A DNA stretch of 64,000 bases, from the NCBI RefSeq assembly GCF_019879105.1, contig NZ_CP082248.1:186001-250000 (forward strand). Reading direction: 5' to 3'. Each line of letters opens with the position of its first letter. Position 1 is the first letter of the stretch. Below the pieces are notes generated by a model. It ran no database searches, was not told the DNA's origin, and was given only the letters and a program-made list of their open reading frames with translations. Source of the stretch: Natrinema sp. SYSU A 869 (GTDB taxonomy: Archaea > Halobacteriota > Halobacteria > Halobacteriales > Natrialbaceae). This document shows, one piece after another, positions 1-64,000 of the stretch. Both the position numbers and the translations under genes were made by a program.

Positions 1-113
1 AGGACAATGGCTTTCTGAGTCATCTCTATTGACCACTGCGAGTATTGAACTGCTCTGCGACCCGTCGGGTGCCGGGCCGAGGTTTTGCCAGCAGCTGCGG
101 ACGCCCCCGACAG

Positions 114-296
114 ATGGTGCGGATTGCCGTAGCGCACACGGATCTGATGGCGAAAGGCGGCGGTAGGGCCGTCTGTATGACCGTCCTTGAGGCCCTCCAC
201 CGATATCACGACGTACGGTTGCTCACGCTGATGCGGCCCAACTTCGCCGAACTGAACCGGTATTTCAACGTCCGCTTTCGATCGCCCGTTCGTTGA
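114..296 (+). pseudogene. N-terminal fragment of a glycosyltransferase
   Basis: The reading frame from the ATG at 114 gives about 60 residues. It opens with a beta strand (MVRIAVAHTDLMAKGGG) and continues with a helix and a second strand typical of the N-terminal Rossmann half of GT4-type glycosyltransferases. The frame then ends where it runs into the opposite-strand fragment at 265-672, so more than 80 percent of a normal 350-400 residue enzyme is missing. No catalytic residues remain. I infer a relic cut by rearrangement. The family assignment rests on a short stretch only. Confidence 0.5.
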
Positions 297-672
297 GCAA
301 CTGTCGCGTCGTCGACGTCGCCGGATAGACGTTATCTGCCCAGACGTGGATCTCGAGGTCGTCCCGGTCGAGCGAGATAAGTCCGATGCCAGAATCCTTG
401 CACTGCTTCTCGTGCTTGATCGCGTCTTCGATTGCATCGGCGTCCATGACTACCCAGCGCATATCGGCGTAGGAGTCGGATCGGATCGCCTGTCGGAGTG
501 CCTGTTCCCAGCCGCGTTGCTTGAGCTCGAAGGTACGAATCGAGAGGGCGTCTGGATATCGGACTGTCACGGCCGCAATATTCGATCGACTGGTGAGGTT
601 GGGATCGGTAGAAAACTGCTTGCCTTCGCGTTGACCACGCTGATCCAAAATATGTGGCAGCAGTGATCTCAA
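265..672 (-). pseudogene. C-terminal part of a restriction-endonuclease-like protein
   Basis: About 135 residues are readable from a TTG at 672. The segment DALSIRTFELK followed by a helix and RWVVMDADAIEDAI fits the core of PD-(D/E)xK nuclease folds: an acidic residue, then E-x-K on the next strand. Proteins with this C-terminal module in haloarchaea usually carry an N-terminal DNA-binding region that is not visible here, so the gene is probably 5'-truncated. The 3' end overlaps the glycosyltransferase relic. Function beyond a nuclease-like fold is not supported. Confidence 0.45.
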
Positions 673-696
673 TCGGCGTCGATGATTGAGTATTCC

Positions 697-849
697 TTAG
701 AGGTCAGGCGACGCGACTCGACAGCCACACGGCGCCGCAACATGCTCCATCGGACCGCGTGTGTGTACCAGAATCACTGCTTTCCCACAGTGCGGACACG
801 ATGGCAGCGACCAGTCTTCCTCCTCTCCTGACTGTCTCTTCTCGCTCAT
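697..849 (-). CDS. small CPxCG-type zinc-finger protein (50 aa)
   Basis: A 50-residue protein starting MSEKRQSGEEE. It has a first zinc knuckle SCPHCGKA near residues 17-23 and a second Cys pair in APCGCRV near residues 40-44, so four cysteines can bind one zinc. The acidic linker and the two-knuckle layout are those of haloarchaeal zinc-finger microproteins, which are mostly uncharacterised regulators. It begins at ATG 849 and no ribosome binding site was needed to choose the start, since it is the only ATG before the first knuckle. Role unknown. Confidence 0.6.
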   Translation of the reverse strand: MSEKRQSGEEEDWSLPSCPHCGKAVILVHTRGPMEHVAAPCGCRVASPDL

Positions 850-1191
850 AGCCACCTCGAGCGGTGACTGTCGGGATCGACGGCTCCTCGAGTGCGATAC
901 GACTCTCGTGCGGGACGTTTATATCCCGTTAGAAGTAAGCGAAACATGGCTTGCAAACCGCTCGTTTGGAAGCCACGTCTCGGGTGGTAGTGACACCCGG
1001 GACATTTCAACGCATGCCCCCGCGACAAGGTGGAGCGCGGCTTCCATCTTGATTAATGATACCTAGTTACTTATAGCATTGGGATTACCACTCGAGAGAA
1101 ATAGTCGGCACCAATCCTGCTCGGTGATTGCTCGCCGGTATTCTGGCCGCCGTGCTCTGAGTTATATCCAATCAGGAGGCCACTGCCGGCG
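850..1191. other. intergenic, no gene seen
   Basis: I see no convincing coding frame here. A GGAGG motif at about 1175 precedes the ATG at 1192 and is a plausible ribosome binding site for the next small gene. Confidence 0.4.
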
Positions 1192-1386
1192 ATGTCTGAA
1201 TCCGAATACAGAGATGACCGTCTCATCGCTGTCACGCTGACTGAGTTCAGCATCCAGTACGAGCAGGCCGATCCCGAACTTGCTGAACATGCATGGCAAC
1301 TGGCTGCCATCCGTCTCATCGATTACGATAGTCGGCCCGCTAGGGCTGTCGACGCACTCGAGATTGGAGCGCCAAGTAGAGAGTGA
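1192..1386 (+). CDS. small conserved acidic protein, paralogue of 25338-25559
   Basis: The 64-residue product contains LIAVTLTEFSIQYEQADPEL and then an alpha-helical EHAWQLAAIRLIDYD. The same core, with about 75 percent identity by eye, is encoded on the minus strand at 25338-25559, so this is a real small family and not a chance frame. A GGAGG stretch lies about 14 nt before the ATG. The last 18 residues do not match the paralogue and may be altered. No known domain is recognised; a two-helix protein of unknown role. Confidence 0.5.
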   Translation: MSESEYRDDRLIAVTLTEFSIQYEQADPELAEHAWQLAAIRLIDYDSRPARAVDALEIGAPSRE

Positions 1387-1524
1387 GACTAATCAGAGAA
1401 TAGCTCACATAATAGTATTCTGATGAGAGCTACCGTTCAGTACAGGTATAGCAATTATCACCTATCTCTGGGTCAGTATCACGTCCAGCCATGGTCTTAT
1501 TCTGCGTGAGACTGAACTGGCCTT

Positions 1525-2195
1525 ATGAGCATTATTGCAGAGTTTTCCGTTGACTCAGACGATTTCGCCCTCCATGAATCGTTGACTGCTGCACCAGACA
1601 TGATTGTTGAAATTGAGCGTGTCGTCGCAACGCTTGAAGACAAGGTTATGCCATACTTCTGGGTCAGTGGTGGTGATCAGACGGAGTTCGAAGACGCATT
1701 CCGCGATGACAATTCCGTGCAGAATGTTACTGCTATTGACGAGGTTGATGGTGGGAAATTATATCGGTCAGAATGGACTGAGAATATCGAGACGATTATC
1801 TATGCGTACGTCGAAATTGGGGCGACCATTCTCCAAGCGATCGGGAGAAACGAGAGTTGGGAACTACGGATGCGGTTTGACGATCAGGATAAACTCTCAC
1901 AATTTCAGGCATACTGCAGTGAAAATGATATCTCGTTCGTACTCAACACCCTCAGAGAGCAGGAACAACCAATGGCGAGTGCACAGTACGACCTAACGAC
2001 AAAACAACGAGAAACCCTTGTTACGGCACTCAAGGCGGGCTACTACAATATCCCGCAGGAGACGACGATGAGTGAATTAACAGATGAATTGGGGGTCTCT
2101 CAACAGGCCCTCTCAAAACGCTTTCACTCAGGTCATAAAATCTCATTACAAGCACCTTGACCGTCAGCCACCCAGACGACGAAGAGTCAGAGTAG
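1525..2195 (+). CDS. HTH_10 (bacterio-opsin-activator type) regulator, frame break near 2137
   Basis: The first 205 residues form one frame: an N-terminal mixed alpha/beta domain opening MSIIAEFSV, as in many haloarchaeal Bat-like regulators, and then the C-terminal HTH_10 motif (LTTKQRETL, later DELGVSQQALSKRF). As written the frame leaves the family pattern after SGHK and stops at 2160. Adding one A to the AAAA run at 2137-2140 gives SGHKNLITSTLTVSHPDDEE and a stop at 2193-2195, which is the normal HTH_10 ending. I therefore give the repaired end. It is a DNA-binding transcription regulator, target unknown, and it heads a cluster of four small genes. Confidence 0.8.
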
Positions 2196-2270
2196 CGGAA
2201 AACCATTTATACATAAAGGAGTGGTCGATACAACCCTTCTCCACTTGGAGTAAAACGACTACAAGAGAGT

Positions 2271-2609
2271 ATGAGTGATTTACTGCAAGCGCAGGAAAGC
2301 ATCAATTCGGTGTTTGAGGTATTCGCACATCATCGTCGTCGATATGCCCTCCGCGAGTTACGGCGGCATGCGAACCCGATGAAACTCGCCGATTTAGCTG
2401 ATGAATTGGCTGTCCGAGAAAATGAAACACCAATTACTGACGTTCCAGCTGACGAGGTGAAGCGGATCTATATGTCGCTCTACCACACATATATCCCAAA
2501 ATTGGAAGAGGCTGATCTCGTTTGCTACGATCAAGAACAAGATTCAGTCACGCTTGCAGAGCAGGCTAAACACATTGAACAATATCAGGAAATCATTACA
2601 ATTGGTTGA
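2271..2609 (+). CDS. DUF7344-type winged-helix protein
   Basis: A 112-residue protein with the haloarchaeal DUF7344 pattern: FEVFAHHRRRYALRELRR near the N-terminus, LADLADELAVRE as the recognition region, and IYMSLYHTYIPKLEEADLV before a short C-terminal helix. This is a winged helix-turn-helix related to MarR-like folds and is usually found beside HTH_10 regulators, as here. It is probably cytoplasmic and DNA-binding. It follows the Bat-like gene by 75 nt and is followed after 3 nt by a zinc-finger gene, so the group may be an operon. Confidence 0.75.
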   Translation: MSDLLQAQESINSVFEVFAHHRRRYALRELRRHANPMKLADLADELAVRENETPITDVPADEVKRIYMSLYHTYIPKLEEADLVCYDQEQDSVTLAEQAKHIEQYQEIITIG

Positions 2610-2612
2610 ATT

Positions 2613-2782
2613 ATGAGTGAATCAGCACGCGAAAAGATGCTGCCAGATGCTGTGAGTGTGGTGCAGTATATGCAGCATGGATATTGCCTGACGACTCGAT
2701 TCAACTCATTGGCCGAAAAGATGGCTGTCAATGTGGAGCATCAGCCTTCGAATTAGTAGACGCCGATCCCGATTGGGAGTAG
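2613..2782 (+). CDS. small zinc-ribbon protein, frame break at 2632
   Basis: From ATG 2613 the frame reads MSESAREK and then drifts. Adding one A to the AAAA run at 2632-2635 gives KDAARCCECGAVYAAWILP, then GRKDGCQCGASAFELVD and a stop at 2780-2782. The repaired 56-residue product has CxxCG and CxCG knuckles around a short sheet, the layout of one-zinc microproteins. The long match across the repaired frame argues that the break is an error and not decay. It lies 3 nt after the DUF7344 gene and 5 nt before the next zinc protein. Confidence 0.6.
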
Positions 2783-2787
2783 AAACT

Positions 2788-2933
2788 ATGACCTTCAACC
2801 TACCAACAGAGTGCCCGATTTGTGAGGCAATATTAGCACCAGACCGTTCACTTGAAAGCACCTTATCAAGAAGCATACCCATCGCGAAGTAGTCCGGCAC
2901 CTTGTACCCCTACAGGGCCAAATCGCTCACTAA
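2788..2933 (+). CDS. small C2H2-like zinc-finger protein, frame break at 2855
   Basis: The frame from ATG 2788 gives MTFNLPTECPICEAILAPD and then ends early. One extra A in the AAA run at 2855-2857 restores SLEKHLIKKHTHREVVRHLV and a stop at 2931-2933. The repaired protein (48 residues) has CPIC followed about 20 residues later by H-x(4-5)-H, the spacing of a classical C2H2 finger. It is the last gene of the 1525-2933 cluster. Its partner or DNA target is unknown. Confidence 0.55.
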
Positions 2934-3120
2934 GAACCTCATTTAAAGACCGCTTTTGTTCAGTTCGCATGTGTAGTGAGCGTGTATTCTATGACAGAAT
3001 AGATTCAGCAAAGCCGAAAACGTGATAGCGGACTCTAGCAGATTCTGCTATCAGTCTCCAACTCTAGTGATTGAATTTCTAGGGTGGTTTTGGAGGATAG
3101 TATATTCAACAGCAGACGTA

Positions 3121-3488
3121 TTGACCTCCTCCACGCCCTTCAGGACGTGGAATCCGCCCATCTGATTTCCGCCGGGTGTGGCGTTCGAGGTTCCAGCCCG
3201 CACTCAAGGGGAACCGGCAGCATACCGGGGGAACTCTCGTTTCCTCCCCTGTATAGGGCTGTGGCCCGGTCAAACAGGCCCCGTCGAATACCATGTCATC
3301 GCCGTGCGAACCACCGCTGGTTCGCCATCCTTTGTGGTTCAGGAACGGCATCTCACGGTATTCGTCGCACTCTATGCTACGACGCACCACACTAAAACAG
3401 TTTTGATGGAAATCCGGTCCGGCCATCTACGACAGTTGGTCGGATAGGCCTACCGCTCGACCCGCGCCTGAAGACGCAGGTATGCGCT
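3121..3488 (-). mobile_element. non-autonomous IS200/IS605 (IS1341)-type element, subfamily 1 copy A
   Basis: A segment of about 370 bp that recurs at 35200-35573 with high similarity throughout. One end carries the hairpin CCACGCCC-TTCA-GGACGTGG (3131-3150) preceded by TTGACCTCC; read on the minus strand this is the GGATTCC-stem-GGAGGAGGTCAA right end of haloarchaeal TnpB elements, the end from which the omega RNA is made. The other end has the CCTGCGTCTTCAGGCGCAGG hairpin (minus strand, about 3463-3481). There is no tnpA or tnpB between them. Peptides predicted inside are not credible genes. Confidence 0.65.
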
Positions 3489-3760
3489 ATCGTTCTGTAT
3501 CACCTCCCGACCCTCCTCCAGAGTGGCGGTCACTAACCGTTTCGATGGCCCAACCACGAGATAGATTGGTAACCGCCATCTCTTTATCACCGACATGCTG
3601 CTCAGTTCAGGAAATAGCTGAGTTAGTTTTGATGTCAGTTAACAATCTGTATGTGTTGGTATCACAGAGGAGTTCAATGGATGCTACTCCGTGAATGCTC
3701 TATACCTATATACATGAAATATAATAGGTTAACGTCCTAATTGAGTTTCATCCGTTTGCA

Positions 3761-5548
3761 ATGCGCGAATCCGTAACCCGGCGAGACACGCTTACGTCGA
3801 TGCTTGTAATGGCCCTAAGCGGGAATGTGGCCGCAAATCCTGGACGGAGTAAGGGCAACGGAAACGGTCACGGCAATCACGATGATCACCACGGGGCGGA
3901 CGAACCAACGCTTAACCGATTTGCGACGACGGTTGCGGGTGCGGAGTTCACTGGTATGTTCCTCTCGGATAATGGACAGCTCTTCTTTAACGTCCAGCAT
4001 CCATCGAGCGCCGAAACTGACGGAGTTGGGGACGGATACCTCCCTAGTGCTGTTGGCGCTGTCACCGGCATCAATATGAATGACCTCTCTGGAGACTTCT
4101 CAAGCGTCCAGCCGCCAGAGGGGACTGCGACACGTGTCAAGACAGCCGCTGGAGAATACCAGGTTCTCGCCGAGGGTGGCGATGAGACTGAGACCGGCCA
4201 AAATTGGGCATCCCATACAGTGACGATGGCGAGCCGATGACAGCAGGTGCGAATCCGGATTTCAACGGGTTCGTTCCAACTGACGAGGATTCGAACGAGG
4301 GCTACCTCTTTACGAACTGGGAAACCCAGCCCGGGATGGTGAGCCGCATGCACATCAGTCAGAGAAGCGATCAGGGGGAGTGGTCGGTCCACGAAAAGCA
4401 GAATCTCGATTTCCGCCCAGTTGAGGGAACATGGAATAACTGCTTTGGCACCGTCTCTCCGTGGGGAACACCGCTTACTTCCGAGGAGTATGAACCAGAT
4501 GCATACGCGTGGTTCCACCCCGATGAAACCGGGTACGGTAATCCGGAGCAGCGTTTCGAGGACTACCTCGGTTACTTCGGGAACCCGTACCGGTACGGCT
4601 ACATCGTCGAGATCGAGAACCCGACCGCTGACGATCCTGCTCCGGTAAAACACTACGCGATGGGGCGTTTCTCCCACGAAAATTCTGTGGTGATGCCTGA
4701 CCAGAAGACGGTCTACATGAGCGACGACGGGACGGGCACGGTCTTCTTCAAGTTCGTCGCCGACGAGCCAGGCGACCTCTCCGCAGGCACACTGTACGCT
4801 GCCCGTGCCAAACAAGAACGTGGCTATAACCCCGCAGATGTTGGGTTCAGCCTCGACTGGATCGAACTTGCTCATGTGACTGACGAACAGGTTGAGCAGT
4901 GGATCGCAGAGTATGATGATCAAGGCTCCTCAACGGATCCGAACTACGTCACTGATAAAGATGTACAGAAATGGGCTAGTGGGAATGCTGAGGATGACCG
5001 CGCAGCGTTCCTCGAATCACGTGCGGCTGCGGCCGCCGTCGGTGCGACCGACGAGTTCCGCAAGATGGAGGGCGTCAATGTCAAGTCGAATGCACAGCCC
5101 GGTGATTTCCTCTACATGGCTATGTCGGAAGTCAACGAGACAATGTCCGACTGGGAAGGTGACCTCCAACTGAAGGGGAACGACTACGGTGCAGTCTACC
5201 GGATGCGCTTGGATGGAAGGTACGACGTCCGTAAGATGGTGCCAGTCGTGGCTGGCGGTCCCGGGGCAAATATCTGTGGTGGGTGTCCATATGACGCTAA
5301 ACCGAACTCAAAAGTACGGTCTGTCAGGATTGTGAGTTTAATCCGGCAAAGAAGACGAGAACGGTGTTGTCGGTGCGGGGATGCAGAAGGTGAAAGACAC
5401 CTTCTCGCGCCGAGAGATCGACCCTGAGAACACCATTGCAAACCCCGATAACCTGCTAGTGATGGAAGACGGTCGCGTCATCATCGGTGAGGATTCCGGT
5501 CTCCACCGCCCGAACATGATGTGGCTGCTAAACCTTGGCCAACAGTAA
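3761..5548 (+). CDS. PhoX-like DUF839 phosphatase-family secreted protein, three frame breaks
   Basis: An N-terminal twin-arginine stretch (TRRDTL) and a hydrophobic segment suggest Tat export. The body matches the PhoX/DUF839 family of calcium-dependent alkaline phosphatases: DFNGFVPTDED, FTNWETQPG, SHENSVVMPDQKTVYMSDD, and the end GEDSGLHRPNMMW. Three frame breaks are each repaired by one A: the AAAA run at 4200-4203 (giving GQKLGIPYSDDGEP), AAAA at 5310-5313 (giving STVCQDCEFNPA) and AAA at 5348-5350 (giving AKEDENGVVGAG). The repaired protein is about 595 residues and ends at 5548. Either a pseudogene or, more likely, a good gene with base-calling errors. Confidence 0.75.
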
Positions 5549-5686
5549 CCAACACTCCGTTTCTATCTCCTTATTCCCTCGTATTACCCGTTCAGTTCGC
5601 ATACCTACCTACCATCCTATTCGTCCTAATTCATAATGAAATTTAGACAATGAACAAACGAGCAGAGGAGAACTATATAGGTTCTC

Positions 5687-5902
5687 CTACTCCGGACCCG
5701 CAAGGACCTGCACATTGGACTGCGTCACGCAGAGACGAAACTCACCAACCGAGAATCTTACCTCGAGATTAGTGCCTGCTGAGTCGACGAGTTGCTCGAG
5801 CGCTTCGATGTCGATCACCCGTTGGAATTGGTACTCGTCATGACTGAGTCCCTGCTCTTCGAGTGTAGTGACAATCTCGAGGAGGAGATTTCGCTCACTC
5901 AT
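5687..5902 (-). CDS. HalOD1-like small output-domain protein
   Basis: A 71-residue protein. The pattern VIDIEALEQLVDSAGTNLEV followed by two short strands (VRFSVGEFRL, VTQSNVQVL) is that of HalOD1, a haloarchaeal output domain that occurs alone or at the C-terminus of signalling proteins. It starts at ATG 5902, which overlaps the stop of the preceding gene (ATGA), so the two are translationally coupled. Molecular function is not known for the family. Confidence 0.65.
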   Translation of the reverse strand: MSERNLLLEIVTTLEEQGLSHDEYQFQRVIDIEALEQLVDSAGTNLEVRFSVGEFRLCVTQSNVQVLAGPE

Positions 5903-6174
5903 CCACCATCACCTCGTCGACGACATCGATGATCTCCGCGGCTGTCGAACTGACCACGGGTCAACTCTGACTCGTCGATATCGACGTCGAAGACCACGTC
6001 CTTGACGCGGTCCTCGGTAAATTCGATATCTCTGATGTTCACAGTCGTGAGGACATCACGGAGGCAACGGTTCAGGAACAGTAGTTCCGGTTCAGAGAGC
6101 ATAGTCTTGTTCCGCAGTCTCGACAATATCAACCGGGCATCGAACCTATTCGATCCCGGTCGTGAAAGGGCCAT
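5899..6174 (-). CDS. unrecognised small protein coupled to HalOD1 gene
   Basis: Up to 91 residues from 6174; a later ATG (MLSEPELLFLNRCL) may be the true start. The centre has strands such as IRDIEFTEDRVKDVVFDVDI. The last 15 residues are Arg/Gly-rich and unlike the rest. A one-base shift near 5955 would give SSTAAEIIDVVDEVMVDE, a far more protein-like amphipathic helix, ending in the same overlap region. I therefore suspect a +1 error here. No family recognised. Confidence 0.45.
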   Translation of the reverse strand: MALSRPGSNRFDARLILSRLRNKTMLSEPELLFLNRCLRDVLTTVNIRDIEFTEDRVKDVVFDVDIDESELTRGQFDSRGDHRCRRRGDGG

Positions 6175-6316
6175 ATCGGGGCAGCCAGCCGTCCGATACC
6201 GTTCGATACCGGGATTACCTCCTATCTTTTTTATATTTTCGTGAAGCCATCCATCGAAACCATTAATACCGTGTTCATGGCCACATGGGGTGGGCCTACT
6301 GGCCTGATGTGATCAC

Positions 6317-7588
6317 ATGCCCGAAGTACGATTCGAGGTGGACACCGACGCGCCACCCGACGAACAGCCGGGGGACAATCCGTTCAACCGCTGGCACCCC
6401 GACATCGAGTCTGTCGTCACCGCCGAACCGGGGGAGACGGTTCGACTTGAGTGTCTGGACTGGACGGGCGGACAGATACGCGACAACGACGACGCGAATG
6501 AGGTCCGCGACGTGGACCTGAACCAGGTCCACTACCTGAGCGGACCGGTAGCGGTCGAGGGCGCCGAACCGGGAGACCTGCTGAAGACGACGCTGCTCGA
6601 TATCGGCGCGCTGAACGAGCGATCCGAGTACGGGTTCACAGGAATCTTCTCGCAGCAAAACGGCGGCGGCTTCCTTACCGATCACTTCCCCGACGCGGCA
6701 AAGGCAATCTGGGACCTCGACGGGACCTACGTTTCCTCAAGACACATCCCGGATGTCTACTACGAAGGGAAGATCCATCCCGGACTCATCGGGACGGCTC
6801 CCTCGCAGGAACTGCTCGAAGAGTGGAACGAACGCGAACAGGAACTGATCGAGAAGCACGCCGAGGATCCGGAGTCGATCCAGAACCACCCGACCGGCGA
6901 ATCGGAGCCGCCGGTCGCATCGCCCCCGACAACGGACGGCGCATTGCCCGGTGAAGCCTCCGGCGATGCTGCCGATCGGATCGCTGAAGAGGGCGCCAGA
7001 ACGGTTCCACCGCGGGAACACGGTGGCAACTGCGACATCAAGGACCTCTCGCTGGGCTCGACGATCTACTTCCCGGTGTTCGTCGAGGGCGGGAAGTTCG
7101 GCATCGGCGACATCCACGCCTCCCAGGGCGACGGAGAGATCACGTTCTGTGGCGCCATCGAGATGGCCGGCTACGTCGACGTGAAGTTCGAACTCGTCAA
7201 GGACGGTATGAGCAAGTTCGGCATCGACCACCCCATCTTCGAACCGGGGCATCGTGGACCGGACTTCTCGAACTACGTCGTCTTTGAGGGCTACTCGGTA
7301 ACGGAAGACGGCGAACAGCGGTACATGGATCCACACGTCGCCTACCGACGTGCCGCTCTCGACGCGATCGAGTACCTAACCAAGTTCGGCTACACCGAAG
7401 AACAAGCCTACATGATCCTCGGGACGGTCCCGATCGAGGGGCGACAGAGCGGGATCGTCGACATTCCAAACGCTTGTTCGACGATCGCTCTCCCGAAGGA
7501 GGTCTTCGAGTTCGACATCAGCCCCGACGCGCTCGACGAGGCAGGTGACCTCGGCCAGGTCCCGATCACCGACGATCCGCTCGGGTAA
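6317..7588 (+). CDS. formamidase/acetamidase (FmdA_AmdA family)
   Basis: A 423-residue enzyme that hydrolyses formamide or short amides to the acid and ammonia in the cytoplasm. Family marks are NPFNRWHPDIESV near residue 25, ECLDWTGGQI, GDLLKTTLLDIG, the HPGLIGTAPS loop, REHGGNCDIKDL around residue 235 and FASQGDGEITFCG-like HASQGDGEITFCG near residue 275. It is full length and similar along its length to 9847-11109 on the other strand. An AmiS/UreI-type amide channel is 5 kb away. Substrate cannot be fixed from sequence. Confidence 0.9.
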   Translation: MPEVRFEVDTDAPPDEQPGDNPFNRWHPDIESVVTAEPGETVRLECLDWTGGQIRDNDDANEVRDVDLNQVHYLSGPVAVEGAEPGDLLKTTLLDIGALNERSEYGFTGIFSQQNGGGFLTDHFPDAAKAIWDLDGTYVSSRHIPDVYYEGKIHPGLIGTAPSQELLEEWNEREQELIEKHAEDPESIQNHPTGESEPPVASPPTTDGALPGEASGDAADRIAEEGARTVPPREHGGNCDIKDLSLGSTIYFPVFVEGGKFGIGDIHASQGDGEITFCGAIEMAGYVDVKFELVKDGMSKFGIDHPIFEPGHRGPDFSNYVVFEGYSVTEDGEQRYMDPHVAYRRAALDAIEYLTKFGYTEEQAYMILGTVPIEGRQSGIVDIPNACSTIALPKEVFEFDISPDALDEAGDLGQVPITDDPLG

Positions 7589-7613
7589 CGCGCGCCCTCA
7601 CGTTTGACGGCCC

Positions 7614-7931
7614 TCAACCGTCGAACACTCCTTCCTCGTCGAGCACGTCGCGAACTGGAGCGGTCAGCGGAACCAGTCGCTCCTCGTCGATTGCCTCGAG
7701 GTCCCCGAGGTCCCCCGTGGCCAGCGCGTGATAGCGGGCCGCGCTCAGGAGTGCGATCCGCATGACATCGTTCGTGTTTACGGTTTGCTCTTCGAGGCAG
7801 TCGTTGAGTTCGTCCTGGATCGCTCGCAGTCGCTCCCGCGTTTCCATCGACATCGTCAGTGATACCTGGAACTGATGGGAGACGTCCTCATGGAAGCGTT
7901 CAGCGGCGGTTGCGATCTCGTCGTCCGTCAT
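7614..7931 (-). CDS. conserved haloarchaeal protein of unknown function
   Basis: I chose the ATG at 7931 (MTDDEIATAAERF), giving 105 residues; the upstream extension is Arg/Pro-rich and not protein-like. The protein is mostly helical, with MSMETRERLRAIQDELNDCL and NTNDVMRIALLSAARYHAL, which resembles ribbon-helix-helix or small helical regulators but without a match I can name. It is convergent with the formamidase gene and divergent from the thermosome gene, with which it shares the upstream region. Confidence 0.55.
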   Translation of the reverse strand: MTDDEIATAAERFHEDVSHQFQVSLTMSMETRERLRAIQDELNDCLEEQTVNTNDVMRIALLSAARYHALATGDLGDLEAIDEERLVPLTAPVRDVLDEEGVFDG

Positions 7932-8078
7932 CGTCGGGTGCCACCATGGTCGGGAACGTAAGTGTTCGGGCGCGATGCCGCGAGGCGGAGCGACCGGACA
8001 CCTCCCCGACAGAGCCCGACGTGAGACGGCACAGTATCTTTTTGTCTGCACCCGATGTGGGAACTACTCACATCCACT

Positions 8079-9794
8079 ATGGAACACGACGGCATCGATC
8101 GATCAGTCCTAGTCCAGAACCACGACGTCCACCGGCTTGAGGGACGGGACGCACAGACGGACAACTTCGCGGCCGCGAAGGCCCTCTCCGACGTGATCGC
8201 CTCGACGCTCGGGCCCAAGGGGCTTGACAAGCTCCTCGTGACGTCCGACGGAACGGTGGTGGTAACGAACGACGGTGCGAGTATCGTCGACCGGATGGAG
8301 ATCGTCCACCCGGCCGCACGATCCGTCGTCGACGTCGCGAGCAAGCAGGACTCCCGGGTCGGCGACGGAACCACCTCGACGATCGTCTTGACGGGAGCAC
8401 TGTTGACGGAGGCCGAGTCGCTACTCGAGTCCGGTCTTCACCAGACGTCCGTCGCGCGCGGGTACAGCCTCGCCGCCGAACGGGCGACCGAAACGCTGCG
8501 GCAGCGAACGGTTCCGATCGACAGCGACGACGAGGAGCAACTTCGATCAATCGCCGAAACGGCGATCACGGGCAAGTGGAACCAGCAGGCGAGCGAGTTC
8601 CTCGCGGAGAAAACGGTCAGCGCGGTTCGAGCGATCCAGCGGGACCGGACGGTCGAGTTGAGGCGACTCACCCGCAAGGCCATTCCAGGAGGGTCCTACT
8701 ACGACTCGGAAGTCGTCGACGGGCTAGTGATTGACATGGAGAGTTCGTCCACGACCGCAGTCTCGCCCGAACCTGGACCGCTGGACGCGTTCAACAGCGC
8801 CACCGTCGCGCTCGTCGACGACCAGCTAACGATCGAAACCGTCAGCGGACAGGGAGCGGTCAGTCTGGAATCGCCGGACGACCTCCAGACCCTCCGGACG
8901 TACGAACGGGACATCTACGAACGGTACGTCGACCGGATCGTCGACACGGGAGCGGACGTTGTCTTCTGCCAGAAGTCGATCGACGACATGGTCCGCTACC
9001 TGCTCGCAAGAGAGGGCGTCCTCGCCGTCGAACGGACCAGACAGGACGAACTCGAGAAACTCGGCCGAGCAACGGGTGCCCACGCAGTGGGGACGGTCGA
9101 CGACCTCACCGAGAGCGACGTCGGCCGAGCGCAACGGATCGATCAACGTGACCTCGGCCCGACAGAGGTGATCGTCGTCGACGGCGGCCCCGGCGTCGAA
9201 CAGGCGTCGCTGGTCCTGCGCGGCGGCACCCAACAGGTCGCCGACGAGGCGAAGCGGGTCGTCGACGGGTGCTTCCACGTCCTCTCGCACGCGATCGAAG
9301 ACAGCATCGTAGTCCCCGGCGGCGGTGCCACCGAGGTATCACTCGCGTCGGACCTCCGATCCTACGCCGCAAGCGTTTCCGGCCGCGAACAGCTCGCGAT
9401 CGAGGCGTTCGCCGACGCGCTGGAGGCGATTCCACGCCAACTCGCGTCCTCTGGCGGAATGGATCCGATTGACACGATCGTCGAGTTGCGAGCCAGTCAC
9501 GATGACGGGGAGTTCGCGACGGGCCTCGTCTTCGAGGGTGAGTCCGGGACGATCGACGACGTCAGGGAACGTGGCGTCCTCGAGCCGTTCGCGGTCAAAG
9601 CACGCACGATCTCGGGTGCGGCCGAGGCGGCGAACCTGCTCGTTCGCGTCGACGACGTTGTCGCGACCTCCGGCAAGGAAACTGGGGAGGAGGCCGAGCA
9701 CGACCACGATCACGGCCCGGGGGCTTGTCGAAAGCGAAGAGGGGTACCCCTGGGCGGTCGGGCACTCGATGGGGCACTGAGACCGGTGCCGTGA
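8079..9794 (+). CDS. thermosome subunit (group II chaperonin)
   Basis: A 570-residue ATP-dependent chaperonin that folds proteins inside a double ring in the cytoplasm. Motifs: STLGPKGLDKLL, VVTNDGASIVDRMEI, the ATPase motif VGDGTTSTIVLTGALL, and VVPGGGATEVSLA in the C-terminal equatorial domain. A TATA-like TATCTTTTT at 8037-8045 places the start at ATG 8079 and not at 8055. It is more divergent than main haloarchaeal subunits (for example TVELRRLTRKA in the apical region). The C-terminal tail after HDHDHGPG is odd: removing one G from the GGGGG run near 9719-9723 gives GLVESEEGYPWAVGHSMGH, stop 9780. Confidence 0.9.
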   Translation: MEHDGIDRSVLVQNHDVHRLEGRDAQTDNFAAAKALSDVIASTLGPKGLDKLLVTSDGTVVVTNDGASIVDRMEIVHPAARSVVDVASKQDSRVGDGTTSTIVLTGALLTEAESLLESGLHQTSVARGYSLAAERATETLRQRTVPIDSDDEEQLRSIAETAITGKWNQQASEFLAEKTVSAVRAIQRDRTVELRRLTRKAIPGGSYYDSEVVDGLVIDMESSSTTAVSPEPGPLDAFNSATVALVDDQLTIETVSGQGAVSLESPDDLQTLRTYERDIYERYVDRIVDTGADVVFCQKSIDDMVRYLLAREGVLAVERTRQDELEKLGRATGAHAVGTVDDLTESDVGRAQRIDQRDLGPTEVIVVDGGPGVEQASLVLRGGTQQVADEAKRVVDGCFHVLSHAIEDSIVVPGGGATEVSLASDLRSYAASVSGREQLAIEAFADALEAIPRQLASSGGMDPIDTIVELRASHDDGEFATGLVFEGESGTIDDVRERGVLEPFAVKARTISGAAEAANLLVRVDDVVATSGKETGEEAEHDHDHGPGACRKRRGVPLGGRALDGALRPVP

Positions 9795-9846
9795 CCACTG
9801 GCGGCTCCGAACTCCCTCGAGAAAGAATTGATCGGCGGGTCGACGA

Positions 9847-11109
9847 TCAGGACGGTTTCGCGACGTCGCCCTTGCCGCCGACGGACTCGTACTCATCGGT
9901 GAGCGTGTCCGGATCGATGTCGATGTCGAATGCCTCGTTTGGGACCGACACCGTCACGCAGGTGTTGGGCAGGTCGACGATCCCCGCGATCCGGCTCTCG
10001 ACGGGAATGGTGCTGAGGAGGATGTACGCCTGTTCTTCGGTGTAGCCAAAGTTCGTCAGGTAGTCGATCGCGTCCAGGCAGGCCCGGCGCATGCCGACGT
10101 TCGCGTTCTTGTAGTGCTGGGTCCCGTCCTCGTCGACGGAGTAGCCCTCGAAGACGATATAGTTCGAGAAGTCCGGATCCTGGTAGCCGGGCTTGAACAT
10201 GGCGTGGTTGGTTCCCAGCTGGTCCATTCCGTTCTTGATGACGTCGACTCTCATGTCGATCCAGCCGGCAATCTCGATGGCGCCACAGAACGTGATCTCC
10301 CCGTCGCCCTGGGAGAAGTGGAGGTCACCGGTGATGAAGTTCGCACCTTCGACGAACACCGGGAGATAGACCCGGGAGCCGCGACCGAGGTTCTTGATGT
10401 CGCAGTTGCCCGCGTTCTCTCGGGGCGGGATCGTTCGGGCGGCCTCCTCTGCCGCATCCTCGACGTCCTCCTCGTCCATATCGCCGAGCAGCACCTCGTT
10501 CGGTTCCGGTGGCAGGGCAAGCGGCGGCTCTTCTTCTCGGGTTTCGTGACTGACCGCGGTTTCGGCGTCTGCTCCTCGTTCGATGAGTGCTTGCTCACGT
10601 TCGTTCCACTCTTCGAGCAGTTCGTGTGAGGGGGCAGTCCCGACGATGCCAGGGTGGACACAGCCCGGGAACCTGACGTCCTCGATGTGACGTGAGTGAG
10701 TCATCACGCCGTCGACGTCCCAGATGGCCTTTCGGGCTTCCGGGAAGTGGTCGGTGAGGAATCCACCACCGTTATCCAACTCGAAGATTCCGGTGAATCC
10801 CCACTCGTTGTCCGGGAAAGGCCCAAGATCCAGAATGTCGATGACCAGTACGTCACCGGGTTCGGCTCCCTCGACCTCAAAGGGGCCGCTCAAGTGGTGA
10901 TTGGGATCCAGCCGCATGTCCCGGATGTCATTCGCGCTATCGTCGTTTTTCACTTGGTTCCCCGTCCAGTCGAGACATTCAATCCGAACTTTTTCACCGG
11001 GTTCGATCGTCGCTGCCGGTGGAACGTCCGGGTGCCAGCGGTTCACTATCGGATCCGGTTGCTCGTCGATGGAGGCGTCTACGTCCACCTCGAATACCGT
11101 TTCAGGCAT
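9847..11109 (-). CDS. formamidase/acetamidase, second copy (FmdA_AmdA family)
   Basis: A 420-residue paralogue of the 6317-7588 enzyme, roughly 60 percent identical by eye. Shared motifs are PIVNRWHPDVPP, ECLDWTGNQV, PPRENAGNCDIKNLGRG and HFSQGDGEITFCGAIE. I start it at ATG 11109 (MPETVFEVDVDA), which aligns with MPEVRFEVDTDA of the other copy. The TATA box at 11137-11144 gives a short leader. The insert between residues 175 and 225 is acidic and variable between the two copies. Same reaction class; the two copies may differ in substrate. Confidence 0.88.
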   Translation of the reverse strand: MPETVFEVDVDASIDEQPDPIVNRWHPDVPPAATIEPGEKVRIECLDWTGNQVKNDDSANDIRDMRLDPNHHLSGPFEVEGAEPGDVLVIDILDLGPFPDNEWGFTGIFELDNGGGFLTDHFPEARKAIWDVDGVMTHSRHIEDVRFPGCVHPGIVGTAPSHELLEEWNEREQALIERGADAETAVSHETREEEPPLALPPEPNEVLLGDMDEEDVEDAAEEAARTIPPRENAGNCDIKNLGRGSRVYLPVFVEGANFITGDLHFSQGDGEITFCGAIEIAGWIDMRVDVIKNGMDQLGTNHAMFKPGYQDPDFSNYIVFEGYSVDEDGTQHYKNANVGMRRACLDAIDYLTNFGYTEEQAYILLSTIPVESRIAGIVDLPNTCVTVSVPNEAFDIDIDPDTLTDEYESVGGKGDVAKPS

Positions 11110-11136
11110 GATACATGTTGACGGACCACACATCAG

Positions 11137-11144
11137 TATTTATA
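11137..11144 (-). promoter_or_regulatory. TATA box of second formamidase gene
   Basis: CTATAAATA on the minus strand, 28-35 nt before the ATG at 11109, as expected for a nearly leaderless haloarchaeal transcript. Confidence 0.5.
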
Positions 11145-11396
11145 GCTGATTCTCGAGAGAGCGCACACTAATGATTACGACACAGCCAGAGTGCAAATGA
11201 ACGCGAGTCTACCGGTGTGGGACCGCGACCGTGATGCCGATCGACTGTCGCTGCGACCGTCGCCGCTGACGCAATGCCGGCGACCCGATATCGTCTCCAT
11301 ACTTGCGGCCAGCCTCGAAGGGCGATCTGCGCTCGAGGAGCGTAAGGACCCGACAACGTTTTTCCGCCGAACGTGGCCGATTGGTGTATCCAGCCA

Positions 11397-12044
11397 ATGA
11401 CCACGCGAACTTCGCTTCCGGCGATCGACGACTGCCTCGAAGCATATCTCGCGGCCCACGCCGACTTCGGTGCGGAGCCGTTCTCCAGCGCCGACCTCGC
11501 CGACCGCGTGGACGGGTTCGACCCGTCGGAGCCGACCGGAGCACACCGACTCGATCTCCTCATCGCGTACGGTCTCGTCGATCGGATTGGCGACGATCGA
11601 TACCGGATTCGTTGCCGACCGGACGAGAGCGTCGCTCGGTGGCAGGAACGGTCCGTCGAACGGGCCGCGACGGTACGTCGTCTGGTCGCGGACCGAACGG
11701 CGGGTCACGAAACACCGTCCAACGACCCCGAACCCCTATCACATGACGGCGATTCCTTCGCCAGTGTTTTCGTCTCCGAACAGGACGACGTCGAGACCGT
11801 CGCTACGACAGCGGCGGCCGCGCTCGCTCGAGACGCCTCCCTCTCGGGGATCGTGTTGCGAGGGGCGGGATCGCGCGCCGATCACCTCCAGCAGATCACA
11901 GACGAACTCTGTAATTCCGACGTCGTCGAGCACACCGACCTTGAGCAGTCCTTCGAAAAGGTCGTTTCCGATGTCGTCGGCGAGTCGAAAGACACACTCG
12001 AGTTTCGCTCGTTCCTGCGGATAACCCAGACAGCAGAGTCCTGA
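11397..12044 (+). CDS. predicted winged-helix protein with C-terminal alpha/beta domain
   Basis: I start it at ATG 11397 (MTTRTSLPAID), giving 215 residues. Residues 1-75 (EPFSSADLADRVDGFD, HRLDLLIAYGLVDRIGDDRYRI) look like a winged helix with a beta wing. Residues 110-205 form an alternating alpha/beta region (SGIVLRGAGSRADHLQQI) that could bind a ligand or partner. It is rich in Asp and Glu as usual for halophiles. I do not recognise a named family. It is divergent from the second formamidase gene and might regulate it, which is only a positional inference. Confidence 0.6.
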   Translation: MTTRTSLPAIDDCLEAYLAAHADFGAEPFSSADLADRVDGFDPSEPTGAHRLDLLIAYGLVDRIGDDRYRIRCRPDESVARWQERSVERAATVRRLVADRTAGHETPSNDPEPLSHDGDSFASVFVSEQDDVETVATTAAAALARDASLSGIVLRGAGSRADHLQQITDELCNSDVVEHTDLEQSFEKVVSDVVGESKDTLEFRSFLRITQTAES

Positions 12045-12240
12045 GAGGGAACGGCTCGGGAGGCATGCGCCCGCGTCGATCGGGGGTCAACCGTCGGTCC
12101 CATGACTGATGGTCTGTGCGACCGCGTTTTGCGTGATACAGGTCCACTTAAGTGGATCTGTCGCTGCTCCGTGGGACCGCTCCGAGAAGTTTCGGCCGCG
12201 CCGACGGATCACACTTCGACTTCGGACGGTCCGAACCGGC

Positions 12241-12510
12241 TCAGTCCCCGGACGCCGTCGTGTCGATCCACCAGACTTCCTCGTGGACGACCCAGCCACC
12301 GGTCTGAAGGTTCTGTGACAATGTGACGTGGTTGCCGTTCGGATCCGCGACGGTCACCGAGTACTTGTTCGTTTCGACGACCTCGTAGGCCTGTTCTCGA
12401 TCGTTAAAGGTGATGCCGTCACCGACTTCAAGGTCGGCGAACCGGTCGGTGATGGTCTGTGGTGCGAGCGTTTCTCGTTCCGCGGCGGGGTCGGTCTCGT
12501 CCCGAGACAT
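12241..12510 (-). CDS. conserved haloarchaeal hypothetical protein
   Basis: An 89-residue acidic protein. Residues 20-85 form a likely small beta barrel: FADLEVGDGITFNDREQAYE, a VVETNKYSVTVADPNGN pair of strands and GGWVVHEEVWWIDT. This resembles small SH3-like barrel proteins common in haloarchaea, without a named family. The ATG at 12510 is the only sensible start. Confidence 0.6.
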   Translation of the reverse strand: MSRDETDPAAERETLAPQTITDRFADLEVGDGITFNDREQAYEVVETNKYSVTVADPNGNHVTLSQNLQTGGWVVHEEVWWIDTTASGD

Positions 12511-12819
12511 CCGTGGTCAGCATGACCATCTCCTGGGATATAACCGTTCGACGTGGATTGTTGTACGGAGCGGGCGCGCTTCCTCCCCCTAAAAGGTGGG
12601 CTTCCGCGCTGTACCGCTGTGAAGACGCTGCGATCGCGGTATGAGGATCCTCACGTCCGCCCGTCGATTCCCTTCGATTGGGGGCCGGCCCCCCGTTCAC
12701 GTCTCGCCAGCAGACAGTAGCCGATCGATGATATTTCACGAGACGTGTGGTCAGAATTATTGGTTCACACCGTGAAGCACGACTTGCGTGGCGCTAGCAC
12801 GCAACAGGGGTATTCATCG
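12511..12819. other. intergenic region with a possible IS right-end hairpin relic
   Basis: No gene is visible. The segment around 12580-12612 (TTCCTCCCCCTAAAAGGTGG) resembles the right-end hairpin of haloarchaeal IS200/IS605-type elements, but no matching left end was seen. Confidence 0.25.
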
Positions 12820-13362
12820 ATGTCACTGTACATGATCCTGGGCATGGGGCTGATCTACGTCGGAATGGTACTGGTAGTGAACGGAATCTGGTTGCTCGGT
12901 ATAGGAAATAATAGAGACGTTTCGATATTTAATCTCTTCGTCGGAGCATTGTTATTTATTATCGCGATATGGTGGGCGTTCGGCGAACTGTGGGCGTTCG
13001 GCGAATACCAGTCCGGAGATGCGTTTGTAGCAGCGGGAACGTTGCTGTTTTCGTTCACATATCTGTGGATCGGGATAAACGCGATCCGCGATATCGGTGA
13101 CCAGCGGTCGTTCGGGTGGTATTGCATACTCGTAACTGTCATTGCCGTCCCGACAGGTTACCTCGTGTTTCTCGACGGGGACTTCGGACTCGCCGGGCTC
13201 TGGTGGACCTGGGCGGTCCTCTGGGCGACGTTCTGGGTGCTGTTAGGGCTGGAACTCGACGAGTATACGGAGCCCATCGCCTGGTTCACTACGGTTGTCG
13301 GCATCGTCACGGGAGTGGCCGGATACATGATGGCAGCCGGTTTCTGGCCGTGGGCAGCCTGA
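12820..13362 (+). CDS. AmiS/UreI family amide or urea channel
   Basis: The product (180 residues from ATG 12820, MSLYMILGMGLIYVG) has six hydrophobic segments spaced as in AmiS/UreI transporters, with family marks VNGIWLLGIGNNRDVSIFNLFVG, AFGEYQSGDAFVAAGTLLFSFTYLW-like residues and DGDFGLAGLWWTWAVLW. Members let urea or short-chain amides cross the membrane. The upstream extension is not hydrophobic and I exclude it. Two amidase genes within 6 kb make amide uptake the likely role. Confidence 0.88.
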   Translation: MSLYMILGMGLIYVGMVLVVNGIWLLGIGNNRDVSIFNLFVGALLFIIAIWWAFGELWAFGEYQSGDAFVAAGTLLFSFTYLWIGINAIRDIGDQRSFGWYCILVTVIAVPTGYLVFLDGDFGLAGLWWTWAVLWATFWVLLGLELDEYTEPIAWFTTVVGIVTGVAGYMMAAGFWPWAA

Positions 13363-13395
13363 CGTCGCTGTCGGAAGGGGACGGGCAGCGGACGA

Positions 13396-13752
13396 TCAGG
13401 CCACCAATACCCAGGACATCCCGATCGCCGCGATCGAGACCGCAGCGTTGCCGAAGGAGTACACGAGAGCAGTCCAGACGCGCCCGTCCTCGACGAGTCG
13501 AACCGTGTCGACAGAGAACGTCGAGAACGTTGTGAACGCACCGCACATGCCGACGCCAACGAACAGCGCAAGTGACTCCCCCGCCCCCGCGAACGAAACG
13601 AGGCCCAGCAGGAAACTCCCGACAACATTCACCAAGAATGTCGACAGCGGAAAGCGCTCTTCCTCGACGAGACTGCTCACCGCGTACCTCGCCAGCGCAC
13701 CGACCGCGCCGCCGAGTCCGACGAGCAACGCCGGATCAGTCACGGGTTTCAC
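13396..13752 (-). CDS. crcB: CrcB/Fluc fluoride channel subunit
   Basis: A 118-residue membrane protein with four helices. Diagnostic parts are GGAVGALARYAVS near the N-terminus, TFLVNVVGSFLLGL with the conserved Asn, and GMCGAFTTFSTFSVD with the phenylalanine-box region. Fluc proteins export fluoride as dual-topology dimers. Its start overlaps the end of the next upstream crcB gene by 17 nt, so the two are co-translated and probably form a heterodimer. Confidence 0.9.
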   Translation of the reverse strand: MKPVTDPALLVGLGGAVGALARYAVSSLVEEERFPLSTFLVNVVGSFLLGLVSFAGAGESLALFVGVGMCGAFTTFSTFSVDTVRLVEDGRVWTALVYSFGNAAVSIAAIGMSWVLVA

Positions 13753-14125
13753 CCCGGATTCGCAGCGCTATCCACCGACCGAGGACGACGCCGACGAAGC
13801 CGAACGAGTAACTCGCCGCGACGTTCACCAGGCCGAGTACCGGCTCGACCGTCGCCGTCTGGAAAGCGAACGTGCTGTAGGTCGTATACGACGAAAGAAA
13901 GCCGGTCGCCACGAGCAGCCGCCCCCTATCGGTGAGGTAGTCGGTGTACATCGCTTCGTACGCAACGAACCCCAGGACGAAACTACCGGTCACGTTCGCG
14001 AGGAAGGTCCCGGTCAACCCCGGGTACGCGAGGGAAACGGCGTACCGGACGTTCGCGCCAAGGAAGCCACCGACCACGACGAGTACCGCAGTCTGTACGT
14101 GAGCGACCCAGTCTTGGGTCGTCAT
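13736..14125 (-). CDS. crcB: CrcB/Fluc fluoride channel subunit, partner copy
   Basis: A 129-residue paralogue with VVGGFLGANVRYAVS, TFLANVTGSFVLGF and TGFLSSYTTYSTFAFQ, all in the positions expected for Fluc. I place the start at ATG 14125 (MTTQDWVAHV) because a TATA box at 14149-14158 lies 24 nt upstream, so the message is leaderless; another ATG at 14143 is too near that box. Paired crcB genes are typical of heterodimeric Fluc channels with fixed opposite topologies. I looked for a fluoride riboswitch upstream and did not see one. Confidence 0.9.
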   Translation of the reverse strand: MTTQDWVAHVQTAVLVVVGGFLGANVRYAVSLAYPGLTGTFLANVTGSFVLGFVAYEAMYTDYLTDRGRLLVATGFLSSYTTYSTFAFQTATVEPVLGLVNVAASYSFGFVGVVLGRWIALRIRGETRD

Positions 14126-14148
14126 CCGGTGAGTTGACGTCATCCTCC

Positions 14149-14158
14149 TTAAAATAAA
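14149..14158 (-). promoter_or_regulatory. TATA box of crcB pair
   Basis: TTTATTTTAA on the minus strand, 24 nt before ATG 14125. The spacing fits transcription starting at the start codon. Confidence 0.5.
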
Positions 14159-14259
14159 TGTTGGACGATAGATACCCCTTCGGACAGAGCGGCTGCCGGC
14201 TGAACAAACATTGAGTTCGCCGTCGGCGCGACGGCACTCGCGCAAACAGGCGGTGGACG

Positions 14260-14838
14260 CTACGGCGCTCGCTCGAGGGGATACTCAAGGCCGGTGGGAT
14301 ACGGGCTCTCTTCGGTGGTGTCTAGTCGCAACGCGATACAGAACCTGTCGAGGCCCACCTCGAGACCCGCGAACATCAGGAGTTCGACGATGGCCTCGTC
14401 ACTGTACTCCTCGCGCAGTTCGGCGAAGAACTCGTCTGGCATCTCCTGTGGATCCCGGGACATGTGGTCCGCGACCCGAACGGCGAGTTCCTCACGGCGC
14501 GTCAGTTCGCTGGTCTCGATCTCCTCGGAGAAAACCGCGTCCTCCCTCGATTCGACAGCGTCTTTCACCTCCCACGTTCGAACGGTCCCACAGTAAGCAC
14601 ACCCGTGGACTGCGGCGACCCGCAACCGCATCAACTCCAGGGTCTCCGCATCGATCGAATCGCTCCGCGGAAACAGGCGAAATGTTCGCACGAGCCGTTT
14701 CAGGAGCCTGGGCTGGTGGGCGACGGCGCCGAAGTACGCGGAGTCTTTGTACCACCCGTCTTCGCTCTCCGCAAGGATCTCGTTTACTTCCTCGTCGTCC
14801 GATTCGCCGGGTTCGATCGGCTCGATGCGCGAAGTCAT
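14260..14838 (-). CDS. AhpD/carboxymuconolactone decarboxylase family protein
   Basis: A 192-residue helical protein. The redox motif GCAYCG near residue 80 with the following helix (ETLELMRLRVAAVHGCAYC) is the AhpD-like CxxC-H region, and LLMFAGLEVGLDRFCIAL is typical of the C-terminal helix. Family members reduce peroxides through partner proteins or act as decarboxylases. I chose ATG 14838 over a GTG nine bases upstream. Substrate is not known. Confidence 0.8.
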   Translation of the reverse strand: MTSRIEPIEPGESDDEEVNEILAESEDGWYKDSAYFGAVAHQPRLLKRLVRTFRLFPRSDSIDAETLELMRLRVAAVHGCAYCGTVRTWEVKDAVESREDAVFSEEIETSELTRREELAVRVADHMSRDPQEMPDEFFAELREEYSDEAIVELLMFAGLEVGLDRFCIALRLDTTEESPYPTGLEYPLERAP

Positions 14839-16026
14839 GTGTCCCACGCTACGTTAACAATCTACATAAATACCATCGGGGCTCGTAGCGTGGATTCGAG
14901 TCGGCTTCGATGCCGTCCGAACGGTTGGACGACAGTGCGTGTGACGGCGGCACACTAGGGTACGGAGCCGTCTCGAGACGTTGCAACCGCGACCGTATCT
15001 CCTTGCGGCGTCCTCGCGCGGACGATCATCACGGACCGACGATGGGTCGTGGACGGTCCACTGCTGGTGGGCCGTCGAAATTCCGGAGCGGATTCTAGGA
15101 TCTGGCCAACCAGTCGTTGCAATTCCCTTCGTAGGGCCGGTTAGCCGGCACAGGACCTGTTGAAGAACTCCTTTTTCGTAGCTACTTCATCACAATCGTC
15201 ACACTCCGTACCAGTATGTAGAATGGTCGTGCTTCGTACGAAGCCGGTGACCCCACGAATACCCGGTGTGTCGCTCCTGGGGTTTCCCGCGGTTCGTACT
15301 CATGGGTCCGCCGCCCCTGCTATCGAAACCTCAGTCCGACCGCGGCGACCAACGAACACGCCCGGACTCCGGGTTCGTCCGTCGTCGACAGGTGTTCTGT
15401 CGTCATTCCCGGAAGTCAATTGTGCCAAACCCAGCCAAATCTTCGCTGCCGGTCTGGCTTTCTTCGGTACAGCTACTCCCGTCGCGGACATTTCGATCGC
15501 GGACCGTGCGTCCGCAAAACGTGGGTTCTGAGGGGTAGCTGGCCTGTGGGCCGTTTCTCTTCCGCCCCAAACGTAGTGATCGTCTGCCCTCCTTCGTTCT
15601 TCGGCTCCGTTTCGGGCCGAAAAACGGGTGGTTGGACAGTGTTTGCGGTCATCGGCGGTGGCGAAGAAGCCATCCAGAATACACCTATTGAAATAGGTTC
15701 CGCCAGTTCTCACAGGGAACATTGCTCCCAGGCAGCGAAGTGTTAGCCGTATTCCCACAGTGGCTCCAGATCCGACGGATCACGGACGTCTATCGGGTCT
15801 CTCGGTGCCGTACCTAGTGTACGTGACACTAGTGCGGTGACTCGATTGGCGCCGGCTACGTCTGGCCGAAGATGCTTTCGATTTCGTGACCGAGGTGGCT
15901 GCAATAGTCGAGTGAGGCGGCTGTGTTTAGCAGCCACACCGGTCAACTGGCACCTGCTCTATTGTCCATTCGTTCGAGGCAGGGTCAAAACAGCACAGTC
16001 AGCGTTTTTGGCGAGCGTCGCTTGTG
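14839..16026. other. long intergenic region, probably decayed sequence
   Basis: About 1.2 kb without a convincing gene. The open frames between 15160 and 15760 have biased composition and match nothing I know. On the minus strand a frame ending at 15141 contains TGTECDDCDEVATKKEFF, a CxxC pair that may be the tail of a zinc-ribbon protein. I see no repeats or RNA gene. Confidence 0.35.
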
Positions 16027-16848
16027 CTACCACTGCTCCTGTGCGCGGTTCGGCCGCTCGCGCTGATAGATGTCGTCTCGAACCTCCTGGAACGTATTGA
16101 TGAGTTCTGCAACGGCGTGAGTGATCGTCTCGAAGTACTCTTCGCCGAGTTCGGCGGTCGCTTCGCTCGGGTCGCCCCACGTCCCGGTTTCGCTGACCCG
16201 GTAGTATGCACCTTTGCCAATCAGGAGGTGGTCCAACAGCGCCGCGGGGTTCTCGATGTCCTCGGGCAGATCGGGGTCATCGAAGGACGTGCTCTCGAGA
16301 TCAACGAGGTCCTCTTCGATGGCCATCACTGCGGCCGTCTCTCCAACATTCGCGTGCCACCCGGCGTCGAAGGAGAGGTAGTCTTCCATGTCGTCACCGC
16401 TCAGAGCGTCCCAGTAAGGGAACGCGTATACGTAGTTCTCTTCGGGCAAATCATGTGAGACCTGGTTGGCGCCGACTTTTGCCGCCCAGTCGTTCGTTAG
16501 GTGACCCGAGATGAACACGACATCGGTGAACCCGCTCTCGGCCAGCGAATACGCGATATCGCGCACCACTGTCGCTAACGTCCGATAGTTGAGGTAGGTA
16601 ATCCCATCATACCCGGCGTGCATATCCGACGCACCATAGGTTATCGGTGGCCCGACGAGCCCGTCAATGTCCTCGGCGATTCGCTCACAGATCTCGGTCG
16701 GGATGAACGCGTCAGTTCCCATCGCGAGATGTTCGCCGTGTTGTTCCGTCGTCCCGACCGGAATCAACACCGTTGGCGTCTCTGTACTATCGAGATACGC
16801 TTCGACTTCGGGATGTCGCAGTTCGTCGAGTCTACTAGACCGTGGCAT
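16027..16848 (-). CDS. creatininase-family amidohydrolase
   Basis: A 273-residue enzyme of the creatinine amidohydrolase superfamily, metal-dependent C-N hydrolases. Metal-site motifs: IPVGTTEQHGEHLAMGTDAF near residue 20, SGHLTNDW near 110 and DAGWHANVGETAAVMAIE near 155. The start at ATG 16848 (MPRSSRLDELRHPEV) is chosen because a TATA box at 16871-16878 lies 23-30 nt upstream; the long N-terminal extension is not family-like. Substrate could be creatinine, a formamide or another cyclic amide; nearby amidases favour an amide role. Confidence 0.87.
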   Translation of the reverse strand: MPRSSRLDELRHPEVEAYLDSTETPTVLIPVGTTEQHGEHLAMGTDAFIPTEICERIAEDIDGLVGPPITYGASDMHAGYDGITYLNYRTLATVVRDIAYSLAESGFTDVVFISGHLTNDWAAKVGANQVSHDLPEENYVYAFPYWDALSGDDMEDYLSFDAGWHANVGETAAVMAIEEDLVDLESTSFDDPDLPEDIENPAALLDHLLIGKGAYYRVSETGTWGDPSEATAELGEEYFETITHAVAELINTFQEVRDDIYQRERPNRAQEQW

Positions 16849-16870
16849 ATCCGACTGTGCCACACCGTAC

Positions 16871-16878
16871 CATATAAA
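16871..16878 (-). promoter_or_regulatory. TATA box of creatininase-family gene
   Basis: TTTATATG on the minus strand, with spacing to ATG 16848 that fits a leaderless message. Confidence 0.5.
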
Positions 16879-16879
16879 C

Positions 16880-17470
16880 CTATTATGGAAGGCAGATCCG
16901 AACAGCGGAGAAGGGAGAATCGCGTTACGGAGAGCGGTTTCACCGGAGTACCAGAGAGGGAGGCACCGATTCACAGAATGTGAGAAGACAGCACCGATAC
17001 GTCTATTCGACTTAGCGCCCAGATATGGGTGAGCTGACGGTGGTGTCTTCATTGGCAATCGTGATTCGAGATTTCCTGATAACGCTATATCGGCTCTATT
17101 GAAACCCTCTTCTTTAGATGTTTACTCTAATGAAACTACTGATCATTATACATGCGGACTTATCGATAATATTTGTCTTATCTACCACAGATATTGACGG
17201 TGTCGTGATGAACATCTGGCGCATGTCGATCATGCAACGACCTCAATTGTTGCGTACGACTGCACAAGCCCACAGAAATCGTTGAGTTATGCAGATTCCG
17301 GAGGGCGATAGGCCCACCGGGGCAGAGCATCCACAGCATCATTTCTTTGTTCGTGGAGTTCCGACCGAAATGGTTTCTCCTCAGAACTGGAGAACCACTT
17401 GGCACGGAACACCTCTACCTCTTTCTGGAGTTCTACCTCACGGCACACTTAAACATTATAGGCTGAACAG
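16880..17470. other. intergenic, AT-richer, no gene seen
   Basis: About 590 bp with several stops in all frames and an AT-rich stretch at 17060-17180. No gene, RNA or repeat could be supported. Confidence 0.4.
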
Positions 17471-18034
17471 TCGCAATACCACGGCCGTCAGGCCGTGGAT
17501 ACGCACCGTCACTCAGAGCAACAGACACCCATTCAGATGCCTGTTCCGAGTTTTCCACGCTGAAGTTTAAGTGACAGGCCGCTGTACAGAGAAGGGAGGA
17601 ATCGGTCGGGACGGAGCGGATTCCGAACCGTCCTTCGGAGGTCGTTCGAGAATCGAAGATTCTCGTGATGACAAGAGACCTTTGGTCTCTCGAACCACGG
17701 CCTGTCCGCCTATACAACGAGACAGTATCCGAAAGAGCAAGCGGTGAACGCCACATTCCAGAAGAGTGTGCCGACGTACCGACTGCTCAAAGCGAACCAG
17801 CAGATACCCCCAAGTCTGCCGACGCCTGCCCGAGTCCTCGTGGCAAAAACAACACGTGGACTCCGCACATGGGTGAGGATAGGGGAACGGCGGTTTGGCA
17901 CTGCCAGCAGTCCATCACACCGATGCTGTGGGACTACCCGTGCCCGAAAGGTGTGGTCGTCCGGTGATTGGACTGCGAACCTGACACTCCCACCGCTCGG
18001 GATTCCTCCGCGTTTACGCGGAGGAGGATGTCAA
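17471..18034 (+). mobile_element. non-autonomous IS200/IS605 (IS1341)-type element, subfamily 2, 564 bp
   Basis: The left end has the hairpin CCACGGCC-GTCA-GGCCGTGG (17479-17498) and the right end has CCTCCGCG-TTTA-CGCGGAGG (18005-18024) followed by AGGATGTCAA, the usual right end of haloarchaeal tnpB elements and the 3' part of the omega RNA. No transposase or tnpB remains between them. The right 330 bp match the element at 42107-42440 and the left hairpin matches that at 47703-47722. Confidence 0.7.
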
Positions 18035-18373
18035 ATTAGCTAGTTTGGGTTTTTGCGTAGGCAAGGTAGTCTATGCGACACCACCATTCGCAGGAATTAC
18101 CTGACCACTGATCCACTTGGCGTCTGCTAAAATAGCAAATAAACCGGATTGTTAGCAGGAAAGCGAACTGAGCACGAAGAATCTATACTGCTGAAGACGA
18201 TCTGAGGGCATCCACGACAGTCCCATGCGTTGGGCACCCAAAGGATTTCCTCAAGCCGCTCCAAGAACATACAAGGACATGATGTTCCACCCGTATCGGT
18301 TCAGGAGACACGAGCAGGGCCTTGTCTCCCAATCTGGGTCTAGAGAAATCGCTTCTGGGGGGATCTTCCATCC
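18035..18373. other. intergenic, no gene seen
   Basis: No convincing coding frame. It separates the IS-type element from the small membrane-protein gene. Confidence 0.35.
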
Positions 18374-18763
18374 ATGAATTCGCGTCAGGTCGACGCTGTC
18401 ATCGACCTCTCATACGGGGTGTTGATCTTTGTCTCCATCGTGTTGATCGTCACGGTAGGAACCGAAACTGGTCTCGCCTTCGGGTTCGGCGTCTTGGTTT
18501 CCTACGCGGTTCACGTCGTCTGGAAGATGGCGCGCTTCGATCCCGACTGGATGACCCAGGCCGTCGAGGAGGCCGTCGACCAGACCGTGGGGGAGACGGT
18601 CGAAGAGGCGGTCGGACAGAGCGTCAAGGAGCAGGTCGGCATAGTCCAGGATCAGATCGAGACCGTCGAGCAGCGCGTCGAGCGTCGCCCACGGGAAGAT
18701 GAGGTTGAGGAGCTGATCGAGGAGACCGTCGAAGATGACACGCAAGGCCGGTCGGATAGCTGA
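18374..18763 (+). CDS. small membrane protein with C-terminal coiled coil
   Basis: 129 residues. Two transmembrane helices occupy residues 10-50 (VLIFVSIVLIVTVGTETGL and GFGVLVSYAVHVVW). Residues 60-115 form a long acidic heptad-like helix (AVEEAVDQTVGETVEEAVG, then QDQIETVEQRVER). This architecture, membrane anchor plus acidic coiled coil, is common in haloarchaea and unassigned. It precedes the phosphate permease gene by 138 nt in the same direction. Confidence 0.65.
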   Translation: MNSRQVDAVIDLSYGVLIFVSIVLIVTVGTETGLAFGFGVLVSYAVHVVWKMARFDPDWMTQAVEEAVDQTVGETVEEAVGQSVKEQVGIVQDQIETVEQRVERRPREDEVEELIEETVEDDTQGRSDS

Positions 18764-18900
18764 TCACATTCCCCGGATACTGGGTCGCATCACGAGTTGC
18801 GACTGAACGACATCTGTTGTCAGTCCGTATCTCACGGTACAGACAGTTTTTCGACGCTAACAGACGGCACAATAACTATGAGTCTATCTGCGCAATATCT

Positions 18901-20094
18901 ATGCGAGAAGGTACCATGGTCGCTGTATTGATTCTCGTAGGCGTCTTCGTCGCGGTTTTCGTCGGGTACAACGTCGGCGGCGCGACGACGGGTCCGGCAT
19001 TCGGTCCGGCGGTCGGTGCCAACGCGATCTCGAAGACGTGGGCAGCCGCACTGATGACGATCTTTTTCTTTGTTGGCGCCTGGACGATCGGCCGTCGAGT
19101 CGTCGACACGCTCGGGACTGAACTGGTCCACGACCCCGGCGTCTTCACGCTGGAAGCGAGTATCGGCGTCCTCTTTTTCATTGGGCTGGCGCTGTTCGTC
19201 GGGAACTTCTTCGGTGTCCCCGCCTCGACCTCGATGACGGCTGTCGGCGCGATCGCGGGACTCGGCCTCGCGGGCGGGGAACTGAATTGGGCGGTGATGG
19301 GCGAAATCGCCGTCTGGTGGATCGTCGCTCCCTTCATCGGCTTCTGGATATCGCTGATCATCGGCCGATACTTCTACGCGTATCTCAATCGGATGGTCGC
19401 CATGGAGCGAAGCAAGGGACCACTCCTCACGGTCGATCGCTCTCGCGTCGTCCCGGTTCCCACCGCGAGCGAAACCACGAGCCGACGCGAGTTGAGCGGC
19501 GTGTTAACCGTCATCGTGATCGGCTGTGTGATGGCGTTCAGCTCCGGCACCTCCAACATCGCGAACGCGATCGCCCCGCTGGTCGGCAGCGGTGCACTCG
19601 AAATGAATCCCGCTATCGTCATCGGCTGTCTAGCCGTCGGCATCGGCACGTTCACTATCGCCCGGCGTACCCTGGAGACGATGGGTAACGACCTCACCGA
19701 ACTCCCGCTGACGGCGGCTATCGTGGTCGCGACCGTCAGCGCCACGCTGGTGACCTTCCTGTCCTGGATCGGGATCCCAGCGAGCTTCGTCGTGATCGCG
19801 ACGATGTCGATCATCGGCCTCGGCTGGGGACGGGCAACTCGTCAAGTCACAGTCCTCGAATCCGTCCGTGGGGAGCAAGCGGCGAAGATCTCCGTCGGGG
19901 CGCTGGCCGCCGACGAGGAGGGCGAAGAATTACCGTCGATCGGCCAAGAAAATCCCGCGGACGTTCCGTCTGCGTCGGATCTGTTCGATCCCGCAACGAC
20001 CGGCCGGGTCGTTCTGATGCAGAACTTCGTCCCGGTGATCGCAACGGTCGGGGCGTACCTGACCTTCCGGTTCGTCCCCGTCTTCGGGATCTGA
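18901..20094 (+). CDS. PiT-family inorganic phosphate permease
   Basis: A 398-residue membrane protein. Both halves carry the PiT signature: GYNVGGATTGPAFGPAVGAN near the N-terminus and SSGTSNIANAIAPLVGSG in the second half, each with the conserved Asn that lines the site. FFGVPASTSMTAVGAIAGLG is the P-A-S-T loop. Energy comes from sodium or proton symport. I choose ATG 18901; ATG 18916 is also possible. A broken paralogue lies at 21418-22164. Confidence 0.9.
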   Translation: MREGTMVAVLILVGVFVAVFVGYNVGGATTGPAFGPAVGANAISKTWAAALMTIFFFVGAWTIGRRVVDTLGTELVHDPGVFTLEASIGVLFFIGLALFVGNFFGVPASTSMTAVGAIAGLGLAGGELNWAVMGEIAVWWIVAPFIGFWISLIIGRYFYAYLNRMVAMERSKGPLLTVDRSRVVPVPTASETTSRRELSGVLTVIVIGCVMAFSSGTSNIANAIAPLVGSGALEMNPAIVIGCLAVGIGTFTIARRTLETMGNDLTELPLTAAIVVATVSATLVTFLSWIGIPASFVVIATMSIIGLGWGRATRQVTVLESVRGEQAAKISVGALAADEEGEELPSIGQENPADVPSASDLFDPATTGRVVLMQNFVPVIATVGAYLTFRFVPVFGI

Positions 20095-20279
20095 TCTGCA
20101 CCGATCGATCCGAAAGACGAACGATGCCATGCGTATCGTTTCACCAGGATCAACGGCCGGTCGGAGTTCCTAACTCTGGACAGCCAGCCGTGGTCCGCTG
20201 GCCGATTGGTCAGTGCAGAAAAATTCCTCGCACACTGGCCGCTTGTTCAATGGGTATACCGTCTCCGATCAATAGCTCC

Positions 20280-20375
20280 ACTCTAATCGAATATGTTCTC
20301 ATCCCGATAGACGGCTCGGAGATGGCACTCTCTCCAGAGTTCTTCGCCGGATCCCATTCTTCATATCTGCTTTAG
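20280..20375 (+). pseudogene. N-terminal fragment of a universal stress protein
   Basis: The frame reads YVLIPIDGSEMAL and then FFAGSHSSYLL before stopping. The first part is the opening strand and nucleotide-binding turn of UspA proteins. Only about 25 residues of the usual 140 remain, so this is a relic. UspA genes often accompany phosphate permeases in haloarchaea. Confidence 0.4.
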
Positions 20376-20445
20376 CGTGAAACACTCACTACCCGTGCTC
20401 AATGCTCAATGAGAATTCTATCAGCTCTGGATTATGCGAAGATGA

Positions 20446-20904
20446 TCACTCCTCGAGAGACCCAGTGGACTCAAGGTAGTCACGGACCTCCAGGACGAAC
20501 TGACGATACCGCTCGAGGTCCTGCAGTGCGTTGTAGACCACATCGTGATCGATGATGTCGCCGTAGGTGTGTGCCAGGACGTTCCGAAACTGAGCACCCT
20601 GAGCCATTTCCTCGGCTGTCGAATCGGACAGGATACCAAGCTCTCCGAGAGCCCGCATTGATTCCGGATTACTCCTCGGTGGCGAGCCACGCTCGTGCTT
20701 AACCAGTTCCTCACCGATGTCGATGGCTGCCTCGGTCATCTTCACGAACCGCCGCTCGACGATATCACGACTGTCCGAATTAGCGCGGTAAGCCTCCCGG
20801 CTCAGCGATTGCTTCCGAGCGAGGACACCCAGACTCGCTTCGATCGTATCGACAGCGTTCAGAATTCGGTTGAGTCGGTCAGCAGGAAGGGTCTCCTCCG
20901 TCAT
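20446..20904 (-). CDS. hepT: HepT-like toxin (HEPN domain)
   Basis: A 152-residue helical protein of the HEPN/DUF86 type. The active-site motif R-x4-H-x-Y is present as RNVLAHTY near residue 115, as in HepT RNases. The start overlaps the stop of the mntA-like gene (ATGA at 20901-20904), the standard antitoxin-toxin arrangement. In the characterised systems MntA adds AMP to the HepT tyrosine and switches it off. Confidence 0.87.
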   Translation of the reverse strand: MTEETLPADRLNRILNAVDTIEASLGVLARKQSLSREAYRANSDSRDIVERRFVKMTEAAIDIGEELVKHERGSPPRSNPESMRALGELGILSDSTAEEMAQGAQFRNVLAHTYGDIIDHDVVYNALQDLERYRQFVLEVRDYLESTGSLEE

Positions 20905-21383
20905 CGATCTCGAGCCTCGCCATCAGTTGCTGTGACAGCGGAGCCACCGAGATGCTCGTCGATCTTAGCGATTGCTGCATCGAACCGTTCACGCGGTGAT
21001 CGGTCTGCAGACTCAGCTGCGGTGAGTTGATTTCGGACGTTAGTCGCGTGTTCCGGATCACCGATGAGCAGCACGCCCTGCTCGAAGATTGACTCGGCAA
21101 GTTCGGGTGATACCGTCTGGAGATCGACGAGATCCACATCGTCAGTGGCGAGTGCGTCACTGAGATCGGCACTCAACCCGAAAAAGACCTCGTTGTAGTC
21201 CGGATCACTGGGGTGAACAGAGTCGAAGTCGACTGCAATGTCAATATCGCTCTGTGAGTGTGTGTTTCTACTCGCGTGAGAACCGAACAGAATCGCCAGC
21301 TGTACTGACTGCTCTCGAAGTACTGCTTGCAAGGTCTCGAGGGGGAGAGACTCGTCGAGATCCGCCTCCTCACTGGTTCTCAT
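20901..21383 (-). CDS. mntA: MntA-like nucleotidyltransferase antitoxin
   Basis: A 160-residue protein with the minimal nucleotidyltransferase motif G-S-x10-D-x-D (GSHASRNTHSQSDIDIAV) near residue 35 and a third acidic position in DDVDLVDLQTV. I start it at ATG 21383 (MRTSEEADLDE); upstream residues are not family-like. It is the antitoxin of the HepT toxin encoded directly after it. Confidence 0.85.
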   Translation of the reverse strand: MRTSEEADLDESLPLETLQAVLREQSVQLAILFGSHASRNTHSQSDIDIAVDFDSVHPSDPDYNEVFFGLSADLSDALATDDVDLVDLQTVSPELAESIFEQGVLLIGDPEHATNVRNQLTAAESADRSPRERFDAAIAKIDEHLGGSAVTATDGEARDR

Positions 21384-21417
21384 TGTCAAAAAACACGTTC
21401 TCGATGCATATAAACAC

Positions 21418-22164
21418 TCAGGAGCGACTCTGCACGAACATCTTTCTGTGGATTGTGTAGCAAGCTCGAGTGGACTCGTAGGCATGCTTGGTGTCTCCGA
21501 CCAGCGGAGCAACCGCATTCGCGACGTTGCTCGCGCCCGCACTGAACGACATGTAACACGCGATGATGAAAGCGATTCCCGTACTCATGACTTCGCGAAG
21601 CGAGGTGCCCGGTCCGAGCGTTGGAGTCGGGACGTAACCGTCTGTGTCCAATTCGAGTAACGGTCCATCCGATTGACTGACCTCGAAGTACCGATTCAAA
21701 TGCGGATACAGATATCGTCCGACGACGCCACCAGACCAAAAGCCGATAATCGGCGCAAGGATCCACCACATGAGGATCTCACCCATGATCGACCAGTTCA
21801 GCGAATCCGTGGCGATTCCGAGTCCCGCGATTGCACCGACTGCCGTCATCGATGTTGAAACAGGTACGCCGTAGAGATTAGCGATTAACATTCCCAAGCC
21901 GATAAACGACAAGACCACGATACTTGCCTCGATAGAGAATGCGGACTGCGGAACAATGTTCTTCCCGAGAGTGTTCGTCACGTTCCGACCGATCGTCCAG
22001 CCACCTATCAGAACAAAAATCACCATGAAGACTGTTGCTATGCCCTTCTTGATGAGGTTCGCCCCAATTGACGGACCCCAAGCTACGCCGGTGGAGGAAC
22101 CTCCGATATTGAACCCGACGAAGGCTGCCGCCAGAACACCGATGAATCATATTGGCGACACCAT
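21418..22164 (-). pseudogene. broken PiT phosphate permease
   Basis: Homologous to 18901-20094 along its length: GFNIGGSSTGVAWGPSIGAN, NLYGVPVSTSMTAVGAIAGLG and SFSAGASNVANAVAPLVGD. The frame from ATG 22164 has an in-frame TGA after five codons (MVSPI-stop-FIGVLAAAF) where Trp would fit. After GDT the PiT similarity ends at about 21480 and a short unrelated tail follows, so the last third, including the final helices, is gone. Two independent lesions make a true pseudogene likely. Confidence 0.75.
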
Positions 22165-22525
22165 GTTGGAATAATATATGGTGGTGTTGAAAAGAATGGT
22201 GGTGCAATACGGTGATCTCTTCCCCTACTACCACTGATGTGGCGGCCTCGGTCGTCGGTATTCCAATCCTGGCGACAGCAATCGTCTCAGCGGGTTGGAT
22301 CAGCCATGAAATTACTGTAGTCAAGGACTGCTTCTCCAGATCGGTAAGCGAGGCCCAGCCGTCGACAGTAATCGGACGACCCAGGGAGCGATTGAAGCGG
22401 GGACTCCGACACGGTTGCATCGAAAATATGCCTGAGGGAACGACGTTTTTCCTTCAGCCCGTTGAGTATACCTTCACTCAACAAGTCTGCCTTGTTGAAT
22501 CCGGTGACGGCGTAGCAGTCACTGT

Positions 22526-22735
22526 TTGATTGATCGTCATAGCCTTTGGCGCCGGCGAGAACCTCTATTTCCGCCGTATTTCGCAGTGCCACCCGACAGC
22601 CCGCATGGGTATCGTTCGGCCAGTGTGCCGAACAGTGGACGTCCAGCACGGCACACGAGGCCGTATCGACCAGGGCTGTCACTTTCAGCGTCCGTCTGTG
22701 GCGATCCGGTCGTGAGATATAAGTAGGCTGTCAGA
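22526..22735 (-). pseudogene. IS5-type transposase fragment
   Basis: The frame contains TLKVTALVDTASCAVLDVHC and RNTAEIEVLAGAKGYDDQS, the D-containing core and the conserved GDKGYDD-like segment of IS5-superfamily transposases. Similarity stops near 22526, and the following frame to about 22290 is of uncertain origin. It abuts the 3' end of the orc1 gene. Confidence 0.55.
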
Positions 22736-23969
22736 TCAAGCCGTTTTCGCGAGCGTTCTCCTGCAGCGAGTCTAGATCGAGTTCGTCACTCATATGCAAG
22801 TTCTCGAGCGTCGACAGCGCAGCGTCTAGGGGAACATCGACTTCGTACTCGTAGTAGATACCACCAGCTCGACCCTCGTTTTGTTTCGTCCGATTGAGGA
22901 CCCCGAGCATCGAGAGTTCAGCAAGGTGGTTGTGGAACGCCCTCCCGCCAAGTGGATCACGCTCAGTGGCTTCGGCGAGATCTTGGTACTGATCGTACAG
23001 CGTCTGTTTTTGCAGTGGGACACTGTCAGGTTCGGCAACCGACGACGCAACAACCGCTAACAGAGTCAGATGCCCGTGTGAGGTCAGATCTTTCATCGAC
23101 TCCTCAATACGCTGTTTCTCGAGGAGTTGTTTCGCGTCGCGAACGTGTTCTTCGGTCACAGTGGCGTCATTCTGCCGACGTGTGAGATCCCCGGCCTCAA
23201 GCAAGAGATCCAGTGCCTGTCGTGCGCTACCCTTATCCTGTGCGGCAAAGGCCGCACACAGCGGGACGACATCCCCATTGAGGACGCCCTCTTCGAATGC
23301 GCGACCAGCCCGTTTTTCGAGGATATTCTGGAGGTCGTTGGCGTCGTAGGGTGGAAAATGGAGTTCACGCTCACAGAGCGTATCTTCGACTCGCGGGTCT
23401 AACTTCTCGCGAAATTTGAAGTCGTTGCTGATCCCAACGATTCCGACGCGAGAATTCTGGATCTTGTCGTTACTCCGAGCGCGTGGGAGTTGGTAGAGAA
23501 TCGAGTCGTCGTCACCGATGTAGTCGACCTCATCGAGAACGATTAAGACCGTGCCACCAATCGAATCGAGTTTTTCCCAGAGCATTTCGTAGACCGCGTT
23601 CAGCGGATATCCAGTTCGGCTGATTTTCTCAGTCGGATCGCGAAGCGTATTCACCAGGGAAACGGCGACACGATAGCTACTGGTCAAATCCTCGCAATTG
23701 AGATAGACGGTCGTAATCCTGACGTCGTCGTATTGTTTGGCGTCTTCCTCGAGATGGTGGAGGAGATACTTTGTCGTGGCTGTTTTTCCGACACCGGTTT
23801 TCCCATAAAGAAAGATGTTTCGAGGCTGTGCACCGTTGATGACCGGTTGGAGATAACCTGTGTATTGCTCGAGTTCGTCGCCCCGCTCATCGAGGGATTG
23901 AGGCTGATAGTCGTCATGGAGGACGTTCTCGTCCTCAAAGATTTCCTCACTCCGCTCGAAAAGTGCCAT
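22731..23969 (-). CDS. Orc1/Cdc6 replication initiator
   Basis: A 412-residue AAA+ initiator. Walker A is YGKTGVGKTATTKYL near residue 55, Walker B is GTVLIVLDEVDYIGDDD near 140, and sensor 1 lies in RVGIVGISNDFKF. The C-terminal third (LTLLAVVASSVAE, RDPLGGRAFHNHLAELSMLG) is the winged-helix domain that contacts ORB DNA. It is full length and intact. Its 5' side is the repeat-rich region 23970-24475, so it probably encodes the initiator for that origin. Confidence 0.93.
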   Translation of the reverse strand: MALFERSEEIFEDENVLHDDYQPQSLDERGDELEQYTGYLQPVINGAQPRNIFLYGKTGVGKTATTKYLLHHLEEDAKQYDDVRITTVYLNCEDLTSSYRVAVSLVNTLRDPTEKISRTGYPLNAVYEMLWEKLDSIGGTVLIVLDEVDYIGDDDSILYQLPRARSNDKIQNSRVGIVGISNDFKFREKLDPRVEDTLCERELHFPPYDANDLQNILEKRAGRAFEEGVLNGDVVPLCAAFAAQDKGSARQALDLLLEAGDLTRRQNDATVTEEHVRDAKQLLEKQRIEESMKDLTSHGHLTLLAVVASSVAEPDSVPLQKQTLYDQYQDLAEATERDPLGGRAFHNHLAELSMLGVLNRTKQNEGRAGGIYYEYEVDVPLDAALSTLENLHMSDELDLDSLQENARENGLI

Positions 23970-24475
23970 ATAAGCGAATTATAGTTCATCCACATAAAAC
24001 CACGGCAGCAATCGTTACAATCGATTCAACCGTTACGACCGTTCTCTGGACACACCCACACCACCACTGCAATCGTTTCTCCCCGAGAAAGAGGAGTGAA
24101 TCTCACTAGAACCCATGAATTGGTTTTGGAACAGACCTAGATTTATACGGTTTCCGTCACAACCAAACCCGCATTGCAAGACGTTGCGGAACGATTGAAT
24201 GGGTGGGGTGTTTGGTAGACCGATCGTTCCATGACGCTCTTGGTTTGACCGTATCTCCCAAGTTCGACCGCTATTATCTTTGTACCGTCTATATCTGGGC
24301 TCTAGATTTGCACCCTGTCTTGCCGATCCTTCGGACCGGAACGATTGAAGCAGTGGTGTCTCTCTCCCCTGTTCGTGAGAGAACGTCTGAAGAGGTGGTG
24401 TGTCTGGATCTGGCTGGAAGGAACGATTGAATCAGTGGGGTGGGGGTCTGGACAGTTTCACTCACTTTGTGACTT
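23970..24475. other. probable replication origin with ORB-like boxes
   Basis: The gene-free region next to orc1 holds four boxes with the core GGAACGATTGAA followed by a G/T-rich string: one on the minus strand at 24051-24080 and three on the plus strand at 24188-24215, 24338-24367 and 24420-24451. The inverted arrangement around an AT-richer stretch (about 24090-24180) is that of archaeal origins. A weaker related sequence lies at 24010-24040. The adjacency to orc1 is known practice for haloarchaeal origins; the boundaries are my estimate. Confidence 0.75.
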
Positions 24476-24524
24476 TATGACCTCTGATCTACACATCAAG
24501 CCGCCCAAAAGCATGAACTACATT

Positions 24525-24704
24525 TCAGTGGAAACAGGCCATCAGAACGTGTAGATCGTCGTCCCGCCGATGACCTACACTGACGGTGAAGACGTGGTCG
24601 AACCGAGCGAAAAGGCGGTCGCATAACCATTCTGCTGTGCTGTTGAATTCCTCAAGGGGTGTTCGATCTAGTACTCGTAGCAGCACGTGTAGTCTATACA
24701 ACAC
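24525..24704 (-). CDS. small protein coupled to membrane-protein gene (59 aa)
   Basis: The frame starts with a GTG at 24704 that directly follows the TGA of 24705-24980, so TGAGTG coupling is likely. The product contains LEEFNSTAEWLCDRLF, then FDHVFTVSVGHRRDDDLHVL, a helix followed by strands. I recognise no family. It lies between the origin and the membrane-protein gene and might belong to a virus-derived or plasmid-specific module. Confidence 0.4.
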   Translation of the reverse strand: MLYRLHVLLRVLDRTPLEEFNSTAEWLCDRLFARFDHVFTVSVGHRRDDDLHVLMACFH

Positions 24705-24980
24705 TCATTCATTGAGTATCTGGTTCGCCCGTACGATAATGTATATCAGGACGATCCCAGAGCCGACCGCGATGATAAACTGGCTCGCGAGCATGTACAA
24801 AAAACCAAGTCCGGTGGTTAAGCCTAATAGACCGCTAAATACGACCCGAAAAAGGAGTGGGACCAGGGCAATTAGGATAACAGCCCCAATAAGTTTCGTA
24901 AGGGGGACTGCTTCTTTGATAATCTGGACTGTATCGAGTTCGCTAGAATCGGGTTCGAAGAACGGTCTGGAGGGCGACAT
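24705..24980 (-). CDS. small membrane protein (91 aa)
   Basis: Two to three hydrophobic segments follow an acidic N-terminus: LIGAVILIALVPLLFRVVF, then LTTGLGFLYMLASQFIIAV and VLIYIIVRANQIL. Length and layout recall small membrane proteins of pleolipovirus-like modules, but this is only a resemblance. The stop codon is shared with the GTG start of the next small gene. Confidence 0.55.
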   Translation of the reverse strand: MSPSRPFFEPDSSELDTVQIIKEAVPLTKLIGAVILIALVPLLFRVVFSGLLGLTTGLGFLYMLASQFIIAVGSGIVLIYIIVRANQILNE

Positions 24981-25269
24981 CCTCTGAAAATGTCCATCTA
25001 CAAATAATATATCTTACGAATAGGTTCATCGAAGTGAACCTCCCATGCTGATGCTGTTTCCGGCATACAACCTGTTTCAGTTCGCGGGGCTCGAAGATGA
25101 GCACGACATCATTGTCAGCCGAGCCGATTTCAACATTGATCGGCGTATACCAAGTGTAGTCGACATCGGTCCGCTCGGAGCTCGCGATGAGGACGAAGTC
25201 GTCGTAGTTCGAGCGGAGCGTGTAGACGGAAAACGTCCTTCGCCGCGAACTCGTGGGGAGCCGGCTCAC
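24943..25269 (-). CDS. possible small protein upstream of membrane gene
   Basis: The 108-residue frame has protein-like stretches (TLRSNYDDFVLIASSERTD, INVEIGSADNDVVLIFEPRE) in its middle, which suggest a beta-rich domain. Its end overlaps the start of the membrane-protein gene by 38 nt, and no start or family can be confirmed. An opposite-strand frame over the same region is less convincing. Confidence 0.3.
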   Translation of the reverse strand: MSRLPTSSRRRTFSVYTLRSNYDDFVLIASSERTDVDYTWYTPINVEIGSADNDVVLIFEPRELKQVVCRKQHQHGRFTSMNLFVRYIICRWTFSEDVALQTVLRTRF

Positions 25270-25337
25270 TGCAGCCGGTCATACCGACCACCTCGCGCGA
25301 CCGACATCCGCCAACTGATTAGTGGGAGATCGACTCA

Positions 25338-25559
25338 TCAAGTGGATGACCGCTGTCCGCAATTGTTACCAATCTCGAGTTCCGTGTCGACGTCGCGAGG
25401 ATCGACATCGTAATCGACGAGACGGTCGGCAGCCAGCTGCCACGCGTGCTCGGCGAGCTCGGGATCGGCTCGTTCGTAATGGACGCTGAACTCAGTCAGT
25501 GTGACGGCGATCAGGAGGTCTTCCTGTCGATCGGTGAGGGCATCGCCGATGTTGGCCGC
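25338..25559 (-). pseudogene. degenerate paralogue of the 1192-1386 small protein
   Basis: The minus-strand frame reads DLLIAVTLTEFSVHYERADP and EHAWQLAADRLVDYDVDP, matching the 1192-1386 protein. The frame begins just after a TGA and has no ATG or GTG before the homologous part, so the start seems lost. A TATA-like TTTATATACT lies upstream. It is either a pseudogene or uses an unusual start. Confidence 0.45.
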
Positions 25560-25880
25560 GGCTCAGTATATAAATCACGCATCGCAGAAACGCCGGCCAG
25601 AGGCCAGCGATTGAGCCCCCATCCCTGTAGGTGATCTGTCGCTAGGGAAGGGTCCGAGATCGATGTGCGTGACAATTGGCCATTGGCTTCACGTCGGAAC
25701 GTGATTCGATCTCAGAAGACGAGGGACCGTCTGTCTCATGTCGGACGAATTCTGTCAGGCAACGACTGAACCCATTCCCCCTCGCCATCATCATCTTGAG
25801 TCCATTTTCGAATAGCTCTATTGGCTGTACAAGTTGGTAACAACGATGTTACCAGCGGATGAACGGAAGAGAAGCCTCGT
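25560..25880. other. intergenic, no gene seen
   Basis: About 320 bp with no convincing frame, RNA or repeat. Confidence 0.35.
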
Positions 25881-26045
25881 TTACTCGTCGGCCGATCCGT
25901 CGCTGTCGTCCTCGTCTAGGTGCCGTTCTTCCTGGGCGACGTCGGTAGCCGGCCAGCCCTCCCGTTGATACTCTCTGACGTGTTCGGTGTTGACATGCTC
26001 GAGGAACTCGGCTGTACCGCCGGCCGAAAGGGACGACAGGACCAC
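25881..26045 (-). CDS. short acidic protein or C-terminal relic (54 aa)
   Basis: From a GTG at 26045 the frame reads LSAGGTAEFLEHVNTEHVRE and ends with the very acidic HLDEDDSDGSADE. The composition is that of a real haloarchaeal C-terminus. It could be a complete small protein or the tail of a lost gene. No family recognised. Confidence 0.4.
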   Translation of the reverse strand: MVLSSLSAGGTAEFLEHVNTEHVREYQREGWPATDVAQEERHLDEDDSDGSADE

Positions 26046-26099
26046 AGTCTCAGTTTACTTTTGTTGATGGAGTGGTAGCACTCGTGCTGTTGTGCGCTG

Positions 26100-27845
26100 T
26101 CAGTGCAGTTCGTGGGTCTCGAACCTTCGTATCGCCCCACGATAGGCGTGCCAAGCGACTAGTAGCCCACCGAAAACCAGCAGTATGCCGAATCCGCCCC
26201 GGAAGGCAGTGATTGGGAGCCCCTGAATTGTCGAACCAGCGTCGTTCAGCGACAACGCGAGGGTGGTGAGCACTCCGCCGTTGGCGACTAACCTGAGAAT
26301 AAATCCCGGAATATAACCGATCCCAGAGAGCGCCAACCTCACCAGCTCCGGTGCTGCCACGAGTCCAACCAGCGCCGCGCCGGGAAGCCACATCGATACA
26401 ACATGAAGCACACCTGCGAGCAACCGGGGTGGTCGTACTCCGTCGCTGTTGCCGATGCGAATGGCGCTGTAGCGCGGGAGCCACATCCCGATTATCGGTG
26501 CGAGTGTCGCCCCGACGACGGTGAGGAAGCATCCGATCAGTGTCAGCGCTATCGCTGCCAGTAGTCCGTATCCTCCTACGAGTGCCGTCACAAGCGTGAC
26601 GACGGTGACGGCAGGCGTGAACAGCAGACTTGGAGCGATGAGTCCACGGACGAACGCCCGACCCGAAACGGCAGTCAGGGTCGTCGGCAGGACGGCTCCT
26701 TCGTCGCCGAACGGGTTGAGACCGAACGCCGCGCCGGCGGTCCACCCCAGCAACACGGCGGTGGCTGGTCCCAATATCGCGAGCGAGCCGTACCCCTGTA
26801 GCATCATGTTCACTAATGCTGAACCGCCACCGAATACCGGGATCAGCAGGAAGTTTAACCGCTGGGGTTCCCGACGGGCTCGCAAAAGGGACCATTCAGC
26901 AACGTGACGGGTTGGGCCGGTGATGAACGGTACGCCGAGGGGGCTGATGGCCCGCTTAAGGGCTCGCTGATCGCCCTCCGTGCGGGTGGAGACGGAGGTC
27001 TTGCCGGTGTCAGAAACGTCGATTGGCTCGTCAAACCAGAACGAGGTTGCAATATGCTCGGACAGCCAACCTCCACCGACGAGCACCACGCCAACCGTGG
27101 CCACTCCCCCGAGAGCGTGTGTCGACGACCAGCCGATGGGCGTGCCAACCACCAGCAAGTCTGCGAGCCACCCAGTCGGAATCGCTCCGAGCGTGGCTTG
27201 ACTGATAGAGATAGGCAGTTGCGGTACTTGGAACAGGAAGTAGATGCTAAAGAACAGCATCACAACCGTCCCGCCCAGCGCGCCCTTGTGACGAGCAACG
27301 AACGCCACCTTGGCCACAAGCCATGCGGCACAATACCCCAGCAGGCGACCGGCCGTGACCGCGCTGGCGACGTACAGACTGCCGACCAGCGGGACTGCCA
27401 GAAGGGTCAGTGGTGAACTGAAGGCGTACGCCCCGGCAATGGCGAGGAGAAGGACGACCGGGAACGCATACGTCAGCACTCGCAGGCTCTCGGCGACGAT
27501 GCCCCCGACGACGGCGGTTCTAGGTGAGACGGACGTTAGCACGAACGCATCGGCGACCGGTTTACTGTGTGCCGTTGTCGTCCGCTGCGCGAGCATGAAT
27601 ACACCAAATATCCAGAGCATGGCGATCGTTCCTCTACCGAGTCTATTTATCGAGAACTCTGGATCCGTCCCCCGGAGTTCTGGAACGAACAGGACCGCGA
27701 GTCCCGTTAGCAGGAGCGTCGGGAGCACCACACCGCCAGCCATCAAGATCAGTCGACCAGTGTCGTCCCGAATCGCCCGGACAGAACGCTGATAGTCGAA
27801 CCAGCCCATCCGGATGGCATGCCCGAACCAGCCCGATTCAGCCAT
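26100..27845 (-). CDS. ABC exporter permease, large multi-span protein
   Basis: A 581-residue membrane protein with at least ten hydrophobic segments, for example LILMAGGVVLPTLLLTGLAV, LLLAIAGAYAFSSPLTLLAV and AFRGGFGILLVFGGLLVAW. I start it at ATG 27845 (MAESGWFGHAIRMG); the upstream Arg/Ser-rich extension overlaps the ATPase frame. Its start overlaps the end of the ATPase gene by 8 nt, so the two form an operon and one transporter. The layout is that of ABC-2-type exporters. Cargo unknown. Confidence 0.8.
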   Translation of the reverse strand: MAESGWFGHAIRMGWFDYQRSVRAIRDDTGRLILMAGGVVLPTLLLTGLAVLFVPELRGTDPEFSINRLGRGTIAMLWIFGVFMLAQRTTTAHSKPVADAFVLTSVSPRTAVVGGIVAESLRVLTYAFPVVLLLAIAGAYAFSSPLTLLAVPLVGSLYVASAVTAGRLLGYCAAWLVAKVAFVARHKGALGGTVVMLFFSIYFLFQVPQLPISISQATLGAIPTGWLADLLVVGTPIGWSSTHALGGVATVGVVLVGGGWLSEHIATSFWFDEPIDVSDTGKTSVSTRTEGDQRALKRAISPLGVPFITGPTRHVAEWSLLRARREPQRLNFLLIPVFGGGSALVNMMLQGYGSLAILGPATAVLLGWTAGAAFGLNPFGDEGAVLPTTLTAVSGRAFVRGLIAPSLLFTPAVTVVTLVTALVGGYGLLAAIALTLIGCFLTVVGATLAPIIGMWLPRYSAIRIGNSDGVRPPRLLAGVLHVVSMWLPGAALVGLVAAPELVRLALSGIGYIPGFILRLVANGGVLTTLALSLNDAGSTIQGLPITAFRGGFGILLVFGGLLVAWHAYRGAIRRFETHELH

Positions 27846-28662
27846 CGGTGTTCTCCTCGACGACCCGCTGGTTACCGGTATCGGCGGCGCTGGCCTCACC
27901 ATCTGCCGCTCCTGCGGTACCGCGCTCGTCGGTCGTGAGTTCGAGGAACGCATCCTCCAGCGAGCGCGTCTCACCAGTCTCTGCGCGGCGTTCGAGAGCA
28001 GCGGGCGAACCTTCAGCGACCAACTCTCCGTCGTAGAGGATTCCGACCGTGTCGGCGACCGCTTCGACAACAGGGAGGATATGCGTCGAGAGGAAGACGG
28101 TCGTTCCCGCGTTGGCGAGTTCCGTAATCATCCCCCGGAGCGTCCGTGCAGCGCGTGGATCCAGTCCGGAGGTGGGTTCGTCAAGGAAGACCACATCGGG
28201 TTCGTGGAGGACGGCCTGTATGTAGGCGGTTTTCTGCCGCATTCCCTTCGAATAGTCCGCGATCCGCGTGTCAGCATCTGCCGTGAGATCTAGTTTGCTG
28301 AGGAGTGCATCGATTCGGTCGCGTGTCGCTTCCGCGGGGAGATCGCGGAGGCCGGCGGCGTATTCGAGCTGTTCGTACGCCGTCGCCTGATCGTACAGTG
28401 GTGGTTCCTCGGGTAAGTATCCGATGTGCGTGCGGAGGCCGTCTCGGTCCGTGATTGAAACGCCAGCAACGGAACCGGTTCCCTCGGTTGGCCGTGTGAG
28501 CCCAGTTAGCATTCGCATCGTCGTGGTTTTCCCTGCGCCGTTTGGCCCGAGAAATCCGTAGACCGATCCACTCGGGATAGAAAGGTCTAGACCACTAATG
28601 GCGGTAGTATCGCCATATCGCTTTGTTAATCCGTTAGCGAAGACGGCAGGCTGATCGTTCAT
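27838..28662 (-). CDS. ABC transporter ATP-binding protein
   Basis: A 274-residue ABC-2-type ATPase. Walker A is GFLGPNGAGKTTTMRML, the Q-loop region is IGYLPEEPPLYDQAT, the signature is YSKGMRQK in place of LSGGQ as usual in this subgroup, and Walker B is VVFLDEPTSGLDP with the H-loop FLSTH. I start it at ATG 28662; a TATA-like TTATAATATA lies 25-35 nt upstream. The acidic tail after residue 245 is typical of halophiles. It energises the permease encoded next. Confidence 0.9.
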   Translation of the reverse strand: MNDQPAVFANGLTKRYGDTTAISGLDLSIPSGSVYGFLGPNGAGKTTTMRMLTGLTRPTEGTGSVAGVSITDRDGLRTHIGYLPEEPPLYDQATAYEQLEYAAGLRDLPAEATRDRIDALLSKLDLTADADTRIADYSKGMRQKTAYIQAVLHEPDVVFLDEPTSGLDPRAARTLRGMITELANAGTTVFLSTHILPVVEAVADTVGILYDGELVAEGSPAALERRAETGETRSLEDAFLELTTDERGTAGAADGEASAADTGNQRVVEENTDG

Positions 28663-28834
28663 AGGATAGTGTTTTACACGTATATTATAACCCTTATCGT
28701 AATGGCTCGATAGTAGTGATAAACAGGTACTCATCTAATTCAAATGAATTGGGATACTCTGTCCGGGCTAACGTGGGGACAGACACCCCAGTAACGTTCC
28801 AAGGAGCTTGTTTAGACGCGTGAGATTAGTGGTG

Positions 28835-29583
28835 TCAGAGCCTCACGGCTTGCTCGATGTTTCTGACGGCGGCCTTTAGGACGAGTTCTCTGAATTGTCC
28901 AAACCACGTTCTCGCCCGCAACGTCTCGCCGAACCGATATTTCAGTGCGAAGAAGATCGCTTCGACAATCGAGCGACGGTGATAGACGTTCTCGTCGTGG
29001 CGACCGTTGTGCGCTTTGTCAAGTCTATAGAACTCATGATGTTTGATTACCGGACGGATGCTAGAATCCCTGAGTTCGTGCCGTAACGCATCCCAGTCGT
29101 AGCTTTTGTCGGCGGTAATCGTGGTCAACTATGCCAGATTTCTCGTGAGTACCTGCCGTCCAACTTGGGTGTCATGGGGCTGTTTCATCGAACAATGAAG
29201 CTTGATGGCGTTTGAAGCCCGTTGCATCAATCACCTGAATGTCGCCGAGTTCGTGAAGCGAGACAGATAGCCGCAGCAAAACCCGCCAGATCCGCATTTT
29301 GAGATCTTGCTTCCGTGTGAGACTGTAGTAAAATCCGGCAGCTGATCCACCGCAAGACCGAGTTTAGCGGCGATTCCGTGCATATCGAGCAACCGGCGGT
29401 ATGGCTGTTCAGGTACTCTCGAAGGCAGTGAATCGAGACGATCACCCAGTCAGCGTAGCCGTCGTCACCCTTCTCGATCGACGGAGCTGGCTCGCCGATG
29501 ACAGCGTTCTTGGACAAATCGACGCATCGGTCGGTGAGCCGAACAAGTTGAGAGGACATACTCGTCGCTTCCACACTCAACAC
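28835..29583 (-). pseudogene. IS transposase relic (IS5-like)
   Basis: The N-terminal half (29583 to 29227) reads LVRLTDRCVDLSKNAVIGE and later GYADWVIVSIHCLREYLN. The C-terminal half (29128 to 28835) reads TITADKSYDWDALRHELRD and then FFALKYRFGETLRARTWFGQ with FRELVLKAAVRNIEQ, the glutamate region of DDE transposases. The middle has frame breaks and stops. The whole is a non-functional element lying between the ABC operon and the FilR1-type regulator. Confidence 0.65.
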
Positions 29584-29704
29584 CTCATAATCCCGGTCAA
29601 GATGCCATTTGACCGGCGTTTAAACACGGCCCATAGCGCGTATTCATCGTCAGGATGGTCACAAGCACCGATATCCATTATAATGTGGTACACGTAAGCA
29701 CATC

Positions 29705-30529
29705 ATGGATGCCGCCATCGAAGAAATCGAATTTCTCGCCCGGTCGAGTCACCGCGTCGGTGTCATAGAGAGCCTGACCGAGGGGCCCCAGGAAAGCAGA
29801 GAGCTTCGCACCACGATAGGGGCCTCCTCACCGACCATGAGTCGAATCCTCACTGACTTCGAAGATCGTCGATGGATCGTCCGGGACGGCCCAACCTACG
29901 AACTGACACGGCTCGGCGAGTTCGTGGCAGATCGATTCCTTGATCTCCGCGACGCGATGGAGGTCGAACGCAAGCTACGCGACGTCTGGCAGTGGCTCCC
30001 GCGGGAGATGGAGGGGTTCTCCGCCGATCTCTTCGCCAATGCGGTGGTCTCCTATCCCGGTCCGAAGTACCCGTACGAACCCGTCGAACGGCTCACCCAA
30101 CTCATCAAAGGAACCAGTCACATGCGCGGATTCGACAGTATCGTATACAAATCGGTTAACAACGAGACAGTCTGCCAGGCTGTCCTTGACGGCATGGAAC
30201 TGGAGTACGTGTACTCGCCAACCGCCCTCGAGGGGACCGTCGCGTGGAATCCAGAACGAGTCATGGAGGCCGCCGCCTGTGAGAACTGCACCGTGCACGT
30301 CCACGAGGCCCTCCCCGACGGGAACCGGTGCGGGCTCGGCATTGTGGACGACCGCGCCGGCATCTGCTGTCACGACGCCGAAACTGGGGCGCTGACAGCT
30401 GTGATCGATACGGACGCACCCGAGGCACGCGAATGGGCCATCTCTACCTTCAAGCGCGTCCGCCATGAGGCCGAGCCGATCGGGCCGGAGGCGTTCGAGA
30501 CGCTGATCCCATCGGACCTTCTCCCGTAG
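29705..30529 (+). CDS. FilR1-type transcription regulator (winged helix plus MET_FilR1 domain)
   Basis: A 274-residue regulator. Residues 1-80 are a winged helix (SSHRVGVIESLTEGPQ, SSPTMSRILTDFEDRRWI, DGPTYELTRLGEFVAD). Residues 90-265 match the domain named after methanogenesis regulatory protein FilR1 (DUF1724), with WQWLPREMEG at its start and a cysteine-rich CENCTVHVHEALPDG that could sense a ligand or redox state. It sits 200 nt before the methyltransferase operon in the same direction and may control it. Confidence 0.82.
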   Translation: MDAAIEEIEFLARSSHRVGVIESLTEGPQESRELRTTIGASSPTMSRILTDFEDRRWIVRDGPTYELTRLGEFVADRFLDLRDAMEVERKLRDVWQWLPREMEGFSADLFANAVVSYPGPKYPYEPVERLTQLIKGTSHMRGFDSIVYKSVNNETVCQAVLDGMELEYVYSPTALEGTVAWNPERVMEAAACENCTVHVHEALPDGNRCGLGIVDDRAGICCHDAETGALTAVIDTDAPEAREWAISTFKRVRHEAEPIGPEAFETLIPSDLLP

Positions 30530-30727
30530 GACTCGTCGGCAACTGATAAGTGTGCGTTCGACGATCAGCGATTTGCCGGGTATCACGGAGAGAACCGGCA
30601 ATTCGAGACGATTCACCGCATCAGGCTATTTCCTCCCCGCCGCAGAGCCGAAGCCACTCTTCACAGGGTGAAATCTTTCAGCAGGCAATTAGACGTGGCC
30701 AGCCGGCGTACCCGAATCTGAGGTATC

Positions 30728-31552
30728 ATGACCGAGCAAACAGCGATACAGGCAGCGTGGACCGAGATCGCCACGGGGTACGACGAGTACGTCACCCCAT
30801 CGAACATAGCCCTGGCCGAGGGAGTCCTCCAGTGGGCCGGGCTCCGACCGGGGATGCGGGTGCTGGATGTCGCAGCCGGCAGTGGCGGGTTGAGCATTCC
30901 CGTGGCTCGCGCGGGGGCGCAGGTGCTGGCAACGGACATCTCTCCCGCTATGGTCGAACGGCTCGAAGCGCGCGTCCGCGAGGAGGGGCTCACTGACCTG
31001 GAGACCCGAGTCATGGACGGCCAGGCCATCGATCTCGAAGACGACACCTTCGACGTCGCCGCATCACAGTTCGGCGTCATGCTGTTCCCCGATCTGCCGC
31101 GGGGACTGAGCGAAATGACGCGTGTTACAAGACCCGGTGGCCGCGTGGTACTCGTTACGATGGGTCCACCCTCGGAGGTCGAGTTCCTCGGGTTCTTCCT
31201 CGGCGCGGTGAAAACAGCCGACCCCGAGTTCACGGGCCTCCCGATGGATCCACCGCCGTTACCCTTCCAGGTGTCGGAACCCGCGACACTGCGAGAGGAA
31301 CTGGCCGACGCCGGACTGACGGATATCCGCGTGGAGACGGCCAACCATCGGTTAGAGTTCCAGACCGGCGAGCAGATGTGGCACTGGGTTACCGCCAGCA
31401 ATCCGATCGGAGCGGAGATGGTCGCCGACCTGACGAGCGAGCAGAAGGCAACGGCCCAGACGGCGCTCGATGACGAACTGCGCAAGCGTTCCGGGGGGAG
31501 CGGTCCCGCCGTGTTGAACAATTCAGTGAACATCGGTATCGGGACGAAGTGA
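30728..31552 (+). CDS. class I SAM-dependent methyltransferase
   Basis: A 274-residue enzyme of the UbiE-like group. Motif I is VLDVAAGSGGLSIPVA near residue 45, motif II-like VLATDISPAMVERL follows, and FDVAASQFGVMLFPDLPRGL with TRPGGRVVLVTMG covers the later motifs. Substrate cannot be told from the sequence. It is followed after 22 nt by a 54-residue gene and then a second methyltransferase, so the three probably form one transcript. Confidence 0.85.
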   Translation: MTEQTAIQAAWTEIATGYDEYVTPSNIALAEGVLQWAGLRPGMRVLDVAAGSGGLSIPVARAGAQVLATDISPAMVERLEARVREEGLTDLETRVMDGQAIDLEDDTFDVAASQFGVMLFPDLPRGLSEMTRVTRPGGRVVLVTMGPPSEVEFLGFFLGAVKTADPEFTGLPMDPPPLPFQVSEPATLREELADAGLTDIRVETANHRLEFQTGEQMWHWVTASNPIGAEMVADLTSEQKATAQTALDDELRKRSGGSGPAVLNNSVNIGIGTK

Positions 31553-31574
31553 GTCGAAACAGCCAGTGAACACA

Positions 31575-31739
31575 ATGACCATCAATGTCCAACAACCAGG
31601 GGACGGCTACCGCTGGTTACTGCACGTGATCGAGAACGCTTGCGACGACTCTGGACTCCAACAGCCCGAAGCGTTCCCGCAAACACTCTATGGTGCGCTC
31701 GAGACGTCCGATGATCGAGAACATGGAGGGCAGCGATGA
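31575..31739 (+). CDS. small protein coupled between two methyltransferases (54 aa)
   Basis: From ATG 31575 the frame reads MTINVQQPGDGYRWLLHVIE and continues with ACDDSGLQQPEAFPQTLYGA before ending in an ATGA overlap with the next gene at 31736. The overlap and the protein-like composition support it as real. It is predicted soluble, with a helix and no known domain. It could be an accessory subunit of either methyltransferase. Confidence 0.5.
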   Translation: MTINVQQPGDGYRWLLHVIENACDDSGLQQPEAFPQTLYGALETSDDREHGGQR

Positions 31740-32350
31740 ACTACGAGTTAGCGTACAAGGTGGGCTTCCATCCATGGGAAGATGCTATCGAGGATCCGGC
31801 GTTCGTCGAGACGATCACCGAACTGTTCGAAAGCGAAGAGTGTGAACGCGACCCGCCCTACGGACGAGCCCTCGACGTGGGCACGGGCAGCGGGATTTGG
31901 GGGATCGAACTGGCGAAACGTGGCTGGCAGGTCACGGGTATCGACAACGTCGAAAGGGTGTTACGTCGCGCTCGTAACCGGGTCGAGGATGCCGACGTCG
32001 AGATGGATCTCGTCCTCGGAGACGTGACAGATCTCGGAACAGCGGGAATCGATGACGAGTACCAGTTAGTGCTCGATACCGGGACCTTCCATGGATTGAA
32101 CCATGCACAGCGCGAGGCGATGGCGCGGGAGGTCGATGCGGTCGCTGGGCCCGATGCTACCGTGCTCCTCCTTGTTTGGGAGCCCAAGCGTAGAGGACCG
32201 CTTCCTCGAGGGGCGACCAGCGACGAGATCGAGGCAGCCTTCCCGGGCTGGACGGTGACCGACATGGGGCCGTCACAGTTCACGGCCCCAAAACCAGTCG
32301 AATTGCTATTGACGCCAAACGAGCATTGGTACCGGCTCCGGCGCGAGTGA
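31736..32350 (+). CDS. class I SAM-dependent methyltransferase, TPMT/UbiG-like
   Basis: A 204-residue enzyme. Motif I is LDVGTGSGIWGIELAKRGW near residue 45, followed by VTGIDNVERVLRRARNR and LVLDTGTFHGLNHAQR. The short length with the DTGTFHGL segment is typical of small-molecule methyltransferases of the tellurite/thiopurine type. The start is fixed by the ATGA overlap with the preceding small gene. Substrate unknown. Confidence 0.82.
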   Translation: MNYELAYKVGFHPWEDAIEDPAFVETITELFESEECERDPPYGRALDVGTGSGIWGIELAKRGWQVTGIDNVERVLRRARNRVEDADVEMDLVLGDVTDLGTAGIDDEYQLVLDTGTFHGLNHAQREAMAREVDAVAGPDATVLLLVWEPKRRGPLPRGATSDEIEAAFPGWTVTDMGPSQFTAPKPVELLLTPNEHWYRLRRE

Positions 32351-32461
32351 CGGCCTCGTCGTAGCACATCTGGGTTCCGATTTCAAACACGAGTTCGATG
32401 GATGATAGAGACAGCCTCTCTATGCAGCACTGAGCGATCTGCCAGAAGGGAGAACGTTCGG

Positions 32462-33083
32462 TTATCGGTGGTGGACTCGACGGAGTGCGTCAGCGGTTGC
32501 GGTCCCAGAAACCCAGATATACTTCTGGACGGTTGCCAAGTCACTCCAGCCCATCAGTGCTTGCAGCGGTACCAGGGCCACGCCCTTGTACGCATGGTGG
32601 CTGGCCGCGGTAGCCCCAGACAGTGCGGAGAGATACATCCCGTGAGAGCTGCTTGGTTGGCGGCGTCCTGGACACATCGGTTGACCGTTGACCACGACCG
32701 CGGCAAGCCATCGTAGCGATTCGCAAACCGCTCGATACAGAGTTCGATTCGCAGTGAGAGATCAAAAGGAATCGAACGGGCTGAGGCGACGGTCTTGGGG
32801 TGCCAGCGGGACGCGATAGTGTTGGCTTCGGTGAGCTGGTTGGTGCGGGCGGCTTCCTGACGGGCCTGTCGCTGGCAGTATCCACAGTTACACGGTTCGT
32901 GCTGTGGGATGCGGATGAGTTGCGGTTCCAGTCCAGATAGGAAGTGTGGTAATGGGCGATCTCCTCGGCGCGGCGGCCGAGCCGACCGCCGAGTAGACAG
33001 ATGAACTGGGCCTCAAAGCCACGCGGGGTCGACAGGTCCCCACAGGCCTCCACTGCGGCTTGATGGAGGTAGTGTCGAACCAT
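32462..33083 (-). pseudogene. tyrosine recombinase (integrase) relic with two frame breaks
   Basis: Three frames join into one integrase: FICLLGGRLGRRAEEIAHYH from the first, EPCNCGYCQRQARQEAAR and SARSIPFDLSLRIEL from the second, and ATAASHHAYKGVALVPLQAL with MGWSDLATVQKYI from the third. The last part is the usual H-x-x-R/H-x-x-W region and the catalytic tyrosine. Each break is repaired by one base: an A (minus strand) at 32920-32921 and a G at the run 32614-32617. The N-terminal core-binding domain is missing, so it may be truncated as well. Confidence 0.65.
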
Positions 33084-33394
33084 ACGTTAACACATAGCGC
33101 GTCTTCGATCAAGGAATCAAATAAATAGCGGTCCCCAGAATGGCGCCAATTCCTCTGTTGAGACAGATTGCTGAATCCATACTCTGTATGCAGCACGTGC
33201 TTTCTGGCAGTAGCGGGGAAGATCCCTCGCTGGATGCTGAATACAGGGCGCAAATTCAGCACTCTTGCTCACCTAGACGGGGATGAATCGGTCACTACAG
33301 GCGAAAATCAAACTACCACCCCCGAACTACTATATCTGTTAGTACTGTGTGTTCACATTGGCAGTGGTATGTGTTACCAAGGCCACTAAACACC
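33084..33394. other. upstream region of the MetX-like gene
   Basis: No gene. A TATA-like CTATATCTG at about 33327-33335 may serve the next gene. The segment TCTGTATGCAGCACG near 33182 resembles TCTGTATTCAGCACG near 34587 on the other side of that gene. Confidence 0.35.
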
Positions 33395-34470
33395 ATGACA
33401 CTGGAAGACAGCTACCTCGAAAACGAGTATTACACACAGGACGAACACGGTGACTTCGAGTTATTCGATCTTGGTGATTTCGAACTTGCGCGTGGGCAAA
33501 CACTCCGAGATGCTAAACTCGCCTATCAGACGTTCGGCGACCTGAATGACGAGAAGGATAATGTCATCCTTTTTCCCCATATGTATTCTGGGACCCACCG
33601 GGATATGGAACGGTTTATCGGCGAAGACATGGCAATTGACCCGACAGAGTATTTCGTCATTCTCCCAAATCAGCTCGGGAACGGCCTTTCGTCGTCACCG
33701 CACAACACGCCGCCACAAGACGGTGGTATGGGCTATTTCCCGGATGTAATGATCGAGGACGACATCCGTGCCCAACACAAACTCGTCACGGAAGAGTTCG
33801 GAATTGAAGAACTCCAACTCGTCCTTGGTTGGTCGATGGGTGCACAGCAAACCTACGAGTGGATCGTTCGGTATCCGGATATGGTCAAGCGAGCCGCTCC
33901 AATCGCTGGTACGGCCAAGGTCACACCACACGACCAGCTTTTTATCGAGGCCCACAAAGAGATGATCCGTTCAGACCCCGCGTGGAATGATGGGTTTTAT
34001 ACGGAGCCGCACGCCGTCCACACAGGGCTGCGGCGACACGCTCTTATCTGGTCTGTCATGGGTCTAAGCACCCAGTTCTATCACCAATCCGAACAGGCCT
34101 GGGAGCGGGCGGGGTTCCAGTCAGTCGATGATTTCATGGCAAACTTCTGGGAAGATTGGTTTCTGCCAATGGACCCGAATAACTTACTCACGATGGCGAC
34201 GAAATGGCAGCATGGCGACGTGAGCCGAAATACCGATGGCGATCTTGAAGCAGCGCTTGGCCGGGTTGAGGCGAAAGTATACGTCATGCCGTTTGAGGAG
34301 GATATGTTTTTCCCGGTGCGAGACTGCGAATATGAGGAGACGATGATTCCAGACAGTGAGTTGCGACCGATCCCTAGCTTGTGGGGCATTTCACCATGTT
34401 TGGTGTGTTCGACGAGGATCTCGAAACGATCGATGAGCATATCAGTAATCTCCTGAACGAGTCAGTGTAA
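33395..34470 (+). CDS. MetX-like alpha/beta-hydrolase acyltransferase, frame break at 34383
   Basis: Homoserine O-acetyltransferase family protein of about 358 residues. Marks: LAYQTFGDLNDEKDNVIL near residue 35, VILPNQLGNGLSSSP, the nucleophile elbow LVLGWSMGAQQTYEW with its Ser near residue 148 and MPFEEDMFFP with the catalytic-Asp region. The frame breaks at 34383-34386; adding one G to the GGGG run restores IPSLWGHFTMFGVF with the catalytic His and gives a stop at 34468-34470. Start at ATG 33395 fits family length. It may act in methionine biosynthesis or on another acyl acceptor. Confidence 0.85.
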
Positions 34471-34733
34471 CACAGAGAATCTGGCAGCACTCGATTCTCA
34501 TTTCCAGAACAGAAGTCGGTACCAGCCGAATCCGCTCTTCCGCTGAGCTATAGATGAATACCGGCTCTGATGAATTTAGCCTCTGTATTCAGCACGCAGT
34601 TTCTGCTATCTCCCGGATAGATCGACTATCGCTCTGTTACCTTCTTGACCTGTACTTAGCAGCAGGAGTCTACCTGTCTCTTGCTAAGGACTCGTCAGAG
34701 TCATAGACCCAACTCTGCATAGTCGGATCATTC

Positions 34734-34965
34734 GGCACTGTCTAGATGCGAAAAATCGCAAGACTCGAAGACGGTGACGTTGCGATGTCGACTGTAAAAC
34801 CACCATGGATAATCTGATACAACAAGACTCTGTTCTACAAACGGCAGAAATTTGGCTACCTCAGCACATATTTCACGAGGTGAAACAATCACTGGGGTCA
34901 GCACTGAAGCCATAACAGCCGCTAAGACACCGTTCTATGCCAGAATTTCGAAACTAGACAGTGCC
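34734..34965. mobile_element. MITE, copy A (232 bp)
   Basis: Terminal inverted repeats GGCACTGTCTAGAT and the reverse ACTAGACAGTGCC at the ends. The interior is similar to copies at 37503-37733 and 41143-41373 but more divergent. No gene inside. No clear target duplication is seen at this copy. Confidence 0.75.
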
Positions 34966-34973
34966 AATGACCA

Positions 34974-35199
34974 TTAACTCTCCGTCAGAGATTTAATGTA
35001 GTCATCGATCATTTCGTAGACGGAATCAAACTCGGGGAGGTCGGAAACCAAATTCGGTAGCGTGTTCTGCCAACCATCACGAATCTCAGCGCGCTTCTCG
35101 TTCGGGAGTCCGTCCTCGAGATTGATATCTAGATCGTCGTGTTCGCACTTCCTGATGAAAGCTGGCATGATGACGGAGTCGTCGACATCGGCTTCTGTA
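34974..35199 (-). pseudogene. C-terminal fragment of an unknown protein cut by an IS-type element
   Basis: The frame (VDDSVIMPAFIRKCEHDD, then VSDLPEFDSVYEMIDDYIKS) is protein-like and acidic and ends at 34974. Its upstream part runs into the IS200/IS605-type element at 35200, which cut the gene. No family recognised. Confidence 0.4.
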
Positions 35200-35573
35200 T
35201 TGACCTCCTCCACGCCCTGAAGGACGTGGAATCCGACCATCGGATTTCCGCCGAGTGCGGCGTTCGAGGTTCCAACCCGCACTCAAGGGGAACCGGCGAC
35301 ACACCGGGAGAACTCTCGTTTCCTCCCCTGTATAGGGCTGTGGCCCGGTCAAATAGGCCCCATCGAATACCATGTCATCGCCGTGTGAGGAACAGACCGC
35401 GCTCCTCACCATCCCTTGTCTGTTCGGGAACGGCCTCTCACGGTATTCGTAGCACCCTATGTTACGTGCTATCACACTAAAACGATTACGATGGAAATCC
35501 GTCCCGATCACCGGCTGCGGGTGACACGCTGCGCCTACCGCTCGACCTGCGCCTGAAGACGCAGGTATGCGCT
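35200..35573 (-). mobile_element. non-autonomous IS200/IS605 (IS1341)-type element, subfamily 1 copy B
   Basis: About 374 bp, about 85 percent identical by eye to 3121-3488 over its whole length. End hairpins are CCACGCCC-TGAA-GGACGTGG near 35211-35230 (right end of the tnpB strand) and CCTGCGTCTTCAGGCGCAGG at about 35547-35566 on the minus strand (left end). No open frame for a transposase. The pair defines a non-autonomous subfamily. Confidence 0.65.
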
Positions 35574-35613
35574 CGAAATTCGTATCAGTGTCCTAATCAA
35601 AACAGCTATCATT

Positions 35614-35632
35614 TTCCCACCCGAAGTGGGAA
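35614..35632. promoter_or_regulatory. palindromic operator before vapB
   Basis: TTCCCAC-CCGAA-GTGGGAA forms a perfect 7-bp inverted repeat directly before ATG 35634. AbrB-type antitoxins repress their own operon, so this is the likely binding site. Confidence 0.5.
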
Positions 35633-35633
35633 T

Positions 35634-35918
35634 ATGGCCAAGGTGGATTCGAAAGGGCGAATCGTCCTTCCACAGGAGGTGCGAGACCGCCTCGGTATTA
35701 CTCCCGGTACCGAAGTCGAAATTCGCGAGGAAGACGGGAAGGCGGTTGTCAAGCCTGAGGACGATCCCGAACAGATAATCGAACGCATGGAGCAACTCGT
35801 CGAGGAAACGTCTTCCCAGCGTGGGGAAACTACTCCGTTCGACAAAGGCGTTGATCCGATCGCCCGAAAGCACAGAGACGCTGTTCAGCGAGGAGCAGAG
35901 AAAGACAGCGATGAGTGA
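35634..35918 (+). CDS. vapB: AbrB/SpoVT-type antitoxin (VapB)
   Basis: A 94-residue protein with the swapped-hairpin AbrB motif at the N-terminus: VDSKGRIVLPQEVRDRLG, then TPGTEVEIREEDGKAVV. The C-terminal acidic helix would wrap the toxin. Its end overlaps the start of the PIN gene by 8 nt (ATGAGTGA). The palindrome at 35614-35632 suggests autoregulation. Confidence 0.88.
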   Translation: MAKVDSKGRIVLPQEVRDRLGITPGTEVEIREEDGKAVVKPEDDPEQIIERMEQLVEETSSQRGETTPFDKGVDPIARKHRDAVQRGAEKDSDE

Positions 35919-36378
35919 CGCGGGTGGTCCATACTTATTTGACGTCGGAGTGATCGCCCTCGCACACACAGAGGCCCCAGTTCGTGATGCCGCACTCTCG
36001 TACGTCCGAGATGCCATTGCTGGCGACATAGATGCCGTTGTTCCGTATCCTGCGCTGTTCGGAGCACACACTGTTCTCACGACGTACTACGGACGATCGA
36101 ACGCGGACACGTCTCGGCTTCTACAGAACTTCATGGACGCGAAGCGAATTCACTGGTACGACCGAATTCCTGAAGAGATCGTCTGCGGTGGATTCGCTCG
36201 AGCACGCACTGCGAACATTGACGGATGGGACGGATACTATGCACAGGTAGCGATTGACGAGGGGGTGAACACGGTTCTGACGATTGACGATGACTTCGAA
36301 CGATTCGATGCGTTCGCTACCGAGATTATTCTCTCACCGGACGAATTTAGCGAACTGAACCGGTTTCTTGAAAAATAA
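35911..36378 (+). CDS. vapC: PIN-domain RNase toxin (VapC)
   Basis: A 155-residue PIN protein. The first acidic residue lies in YLFDVGVIALAH, and the later acidic cluster is VNTVLTIDDDFERFD; ARTANIDGWDGYYAQVAIDE supplies further acidic residues. The real start is ATG 35911 (MSDAGGPYLF), overlapping vapB. VapC toxins cleave tRNA or rRNA when VapB is degraded. Confidence 0.87.
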   Translation: MSDAGGPYLFDVGVIALAHTEAPVRDAALSYVRDAIAGDIDAVVPYPALFGAHTVLTTYYGRSNADTSRLLQNFMDAKRIHWYDRIPEEIVCGGFARARTANIDGWDGYYAQVAIDEGVNTVLTIDDDFERFDAFATEIILSPDEFSELNRFLEK

Positions 36379-36531
36379 TCCCAGACATAGTTTTGAATAT
36401 GGTCTTCGTGAGCGACTGAAGAAGTCCTGGGACTCGCTCTCGAGTGCCATTAGCGCGCAGAGTTCTGCCTCAGTGTACATAGCGTTGCAATAGAACGAAC
36501 TAAATATATCTGACTTCGTAACGAGCAATCG

Positions 36532-36729
36532 CTATTCGAGCGATTCGACGAGGACGGTCGAGCCATCTTCGAGGTCGTCCATCGCTTCCAGAATCCGTTG
36601 CAACTGCTCGTCGACACCTTCGAGCAACTGTTCGGCGTCCTCGATCAACTCAGCGACACGCTCATCATTCGGCGGTGAATCCGATTCAACAGCCGAAACA
36701 AGGGCGGTTGTCGTCTCGTGGTCAGAGAC
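36532..36729 (-). pseudogene. short coiled-coil protein, start codon missing
   Basis: The frame reads ETTTALVSAVESDSPPNDER, then VAELIEDAEQLLEGVDEQLQ and LEAMDDLEDGSTVLVESLE, a heptad-like acidic helix. It opens straight after a TGA with a GTC codon and no ATG, GTG or TTG, so the start is lost or sequenced wrongly. No family recognised. Confidence 0.4.
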
Positions 36730-36897
36730 TCAGTCAAAGAAGACCGCGATGGGGGTGTACACCAACTGTTCGTCTACCAGGATACCGAAGACAAAGAGAA
36801 ACAAACACGCCGCGATCTCGAGGACCGATTTGACGATGATCTCTACAAGCTCGATGCTCGGGAAGCCATATATCTTGCTGGGATGTTCACGGTATGA
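36715..36897 (+). pseudogene. C-terminal fragment of unknown protein
   Basis: The frame contains VHQLFVYQDTEDKEKQTRRD and LYKLDAREAIYLAGMF, protein-like and charged, ending at a TGA at 36895-36897. No start is visible, and it overlaps the coiled-coil relic on the other strand. Probably a leftover of a deleted gene. Confidence 0.3.
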
Positions 36898-37011
36898 GGA
36901 GAATTCTATGATACGCTCAGAAGATACAACCTAAACTAGTCTATTACCATATGTCGGAATCAATTACAATCTCCACTAGTTTATTATTACCTATGTTGAA
37001 TTGATGGTTGC

Positions 37012-37374
37012 ATGCCACAATTGACCCGACGATCGATCCTGAAGAAAAGTACTATGACGGCCGCTGTCGGTGTGGGTGGCGCTTCGGTGCTGGCCGGTTC
37101 GGCCGCTGCCGCCGAGTGCCGGCTCGCCATCTACTCCGAAGGCGGTCGCGGCCAGTACGAGATCGTGATTGACGACGGGAGTATCGAGAAGACCGACCAC
37201 GAATTCTACGATGACGACACGGAGGATCTGGGCGACAAGACTCGAGTATCTGGCCAGGTCACCGACGGCTGGAGCGGTTCCAACAAGGACGTTTACATCT
37301 ACCAGGGGTCCTGTGACGACTCTGATCTCACCATCGATCAACTTGACTCGAACGTCAATTACCGCTGGGAGTAA
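37012..37374 (+). CDS. Tat-exported small protein
   Basis: 120 residues. The N-terminus has the twin-arginine motif LTRRSILKK followed by a hydrophobic stretch (AAVGVGGASVLAGSAAAA), so export by Tat is likely; the site probably lies after AAAA near residue 34. The mature part is acidic and beta-rich (YSEGGRGQYEIVIDDG, KDVYIYQGSCDDSDL). No lipobox Cys follows the hydrophobic stretch at the expected place, although a Cys lies at residue 36. Function unknown. Confidence 0.75.
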   Translation: MPQLTRRSILKKSTMTAAVGVGGASVLAGSAAAAECRLAIYSEGGRGQYEIVIDDGSIEKTDHEFYDDDTEDLGDKTRVSGQVTDGWSGSNKDVYIYQGSCDDSDLTIDQLDSNVNYRWE

Positions 37375-37502
37375 CGGATAGGCACCAGTAGACGCCCCGA
37401 CGAAAACCGTTGAGAGCGCAGGCGGGACGAGTTTCGGCGTTCACGCCCGAAACACCCGCTTTGTCGATTCGTTGTCTGTTTGCAAATATACCTTGCGGAA
37501 CA

Positions 37503-37733
37503 GGCACTGTCTAGATAAGAGAAACCGCAATACAGGGAGGTGATGAAGTGACGATATCGATTGTAAAACTACCATCTTGGATCTGATATAGGCGGACTCT
37601 GTTCTACGAGCAGCGATAATTCGGCTGCTTCAGCAAACTTCCATAACCAGTGACAATTTCAGATCTCACAGGTAATGATGTAACAGGCTCTAAAACGCTC
37701 CTATACGCCGGAATCGAGTGACTAGACAGTGCC
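37503..37733. mobile_element. MITE, copy B (231 bp)
   Basis: Ends are GGCACTGTCTAGAT and ACTAGACAGTGCC. The interior is over 85 percent identical by eye to copy C at 41143-41373. It lies at the 3' end of the gene at 37722-37964 and supplies that gene's last codons and stop (GGC ACT GTC TAG). Confidence 0.8.
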
Positions 37734-37964
37734 ATAATATTCTTCAAAATATCGAGGATAGTTCCCCATCGTGCTATCAGCCAAGTTGCGATCCATGTAT
37801 TCGATGATCGTGATCGCGTGTTGGATATTCTTCAGACGTTCGTCGTGAGTGTTGTACTGCCCGAGATCAAGTAATTCGATGTCAAGTCCTTCATCTCGAA
37901 TCAGGCATTCGTCGACGCAGTCTCCCAATATCAAGAACTCGCGGAAACAGTCCAAGCACTCCAC
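37722..37964 (-). CDS. unknown small protein, 3' end rewritten by a MITE
   Basis: 80 residues: CLDCFREFLILGDCVDE, then GLDIELLDLGQYNTHDERLK and EYMDRNLADSTMGNYPRYFE. It is helical and Cys-rich at the N-terminus. The end YYGTV-stop is encoded by the MITE terminal repeat, so the original C-terminus is lost. No family recognised. Confidence 0.45.
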   Translation of the reverse strand: MECLDCFREFLILGDCVDECLIRDEGLDIELLDLGQYNTHDERLKNIQHAITIIEYMDRNLADSTMGNYPRYFEEYYGTV

Positions 37965-37967
37965 AGG

Positions 37968-38375
37968 ATGGGTGTTCTCTCAGCCTATTCCCTCCCCTCT
38001 TCTGAGGATCCCGAACTGGAGCCCGAAGATCCATACACGCCTTCGGCTTCCCTCTACGATCGAACAGTTGATCCACACGAACCCATCCGGAATGATGTTT
38101 ACGAGATCCAGTCGCTCCTTGCTCAGTACCTGTTCGCAGCGACCGTAGACCAAGGCGAACTCTCTGAGAACCTGTCTGAGACAGAAAAGAAGCAGATCCG
38201 TTTTGGGTTAGCACTGATGGTCGGGTTTGCTGCCGTCCTCCCTGTCGGTCTAATATTCGGCTACGTGGCGATCCCCGTTGGAGTGGGTGCGGGGGCTTGG
38301 AGCTCCAGAGAACTCGACGAATACTATGATATTAAGAAGCGGCAGCAGCTCCCCGAGGACGAGTCCGATAGTTGA
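37968..38375 (+). CDS. small membrane protein
   Basis: 135 residues. The first 60 are Pro- and acid-rich and less convincing; a helical region then follows (DVYEIQSLLAQYLFAATVDQ, NLSETEKKQIRFGLAL), and one or two transmembrane segments (ALMVGFAAVLPVGLIFGYVA, VGVGAGAW) come before an acidic tail. It is divergent from 37722-37964 by 3 nt. Function unknown. Confidence 0.55.
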   Translation: MGVLSAYSLPSSEDPELEPEDPYTPSASLYDRTVDPHEPIRNDVYEIQSLLAQYLFAATVDQGELSENLSETEKKQIRFGLALMVGFAAVLPVGLIFGYVAIPVGVGAGAWSSRELDEYYDIKKRQQLPEDESDS

Positions 38376-38484
38376 AAATCAGGATCTCTTCCACACGTAC
38401 ACCGGCCCTTGGAGGTCTTCTCCTAGTCTGACTAACCGAGAATCAGAACCGATCCGTAGTTATGGGTTTCAGAGCCGATTATCC

Positions 38485-39876
38485 CTACTCCGACGCGACC
38501 GGGTCAACGATGCGTTCGAGAGTGAACAACTGCAGGTCGTCACGGTCAGCCGCTTCATCACGAACAGATTGCGTGAACCCGCTTCGCGCGAACAGCGCAT
38601 ACTCGTGCTCTACCTCGCCATCATCAGGCGACCATCGAATCTCATCTGTGTGGTCTTCAAGCGAGGCGAGCGCACCGTAATCGAGTGGCGCGGACGTGAA
38701 CTTGCACTCACCCGTTACCATCGTCCCGTCTGCATCGAACCCAACCACATCCACCTCGTACTCGTTGTACCACCAGCGGCCGATATCGGTGAACATCAGC
38801 TCGGGATAGAGATCCGGGAGTATGTCCTGACAGCGATTTTCAAACTCCTGACTCACGAAGTCCGCCAGTTCCGGTTCGATGACCGTCTCGTAGGCGTCGG
38901 CACCCAATCGCTCGTAGCGGTCTTCGTTGCCGTAGACGAACCGGAACCAAAACCTGAACAACGGATCGAGAATGCGGTACCGCCCTCGGCGTGACTTCGT
39001 CTTGTCCTCCGTCACCGGGACCTCACGTTCGACCAGTCGCAGTCGCTCCAGTTTCTGCGTGTACGTCGAAATCTGTTTGCCATCGATCCCGACTGTTTGT
39101 GCAATCTCGTTCGACGCGGTGTTCCCGGCAGCAATCGCTTTCAGGATGGCAAAGTATCGATTCGGCTCCGTCAGCTCAGTACGGAGCACGTATTCCGGTT
39201 CATCATGCAGGAATCCCTGCCGTGACAGCAGCGACTGCTGGATGACTGTTTCGAGGTCACCATCCAGATCGATGCCGTCCAAATAGTACGGTGTCCCGCC
39301 AAACACGCCCCACGCGAACAGGAGTTGTTCGGGGGTATAGCTCTCGGGAAAGAACGTCCGCACGGCAGCAAAGTCGAGCTGTCGAAGATCGATTTTCTCG
39401 GTGAACCGGCCATACAACGGACTGTTTCCGAGGAGTGTCGCCTCCTCCATCATACTGATCGAGGATCCGACGAGCACGAGCGTCACGCCCGTGTCACGCA
39501 ACTCTTGATCCCAGAGTCGCTGGATAACCGATGGGAGACTCTCGTCGGCGTCAATCAGGTACGGGAACTCGTCCAGCACGATGACTGCATCCTGATCAGC
39601 GAGATACCCGAGTAGCGATTCCCACTCGCTCTCGATCCGGTCGATCCCTGGAAACGACTCAGCCGCTACGTCCACGAACGCGTCCAGTTGGATCTGCCGG
39701 GTTGTTTCGGTTGCCTGGTACAGAACGGCGTCATCGCGGTTTGTTAGTGACTCTCGGACGAGTTCGGTCTTTCCGAGACGGCGACGCCCGAAAATCACGA
39801 CCATGTCAGCGTCGTCCGACTCGTAACAACCTCGAAGCCGACTGAGTTCATCTTCCCGATCCACGAATCGCTCCAT
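38485..39876 (-). CDS. archaeal AAA-type ATPase with C-terminal DUF234 domain
   Basis: A 463-residue P-loop ATPase of the archaeal MJ/PH family. Walker A is FGRRRLGKTELV near residue 28, Walker B is AVIVLDEFPYLIDADES near 95, and a sensor lies in VTLVLVGSSISMM. Residues 255-310 are a winged helix (GNTASNEIAQTVGIDGKQIS), and the DUF234 restriction-like domain (VDVVGFDADGTMVTGECKF) ends the protein. I start it at ATG 39876 (MERFVDREDEL). Such ATPases are often encoded on mobile DNA; substrate unknown. Confidence 0.88.
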   Translation of the reverse strand: MERFVDREDELSRLRGCYESDDADMVVIFGRRRLGKTELVRESLTNRDDAVLYQATETTRQIQLDAFVDVAAESFPGIDRIESEWESLLGYLADQDAVIVLDEFPYLIDADESLPSVIQRLWDQELRDTGVTLVLVGSSISMMEEATLLGNSPLYGRFTEKIDLRQLDFAAVRTFFPESYTPEQLLFAWGVFGGTPYYLDGIDLDGDLETVIQQSLLSRQGFLHDEPEYVLRTELTEPNRYFAILKAIAAGNTASNEIAQTVGIDGKQISTYTQKLERLRLVEREVPVTEDKTKSRRGRYRILDPLFRFWFRFVYGNEDRYERLGADAYETVIEPELADFVSQEFENRCQDILPDLYPELMFTDIGRWWYNEYEVDVVGFDADGTMVTGECKFTSAPLDYGALASLEDHTDEIRWSPDDGEVEHEYALFARSGFTQSVRDEAADRDDLQLFTLERIVDPVASE

Positions 39877-40294
39877 ATTCTCTGACTTGCGTCCAACCAA
39901 ATAAAACTCTCGAATAGACTAATACAGAATAGGCTAATTGGGAATTGGCTAACTGAAGATTGTTCCCCAGACATACTACGGTGACAGCAGAAACAGCCCT
40001 CTATCGCCGTGGCGACTACAAGGACGACCGATATCTCGGTACCGACAAGTGGCCGGCTGCTACCGTGTGTCGCTTATCCGTCGTCTCGATAGTCCAGTAC
40101 TTGACTGGCATACCCGGCATCGTTCCGATCGCTCTCTGCAACGGCTTCGAACGAAGAGCCTCAGTGGTGTTCGGCATACTACATAGCTCCCATTCAACCA
40201 GAAATACCTCCTTGATTGATCGTCCATCACTCGATAGTCAGTACTGATAGCCATCAATAGTGTAAATTCAAACCACTGAGATGCCTTACTATCC
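39877..40294. other. intergenic, no gene supported
   Basis: About 420 bp. Short open frames on both strands lack protein-like features. No repeat or RNA gene was recognised. Confidence 0.35.
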
Positions 40295-40474
40295 ATGGAG
40301 TTACAACAGAATTTCGACCGTCTCAAGCTGTTTGTCGACGACGGTGAGACGCCGATCGATGGATACCCGCCCAGACAGGAAGTTGGTGTAAAGCCGGGAG
40401 ACGGTCTTTATCGCTCATATTTAGCGGGTGCGAACGATTCTGGTACTTCTCAAGACACCCCTCGTTTTCAGTGA
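40295..40474 (+). CDS. possible small protein ending in an ORB-like box
   Basis: From ATG 40295 the frame reads MELQQNFDRLKLFVDDGETP and GVKPGDGLYRSYLAG, which is protein-like, but the last ten residues are encoded by the ORB-like repeat starting at 40455. It may be a truncated gene. No family recognised. Confidence 0.25.
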   Translation: MELQQNFDRLKLFVDDGETPIDGYPPRQEVGVKPGDGLYRSYLAGANDSGTSQDTPRFQ

Positions 40475-40555
40475 AAACGTATCGACGGACACCCCTGATT
40501 TTCAGTGAAAGAGTCGGCAGGAACACAGGGATACCCTCGTTTTCAGTGAAAGCGG
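40455..40555. repeat. three ORB-like boxes downstream of the split orc1/cdc6
   Basis: Three direct copies of CCCTCGTTTTCAGTGAAA-like sequence at 40455-40479, 40489-40513 and 40532-40555 (the middle one has CCCTGATTTTCAGTGAAA). The inverted form TTTCACTGAAAACGAGGGG occurs at 42476-42504. The core plus C-string is the usual shape of haloarchaeal ORBs. Confidence 0.65.
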
Positions 40556-40561
40556 GGAACG

Positions 40562-42080
40562 CTACACCGACGATTCCGAAAGCGCATTTAGAACATCATT
40601 TTGGGTTTCCGATGATTCGATACACGCGGCCAGGACCACGTCAGGATCATGCAGTAATCGATGGGTCCGATAACTGCCCTCTCCTTTCCCACCACCAGTG
40701 TGGCGGCTTTTCGTAATCTCTGGAAGCGTCCACTTTTTCATCAGATCCAGTATGCGCTGATGAGTAAGCGATTCACCAGACGCGATTTCAGCGACGATAC
40801 AATAGGTATCGTACAGTTCGCCGGTCGAGAATGAATCACTGAGCTTCGATTTGGTCAGATACGCGAGTGCATAGAGCGCATATCGGGAGTGCGGCGTTCC
40901 GTTTTTGATGACCTGTATTGAGCGATTCAGATCGCTATACTCGTCAGCCTGTCGAACGTGATCCTCAGTCACGCGATCGCTTTCGTCTTTCTCTGCGAGC
41001 TTGCCCGCTGAAGGATATCGAGTGCGCGTCGTGCGTCGCCGTAGTCGCGAGCTGCAAGCGCGGATGCGAGTTGGATAACGCCATCCTCGAGCACGCCATC
41101 TTTGAACGCGTCACTTCGACGCTCAAGGATTGCCTGCAACTGGGCACTGTCTAGATAAGAGAAACCGCAATACGGGAAGGTGATGATGTGACGGTATCGG
41201 CTGTAAAATCACCATATTGGATCTGATATAGGGGACTCTGTTCCACGAGGAGCGACAATTCGGCTGCTTCAGCAAATTTCTCATAAGCAGTGACAATCTC
41301 AGATTTCACCGGGAATGCTGTAGCAGGCTCTGAAACGCTGCTATACGTCGGAATCGAGTAACTAGACAGTGCCTGCAACTGATTTGCGTCGTAGGGTGGG
41401 AAGATGATTGGATCGTCCTGAAAACTCGAGGCAACGCGCTCATCGGAGGAACCGAAGTAATCAGTTTTGTTACTTATTGCGATAACTGAAATGTAACAGC
41501 CCGTCTTCCCCGCCTCTTCGGATCGCGAGAGTTTCGACAAGATCTCAGCCGTATCATCACCGAGTTTGTCGATCTCATCAAGAATCACGATCAGTGAATC
41601 GGTCTCATGGAGGAGACCATCTGAGTTCCAGAGTGCGTCGTAATATCGACTTGCACCGACGCCTTCCTTTGGGATGTAGCGGTCAGGCTCAATCGCATCG
41701 CGTACTTCAAAGGCCATCGTTCGGGCAGCTCGTGTCTCAGTGTTATACTGATCACAGTCGACGTAAGCAGCTGTTAGGTCGGTCCCCTGCATCTGTGCGA
41801 TGCCTCGAGCACGACCGGTGACGTGTTTCGCGACGAGTGACTTGCCGGTCCCCGTTTTCCCGAACAAGAAGCCACTCTCCGGTGGATCACCAAACGCTGC
41901 CGGTTTTAAGAGCGCTTCAACAGTCTCGATCTCTCGGTCGCGACTGACGATTCGATCTTTTTGTGGGACGTGTTGCGGTCGGAGGAGTTCACGACGACGA
42001 AAAATGGACGTAGCCTCATCTGCCATCGGGTCATCCTGAAGATCCTCGACTGAGGGAGTCGGGATTGGATCGTTACCCAT
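40562..42080 (-). pseudogene. Orc1/Cdc6 initiator split by a MITE
   Basis: The 5' part encodes the AAA+ domain: Walker A FLFGKTGTGKSLVAKHV, Walker B LIVILDEIDKLGDDT and sensor 1 YISVIAISNKTDYF. At FPPYDANQLQA the MITE 41143-41373 interrupts it, with an 8-bp target duplication TGCAACTG. The frame resumes with QLQAILERRSDAF and ARRALDILQRA; adding one A (minus strand) near 41001 then restores LAEKDESDRVTEDHVRQADE and the winged-helix end. The intact protein would be about 425 residues. As it stands the product would stop inside the MITE. Confidence 0.88.
41143..41373. mobile_element. MITE, copy C (231 bp), inside orc1/cdc6
   Basis: Terminal inverted repeats GGCACTGTCTAGAT and ACTAGACAGTGCC, flanked by the direct duplication TGCAACTG at 41135-41142 and 41374-41381. 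No gene inside. The perfect 8-bp duplication shows it moved as a unit, presumably driven by a transposase encoded elsewhere. Confidence 0.9.
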
Positions 42081-42106
42081 TAGCTAGGGTATTCTAGACT
42101 ACCACA

Positions 42107-42440
42107 TTGACATCCTCCTCCGCGTTCACGCGGAGGAATCCCGAGCGGTGGGAGTTTCAGGTCTGCAACCACGGATGCCGCCACTTCACGGGAGTCCGCG
42201 TCTCACCCAGCCATCGTGGTCGGTGGCTGACTGGCGGTGCCAAACCGCCGTTACTCCTATCCTCGGTGTCGTTGCCCCCCATCTGTTGTTTTTGCCATCA
42301 GGGAGTCGCTGACACGTCGCCAGACTTGGAGTTATCGTCGGGCTTGCTCAGGCCGGCGGGCACAAGGCGAACCCTTCGAGGATTCGCGTTCACCGCGTCG
42401 GCGTTTCGGATACTGCCTCGTTATCGTGTATACGTATCTC
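42107..42440 (-). mobile_element. IS200/IS605-type element, subfamily 2, right-end part
   Basis: Begins TTGACATCCTCCTCCGCG with the hairpin CCTCCGCG-TTCA-CGCGGAGG and matches the right 330 bp of 17471-18034 read in reverse. No left-end hairpin was found, so it looks truncated. It lies between the split orc1 gene and the ORB-like box at 42476. No transposase frame. Confidence 0.65.
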
Positions 42441-42475
42441 TACTTGCCATCGTGATCGCTTTCGCACGCTCTCTG

Positions 42476-42504
42476 TCTTTCACTGAAAACGAGGGGTGTG
42501 TCTG
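42476..42504. repeat. ORB-like box upstream of the split orc1/cdc6
   Basis: TCTTTCACTGAAAACGAGGG plus a GTGTGTCTG string, inverted relative to the three boxes at 40455-40555. Together they suggest a second origin tied to the split initiator gene. Confidence 0.6.
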
Positions 42505-42537
42505 TCTTTGCAAAGAGGGCGATAGTCTCGGGGAGTA

Positions 42538-42744
42538 GTATCCAAGAAGAGAGACAGTGGCAGTGCCCTCGAGCGCCCTAAGGTTCGAAGATATATCGTT
42601 GCAGCTGTCTCTATTCAGGATATTTCGCTTAACCAACGCTCGATACGCACTGCTCTTTCTGTTGGTCAAAGCGGAAACTGCCTAACTTCTCTTCGATGCC
42701 TCATGACAGAGGGCCTTGAGTTGAGTAACTTGGACACTGGTTGA
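42538..42744 (+). pseudogene. relic of a helix-turn-helix protein
   Basis: A 68-codon frame with no start reads VRRYIVAAVSIQDISLNQRS and RTALSVGQSGNCLTSLRCLM, a helical pattern of DNA-binding type. It ends at 42744. Evidence is weak. Confidence 0.25.
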
Positions 42745-42797
42745 AATTGGAACTCTTTTTCATGAGTCGCATGGGAATCCAACTCTCAATGTTACTC

Positions 42798-43150
42798 TCA
42801 TTTGTCTGAGCATTCCAAAACACAAGTTATTATCGAAGTAACAATTAGCGAAAGTACACCTTCTACGACCGGGGTGACGACCTCGAGTAACTCATCCCGA
42901 CAGCTTCGAAGCGTATTCGGCAATGTTCCTGCGATATCGGCAATCCGACGCTGAGACAGACAGAACCCAGCTCGCTCGGCAGCGAGATACAGACACCCCG
43001 CTACGACGCCACTTGGCCGGTAGCCGATCATGAGCCCAGTTTCCCTCTTTCTGTGCGAGCTCGAGCGCTCGTCGACGTACGTGGTTTGGGACTTCGAGTT
43101 CCGCGTTGATCTCGAGCCCGTGTGGTGCGTCTTGGTGGGTGATTACAGGG
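42798..43150 (-). pseudogene. C-terminal fragment of transcription initiation factor B
   Basis: GYRPSGVVAGCLYLAAERAG followed by LSQRRIADIAGTLPNTLRSC is the second cyclin repeat of archaeal TFB. The upstream frame (LEINAELEVPNHVRRRALEL) is offset by one base at about 43040. The N-terminal zinc ribbon and first cyclin repeat are missing and the end drifts from the family. It is a relic of a TFB paralogue. Confidence 0.6.
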
Positions 43151-43336
43151 TATGAGCACGCTGGAACCTCGCAAACTCACGCAATAGGTATTTTATATAT
43201 GAAATTACACTTTCCGGGGATGGGAAGGAAGCAAATCCGATCGCGGATACGGGTCCCGGCGCTCCGTGTATAATTTCCAACGAAACTCTGTACCCGAAAA
43301 CGTATCTTCATAATGTAAATTATCGGCGTTCTCCAT

Positions 43337-44530
43337 ATGGATGTGAATCGTTCACTCACTATCTCACTCGTCGTATTCATAGCCGTCTCACTGACCATTG
43401 CTCCGGTACTCGCACAGGAGGGTAAGATGGGTGAAAAGGAAGAAAGCGAAGGCGGTATCGAAGGTGTAATCGAGGGATTCATCGAGGCTCAGGGGACGAT
43501 CGGTGCGGTACTCATCCTTTTCGGAGGTATCACGTTACTCATGGTGAGTACCGAGAAACTGATCAGCTATCTCGCCCGCGCGTCGCTCAGTATGAAGATG
43601 TCGTTGTTCGCGCTGGCGATCATCTTCACCGGGTTCGAGTTCGACGACACGATTCTTGCACTCGTACTCTCGTCCGGTGAACTGGAAGGCGCTGCCCTGG
43701 GGACGGCGCTTGGGACAGGTCTGGCGATTACCGGCGTCACACTTGCGGGGGCGGCTATCGTCCGCCCGTTCCCAGTCGACCTCCCCACGGACTATCTCGT
43801 CATTTTTGCGCTGTCGCCGCTCGTCCTCGTTCCCTTCGTCCTTCTCGGAACGCTGACGTTCGTTCACGGGATGATTTTGACGGGGTTCTTTATTTTCTCG
43901 TTTGCCTATTTCATTCTCCGGGAGCGTCAGCGCGACGTCCCCGTGTTCCGAAACACTGAATTCGGGCAGGAAATCCAAGACATCCGGACGGACGGCGGAA
44001 TGGCCAGATCCAATTCGCTCGAGGAGATCCCCGAGGATCGACTGCTCGGAAATTTAGCCGATTCCGGAACCGTGTGGCTTGGTCTCTCTGTTATCGCTCT
44101 CGCCGGCATCGTCTTCGCGGCGATGTTGCTCGAAGGCGGGTCCGAAGTCGTGATCGAAGGATTCGGCATCAATCAGACTGTTTTCGGGGCGACGTTTCTC
44201 ACGCTGATCCTCACGTTCGAGGACATCATGCTCACTATCGAACCGATCCGACGGGGGTTCCCCGAGATCGGCGTCGGAAACATGATCGGAAGTGTACTCT
44301 TCTCGGTGACGGGGAACGTCGGCGTGATCATGTTCTTCAGCGAGGTCAGTATCGAATCGTCCGTGCTGACGTTACATCTCCCCGCAGTGATTATCGTGAC
44401 AGCTCTCGCCGCGTACTTCCTCTACGAAGGCCACCTGAAGCGGTGGCACGGCTTTCTGCTCGGTGGCCTCTATATCGCTTACTGGATAATCGCGATCTTC
44501 GTGTTCGGCGGAGTGCCGATCAGTGGCTGA
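43337..44530 (+). CDS. cation/calcium exchanger (CaCA family)
   Basis: A 397-residue membrane protein with an N-terminal hydrophobic segment and two halves. Alpha-repeat 1 is FTGFEFDDTILALVLSSGEL near residue 97; alpha-repeat 2 is FEDIMLTIEPIRRGFPEIGV with GNMIGSVLFSVTGNVGV near 310. Each has acidic residues in place of the usual E in the ion site. About eleven hydrophobic helices are visible. Probable sodium/calcium or related exchange at the cell membrane. Confidence 0.85.
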   Translation: MDVNRSLTISLVVFIAVSLTIAPVLAQEGKMGEKEESEGGIEGVIEGFIEAQGTIGAVLILFGGITLLMVSTEKLISYLARASLSMKMSLFALAIIFTGFEFDDTILALVLSSGELEGAALGTALGTGLAITGVTLAGAAIVRPFPVDLPTDYLVIFALSPLVLVPFVLLGTLTFVHGMILTGFFIFSFAYFILRERQRDVPVFRNTEFGQEIQDIRTDGGMARSNSLEEIPEDRLLGNLADSGTVWLGLSVIALAGIVFAAMLLEGGSEVVIEGFGINQTVFGATFLTLILTFEDIMLTIEPIRRGFPEIGVGNMIGSVLFSVTGNVGVIMFFSEVSIESSVLTLHLPAVIIVTALAAYFLYEGHLKRWHGFLLGGLYIAYWIIAIFVFGGVPISG

Positions 44531-44633
44531 CTCGCCGTCACGAGCGTTTGGTCGGACTTTTTTACGTGTGGTACCGACAGCAATCGGGAAGGCCCGGAAA
44601 TTTGATTTCTCGTCAGTCTAATATCTACTCGAG

Positions 44634-45455
44634 ATGGAGGCCCTCAACGCTTTCAAGCGGAACGAATACACCGGAGAAAACCGGTGCACACCATGCACGG
44701 TCGTAAACGCCGGTATTGCTGTAATACTCGCCGGGGCCGTGGGAGTCGCCGCTGGGACTAGCGTTGGAATCGTCTCCTTCCTCGGTGCACTCGCTCTTAT
44801 CTATTTTCGCGGCTATCTCCTACCAGGAACGCCGACACTCACGAAACGCTATCTCCCCGCATCGGTGCTCGAACTGTTCGGCAAAGAATCGGTCGCGGAT
44901 CGGGTCTCACGATCGATCGACGCCGACACAGCGACCGAAGAGCAACTCGTCGCCATCGGTGCCCTCACGGACGACGAAGCCCCGGCGCTGACTGACTCGT
45001 TCGCTACCGCGTGGGGGGCAGCAATCGAAGGAATCCGCTTCGAGGATATCGATGAGTCCGTGCTTCGGACACTCTTTGGCACCGATGACGTCTCGAGACA
45101 CGCTGCGACCGGGGCCGTCATCGATGGGAATCAGTCGATACGCTGGATTTCCGAATCGGCACTGATTGCGGACGTCGCTGCAGGTCGTCTCCTTGCTGAA
45201 CGGGGCAGCGGATGGGAAACCCTGTCACCAAACGACCAAATCGCCCTTCTCCGGAGCCTTCGCCTCTTTATCCGCGTTTGTCCGACGTGTGATGGATCCG
45301 TCGACGTTACGGAACGAACGGTCGACCCGTGTTGTGAACGCCCACACACGCTGATAGAAGTCGCATGTTCGGACTGTGAGACGCCACTGGCCGACGATGC
45401 AGTGGTTGGAATCGACGATGACGCGCCGGGGCGACTCCGCGCGATTCGAGTGTAA
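44634..45455 (+). CDS. membrane-anchored protein with C-terminal zinc ribbon
   Basis: A 273-residue protein. After a short N-terminus with CTPC (residues 18-21) come two hydrophobic segments (NAGIAVILAGAVGVAAG, GIVSFLGALALIYFRG). The middle is acidic and helical. Near residues 213-250 lie RVCPTCDGSV, DPCCERPH and VACSDCETPL, three Cys pairs that suggest a zinc-binding ribbon. The family is haloarchaeal and unnamed to me. Function unknown. Confidence 0.65.
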   Translation: MEALNAFKRNEYTGENRCTPCTVVNAGIAVILAGAVGVAAGTSVGIVSFLGALALIYFRGYLLPGTPTLTKRYLPASVLELFGKESVADRVSRSIDADTATEEQLVAIGALTDDEAPALTDSFATAWGAAIEGIRFEDIDESVLRTLFGTDDVSRHAATGAVIDGNQSIRWISESALIADVAAGRLLAERGSGWETLSPNDQIALLRSLRLFIRVCPTCDGSVDVTERTVDPCCERPHTLIEVACSDCETPLADDAVVGIDDDAPGRLRAIRV

Positions 45456-45469
45456 ATACCCTTTAGCAC

Positions 45470-45760
45470 TCAGTCAGAGGGATTCTCTGGAGATCGTTCG
45501 TTGGCTTGCAGGACGAACGATCGTTCAGGTGGCGGCGACGCTTCGAACTGTACACTTCGAACTAACCGGTAGTATTTCCGATTTCCCTGATGATAGTGCT
45601 CGAGTAACTCCGCGTCTTCGAGCACCGAGAGGTGGTGCGAAGCCGTTTTTCCGTCCATTCCGACTGCTTCGGTAAGCTCCGAAACGTACATCGGCCTGTG
45701 CGTGAGCTCACGGAGTATTTTTAGGCGCTGGCTGCTTCCGAACACCTCGAGCAGCGTCAT
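45470..45760 (-). CDS. ArsR-type winged-helix regulator
   Basis: A 96-residue regulator: FGSSQRLKILRELTHRPMYV, then ELTEAVGMDGKTASHHLSVL as the recognition helix and LLEHYHQGNRKYYRLV as the wing. No metal-binding Cys pair is seen, so it is not a classical metal sensor. It is convergent with the 44634-45455 gene. Target unknown. Confidence 0.85.
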   Translation of the reverse strand: MTLLEVFGSSQRLKILRELTHRPMYVSELTEAVGMDGKTASHHLSVLEDAELLEHYHQGNRKYYRLVRSVQFEASPPPERSFVLQANERSPENPSD

Positions 45761-45855
45761 ACGAGTACACGAGTAGGGCCGATTATAAATAGTTACTCGA
45801 GAAATGTTATGATTTCATCCACAAACTTAACCAGTGGCAGCACAAATAACATACT

Positions 45856-46161
45856 ATGGTCAAAAAGGTTGATTTTCCAAGCAGCCAACCACAAGACACG
45901 GCGACGATTACGGACGGATTCTTCGAACGGGAAGTGTACCTGTCCGGGGGAGACACGGCAGCGTTCCTCCGGACGTTGGCGGACGCCGTCGAGGACGGCA
46001 ACGAATTGCACGTAAGCGGTGACGACTGGGAAATCCCGTTCGAGTTCGCCGAGCCGATCGAAGTCGAGATCGAATTCTCGAACCAATCGAAAGCCGAACT
46101 CGAGATCGAATTCGAGTTCGAGGAACCGAAGACGAGCACAGGCGACCTAAACGTCGAGTGA
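45856..46161 (+). CDS. amphi-Trp domain protein
   Basis: A 101-residue protein with the amphi-Trp pattern: GFFEREVYLSGGDTAAFLRT, then GNELHVSGDDWEIPFEFAEP with the conserved Trp, and alternating acidic strands at the end (EVEIEFSNQSKAELEIEF). The domain is widespread in haloarchaea and of unknown biochemical role. A TATA-like TATAAATAG at about 45785 lies upstream. Confidence 0.78.
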   Translation: MVKKVDFPSSQPQDTATITDGFFEREVYLSGGDTAAFLRTLADAVEDGNELHVSGDDWEIPFEFAEPIEVEIEFSNQSKAELEIEFEFEEPKTSTGDLNVE

Positions 46162-46201
46162 TCGTCGAATCGGTAGTTGGTCTATAGGTTCCATTTGGAT
46201 A

Positions 46202-46677
46202 TCAGTCGTCGCTCGGTGCCGCTGCGCCGCCGTCGTCGGCACTGACGCCGGTTCCGGGTCCGACATCGATCCCGAGTTCGTCGAGTTTCTCGTCGGGGAC
46301 GACACCGTCGACCCAGCCGCGGTGGTCGTAGTACTCCGCCTTCATCTCGTCGAGTTCGCAGTACTCGCCCTCCGAAGCGCCCTGACCCGGGATGCCGTCC
46401 TCGAGGAAGCGCTCCGGTAGCGAGTCGTCCACCCCGTCGAAGCCACGAGGTTGTTGTAGTACCGTTCGAGGTTGTAGATGCGCTCGCCGGCCTCGAGGAG
46501 TTCGTCCTCGGTGACGTCGCGGCCGGTCATCCCGTTGTACTGGAGGACGTACTCTTCGATGCCCTCTGCGAAGGCGTTGAACTTGCAGATGTCGAAGGAG
46601 TCCGAGATCGCGTGGAGATCCTGGAATTGGGCGGTGAGTCCGCCCTTGCCCTCGTACTCGTAAGGATCTGGGTTCAT
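46202..46677 (-). pseudogene. C-terminal fragment of aldehyde ferredoxin oxidoreductase
   Basis: FDICKFNAFAEGIEEYV and LEAGERIYNLERYYNN, then after a frame break DDSLPERFLEDGIPG and DEMKAEYYDHRGWVDG: together the C-terminal 140 residues of tungsten aldehyde:ferredoxin oxidoreductase. One extra G (minus strand) near 46443 joins the two parts as LVGFDGVDDSLPERF. The N-terminal three quarters with the pterin and cluster sites are missing, so this is a true fragment. Confidence 0.75.
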
Positions 46678-46729
46678 CGGCTTTTTCTTAGGGATTGTAG
46701 CCACGTTACTTGGAAGCCACCTCGTCCTC

Positions 46730-47188
46730 ATGGCCCGCACCCGGCTGGCGAACGCGACGGTAGATGACGCCGACATCGCCGTCGAGTGGAGAGCAGGGTG
46801 GCCGCAACGCGCTCGGCGTAAGCTCATGGTCGTCACGCTCGCAGTTGTCAGCCTTCTCGCTGGACTGGCTGTCTGGCAAATAGGATGGAGGGCGGTGACT
46901 ACCGTCCTGCCCGGCGGGATGGTGCCCGTATTCATGCTCCGCTCAATGGTTACCGAGCGCACGTATCGCGCGACATCGGCGGGGCTAGAACAGCGCAGAG
47001 AGGGGCGATGGTTTGTCCCCCGTCGCCTTATTCCATGGTCAAGGTTCGATGGCTTCAGCGTGACCAACGATGCAGTCGTCCTCCATCGGACGTTACCCTA
47101 CGTCGACATCCGATGCCGGCGCTACCTTATCGACGACGAAGCAGTCGTCGCGGCACTCGAAGACCATCTTGACCGCCGGGACCCGTAG
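46730..47188 (+). CDS. small membrane protein with PH-like C-terminal domain
   Basis: 152 residues. Two hydrophobic segments (LMVVTLAVVSLLAGLAVWQ, AVTTVLPGGMVPVFML) precede a beta-rich part (TYRATSAGLEQRREGRWFVP, WSRFDGFSVTNDAVVLHR) that looks like the PH-like DUF found after two helices in bacterial and archaeal proteins. It divergently faces the AOR fragment. Function unknown. Confidence 0.65.
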   Translation: MARTRLANATVDDADIAVEWRAGWPQRARRKLMVVTLAVVSLLAGLAVWQIGWRAVTTVLPGGMVPVFMLRSMVTERTYRATSAGLEQRREGRWFVPRRLIPWSRFDGFSVTNDAVVLHRTLPYVDIRCRRYLIDDEAVVAALEDHLDRRDP

Positions 47189-47206
47189 CGTATCTGTATT
47201 CCTCGA

Positions 47207-47412
47207 TTAGAGTGACCGCTCAAGATTGTGAGTGAGGCAGGTGATCGTGAGCTCTCGAAATTGTTTCCACCAACGCCGTGAGCGGATGAACGAACCGTAC
47301 TTGCGTTTGAGGCGAGAGTTTACCGTCTCGTTCTGACTGCGCTGACCGTAGAGGTCAGCGTCCAGTCGAGCATTCCACGCTTTGTGGAGTGACGAGAACT
47401 CCCGATGCTTGG
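47207..47412 (-). pseudogene. C-terminal transposase fragment
   Basis: TKHREFSSLHKAWNARLDAD, then NETVNSRLKRKYGSFIRSRR and WWKQFRELTITCLTHNLER: the glutamate helix and C-terminus of a haloarchaeal IS5/IS4-type DDE transposase. Its 5' part is replaced by the IS200/IS605-type element at 47412, which cut into it. Confidence 0.65.
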
Positions 47413-47735
47413 TGACATCCTCCCACGCCTAAAGGCGCGGGCCTCCCACCCGGTGTTTGCCGGGCAGGTCAATCCTGACGGTTGGGGGGTCTACGGTTTG
47501 TGACCGACAGCACTGGCTCTGCCACGAAGCCGTTACTCCTACCACAGCGATGGCTTGGAGGTATCTTATTTTGTGTCGGTCGGTGCGGTCGGCTTACTTG
47601 TTTGATTTCGGCTCTCGCCGTGGCAAACACCGAGTCAACTGCCAGTTTTCCGCGCACGACTGTTGTGACGAGTAGATGACCAATCAAGCTTACGGTGCGT
47701 ATCCACGGCCTGAAGACCGTGGTATTACGCCTGTT
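47412..47735 (-). mobile_element. non-autonomous IS200/IS605-type element, 324 bp
   Basis: The right end (minus strand) is the hairpin CCCGCGCC-TTTA-GGCGTGGG at 47422-47441 ending in AGGATGTCAC; the left end is CCACGGTC-TTCA-GGCCGTGG at 47703-47722. Both match the 17471-18034 family in structure, and the left hairpin also in sequence. No protein is encoded. It is the smallest complete copy here. Confidence 0.7.
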
Positions 47736-47800
47736 CCTCAGTATAATTTTTATTCAACACGTACCAAGGTCCGAATATCGGACCAAACAGAGGCACAGCG

Positions 47801-47943
47801 ATGAATGCAGCTGTCGATGCTCTGTTCTACAACGATTCCGAAATTTGTCATATCTGAACTCAGATGATTTCCGGGAAATTCGCGACGAATTCGCAGCGGC
47901 GCTCAGTGACCACACGAGAAAACAAATTACAATGATAATATAG
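47801..47943 (+). CDS. small unknown protein, frame break at 47841
   Basis: From ATG 47801 the frame reads MNAAVDALFYNDSE and soon stops. Adding one A to the AAA run at 47841-47843 gives NLSYLNSDDFREIRDEFAAA and a stop at 47941-47943, a 47-residue protein that is acidic and helical. The repaired frame is much more protein-like than either piece. No family recognised. Confidence 0.4.
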
Positions 47944-48043
47944 GATAGTATGATGCAATACATATTCCGAGAAGAAAACCTATAGTTCGGCGATTGTATG
48001 AAGTTTTATTATGTGCCTGCATCAACGAACGCTCGAGAGTAGA

Positions 48044-48685
48044 ATGAACAGTAGAGACGACTTTGACGTCGAACTTTCCCCGAGGGGTATCGTTCTTTTG
48101 AAGATTCGTATGGATAACCCGACAGCCCCCGTTCGGGAAATCAGAGATATCCTCGCGGATCAGTACGGCATCGAACTGTCACACAACCGGGTGAACGAAC
48201 TTCTCCACGATATGTCTGACAAAGACGTCTTCCGGAAATCAATCCAACCGAACAAACGAATCTTCGATTACCACAGCTTCAGAATCGCGTTTCACTACCC
48301 TAACTTCGAGGACCAGTGGGAAGAGTGCTACTTGGAACTCGTCGAGGACCCGCATGTCGTCATGTTCTGTAACGCGGACAGCAACTACCATTGGCAGCTT
48401 CTCATGCAGTTCAACGGTGACCGTGAGGCGGAACAGTGGATGCATCACTTCTTCAAAAAGCACGGATCGCTGATCGCACAGTTCGATAATACGAAGCTAC
48501 CGACGGTCCACAAGTTCGACACCCATTCGTCCGTCTTCGACGAAAAGCTCTGGCAGACGGAAGAGGGTCGGGAATATTGCAGAACGCACGAGAGGAGCAC
48601 AGCGACAAAGAGACCATTGCCACTGATGGGAGCGGCGATACGCAGTCGTAGGCTGCCACCGTTAGACGTCGTCGTGAGTAAGTAA
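48044..48685 (+). CDS. winged-helix regulator (Lrp-like, haloarchaeal)
   Basis: I start it at ATG 48044 (MNSRDDFDVELS), 213 residues. Residues 10-65 form a winged helix (GIVLLKIRMDNPTAPVREIR, GIELSHNRVNELLHDM). Residues 80-150 (FRIAFHYPNFEDQWEECYLE, VVMFCNADSNYHWQLLMQFN) resemble the ligand-binding fold of Lrp/AsnC. Such regulators often sit beside transport or amino-acid genes; here the binding-protein operon starts 0.9 kb downstream. Its 3' end overlaps the VOC gene by 24 nt. Confidence 0.72.
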   Translation: MNSRDDFDVELSPRGIVLLKIRMDNPTAPVREIRDILADQYGIELSHNRVNELLHDMSDKDVFRKSIQPNKRIFDYHSFRIAFHYPNFEDQWEECYLELVEDPHVVMFCNADSNYHWQLLMQFNGDREAEQWMHHFFKKHGSLIAQFDNTKLPTVHKFDTHSSVFDEKLWQTEEGREYCRTHERSTATKRPLPLMGAAIRSRRLPPLDVVVSK

Positions 48686-49087
48686 CGTCCGCTCGGTATC
48701 GTCAGGGATCGGTTCGTACGTGATTATCTCGAGGAGATTACCGTCCGGATCCAGAAAATAAAACCCTTCAAAGGAGTCCCAATCGTACGGCCCCTGCTTC
48801 GGGAACTGGCCGTCGAGTTCGGATATCATCCGGTCGTAGTTCTCGCGATCGGTTTCGAACGCAATATGTGCCTTATCGAGTGGATGCGTAATGTTCTCTT
48901 CGCCCCACTCGTCGGCTCGTCCAGTTTCAGCGAGCGTGAGGACGGTCTCTCCGGCTTCGAACATCGCATGTTCGCCCTGAAAATCGGACGGTGGTCGGAG
49001 CAGGTCTAACTCGAGTACCTTTCGGTAGAACGGGTAGCAGGCGTCAAGATCATTGACGTCTACGTTGATGTGATCGATGGCGTCCAT
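48662..49087 (-). CDS. VOC family (glyoxalase-like) metalloprotein
   Basis: A 141-residue protein with two beta-alpha-beta-beta-beta repeats: DHINVDVNDLDACYPFYRKV, then KAHIAFETDRENYDRMISEL and FEGFYFLDPDGNLLEIITYE. The first His and the last Glu are at the positions used for metal binding in VOC enzymes. It could act on a glyoxal adduct, an aromatic ring or an antibiotic. It follows the cupin gene in the same direction. Confidence 0.85.
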   Translation of the reverse strand: MDAIDHINVDVNDLDACYPFYRKVLELDLLRPPSDFQGEHAMFEAGETVLTLAETGRADEWGEENITHPLDKAHIAFETDRENYDRMISELDGQFPKQGPYDWDSFEGFYFLDPDGNLLEIITYEPIPDDTERTLLTHDDV

Positions 49088-49095
49088 ACGGAACC

Positions 49096-49485
49096 CTACT
49101 TGTTCGATTCGATCGAATTGGTTTGTTTTGGCTCACTCGCATCGCGGTTGTCTCCCCAGTTCGGGGCGTCTCGAGGAGGACTCAAGACACCGATCCCCAC
49201 GGCAGGTTCGTCACCGCGGTTCTCCGCACCGTGGAACTCGTCGCTGGAGAAGAGGTAGGAGTCGCCGGGTTCTAGCGGCACTTCTCCGTCTTCGAGAACA
49301 GCGATAAGCCGACCAGAGATGAGAAACCCAATCTGTTCGTTCGAATGCCGGTGAGTCGGGAGGGTCGCTCCCGGTTCAATCCGCCAAAATTTCATGCTCG
49401 TCTGCGCCCCTCCTGCGAGGTCCGCCAGTCGGACCCCCGGGGACGGCTCTCCGTATTCACGGTCGGTTTTACGCACGCGATCCAT
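49096..49485 (-). CDS. small cupin protein
   Basis: A 129-residue single cupin. The two motifs are ATLPTHRHSNEQIGFLISGR with the metal-binding His pair and Glu/Gln, and LEPGDSYLFSSDEFHGAENR with the second His. I chose ATG 49485 (MDRVRKTDREYG). It is divergent from the binding-protein operon and followed by the VOC gene 9 nt on. Cupin plus VOC pairs occur in small-molecule degradation, which may be the theme here. Confidence 0.85.
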   Translation of the reverse strand: MDRVRKTDREYGEPSPGVRLADLAGGAQTSMKFWRIEPGATLPTHRHSNEQIGFLISGRLIAVLEDGEVPLEPGDSYLFSSDEFHGAENRGDEPAVGIGVLSPPRDAPNWGDNRDASEPKQTNSIESNK

Positions 49486-49571
49486 GATAGGTGACAAAAT
49501 TTCACCTGCTCACTTAAAACTTCCCACGATACTATTAATAGCTAGTGTAATGTCTACGACTTAGATGAGAA

Positions 49572-50465
49572 ATGACTGACAAAGTAAGACTATTCCATCT
49601 CCCGTTCTCGTTCATGCTGCCACAGAAGGTGGCAGTCGAGAAGGGATACTTCGAAGCGGAAGGGCTGCAGGTCGAGCTGGTTGAACGCGACAGAGGCGAC
49701 GTCGATTGGAAGTACATTCCCGCAGAGGAGTCGCTGACGGACGATCACGGCGTGGACATCTACCCGATCTGCAAGTGGGAAAGCATCAAACGGACGTGGG
49801 AGATGGACGACGGCCGGATCGTCGGGAAGGGAACGTTCGCGAACCAGCCGTATACCGTCTACGTTCGCGAGGAGAGTGACATCGCGGACCCGAGTGATCT
49901 CGCGAACGTTCCAGTCGGGGTCAACAAACGAACCGGCCAAGAGTACACGGTAATCCGAGCGCTCGAGAACCACATGCCGAGTGATGCGGTAACACTCGAG
50001 CATCACGGGATGCCGACCGATCGACTTCGTGCGCTTCGGGACGGGGACGTTGAGGCCGTCTCGTTGCTGGAACCACAGAGCACTCTCGCCGAGAAGCTCG
50101 GATTCCGACCTGTTCTGCAGTTCGAGAACCACATGGGTATCGTCGGTGCCGACGCGGTCGACGGTAGTGTCCTCGAGAAGTTCATACGAGGGTACGAACG
50201 CGCTGCATCGGATATCAACGAACAACCGGCGGCGTATCGAGATGCCTATCTCGAGATGCTACGGGCGGACGCCGACGTTGCACCGGACCTCTTCGACGAC
50301 ATCGAATACGAAGCGCTCCTCGAGGATATCGAGGTTCCGCGGTACGAGTCGCCAGAGGTCGCCGATCGCGAGGAGTTGTCCGACCACCTCTCGTGGATGA
50401 AACGCCGGCAACTCGTCGACGAAAGCGCCGACATCGACGCGATCGTTGCACCAATCGAACGATGA
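49572..50465 (+). CDS. NMT1-type substrate-binding protein 1, no signal peptide
   Basis: A 297-residue protein of the NMT1/SsuA periplasmic-binding fold: FMLPQKVAVEKGYFEAEGLQ at residues 15-34, then DIADPSDLANVPVGVNKRTG and GDVEAVSLLEPQSTLAEKLG. It opens directly with the first strand (MTDKVRLFHLPF); there is no signal peptide or lipobox Cys. Its stop overlaps the next start (ATGA at 50462-50465). Binding proteins of NitT/TauT importers are normally secreted, so a cytoplasmic role is possible. Confidence 0.78.
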   Translation: MTDKVRLFHLPFSFMLPQKVAVEKGYFEAEGLQVELVERDRGDVDWKYIPAEESLTDDHGVDIYPICKWESIKRTWEMDDGRIVGKGTFANQPYTVYVREESDIADPSDLANVPVGVNKRTGQEYTVIRALENHMPSDAVTLEHHGMPTDRLRALRDGDVEAVSLLEPQSTLAEKLGFRPVLQFENHMGIVGADAVDGSVLEKFIRGYERAASDINEQPAAYRDAYLEMLRADADVAPDLFDDIEYEALLEDIEVPRYESPEVADREELSDHLSWMKRRQLVDESADIDAIVAPIER

Positions 50466-51454
50466 ACGTCGAACGCCAACAGGCCGTGCTGGACGCTCAC
50501 CACGACGCCGGCGACGATCGTCCGGTTATGCGTGCTCGCTTCGAACACAACGGAAGCCCCCGTTACATGCTGTATACGATCAAACGGCTCGGTCTCGACC
50601 ACGAGCACGGCTTCCACCTGGACGTCCAACTCGTCTCCGACACGTTGGAAGGGGGAATGGAGACCGTCGAAGCGCGCTTACAGGACGGCGATGCCGATCT
50701 CATCGATATCGATTACATTTCCACCGCCCGCGAACGCTCTCGCGGCGCCGATATCGTTGCCATCTATCCGTACGGTCGAACGGTTGGTAAACTCGTGGCG
50801 CCGGAACATACCGATATCGACGGATTGGCTGACCTTTCGGGGCATCGTATCGGTGTCGTTCGCCGCCTCGACAAGAACTGGATTCTCGCCCGTGCGGCGT
50901 GTCGATCGTACCACGGCTTCGACCCCGACGAGACGGCCACGCCAGTCGAAGCTGGCTCGAAGGTCGAGCTCACCCGGATGCTTCGCGACGGTGAAGTAGA
51001 TGCAGTACTCCAGTTCTGGCAGATCGTTCCCGAAATTACGGAACGAGGACCGTACGAAGTGGTCGTTTCGATGGCCAACGTCGTGCAGCGTCTGGCTCGG
51101 ACGGACAACCGCGTACCGGTGTCGACGTTCCTGACCAGTGAGGAATTCCTCGCCGAACGGGAGACTACCGTTCGCCGGTTCACGGCTGCGTATCGTGACG
51201 CCGTCGATCGGCTCCTGACAGACGACGATCTCTGGGATGAAATCGGCGAGAAACTGATGACGGACGACGATCCAGTGACCGTCGCGTCGATCCGGGACGG
51301 CTGGCGCGACATGGTTGTCCGAGAGTGGGATGCCGAGACGGTTCGGGGGATGGAACAACTGTTCGATCAGCTGCTCGAGGTCGCCGGACCAAACGCGCTC
51401 GGCGTCGACCACATTCCGTCGGGAACATTCCGCCTTCTGGAGGACGATCGATGA
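50462..51454 (+). CDS. NMT1-type substrate-binding protein 2, no signal peptide
   Basis: 330 residues from ATG 50462. Similar fold: PRYMLYTIKRLGLDHEHGFH, GDADLIDIDYISTARERSRG, VAPEHTDIDGLADLSGHRIG and DGEVDAVLQFWQIVPEITER. The N-terminus (MNVERQQAVLDAHHDAGDD) is charged and is no signal peptide. It overlaps both neighbours by 4 nt, so the three genes are translationally coupled. Its ligand likely differs from those of its neighbours, because the pocket segments differ. Confidence 0.78.
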   Translation: MNVERQQAVLDAHHDAGDDRPVMRARFEHNGSPRYMLYTIKRLGLDHEHGFHLDVQLVSDTLEGGMETVEARLQDGDADLIDIDYISTARERSRGADIVAIYPYGRTVGKLVAPEHTDIDGLADLSGHRIGVVRRLDKNWILARAACRSYHGFDPDETATPVEAGSKVELTRMLRDGEVDAVLQFWQIVPEITERGPYEVVVSMANVVQRLARTDNRVPVSTFLTSEEFLAERETTVRRFTAAYRDAVDRLLTDDDLWDEIGEKLMTDDDPVTVASIRDGWRDMVVREWDAETVRGMEQLFDQLLEVAGPNALGVDHIPSGTFRLLEDDR

Positions 51455-52434
51455 CTACCGTCACCTTCCAGCTCAACTGGGAGCCAAACGGCTTTCAGGC
51501 ACCGTACTTTCTCGCCCGCCGGAAGGGGTTTTATGAAGCGGAAGGGCTCGACGTTCAATTCGTCGAGGGGCACGGCTCGCCGTTCGCGGCTGAACAGACC
51601 GCTCGCGGTCGCGCCGATGTGGGTCTCGCGGGTGCCAGCGCCGTCCTCGCGAAAGGAAGCGAGGGGTTCGATCCGCTGGCAGTCGCTGCACTGACGAAAC
51701 GGACTCCCGCGGCGATCTACACGCTCCGTGACGTCTTCGGTGAGCCGTTGACAGACCTGTCTCAGCTCGCCGGAAAGACGGTCGCACCGTCGGCGACGAA
51801 AACGAGAATCCTCGCAGCACAAGCCCTGGAACAGGCCGGTATCAGAGATACCGTCGACCTCCTGGAGGTTGATCCGAACACGCATCACCGGGTCGAACAC
51901 CAATTACTCGACGGAAGCGTCGATGCAGCCGTCGGGGTCGTCACGAACGGGCGCGAACTTGAACGCGAGTACGACCGGCGGGCCGACGAACTCGCCATCG
52001 GCGAGTCGCTCGGCGTCTACGGAATGATGCTCGTCGCAAACCGCGAGTTCGCGGAAGGCGACCCGGGGACGGTTCGATCGCTGCTGCGCGCGATCGCACG
52101 AGGATGGATAGAAGCGACCAACGACCCGGAAGCGGCGCTTGATGCGCTCGTCGATCGGAACGCGACGCTGGAGCGACGAAGCGAGATCGAACTGGCGAAG
52201 TTCCACGCGGCCGCTTCGGGGCTGCAGTATACCGACCATGTACGTGAAGCGGGGTGGGGAGCCCATCAAGCCGACCGCTGGCGACGGCTCGGCGATCTCC
52301 TCGCTGAAACCGACCTCCTCGACGGCAACGTCGATCCCGATGATGCGTGGACGAACACGTATATCGACCGGGATGCACCGCCGATACGGGAGTACGCGAC
52401 ACGAATCGGCCGGAACCCAGAGGGGGCCGACTGA
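51451..52434 (+). CDS. NMT1-type substrate-binding protein 3, no signal peptide
   Basis: 327 residues from ATG 51451. The first residues are already the mature fold: TFQLNWEPNGFQAPYFLARR, followed by GFYEAEGLDVQFVEGHG and RGRADVGLAGASAVLAKG, the classical NMT1/ThiY opening. LNWEPN is the pyrimidine-binding opening of THI5-like proteins, but the CCCFC motif of THI5 enzymes is absent. No signal peptide. The gene ends in an ATGA overlap with a short frame at 52434. Confidence 0.82.
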   Translation: MTTVTFQLNWEPNGFQAPYFLARRKGFYEAEGLDVQFVEGHGSPFAAEQTARGRADVGLAGASAVLAKGSEGFDPLAVAALTKRTPAAIYTLRDVFGEPLTDLSQLAGKTVAPSATKTRILAAQALEQAGIRDTVDLLEVDPNTHHRVEHQLLDGSVDAAVGVVTNGRELEREYDRRADELAIGESLGVYGMMLVANREFAEGDPGTVRSLLRAIARGWIEATNDPEAALDALVDRNATLERRSEIELAKFHAAASGLQYTDHVREAGWGAHQADRWRRLGDLLAETDLLDGNVDPDDAWTNTYIDRDAPPIREYATRIGRNPEGAD

Positions 52435-52517
52435 TGAGCGTGCGACTCGAGCTCGCTTTGCTGGTCGTGCCCGGTATCGAGGTCTCTACAGTCCGATCAC
52501 CCTCGTACCCCGGCTAG
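52434..52517 (+). pseudogene. short stub of an ABC permease
   Basis: ATG 52434 overlaps the stop of the binding-protein gene and reads MSVRLELALLVVPGI, a plausible first membrane segment, but ends after 27 codons. I infer that the permease of this operon has been deleted. Confidence 0.35.
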
Positions 52518-52695
52518 ACTCGTCTCGTCGGTACGACACGCCGAACTGTGAGAGGATTGTTCCCCGAACTCGGAGGCGACTGGTCTCGGCGGCCTGCTGC
52601 TCAGGTCGGCTGTCTGATAAAGCCGTGAGATTGAGAATTGAGGTGAAAACGTCCGAAAGTATTACAAATACATGAATGATGTGGGTAGTTGACGC

Positions 52696-52992
52696 ATGAG
52701 TTCACCAACGGACGACTTCCTGATCCTGCGAGAGCTTCCGGAACCGATTACGACCGACGAACTGGATGGGGCAGCGGAGCAATCCGGAGAGGCGCTAAAG
52801 GAACTCCGCGATGAGGGTGTCGACATTCGCTGGGTCGATTCGGAGGTAATGACGAACGACGACGAAGAGGTCGTCGGGACGTTCTGTCACTATCGTGCGG
52901 AGAGCGAGGATGCAGTCCGCGAACACGCTGAGCGAGCCGGGCTTCCGGCAACGAAAATTACGCGTCGAGGTGAACCGTTGTCCGGAGAATGA
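52696..52992 (+). CDS. DUF4242 protein
   Basis: A 98-residue protein of the DUF4242 (SCO4226-like, nickel-binding) type. FLILRELPEPITTDELDGAA opens the ferredoxin-like fold, IRWVDSEVMTNDDEEVVGTF is the central hairpin, and YRAESEDAVREHAERAGLPA is the typical last helix. It overlaps the next gene by 4 nt (ATGA). The role of the family is unknown. Confidence 0.75.
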   Translation: MSSPTDDFLILRELPEPITTDELDGAAEQSGEALKELRDEGVDIRWVDSEVMTNDDEEVVGTFCHYRAESEDAVREHAERAGLPATKITRRGEPLSGE

Positions 52993-53786
52993 GCGGCGGG
53001 GAAACGATTCCGTTACACTGGTATAATTTTGGACTGTATCACTGGCGGGAACGGGGGCGCCGACTGCTGTTGGGTTTGCTGGCAGTCATAACTGGACTCG
53101 CCATCGGACAGTCCGAGCGTCGAACCCGAAGAAGTACTGCGATCGCAGTCGCCCTCGTATTGTTCCTCTGGGGGGCTGCAACCATCCGATCGACAGCAAC
53201 GTCGCTGCTATCCCCTCCACCCTGGGTACTCGACCGCGAAAAGTACGACGCACTGGCCGCCGAAATCCCGCTTTCGGAGTCCGAACGAATGCTCGACGTC
53301 GGCTGTGGGACCGGGCGATCCCTCGTCGGGCTCGCACCCGCTATCCCTGAGCGCTGCTCACTTCTTGCCGTCGACGTGTTCGACGATCGGATCATCCTCG
53401 GCAACGGACCGCAATTAGCGAGCCGGAACGCGCGACTCGCCGGCGTCGATGTGGCGCCGATACGGGGAGACGCCGCACGTATCCCGCTGAAGGAAGATAC
53501 TGTCGACACTGTCACGCTCTGTCGCGTGCTCCACGACCTCTCGGCGACCGATGCCCGCGAGGCACTCACCGAAGCACATCGCGTCTGTACACCCGGTGGT
53601 ACGGTGGGGGTGCTCGCGCTTCCGTACCCACACGAAGAGGATGCCTCCCCGGCGGCCTACTGGAGGAAACTGGTTACTGAAGCCGGACTCACCGTCAGTA
53701 CCATAATCGAGCGTGACGACGGGTATGTCATCGTCATCGGCACTGTCCCCGAGCGACCGAACAGTCCGCTCGAGAAAAGAGCCTGA
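52989..53786 (+). CDS. class I methyltransferase with N-terminal membrane segments
   Basis: 265 residues. Two hydrophobic segments at residues 25-65 (LLLGLLAVITGLAIG, STAIAVALVLFLWGA) are followed by a Rossmann methyltransferase domain: motif I MLDVGCGTGRSLVGLAP near 100, LLAVDVFDDRIILGNG, and LTEAHRVCTPGGTVGVLALP. It would face the cytoplasm at the membrane. It is coupled to the DUF4242 gene. Substrate unknown. Confidence 0.82.
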   Translation: MSGGETIPLHWYNFGLYHWRERGRRLLLGLLAVITGLAIGQSERRTRRSTAIAVALVLFLWGAATIRSTATSLLSPPPWVLDREKYDALAAEIPLSESERMLDVGCGTGRSLVGLAPAIPERCSLLAVDVFDDRIILGNGPQLASRNARLAGVDVAPIRGDAARIPLKEDTVDTVTLCRVLHDLSATDAREALTEAHRVCTPGGTVGVLALPYPHEEDASPAAYWRKLVTEAGLTVSTIIERDDGYVIVIGTVPERPNSPLEKRA

Positions 53787-53790
53787 GTTA

Positions 53791-54027
53791 CTACCGGTCT
53801 AGGGCTGGCGTCGCCGGCGTTAGTTCGTCGACGATCCGGAAGTGGCTCTCACGCTGATCGACATCACCGCTGTGCACTTCGTGGTTGCACTCGAGACGGT
53901 CGATCATGAATGCGACGGACAAACCAGTACACGTTGCTATCCGCTGCCCGATCTCGACGAGGCCACGACGTCGCGTCGGTTCCTCCTCCGATCGACCACA
54001 GCATGTGCTGAAGTGAGTATCGTCCAT
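53791..54027 (-). CDS. possible small Cys-containing protein
   Basis: From ATG 54027 the frame reads MDDTHFSTCCGRSEEEPTRR and then GLVEIGQRIATCTGLSVAFM, ECNHEVHSGDVDQRESHFRI. It is protein-like, with CC and paired Cys that might bind metal. It lies in the gap before the ferredoxin gene and has no recognised family, so it may be a chance frame. Confidence 0.3.
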   Translation of the reverse strand: MDDTHFSTCCGRSEEEPTRRRGLVEIGQRIATCTGLSVAFMIDRLECNHEVHSGDVDQRESHFRIVDELTPATPALDR

Positions 54028-54032
54028 GGAAA

Positions 54033-54041
54033 TATATGGGC
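54033..54041 (+). promoter_or_regulatory. TATA box of the ferredoxin gene
   Basis: AAATATATG lies 26-34 nt before ATG 54067, the spacing of a leaderless haloarchaeal message. Confidence 0.5.
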
Positions 54042-54066
54042 TCACGTCGATGTTCATTGTGAACGT

Positions 54067-54549
54067 ATGTCTGACGATCGAGAGCTGCCGAACATCCAAG
54101 CTGGACGCGGAGGGGATCGAAGTCTGGATCAGGCGGAAGACGAGGAGACAGCCACCGTGGAGTACCTCAGCTACGGCGCGTTGCAGCGTCAGGGGTGGAG
54201 TCGCGACGACGAGACCCTCTTCGAGAAGGCGGCTGCGGCCGACCTCACCGACCGCGAGCACGGGACGATAGAGATCAGCAAGAACGAGTATCTCCTCGAC
54301 GGGGCCGAGAACGCGGACCGCGCCTGGCCGTTCGAGTGCCGCGCCGCCTCCTGTGCGAACTGCTGTGCGTTCCTCGTCGAGGGCAACCTTGAGATGGACA
54401 TGAACCTGTTCTTGACCGACGAGGAGGTCGACGAGCGAGACCTTCGACTGACGTGCGTGGCAAAACCCGCGAGCGACGAACTGAAGGTTATCTACGAGGC
54501 CAGGCGCGCCGACTACCTCCAGAACGTCGTCGGCGAACGGGAAGTATAG
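54067..54549 (+). CDS. haloarchaeal 2Fe-2S ferredoxin
   Basis: A 160-residue plant-type ferredoxin. The cluster motif C-x4-C-x2-C is FECRAASCANCCAFLVEG near residue 95, and the fourth Cys is in RLTCVAKPASDE about 35 residues later. The N-terminal acidic extension (residues 1-60) is the halophile-specific insertion. I start it at ATG 54067 because the TATA box at 54033 fits. It carries electrons in the cytoplasm, for instance to oxidoreductases. Confidence 0.9.
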   Translation: MSDDRELPNIQAGRGGDRSLDQAEDEETATVEYLSYGALQRQGWSRDDETLFEKAAAADLTDREHGTIEISKNEYLLDGAENADRAWPFECRAASCANCCAFLVEGNLEMDMNLFLTDEEVDERDLRLTCVAKPASDELKVIYEARRADYLQNVVGEREV

Positions 54550-54659
54550 CATCGGTCCGTCCGACTCCACTGGAGGGACCGAAGCGCTGCTCCGGTTCTC
54601 AGATTCTCAGGTCGGACGAGGATGGCAGCCCTCTCGTCTCTCCGCCGAGATGCTTGTGC

Positions 54660-55157
54660 CTATTTTTCGGTCGATTCCGCCTCCTGAATCGCCGACGCCA
54701 GCCGCTCGTCGGGTGAGGTGTCCGCGATCAGCCGATCGTTCTCGTAGCGACGGACCGTCGAGAGGTCGACGTCATCTTCGAGGGAGTCGAGGATCGCCAC
54801 GAGCAAGAGCGCCTGCCTGTCGAGGCGGTCCTCGAGCACGTTGATATTGTTGAACGCTTTCTCGGCGAACGCCGTGAGCGACTCCGAGAATTCGGATAGC
54901 TTCGCCTCGTTCTGTTTGACCTTCCGCTCGTTGAGACTGATGCGAGCGAAGTCGTCGACCGTCTCGATCTGTCGCTCGAGCGTCTCGAGCTCGTCCCGCA
55001 ATTCGTCCGTCTGCGACTCGACGATCTCTTCGATCAATCCTTCGACGGCTCCCGTCTCGGAGGGGGTATCGCTGCCTCCATCGTTGTTCGTCTCAGTGGC
55101 CGTCGTCTGCTCGGTCCCGTTTTGAGGCGTCTGCCGGTAGTGATCCGTTGGCGACAT
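54660..55157 (-). CDS. acidic coiled-coil protein
   Basis: 165 residues from ATG 55157 (MSPTDHYRQTPQNG). The first 45 are polar and disordered, then a long coiled coil follows (EEIVESQTDELRDELETLER, NERKVKQNEAKLSEFSESL, NINVLEDRLDRQALLLVAIL). No membrane segment or catalytic motif. It may be a scaffold or structural protein. No named family. Confidence 0.6.
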   Translation of the reverse strand: MSPTDHYRQTPQNGTEQTTATETNNDGGSDTPSETGAVEGLIEEIVESQTDELRDELETLERQIETVDDFARISLNERKVKQNEAKLSEFSESLTAFAEKAFNNINVLEDRLDRQALLLVAILDSLEDDVDLSTVRRYENDRLIADTSPDERLASAIQEAESTEK

Positions 55158-55246
55158 GTGGTATGGAACAACACACAGCACGATATAACTTATCACTGTT
55201 CACAGAATGTTTGGAACTAGCGATGCCAGCGGGGGACAGAGTAAAC

Positions 55247-55402
55247 TCACTCGCGCTCAATGCGGCTTGCTAGACTTCGGAGCTGATCCGCTTCGGCCGA
55301 CGCTCCGTCCGCTTCCTTCTCGTCCGCGAACGCGCGGAGTGCGTGAACGACGTCACGTTTCTCCCGTCCGGTGAGTTCGATAGTGAGTGTGTTCGGTGCC
55401 AT
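55247..55402 (-). CDS. small DNA-binding-like protein (51 aa)
   Basis: From ATG 55402: TLTIELTGREKRDVVHALRA and DEKEADGASAEADQLRSLAS, a strand followed by two helices, as in ribbon-helix-helix proteins or the small DUFs common in haloarchaea. The upstream ATG at 55444 would add a less likely extension. Function unknown. Confidence 0.5.
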   Translation of the reverse strand: MAPNTLTIELTGREKRDVVHALRAFADEKEADGASAEADQLRSLASRIERE

Positions 55403-55624
55403 AGTGGGTCGAGGCAAGGTGAGATACGTTCCGTTAGGTATCATATACTGTGGTGAGTTTCAATCTCAGCGAATATACTATCGAACAGCGGTCGGTTACT
55501 ACTTGCTCACGGGGAGTGGCCGTCGCCGAAAACGACCGCTCGAGGAGCCACTGCAACTCCGGCGCCCCGCAGGCACACTCTTGCAAGCAAGAGGCCGAAC
55601 CGTACTCGACGGCAGTATCCGATA

Positions 55625-55930
55625 ATGAACCAACCGATAGACGCCCGCTGCGTCGACTGCGGTGAGAGATTCCCCCGGAGACTCGGTGAAAACGCGGGCG
55701 GCGACGGACTCGCCTGTCCGACATGTGGCCACGGCGTCGTCCAGGGCATCCCCCACAAGCAAACCTCGCTCGGTACGCGCCAGAACGCTCGGTGTGCACA
55801 CTGCGGGGCGACGTTCCCACACGTGAAATCGAGGACGGCGATAAAGGGCGTGCTAGCGTGTCCCACCTGTGAATCGACGGGCGACGTGATGCGACTCGAT
55901 ACGACCGATGATTCGACGACGCAAAAATAA
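55625..55930 (+). CDS. double zinc-ribbon protein (101 aa)
   Basis: Four Cys pairs: RCVDCGERFP, ACPTCGHGVV, RCAHCGATFP and ACPTCESTGD, giving two internal zinc ribbons of about 40 residues each. Such proteins act as small nucleic-acid or protein-binding adaptors. It is convergent with the PQQ dehydrogenase gene, 16 nt away. Partner unknown. Confidence 0.7.
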   Translation: MNQPIDARCVDCGERFPRRLGENAGGDGLACPTCGHGVVQGIPHKQTSLGTRQNARCAHCGATFPHVKSRTAIKGVLACPTCESTGDVMRLDTTDDSTTQK

Positions 55931-55945
55931 CGACTAGCGGTTGAC

Positions 55946-57658
55946 TCACTCGGCCAGCGAGAAGACGACGACGCGATCGTCCCGCTTGCCGCGGCGGAGC
56001 CAGCCGCTACCGCCGACCTGGATGGCGATGTACTGTTTGCCCTCGTCGGGATCATACCAGCTGACTGGGCTGGACGAGAGCGGGGCGTCGCCAGTGTCAA
56101 ACTCCCAGAGACGCTCGCCGGTCTCGGCGTCGTAGGCGATGAACTGACCGTTCTGGGTGCCCGTGAACATCAGGCCCGTCGTGGTCGACATCGTTCCACC
56201 CCAGATGTAGGTGTCGCTGTCGATCCAGTCGCGCCAGACGAGCTTCCCCGTCGTCGGATCGAACGCGGAGATGGAACTGATGTGGCCGTTGTACTCGTCG
56301 GGCATCGCCTCGGTCTCGTCTTCGAGGATACCGCCCCAGTACTTGCGGCCTTCCTCGAACTCCTCGAACCGCCACCACGCCTCCTGGGCGTTGTTGTGCA
56401 TCTTGTAATACACCAGCCCGGTCTCGTGGTTGTAGGTTGCCGGGTGCCAGTCACAGCCGCCCATCCCGCCGGGCATGAACGTTCCGCGACGGCCGTCATC
56501 GATGTGCGGGATCATGCTGAACATGTTCAGCTGCTGGACGCCCGGATCCGACCGAGTGATGAGCTGTCCCGTCTCGGCGTCCATCGAGTACACCCAGCCG
56601 GTCTTGCCGGCGTTGACGACGGTGTCCCTGACCTCGTCGCGGTGGTCGAACTCGAGGTCGCGGATGAGCATCCGCGGCGACGCCGAGTCGTAGTCCCAGA
56701 CGTCGTGGGCCGACTCCTGGTGGAACCAGAGGCGCTCACCGGTCTCGGCGTCGAGACACAGTGTCCCGCACGTGTTGCGGTTCGGTCCCGGACGGACGGA
56801 GCCGTCGAAGTCCGGTCCGGGGTTGCCGACCGGCATGTACAGGACGTCCCGCTCCTCGTCGTACGTCGCCGTCATCCAGTTAGTGCCGGCCGCCTGATTG
56901 ATGGAGTCGCCGACGAACTCCTCCTCGGGGCAGGTCCGCGTGAACCACTTCTGTTCACCGGTCTCGGCGTCGATAGCCGTATGGAACCCTCGGACGCCGT
57001 ACTCGCCGCCGGCGGACCCCGTGTAGATGGTTCCGTCGTGAACGATCGGTGCCCACGTCGCGGAGTAGCCCCGTTCGTGGTCAGCCGTGGACGTGTACCA
57101 CTCCTCCTCGCCGGTATAGCGGTTGAGTGCGACGACCCCCGAGTCGAGCGTCGTCATGTACACCTTGTCCTGCCAGACGGCGGGTCCCCGGTTGTTATCG
57201 TCACAGCACAGGACTACGTCCGACGGCACTGCATAGGTGTAACTCCATAGCACGTCACCGTTACGGGCGTCGATCGCCTTGATATGATTCGGCCCGTTCG
57301 ACTGATACATGACCGTCGGCTCGCCGGGCACGATGATCGGCGACCCCTCCATGCTCGACCCGGAACCGACGCTGATGTCGTACTCGACCTCGAGGTCGCT
57401 GACGTTGTCCGGCCCGATGACGTCGGCCGTCGTATAGCGGTGCATCTCGTAGTTACCGCCGTACGTCAGCCACGCCTCCTGAGTGTCACCGGAGTCGCTT
57501 ATCATCTCCTGTGTGACATCGAACTGCGGTATGCGATCGATGTCGTGTTGATGGGTGACCGATTCCTCGGGCGAACCGAGCACCCGGTAGCCGTTATCGG
57601 TCTCTCGAACGACCGTATCCTGTGCAGCCTGAACCGCTCTGTCTTCTTCTATTGACAT
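55946..57658 (-). CDS. PQQ-dependent dehydrogenase (quinoprotein alcohol dehydrogenase family)
   Basis: A 570-residue beta-propeller enzyme. Repeated tryptophan-docking motifs (IDARNGDVLWSY, DAETGEQKWFTR, DAETGERLWFHQ, DAETGERLWEFD) form the blades. VLCCDDNNRGPAVW carries the vicinal Cys pair next to the quinone, and AGTNWMTATYDEERDVLYMP lies in the active-site region. It would oxidise alcohols or aldehydes with PQQ and calcium or a lanthanide. No signal peptide is visible (N-terminus MSIEEDRAVQAAQD), which is unusual. It follows its neighbour by 6 nt in one operon. Confidence 0.9.
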   Translation of the reverse strand: MSIEEDRAVQAAQDTVVRETDNGYRVLGSPEESVTHQHDIDRIPQFDVTQEMISDSGDTQEAWLTYGGNYEMHRYTTADVIGPDNVSDLEVEYDISVGSGSSMEGSPIIVPGEPTVMYQSNGPNHIKAIDARNGDVLWSYTYAVPSDVVLCCDDNNRGPAVWQDKVYMTTLDSGVVALNRYTGEEEWYTSTADHERGYSATWAPIVHDGTIYTGSAGGEYGVRGFHTAIDAETGEQKWFTRTCPEEEFVGDSINQAAGTNWMTATYDEERDVLYMPVGNPGPDFDGSVRPGPNRNTCGTLCLDAETGERLWFHQESAHDVWDYDSASPRMLIRDLEFDHRDEVRDTVVNAGKTGWVYSMDAETGQLITRSDPGVQQLNMFSMIPHIDDGRRGTFMPGGMGGCDWHPATYNHETGLVYYKMHNNAQEAWWRFEEFEEGRKYWGGILEDETEAMPDEYNGHISSISAFDPTTGKLVWRDWIDSDTYIWGGTMSTTTGLMFTGTQNGQFIAYDAETGERLWEFDTGDAPLSSSPVSWYDPDEGKQYIAIQVGGSGWLRRGKRDDRVVVFSLAE

Positions 57659-57664
57659 CTGTGA

Positions 57665-58582
57665 TTACCTCGCTTCTGGTTCCGCCCGCATCTCCTCGGT
57701 GATGTAAAACACGTCCTGGCAGATCTTCTGCTGGTTGATGATCATGATGGCCGCACTGGCCGTCAGTGCCGCCATCAGCTGTCCGTCCGTGAGGGTTCGT
57801 TCCGTCTCGGAAGCGATCTCTCGTGCTACCCGACCCAGCAGGTATAGCCCGCCCAGCATTCCCTTGGCGTCCCAGTAGCCGTCGTCGAGTATCTCGTCGG
57901 TGATGAGCACCTGTTTCTGCCACAGGTGGACGTCGAGCGTCTGTATCCACAGCAGCGTGCCGCCGGCGGCACGCTGGTGGAGCGGCGGGACGAAGTCCAC
58001 GTTGAACTCGACGTCGGCCGGGATCTCCTTCGTCGGAACCCATCGTGCGAGTTCCCTGTCGTTGTTCAGCAGGTCCGCGATCAGGCTGAGCTGTTCCCCC
58101 TCGTCGAAGCCGATCTCCTCGAGTTCCGACATGAGCGGGTTCGCCTCGACCAGGCCGTGACCGGTGTTCCTGATGTGTTCGGCGGAGAACCGCACGGCGT
58201 TCTCGTCGACGCTTTCGAAGAAGCCGACGTTGACGAGGTGGTCGTACAGCTGCCACCCCGGTTCGACGAGCTCCCGATAGAGTCGCTCGGGTTCGCGCTT
58301 TCCGTCCGGAATACCCGCTTCCCGAACCGCCGACAGTCGGTCGATCTGTGTTTCGAGGTCCGACAACGCAGCAGTGAGCAACTCCGCGTCGAGCGTCCCC
58401 TCGAGATCGGTTCGGATCGACTCGCCCATCGAGGCGAACTCGTCGTTGATCTCCCCCGTTATCGCTGATTTCAGCGTCGATAATGTCAGCTCTTCATCGA
58501 CAACCGAGTCGTCGGCACCGAGGTGTTCGGTCAACTGTGCTGCTTCTTCGGCCGTCGGTTGTGGTCTGTTAGCATTGATCAT
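57665..58582 (-). CDS. unknown helical protein co-transcribed with the PQQ dehydrogenase
   Basis: 305 residues. The N-terminal 110 residues are acidic with a coiled coil (AALSDLETQIDRLSAVREAG). The middle and end are helical (YRELVEPGWQLYDHLVNVGF, GGLYLLGRVAREIASETERT). No membrane segment, catalytic motif or family is recognised. Its stop is 6 nt before the dehydrogenase start, so it is probably a partner, perhaps a structural or maturation factor. This role is inference from position only. Confidence 0.6.
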   Translation of the reverse strand: MINANRPQPTAEEAAQLTEHLGADDSVVDEELTLSTLKSAITGEINDEFASMGESIRTDLEGTLDAELLTAALSDLETQIDRLSAVREAGIPDGKREPERLYRELVEPGWQLYDHLVNVGFFESVDENAVRFSAEHIRNTGHGLVEANPLMSELEEIGFDEGEQLSLIADLLNNDRELARWVPTKEIPADVEFNVDFVPPLHQRAAGGTLLWIQTLDVHLWQKQVLITDEILDDGYWDAKGMLGGLYLLGRVAREIASETERTLTDGQLMAALTASAAIMIINQQKICQDVFYITEEMRAEPEAR

Positions 58583-58754
58583 TTCAGCACCACTGACCTA
58601 TGCCATATGATACCACAAATAACTTTTCTATCCTTTCAGTCATATTATACATATATACAGACGGGGTATTTGGGTAGAGAGTATAAAATGAGACTCTGGA
58701 TCTGCAATGCGTGAGAAAATCCGAAACCATACAAGTAAACCTCGATATTACTAT

Positions 58755-58763
58755 CCTTTTATA
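58755..58763 (+). promoter_or_regulatory. TATA box of the CDC48-like gene
   Basis: CCTTTTATA, 33-41 nt before ATG 58796; the next ATG upstream would fall inside or next to this box, which supports 58796 as the start. Confidence 0.45.
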
Positions 58764-58795
58764 TGTCTCGCAGCACTACTGCTCGAGCGAAGCGT

Positions 58796-60963
58796 ATGGA
58801 ACTCAGTGTCAAGCCGCTTGCCGACCACGACCCCGGCCGTGGTCTCACCGTCGTTAGTCGTCAAACGCTCGCCGAGCTCGGCCTCGACAGCGGTGATTTC
58901 TTCCTCGTTCGCGGATCGGACGGGAACCGTGCAGTCACACAAGTGATGCCGTCCGACGATATCGACGACGGGATCATCCGCACGAACGATCTGGTTCGAC
59001 GGACTGCAGGTGTTGCCGTCGGAGAACCGGTTACCGTCGAGCCGGTCGAAGTTTCTCCGGCCGACAGCGTCACGGTCGCGCTCCCGAAGGGGTTCGACGA
59101 CGGGACCGATTTCGATCTTTCCCTGCGGGAGGAACTCATCAGTCGAGCCGTCGTCGTCGGACAGGTCGTTCCGGTCACCTTGCGATCGCGAACGGTGGAC
59201 GACCCCGCTCGGCGGACGGTTCCGGTCCGCATTACTGCGGCGTCACCGGGTGATATCGTCCTCGTGCGCGACTGGACGCGGATTTCGGTGGCACCACAGC
59301 CCGCGGAAGAGCTTTCGGCTGCTGTCGACAGTATCGGCGGCTCGGCTGGGGTCACCTTTGCCGATATCGGCGGCCTGGACGAAGAAATCACCCAGATTCG
59401 AGAGACCGTCGAACTGCCACTGTGCTCGCCCGACGCGTTCGACCGGCTCGGCGTCGAACCGACGAACGGCGTATTACTGTACGGTCCGCCCGGAACCGGG
59501 AAGCGGCTCATCGTCCAGGCGATCTCGAACGAGGCGGACATCCACGTCGAAACCGTTAGCGGGCCCGCGATCGTTTCGGCAAACCGCAGCGAAACGGCAG
59601 ATCGGCTCCGGAACCGGTTCGAGAACGCCGCCGCGAACGAACCCGCAGTCGTCTTCATCGACGAACTCCATGCGATCGCCGGAACGCGGGATGATACCGA
59701 AGATTCGACTGACGGCGTCGGCCCACTCGTTTCGCTCATGGACGATTTCGAGGCCGACAACCGTCTCGTCGTTATCGGGACGACAACGCAGCCGGAGACG
59801 CTGGACCCGGCACTGCGCCGATCCGGCCGGTTCGATACCGAGATCGAAATCGGCGTTCCCGACCGAGACGGGCGCGAGGAGATCCTTCGGATTTGACTCG
59901 GGGAATGCCACTCGCCGGCGACGTCGACGTCGAGTCGCTCGCCGAGCGCACACACGGGTTCGTCGGTGCGGATCTGGAAATTCTCATCCGCGAGGCTGCG
60001 TCACACACCCTCCGCCGGAACGAGATTCATCCGGACGAGTCCCATCCGGACGACGCGACGTTGGCATCTTTGACACTCACGGCGGCTGATTTCGACGCGG
60101 CCCTTCAGGGCGCGACTCCCTCGGCGCTCCGGGAGGTGTTCGTGGAAGTGCCGGACGCGACCTGGGACGACGTCGGCGGACTGGCTGAGACGACCCAACG
60201 GCTCCGCGAGACCGTCCAGTGGCCGCTGGAACACCCCGAGGCCTTCGATCGGGTCACGCTCCGGCCGGCGAAAGGTGTGTTGCTGTACGGACCGCCGGGA
60301 ACGGGCAAGACGTTGCTGGCGAAGGTCGTCGCCAACGAGGCCCAATCGAACTTCATCTCGATCAAGGGACCGGAACTCTTGAACAAGTACGTCGGCGAAT
60401 CGGAACGCGGCGTTCGTGACGTATTCGAAAAAGCGCGAACGAACGCGCCGACCGTCCTGTTTTTCGACGAAATCGACGCGATCGCGGCCGAGCGCGGCGG
60501 CGGCAGCTCCGATGGTGGCGTCGGCGAACGCGTCGTTTCACAGCTCCTGACCGAACTCGACGGGCTGGAGGAACTGGAAGACGTCGTCGTCATCGCGACG
60601 ACGAACCGTCCCGACCTCCTCGACAACGCGCTGATGCGTCCCGGACGGTTCGATCGCCACATTCACGTTGACGCTCCAGACGAGGACGCGCGGCGCCAGA
60701 TCTTTGCGGTTCACACGCGCGAACGGCCCCTCGCCGCCGACGTCGATCTCGACGTCCTCGCCGAACGAACCGACGGCTACGTCGGTGCCGATATCGAAGC
60801 CGTCTGTCGCGAGGCAGCGACCGTCGCGGTCAGGCAGCACGTCGATGGCCCGCGGACGGATCCTGCCCAGATCACTCTGACTGCCTCCCATTTCGATGCG
60901 GCAATCGAGGAAATCGACCGGCAGGACGACGATACCGATTGGTTCGTCGATCCGGGCCTTTGA
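58796..60963 (+). CDS. CDC48/VCP-like AAA+ ATPase, frame break at 59892
   Basis: About 723 residues: an N-domain (MELSVKPLADHDPGRGLT), D1 and D2. D2 is canonical: GPPGTGKTLLAKVVANE, LFFDEIDAIAAERGG and NRPDLLDNALMRPGRFDR. D1 has GPPGTGKRLIVQAI, with Arg in place of the Walker A Thr, and FIDELHAIAG in place of DEID, so its ATPase may be weak. The frame breaks after REEILRI; one extra T in the TTT run at 59892-59894 restores LTRGMPLAGDVDV. The protein unfolds substrates for degradation; this is a divergent paralogue. Confidence 0.88.
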
Positions 60964-61165
60964 ACCGACGGCACGCCGCCGGCCTGACACTATTTTACTC
61001 TGGAAGGGGCGGAATTCCTCGCAGGAAGTGTGACGTAACCGCAGAGTCCCTCGAGCGAAGCGACGATCGTACACGTCGCGATCAGCGAGAACGAAAGGCG
61101 CGGTTCGACCGGGAGTACGCTTATGCTGACACGCTGACTATACCGCTACAAATGGTGCCAGCACG

Positions 61166-62411
61166 ATGAAAACAGCGGAGCACTGGGTGCTGGACGGTGA
61201 AGACGAGCGGCTCGCCGCCGATTTCGAACTCGGAGTCGGAGCGCAGCCCGCCCGCGTCCTCGCGTACCTCGTTCGCCGCGTCGAAGACGATCGCGTCGAG
61301 GACCCGCGAGCACGACAGATAGATATTCGCCTGGGAACCGAGCTCGGCAATCAGGCCGTCGCCGACGCGCTGTCGCGCCTTTCCGATCGAGGGCTGGTGA
61401 CGGAAACGACGCTAGAGAGCGAGGAAGGACGGCCGCCGAAAGCGTGGTCGACCGACTACACGGTCGAGACGGCGATGCACGACGCGTACGCGACGCGCGC
61501 CGCGGAACTCATCGGTACCGCGAACGCAGATCCGTCGGGTTCGACTCCCGCCGACCGTGGCACGATCCGCCTCGGATTCAACTGGCGACCAAACGGTCTT
61601 CACGTCCCGTTCTACGCGGCACAGATCGAAGGACGTACGACCTCGTCGGTGTCGACGTTGAGTTCGTCCACTATAACGGCTCGGAACAGGCGCTTCGAGC
61701 CGTCGCTGGCGGCGACGTCGACGTCGGAATCGTCGGTGCTGCCGTCCTCACCGATGCCCGACGAGATGGCGACTCGATCACCCCGATCGCAGTGCTCTAC
61801 CAGCGGGCGATGACCGTGTTGTATACGACGCGAATGGTTTTCGGGGAGCAACTCACCGAGAGCGATCAGCTCCGTGATCGCTGTATCGGTATGTCGCCGA
61901 ACACGGAAACGCGACTGCTGGCCGAACTGTTCCTTTCGCAGGCAGGCGTCGCCGACGACGTCGAGATATTCGAAACGACGGGCGAAGAGTCGGCGGCTCT
62001 CCGTACCGGCGATGCCGACGTCGTTGCGGGATCGTTCTCGGACCCGTGGGCGCTCCCCCCGACGAGACAGTGGACGTGCTCACGATCGCGGACCAGTTCC
62101 CGATTTACGGGCCGTCACTCGCCGTTGATCCATCGGCCAGCGAGACGGGAACAGAACCGCTCGGGCGGTTTCTGACGGGGACGATGTTGGGGTGGCGTGC
62201 CGGGCGATCGGATCCGACACCGGCGGCGAGACGAATCGCAGCCGACGTCGACGCTGAGGACGAGGAAATCGAGCGGACGTTCCGACGAGCGCTCGAGTCG
62301 TTTGCCGATAGTAGAGCCCGACGAAACGAGGGCTGGGGCGTCCACCGCGACGACGAGTGGGAGCGTGTGCGGACAGCGTTGGCCCATACGCAACAGTTTT
62401 CGAGATCATGA
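61166..62411 (+). CDS. winged-helix/NMT1 fusion protein, two frame breaks
   Basis: Residues 1-95 form a winged helix (ARVLAYLVRRVEDDRVED, LGNQAVADALSRLSDRGLVT, EGRPPKAWSTDYTVE). From residue 130 an NMT1-type binding domain begins: TIRLGFNWRPNGLHVPFYAA, then after the break DLVGVDVEFVHYNGSEQALR and VVAGSFSDPWA, and finally TVDVLTIADQFPIYGPSLAV. One base is missing near 61635 and another in the C run 62055-62060. It ends in an ATGA overlap with the ABC ATPase. A cytoplasmic ligand-sensing regulator is the natural reading. Confidence 0.75.
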
Positions 62412-63159
62412 TAGCTATCGACGATGTGACCGTCACCTTCGAGACTGTCACTGCGATCGCTGATATCGACCTGGATATCCAGCCGAGCGAGTTCGTCACT
62501 ATCGTCGGACCGTCTGGCTGTGGGAAACGACGCTACTGCGCGTGATCGGCGGACTGGAGTCCCCGACCGACGGAATCGTCACGATAGACGACAACGCACC
62601 AGCGGTCCGTCGCGATGCCGGTGATATCGGGTTCGTCTTTCAGGACCATACGCTTCTCCCGTGGAAGACGGCACTCGAGAACGTCCAGTTCCTTCGCCGA
62701 ATGGCGGGAAAATCCCCGAACGAGACGCAGGCACGCTCACTGTTGGAATCGGTCGGACTCGACGGTTTCATCGATGCGTATCCGCGAGAGCTCTCCGGCG
62801 GGATGAAACAGCGGGTCGCTATCGTCAGGGCCCTGCATCTCGATGCTGACGTCTTGCTTCTGGACGAACCGTTCGGCGCGCTCGATGAGATCACGCGAGA
62901 CCAACTCGGCGTCGAACTCCGTCGGCTTCACGAACGAGAACAGAAGACGACATTGTTCGTCACCCATAGCGTTCCCGAAGCGGCGTTTCTAGGTGACCGA
63001 TGCGTCGTCGTCACGGACACGCCGGGACGGATCAAAGCGACGCTCGAAATCGATTTTTCGGACCGGCGAGATACGGAGCTGCTCGGAAGCGTCGAATACC
63101 AGAAACAGGTCGCGGCTATCAGGCGGGAGCTGTACGACGGCGTCGAGATCAGACGATGA
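62408..63159 (+). CDS. NitT/TauT-type ABC transporter ATPase, frame break at 62525
   Basis: About 250 residues. The frame breaks in Walker A; adding one A to the AAA run at 62525-62527 gives GPSGCGKTTLLRVIGGLESP. Other motifs are VFQDHTLLPWKTALENV (Q-loop), ELSGGMKQRVAIVRALHLD (signature) and VLLLDEPFGALDEITRDQLG (Walker B) with LFVTHSVPEA (H-loop). This is the SsuB/TauB subgroup for sulfonates, nitrate, pyrimidine precursors and similar. It overlaps both neighbours by 4 nt. Confidence 0.88.
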
Positions 63160-63926
63160 GAGAGAACGCGATAGACGTACGGCGGAGCGAAATCGCACTC
63201 CCGTTCGTGGCGTTGCTCGTCGGCGTTTCACTGTGGTGGCTCGGAACCGCGCTACTGGCTATCCCATCGTTTCTGCTGCCGTCACCGGGGGCAGTACTCG
63301 CGCAACTGTTCGGCAACCCGATGTTGTATTTCAGGAACGTCGTTGCGACGCTCGAAAAAGTCGTTTACGGCGGTGCTATCGGTATCGCCATCGGATTCGG
63401 ACTCGGTATTCTCCTGGGTATGGTTCCAGTACTCCGGACAGCACTGTATCCGTATCTGGTCACCGTCCGAGTGCTCCCGAAGATAGCGGTTGCCCCCCTC
63501 TTGTTGATCTACCTCGGGACGGGGTTGATGACCGCAATCGTGTTCATCGCGCTCATCACGTTCTTTCCGCTGGTATTGAATACTGTTGCCGGACTCTCAC
63601 GGACGCCGGAACGGCATGTCGAATTACTCCGCTCGGTCGACGCGAGCAGGGTGGACACGTTCGTTCATCTCAGGTTGCCGTACGCGGTTCCGGACGTGTT
63701 CGCCGGGTTGAAACAATCGGTCACGCTCGCTGTCGTCGGTACGATCGTCGCCGAGTGGGTCGTCGCGAGCAGCGGTCTCGGCTACCTCATCCTTCTGGGT
63801 TCGGAAAACCTTCGAACGGATATTATCATCGCCGCACTCGTCGTCCTCGTGTTCATCGGCGTCGCGTTGTACGGGCTGGTCGGCATCTGCCAGCGGATGG
63901 TCCAGCGCCGAGTGCCGCTTTCCTAG
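63156..63926 (+). CDS. NitT/TauT-type ABC transporter permease
   Basis: 256 residues, six hydrophobic helices. The EAA-type loop is LLRSVDASRVDTFVHLRLPY with the following AVPDVFAGLKQSVTLAVVGT, which docks on the ATPase. The start at ATG 63156 (MRENAIDVRRSEIA) overlaps the ATPase stop. The permease is intact and complete. The ligand is not determined by sequence; thiamin precursors or sulfonates are family candidates. Confidence 0.88.
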   Translation: MRENAIDVRRSEIALPFVALLVGVSLWWLGTALLAIPSFLLPSPGAVLAQLFGNPMLYFRNVVATLEKVVYGGAIGIAIGFGLGILLGMVPVLRTALYPYLVTVRVLPKIAVAPLLLIYLGTGLMTAIVFIALITFFPLVLNTVAGLSRTPERHVELLRSVDASRVDTFVHLRLPYAVPDVFAGLKQSVTLAVVGTIVAEWVVASSGLGYLILLGSENLRTDIIIAALVVLVFIGVALYGLVGICQRMVQRRVPLS

Positions 63927-63927
63927 G

Positions 63928-64000
63928 TCATTCGAATCTCGTTCTGACCGCCCGTTCGAGGAGTGACGGGATGCCGTAAAAGAGGAGCCCGAGCCCGGTG
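63928..64000 (-). CDS. second ABC permease, C-terminal end only
   Basis: The frame ending at 63928 reads GLGLLFYGIPSLLERAVRTR, the usual end of a NitT/TauT permease. It enters from beyond the window on the minus strand, convergent with 63156-63926 and 1 nt away. The neighbour unit may be a second importer. Confidence 0.6.
   Translation of the reverse strand, partial: TGLGLLFYGIPSLLERAVRTRFE

Follow-up and report, generated by a model that had tools for sequence, protein, structure and literature searches.

What remains of a replication origin when its initiator gene has been interrupted by a mobile element? The question is raised by a broken orc1/cdc6 locus in Natrinema sp. SYSU A 869, lying in a 64,000-bp stretch of DNA (hereafter the window) that corresponds to bases 186001–250000 of the 881-kb replicon C2. 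The genome (G000) comprises 5.67 Mb in three replicons, and positions outside the window are given as replicon:base. A preliminary description of the window proposed that a MITE had split the initiator gene, that the origin-like boxes still present on either side marked a recently silenced origin, and that an intact orc1 elsewhere in the window might have taken over.

An initiator gene with two interruptions

As reference for the window gene and for the empty MITE site we used the intact alleles of three congeners (G012, G015 and G027), which include Natrinema versiforme (G027:C4, pNVE414, 413,865 bp) and Natrinema mahii (G012:C14, JHUT02000015, 79,556 bp). The orthologues are 427 aa long with 93–95% amino acid identity to the window gene, and the codon alignment is ungapped except for four bases missing from the latter. 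The extent first given for the split gene, which lies on the minus strand, proved exact, as did the 231-bp element within it and the perfect 8-bp duplication that flanks the element (Table 1). Three open stretches remain, with matches to Pfam AAA_16/AAA_22, Cdc6_lid and Cdc6_C.

Table 1 Features of the broken orc1/cdc6 locus and of the intact orc1 in the window
Feature	Position in window	Strand	Remarks
orc1/cdc6 pseudogene	40562..42080	-	start codon 42080, stop 40562; TIGR02928 in three pieces
309-aa open frame	41151..42080	-	AAA+ base domain (codons 1-236) plus MITE-encoded tail and stop
231-bp MITE	41143..41373	-	inverted ends GGCACTGTCTAG / CTAGACAGTGCC; after codon 236 of orc1
Target duplication, copy 1	41135..41142	.	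TGCAACTG; perfect 8 bp
Target duplication, copy 2	41374..41381	.	TGCAACTG; perfect 8 bp
Site of private 4-bp deletion	41008..41010	-	codon about 278, lid region; frameshift
Putative IS200/605-type palindrome-associated element (PATE-like)	42106..42428	+	323 bp, GC-rich, non-coding
Distal ORB	42478..42499	+	lone surviving core-origin box; position conserved in relatives
Downstream ORB 1	40454..40476	-	
Downstream ORB 2	40488..40510	-	
Downstream ORB 3	40529..40551	-	most degraded, 3 mismatches
Intact orc1/cdc6	22731..23969	-	412 aa; separate from broken locus

A MITE-free allele in relatives had been suggested as a check on the insertion, and it was found: alignments with the alleles of all three congeners run through the site without a gap, and these alleles carry TGCAACTG as a single copy or a one-base variant. 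Because these congeners have the same gene uninterrupted, the insertion can be regarded as proven. Past the MITE the frame does pick up at QLQAILERR, as had been noted, but it is lost again about 40 codons on. The recovery is brief because a separate deletion shifts the frame; its four bases are present in all three congener orthologues. A sequencing error could mimic this 4-bp deletion, but not the MITE or the loss of the origin core described below. The 309-aa open frame has neither lid nor winged helix, and nowhere in the locus does a single frame carry the AAA+, lid and winged-helix domains that mark a functional adjacent initiator.

dN/dS on the G000 branch is still low (0.047). The part 3′ of the MITE shows an excess (0.081 against 0.015 and 0.025) that is not significant, and an attempt to order the lesions by this contrast was dropped for that reason. 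The values would be compatible with continued constraint on the 5′ part of the gene.

The broken gene is one of many. About 20 full-length Orc1/Cdc6 genes and several fragments are present in the genome (TIGR02928 matches), including five further full-length genes on the 881-kb replicon. A solitary C-terminal piece of 194 aa at C2:117445-117963 (L057), on the same replicon, is apparently another relic.

A MITE family with the ends of IS6-type elements

The terminal motif of the inserted element occurs six times in the window at ≤1 mismatch (0.17 expected) and 81 times in the whole genome, against one match for the reversed control. For the MITE itself there are 35 matches in the genome, of which about 30 are full or near-full copies, most on the two megaplasmid-size replicons; the nearest copy, at C1:328275, is 99% identical. 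The family was absent from the genomes of all three congeners (G012, G015 and G027). Target duplications of eight out of eight bases flank the orc1 insertion and several other copies. Local 741-bp elements (L046-L051) have ends of 12–14 bp identical to those of the MITE, and one of them, L046, is bordered by a perfect 8-bp target duplication (GTTGACCG on both sides) and encodes a transposase matching Pfam DDE_Tnp_IS240 (E 3.8e-8), which is IS6-type.

The 231-bp element is thus short (members of about 230 bp), non-coding and multicopy, and has its ends and 8-bp duplication in common with an autonomous element. On these features it is a MITE, predicted to be mobilised by an IS6-family transposase. 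Two other readings were rejected. As a coding element it would rely on a 73-codon frame, which reads through into orc1, gave no match in a Pfam search, and in many related copies is interrupted by stops or frameshifts. As an internal-deletion derivative of the local IS6 elements it should match them beyond its ends, and the match is limited to the ends. The combination of identical 12–14 bp ends and 8-bp target duplications is that of IS6-family elements with dependent MITEs, and an interior unrelated to the autonomous elements has likewise been stated for MITEs in Haloquadratum (PMC3119063). A literature search for the terminal-repeat sequence and for MITEs in orc1 returned nothing relevant.

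Two older copies of the family, 89% and 67% identical and lacking target duplications, lie in the window at 37503-37733 and 34734-34965. Copy density is about 12–19 per Mb on C1 and C2 compared with 1 per Mb on the chromosome. Seven copies are found no more than 5 kb from an orc1 gene, where 2.6 would be expected (P 0.011, uncorrected); this closeness could reflect origin targeting or merely shared variable regions.

The missing origin core and the element in its place

The expected layout of the origin was taken from six intact loci in several genera (L111-L116). Upstream of orc1, these relatives carry one ORB at -141/-142 and frequently a second at -57. Beyond these comes an AT-rich unwinding stretch (DUE), whose conserved TTATTATATTATTT motif lies at -195 to -197 from the ATG, followed at -351 to -391 by a distal ORB in inverted orientation. 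The succession of DUE, proximal ORB and distal ORB is kept in all six, and across Natrinema, Natronolimnohabitans, Natronorubrum, Haloterrigena and a Halovenus MAG; the remaining two congeners align with the same arrangement. A downstream cluster of 2–4 ORBs is present in six of six relatives and in the window.

In the window, the origin-like boxes are real (four matches at ≤3 mismatches against 0.02 expected). However, there is little to support taking them for the origin, since three of the four make up the downstream cluster and the core is represented by a single one, the distal box at 42478. Between this box and the start of the gene, both the DUE and the gene-proximal boxes are missing, and no second copy of the lost core was found in the rest of the G000 genome.

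A 323-bp element now fills this interval, and close copies of it lie at two other places in the genome, L098 (C3:236291; about 98% identical over ungapped columns) and L099 (C1:379308). It contains a near-terminal palindrome, TCCTCCGCGT/ACGCGGAGGA, at 42116-42137, and its terminal 62 bp adjoins tnpB (OrfB_IS605/TNB proteins) in the congener loci L187, L189 and L194; a match to the Rfam family sot0042 ('sense overlapping transcript') is sub-threshold. The near-terminal palindrome, together with an end in common with tnpB elements, identifies it as a probable PATE-like IS200/605 derivative. Like PATEs and other IS200-IS605 (IS1341-type) derivatives (PMC3119063), it is non-coding, palindromic and widespread in the genus. 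It differs from them in sitting at a deletion and in lacking 56 bp of internal sequence that its two nearest copies have. In L098 and L099 this extra stretch contains a palindrome and resembles a small mobile repeat nested in the element. A diverged relative (72%) of the element lies in the window at 17716-18034.

The flanks of the insertion site have been altered by the deletion, leaving no clean empty site for comparison. Its boundaries are too blurred to fix exactly where the lost core began and ended, so that the insertion of the palindromic element and the loss of the core could be one event or two. The low branch dN/dS and the 98–99% identity of the nearest copies of both mobile elements indicate that inactivation is recent relative to species divergence.

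A probable dead origin and the alternatives to it

With two lesions in the initiator and one in the core, a dead origin best explains the locus, which is very probably the relic of a mobile, plasmid-type orc1/cdc6-adjacent origin that no longer works. The sequence itself shows that the initiator gene was hit twice independently, by the IS6-type MITE after codon 236 and by the 4-bp deletion near codon 278, and that the gene-proximal ORB or ORBs and the AT-rich unwinding element are missing, with the palindromic element now filling the interval. Lacking lid and winged-helix domains, the gene would yield no functional initiator; lacking an unwinding element and paired boxes, the site would have nothing to fire. 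The loss would have been tolerated, presumably through other orc1-origin modules on the replicon, and the leftover boxes would be passive remnants.

Part of the original proposal survives in this account: inactivation does appear recent, and the MITE is one cause of it, although hardly the decisive one given the frameshift and the core loss. It is very unlikely that the MITE alone silenced an otherwise sound origin whose role then passed to the orc1 at 22731-23969. In favour of this account, the MITE is real and recent, outer boxes remain, and the second gene was confirmed as intact, but it leaves the second frameshift and the lost core aside, and the genome has about 20 full-length Orc1s, of which the proposed successor is just one. 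The flanks of that gene showed no inverted boxes, whereas two other orc1 genes on the replicon have them: the one at C2:561745 has an 82% AT stretch bordered by inverted boxes, and the one at C2:520383 has five boxes, with clear inverted boxes among them. Both of these origins appear better formed, and nothing marks out the gene at 22731-23969 as the replacement. GC skew over the whole 881-kb replicon is shallow, with a minimum at 179 kb and no feature at the broken locus, and was set aside because its range is about that of a random walk of such length.

We consider it highly improbable that the 309-aa product is made and kept as an Orc1 devoid of lid and DNA-binding domain that modulates other Orc1 proteins, a reading compatible with the conserved 5′ part of the gene and the apparently, though not significantly, relaxed 3′ part.

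A dormant origin, repairable or fired in trans when another Orc1 acts on the leftover boxes under stress, as for oriC4 of Haloferax mediterranei, is barely credible. Four ORBs are left with little decay, and dormant origins do exist in haloarchaea (PMC4595724). However, the dormant oriC4-cdc6H of H. mediterranei required its own intact adjacent initiator (PMC4595724); at the window locus the initiator is broken and the DUE is gone. In addition, no other place in the genome has the box sequence of this locus, and the closest paralogue of its initiator is 52% identical over the AAA+ part. IS6 elements transpose replicatively, which would make precise excision unlikely, and excision of the MITE alone could not restore the origin because the private frameshift and the core loss would remain. 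The locus is thus best read as a recently dead origin rather than a switchable one.

We give next to no credence to the idea that the leftover ORBs serve solely to titrate a paralogous Orc1 or to act as its decoy: a downstream cluster of 11 ORBs (oriC2D) does restrain initiation at oriC2 of Haloarcula hispanica, likely by titration of Cdc6 (PMC3936714), and such a cluster is kept in all six intact relatives and the window, but the cognate initiator is gone and boxes of the same sequence accompany no other orc1 on the replicon.

The dead origin favoured here has clear parallels. In Haloarcula, the accessory origins oriC3-cdc6D, oriC4-cdc6G and oriC5-cdc6H have been disrupted in variable regions or minor replicons through coupled insertion and deletion: a transposase has inserted, sequence between origin and gene is missing, or Cdc6 has been deprived of its winged helix (Wu et al. 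2014, PMC4441112). One H. hispanica origin, with a Cdc6 short of the WH domain, is inactive, and so is an origin that has lost 203 bp between itself and the gene (PMC4441112). The window locus shows the same kind of decay, but with three lesions at one locus and with inserted elements that are non-coding (the MITE and the palindromic element). The layout of the intact relatives also recalls oriC2-cdc6E of H. hispanica (PMC3936714), with inverted ORBs around an AT-rich stretch and further ORBs downstream; the likeness is one of layout, with 2–4 downstream boxes instead of 11 and, in the window copy, no upstream core.

The same origin family has decayed independently elsewhere, for example in Natronosalvus amylolyticus. 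There, a frameshift near codon 285 and an in-frame stop interrupt the same initiator (L170, NZ_CP101159.1, 2501-3774), and the upstream ORBs and DUE are still present. In Halostagnicola sp. A56, orc1 occurs as partial pieces on three contigs (L117, L118 and L119; residues 1-297, 265-427 and 245-383), which suggests break-up with partial duplication.

Transposon-disrupted haloarchaeal origins have already been published, and the process seen here repeats that described by Wu et al. (2014) in a new, well-resolved case. The locus is an unusually complete record of a haloarchaeal replicon losing an accessory origin: the ancestral layout can be read from the congener alleles nearly to the base, and the inserted elements appear young. 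Its relatives also reveal what this origin family keeps fixed, namely the motif at -195 to -197, the ORB at -141/-142 and the downstream boxes.
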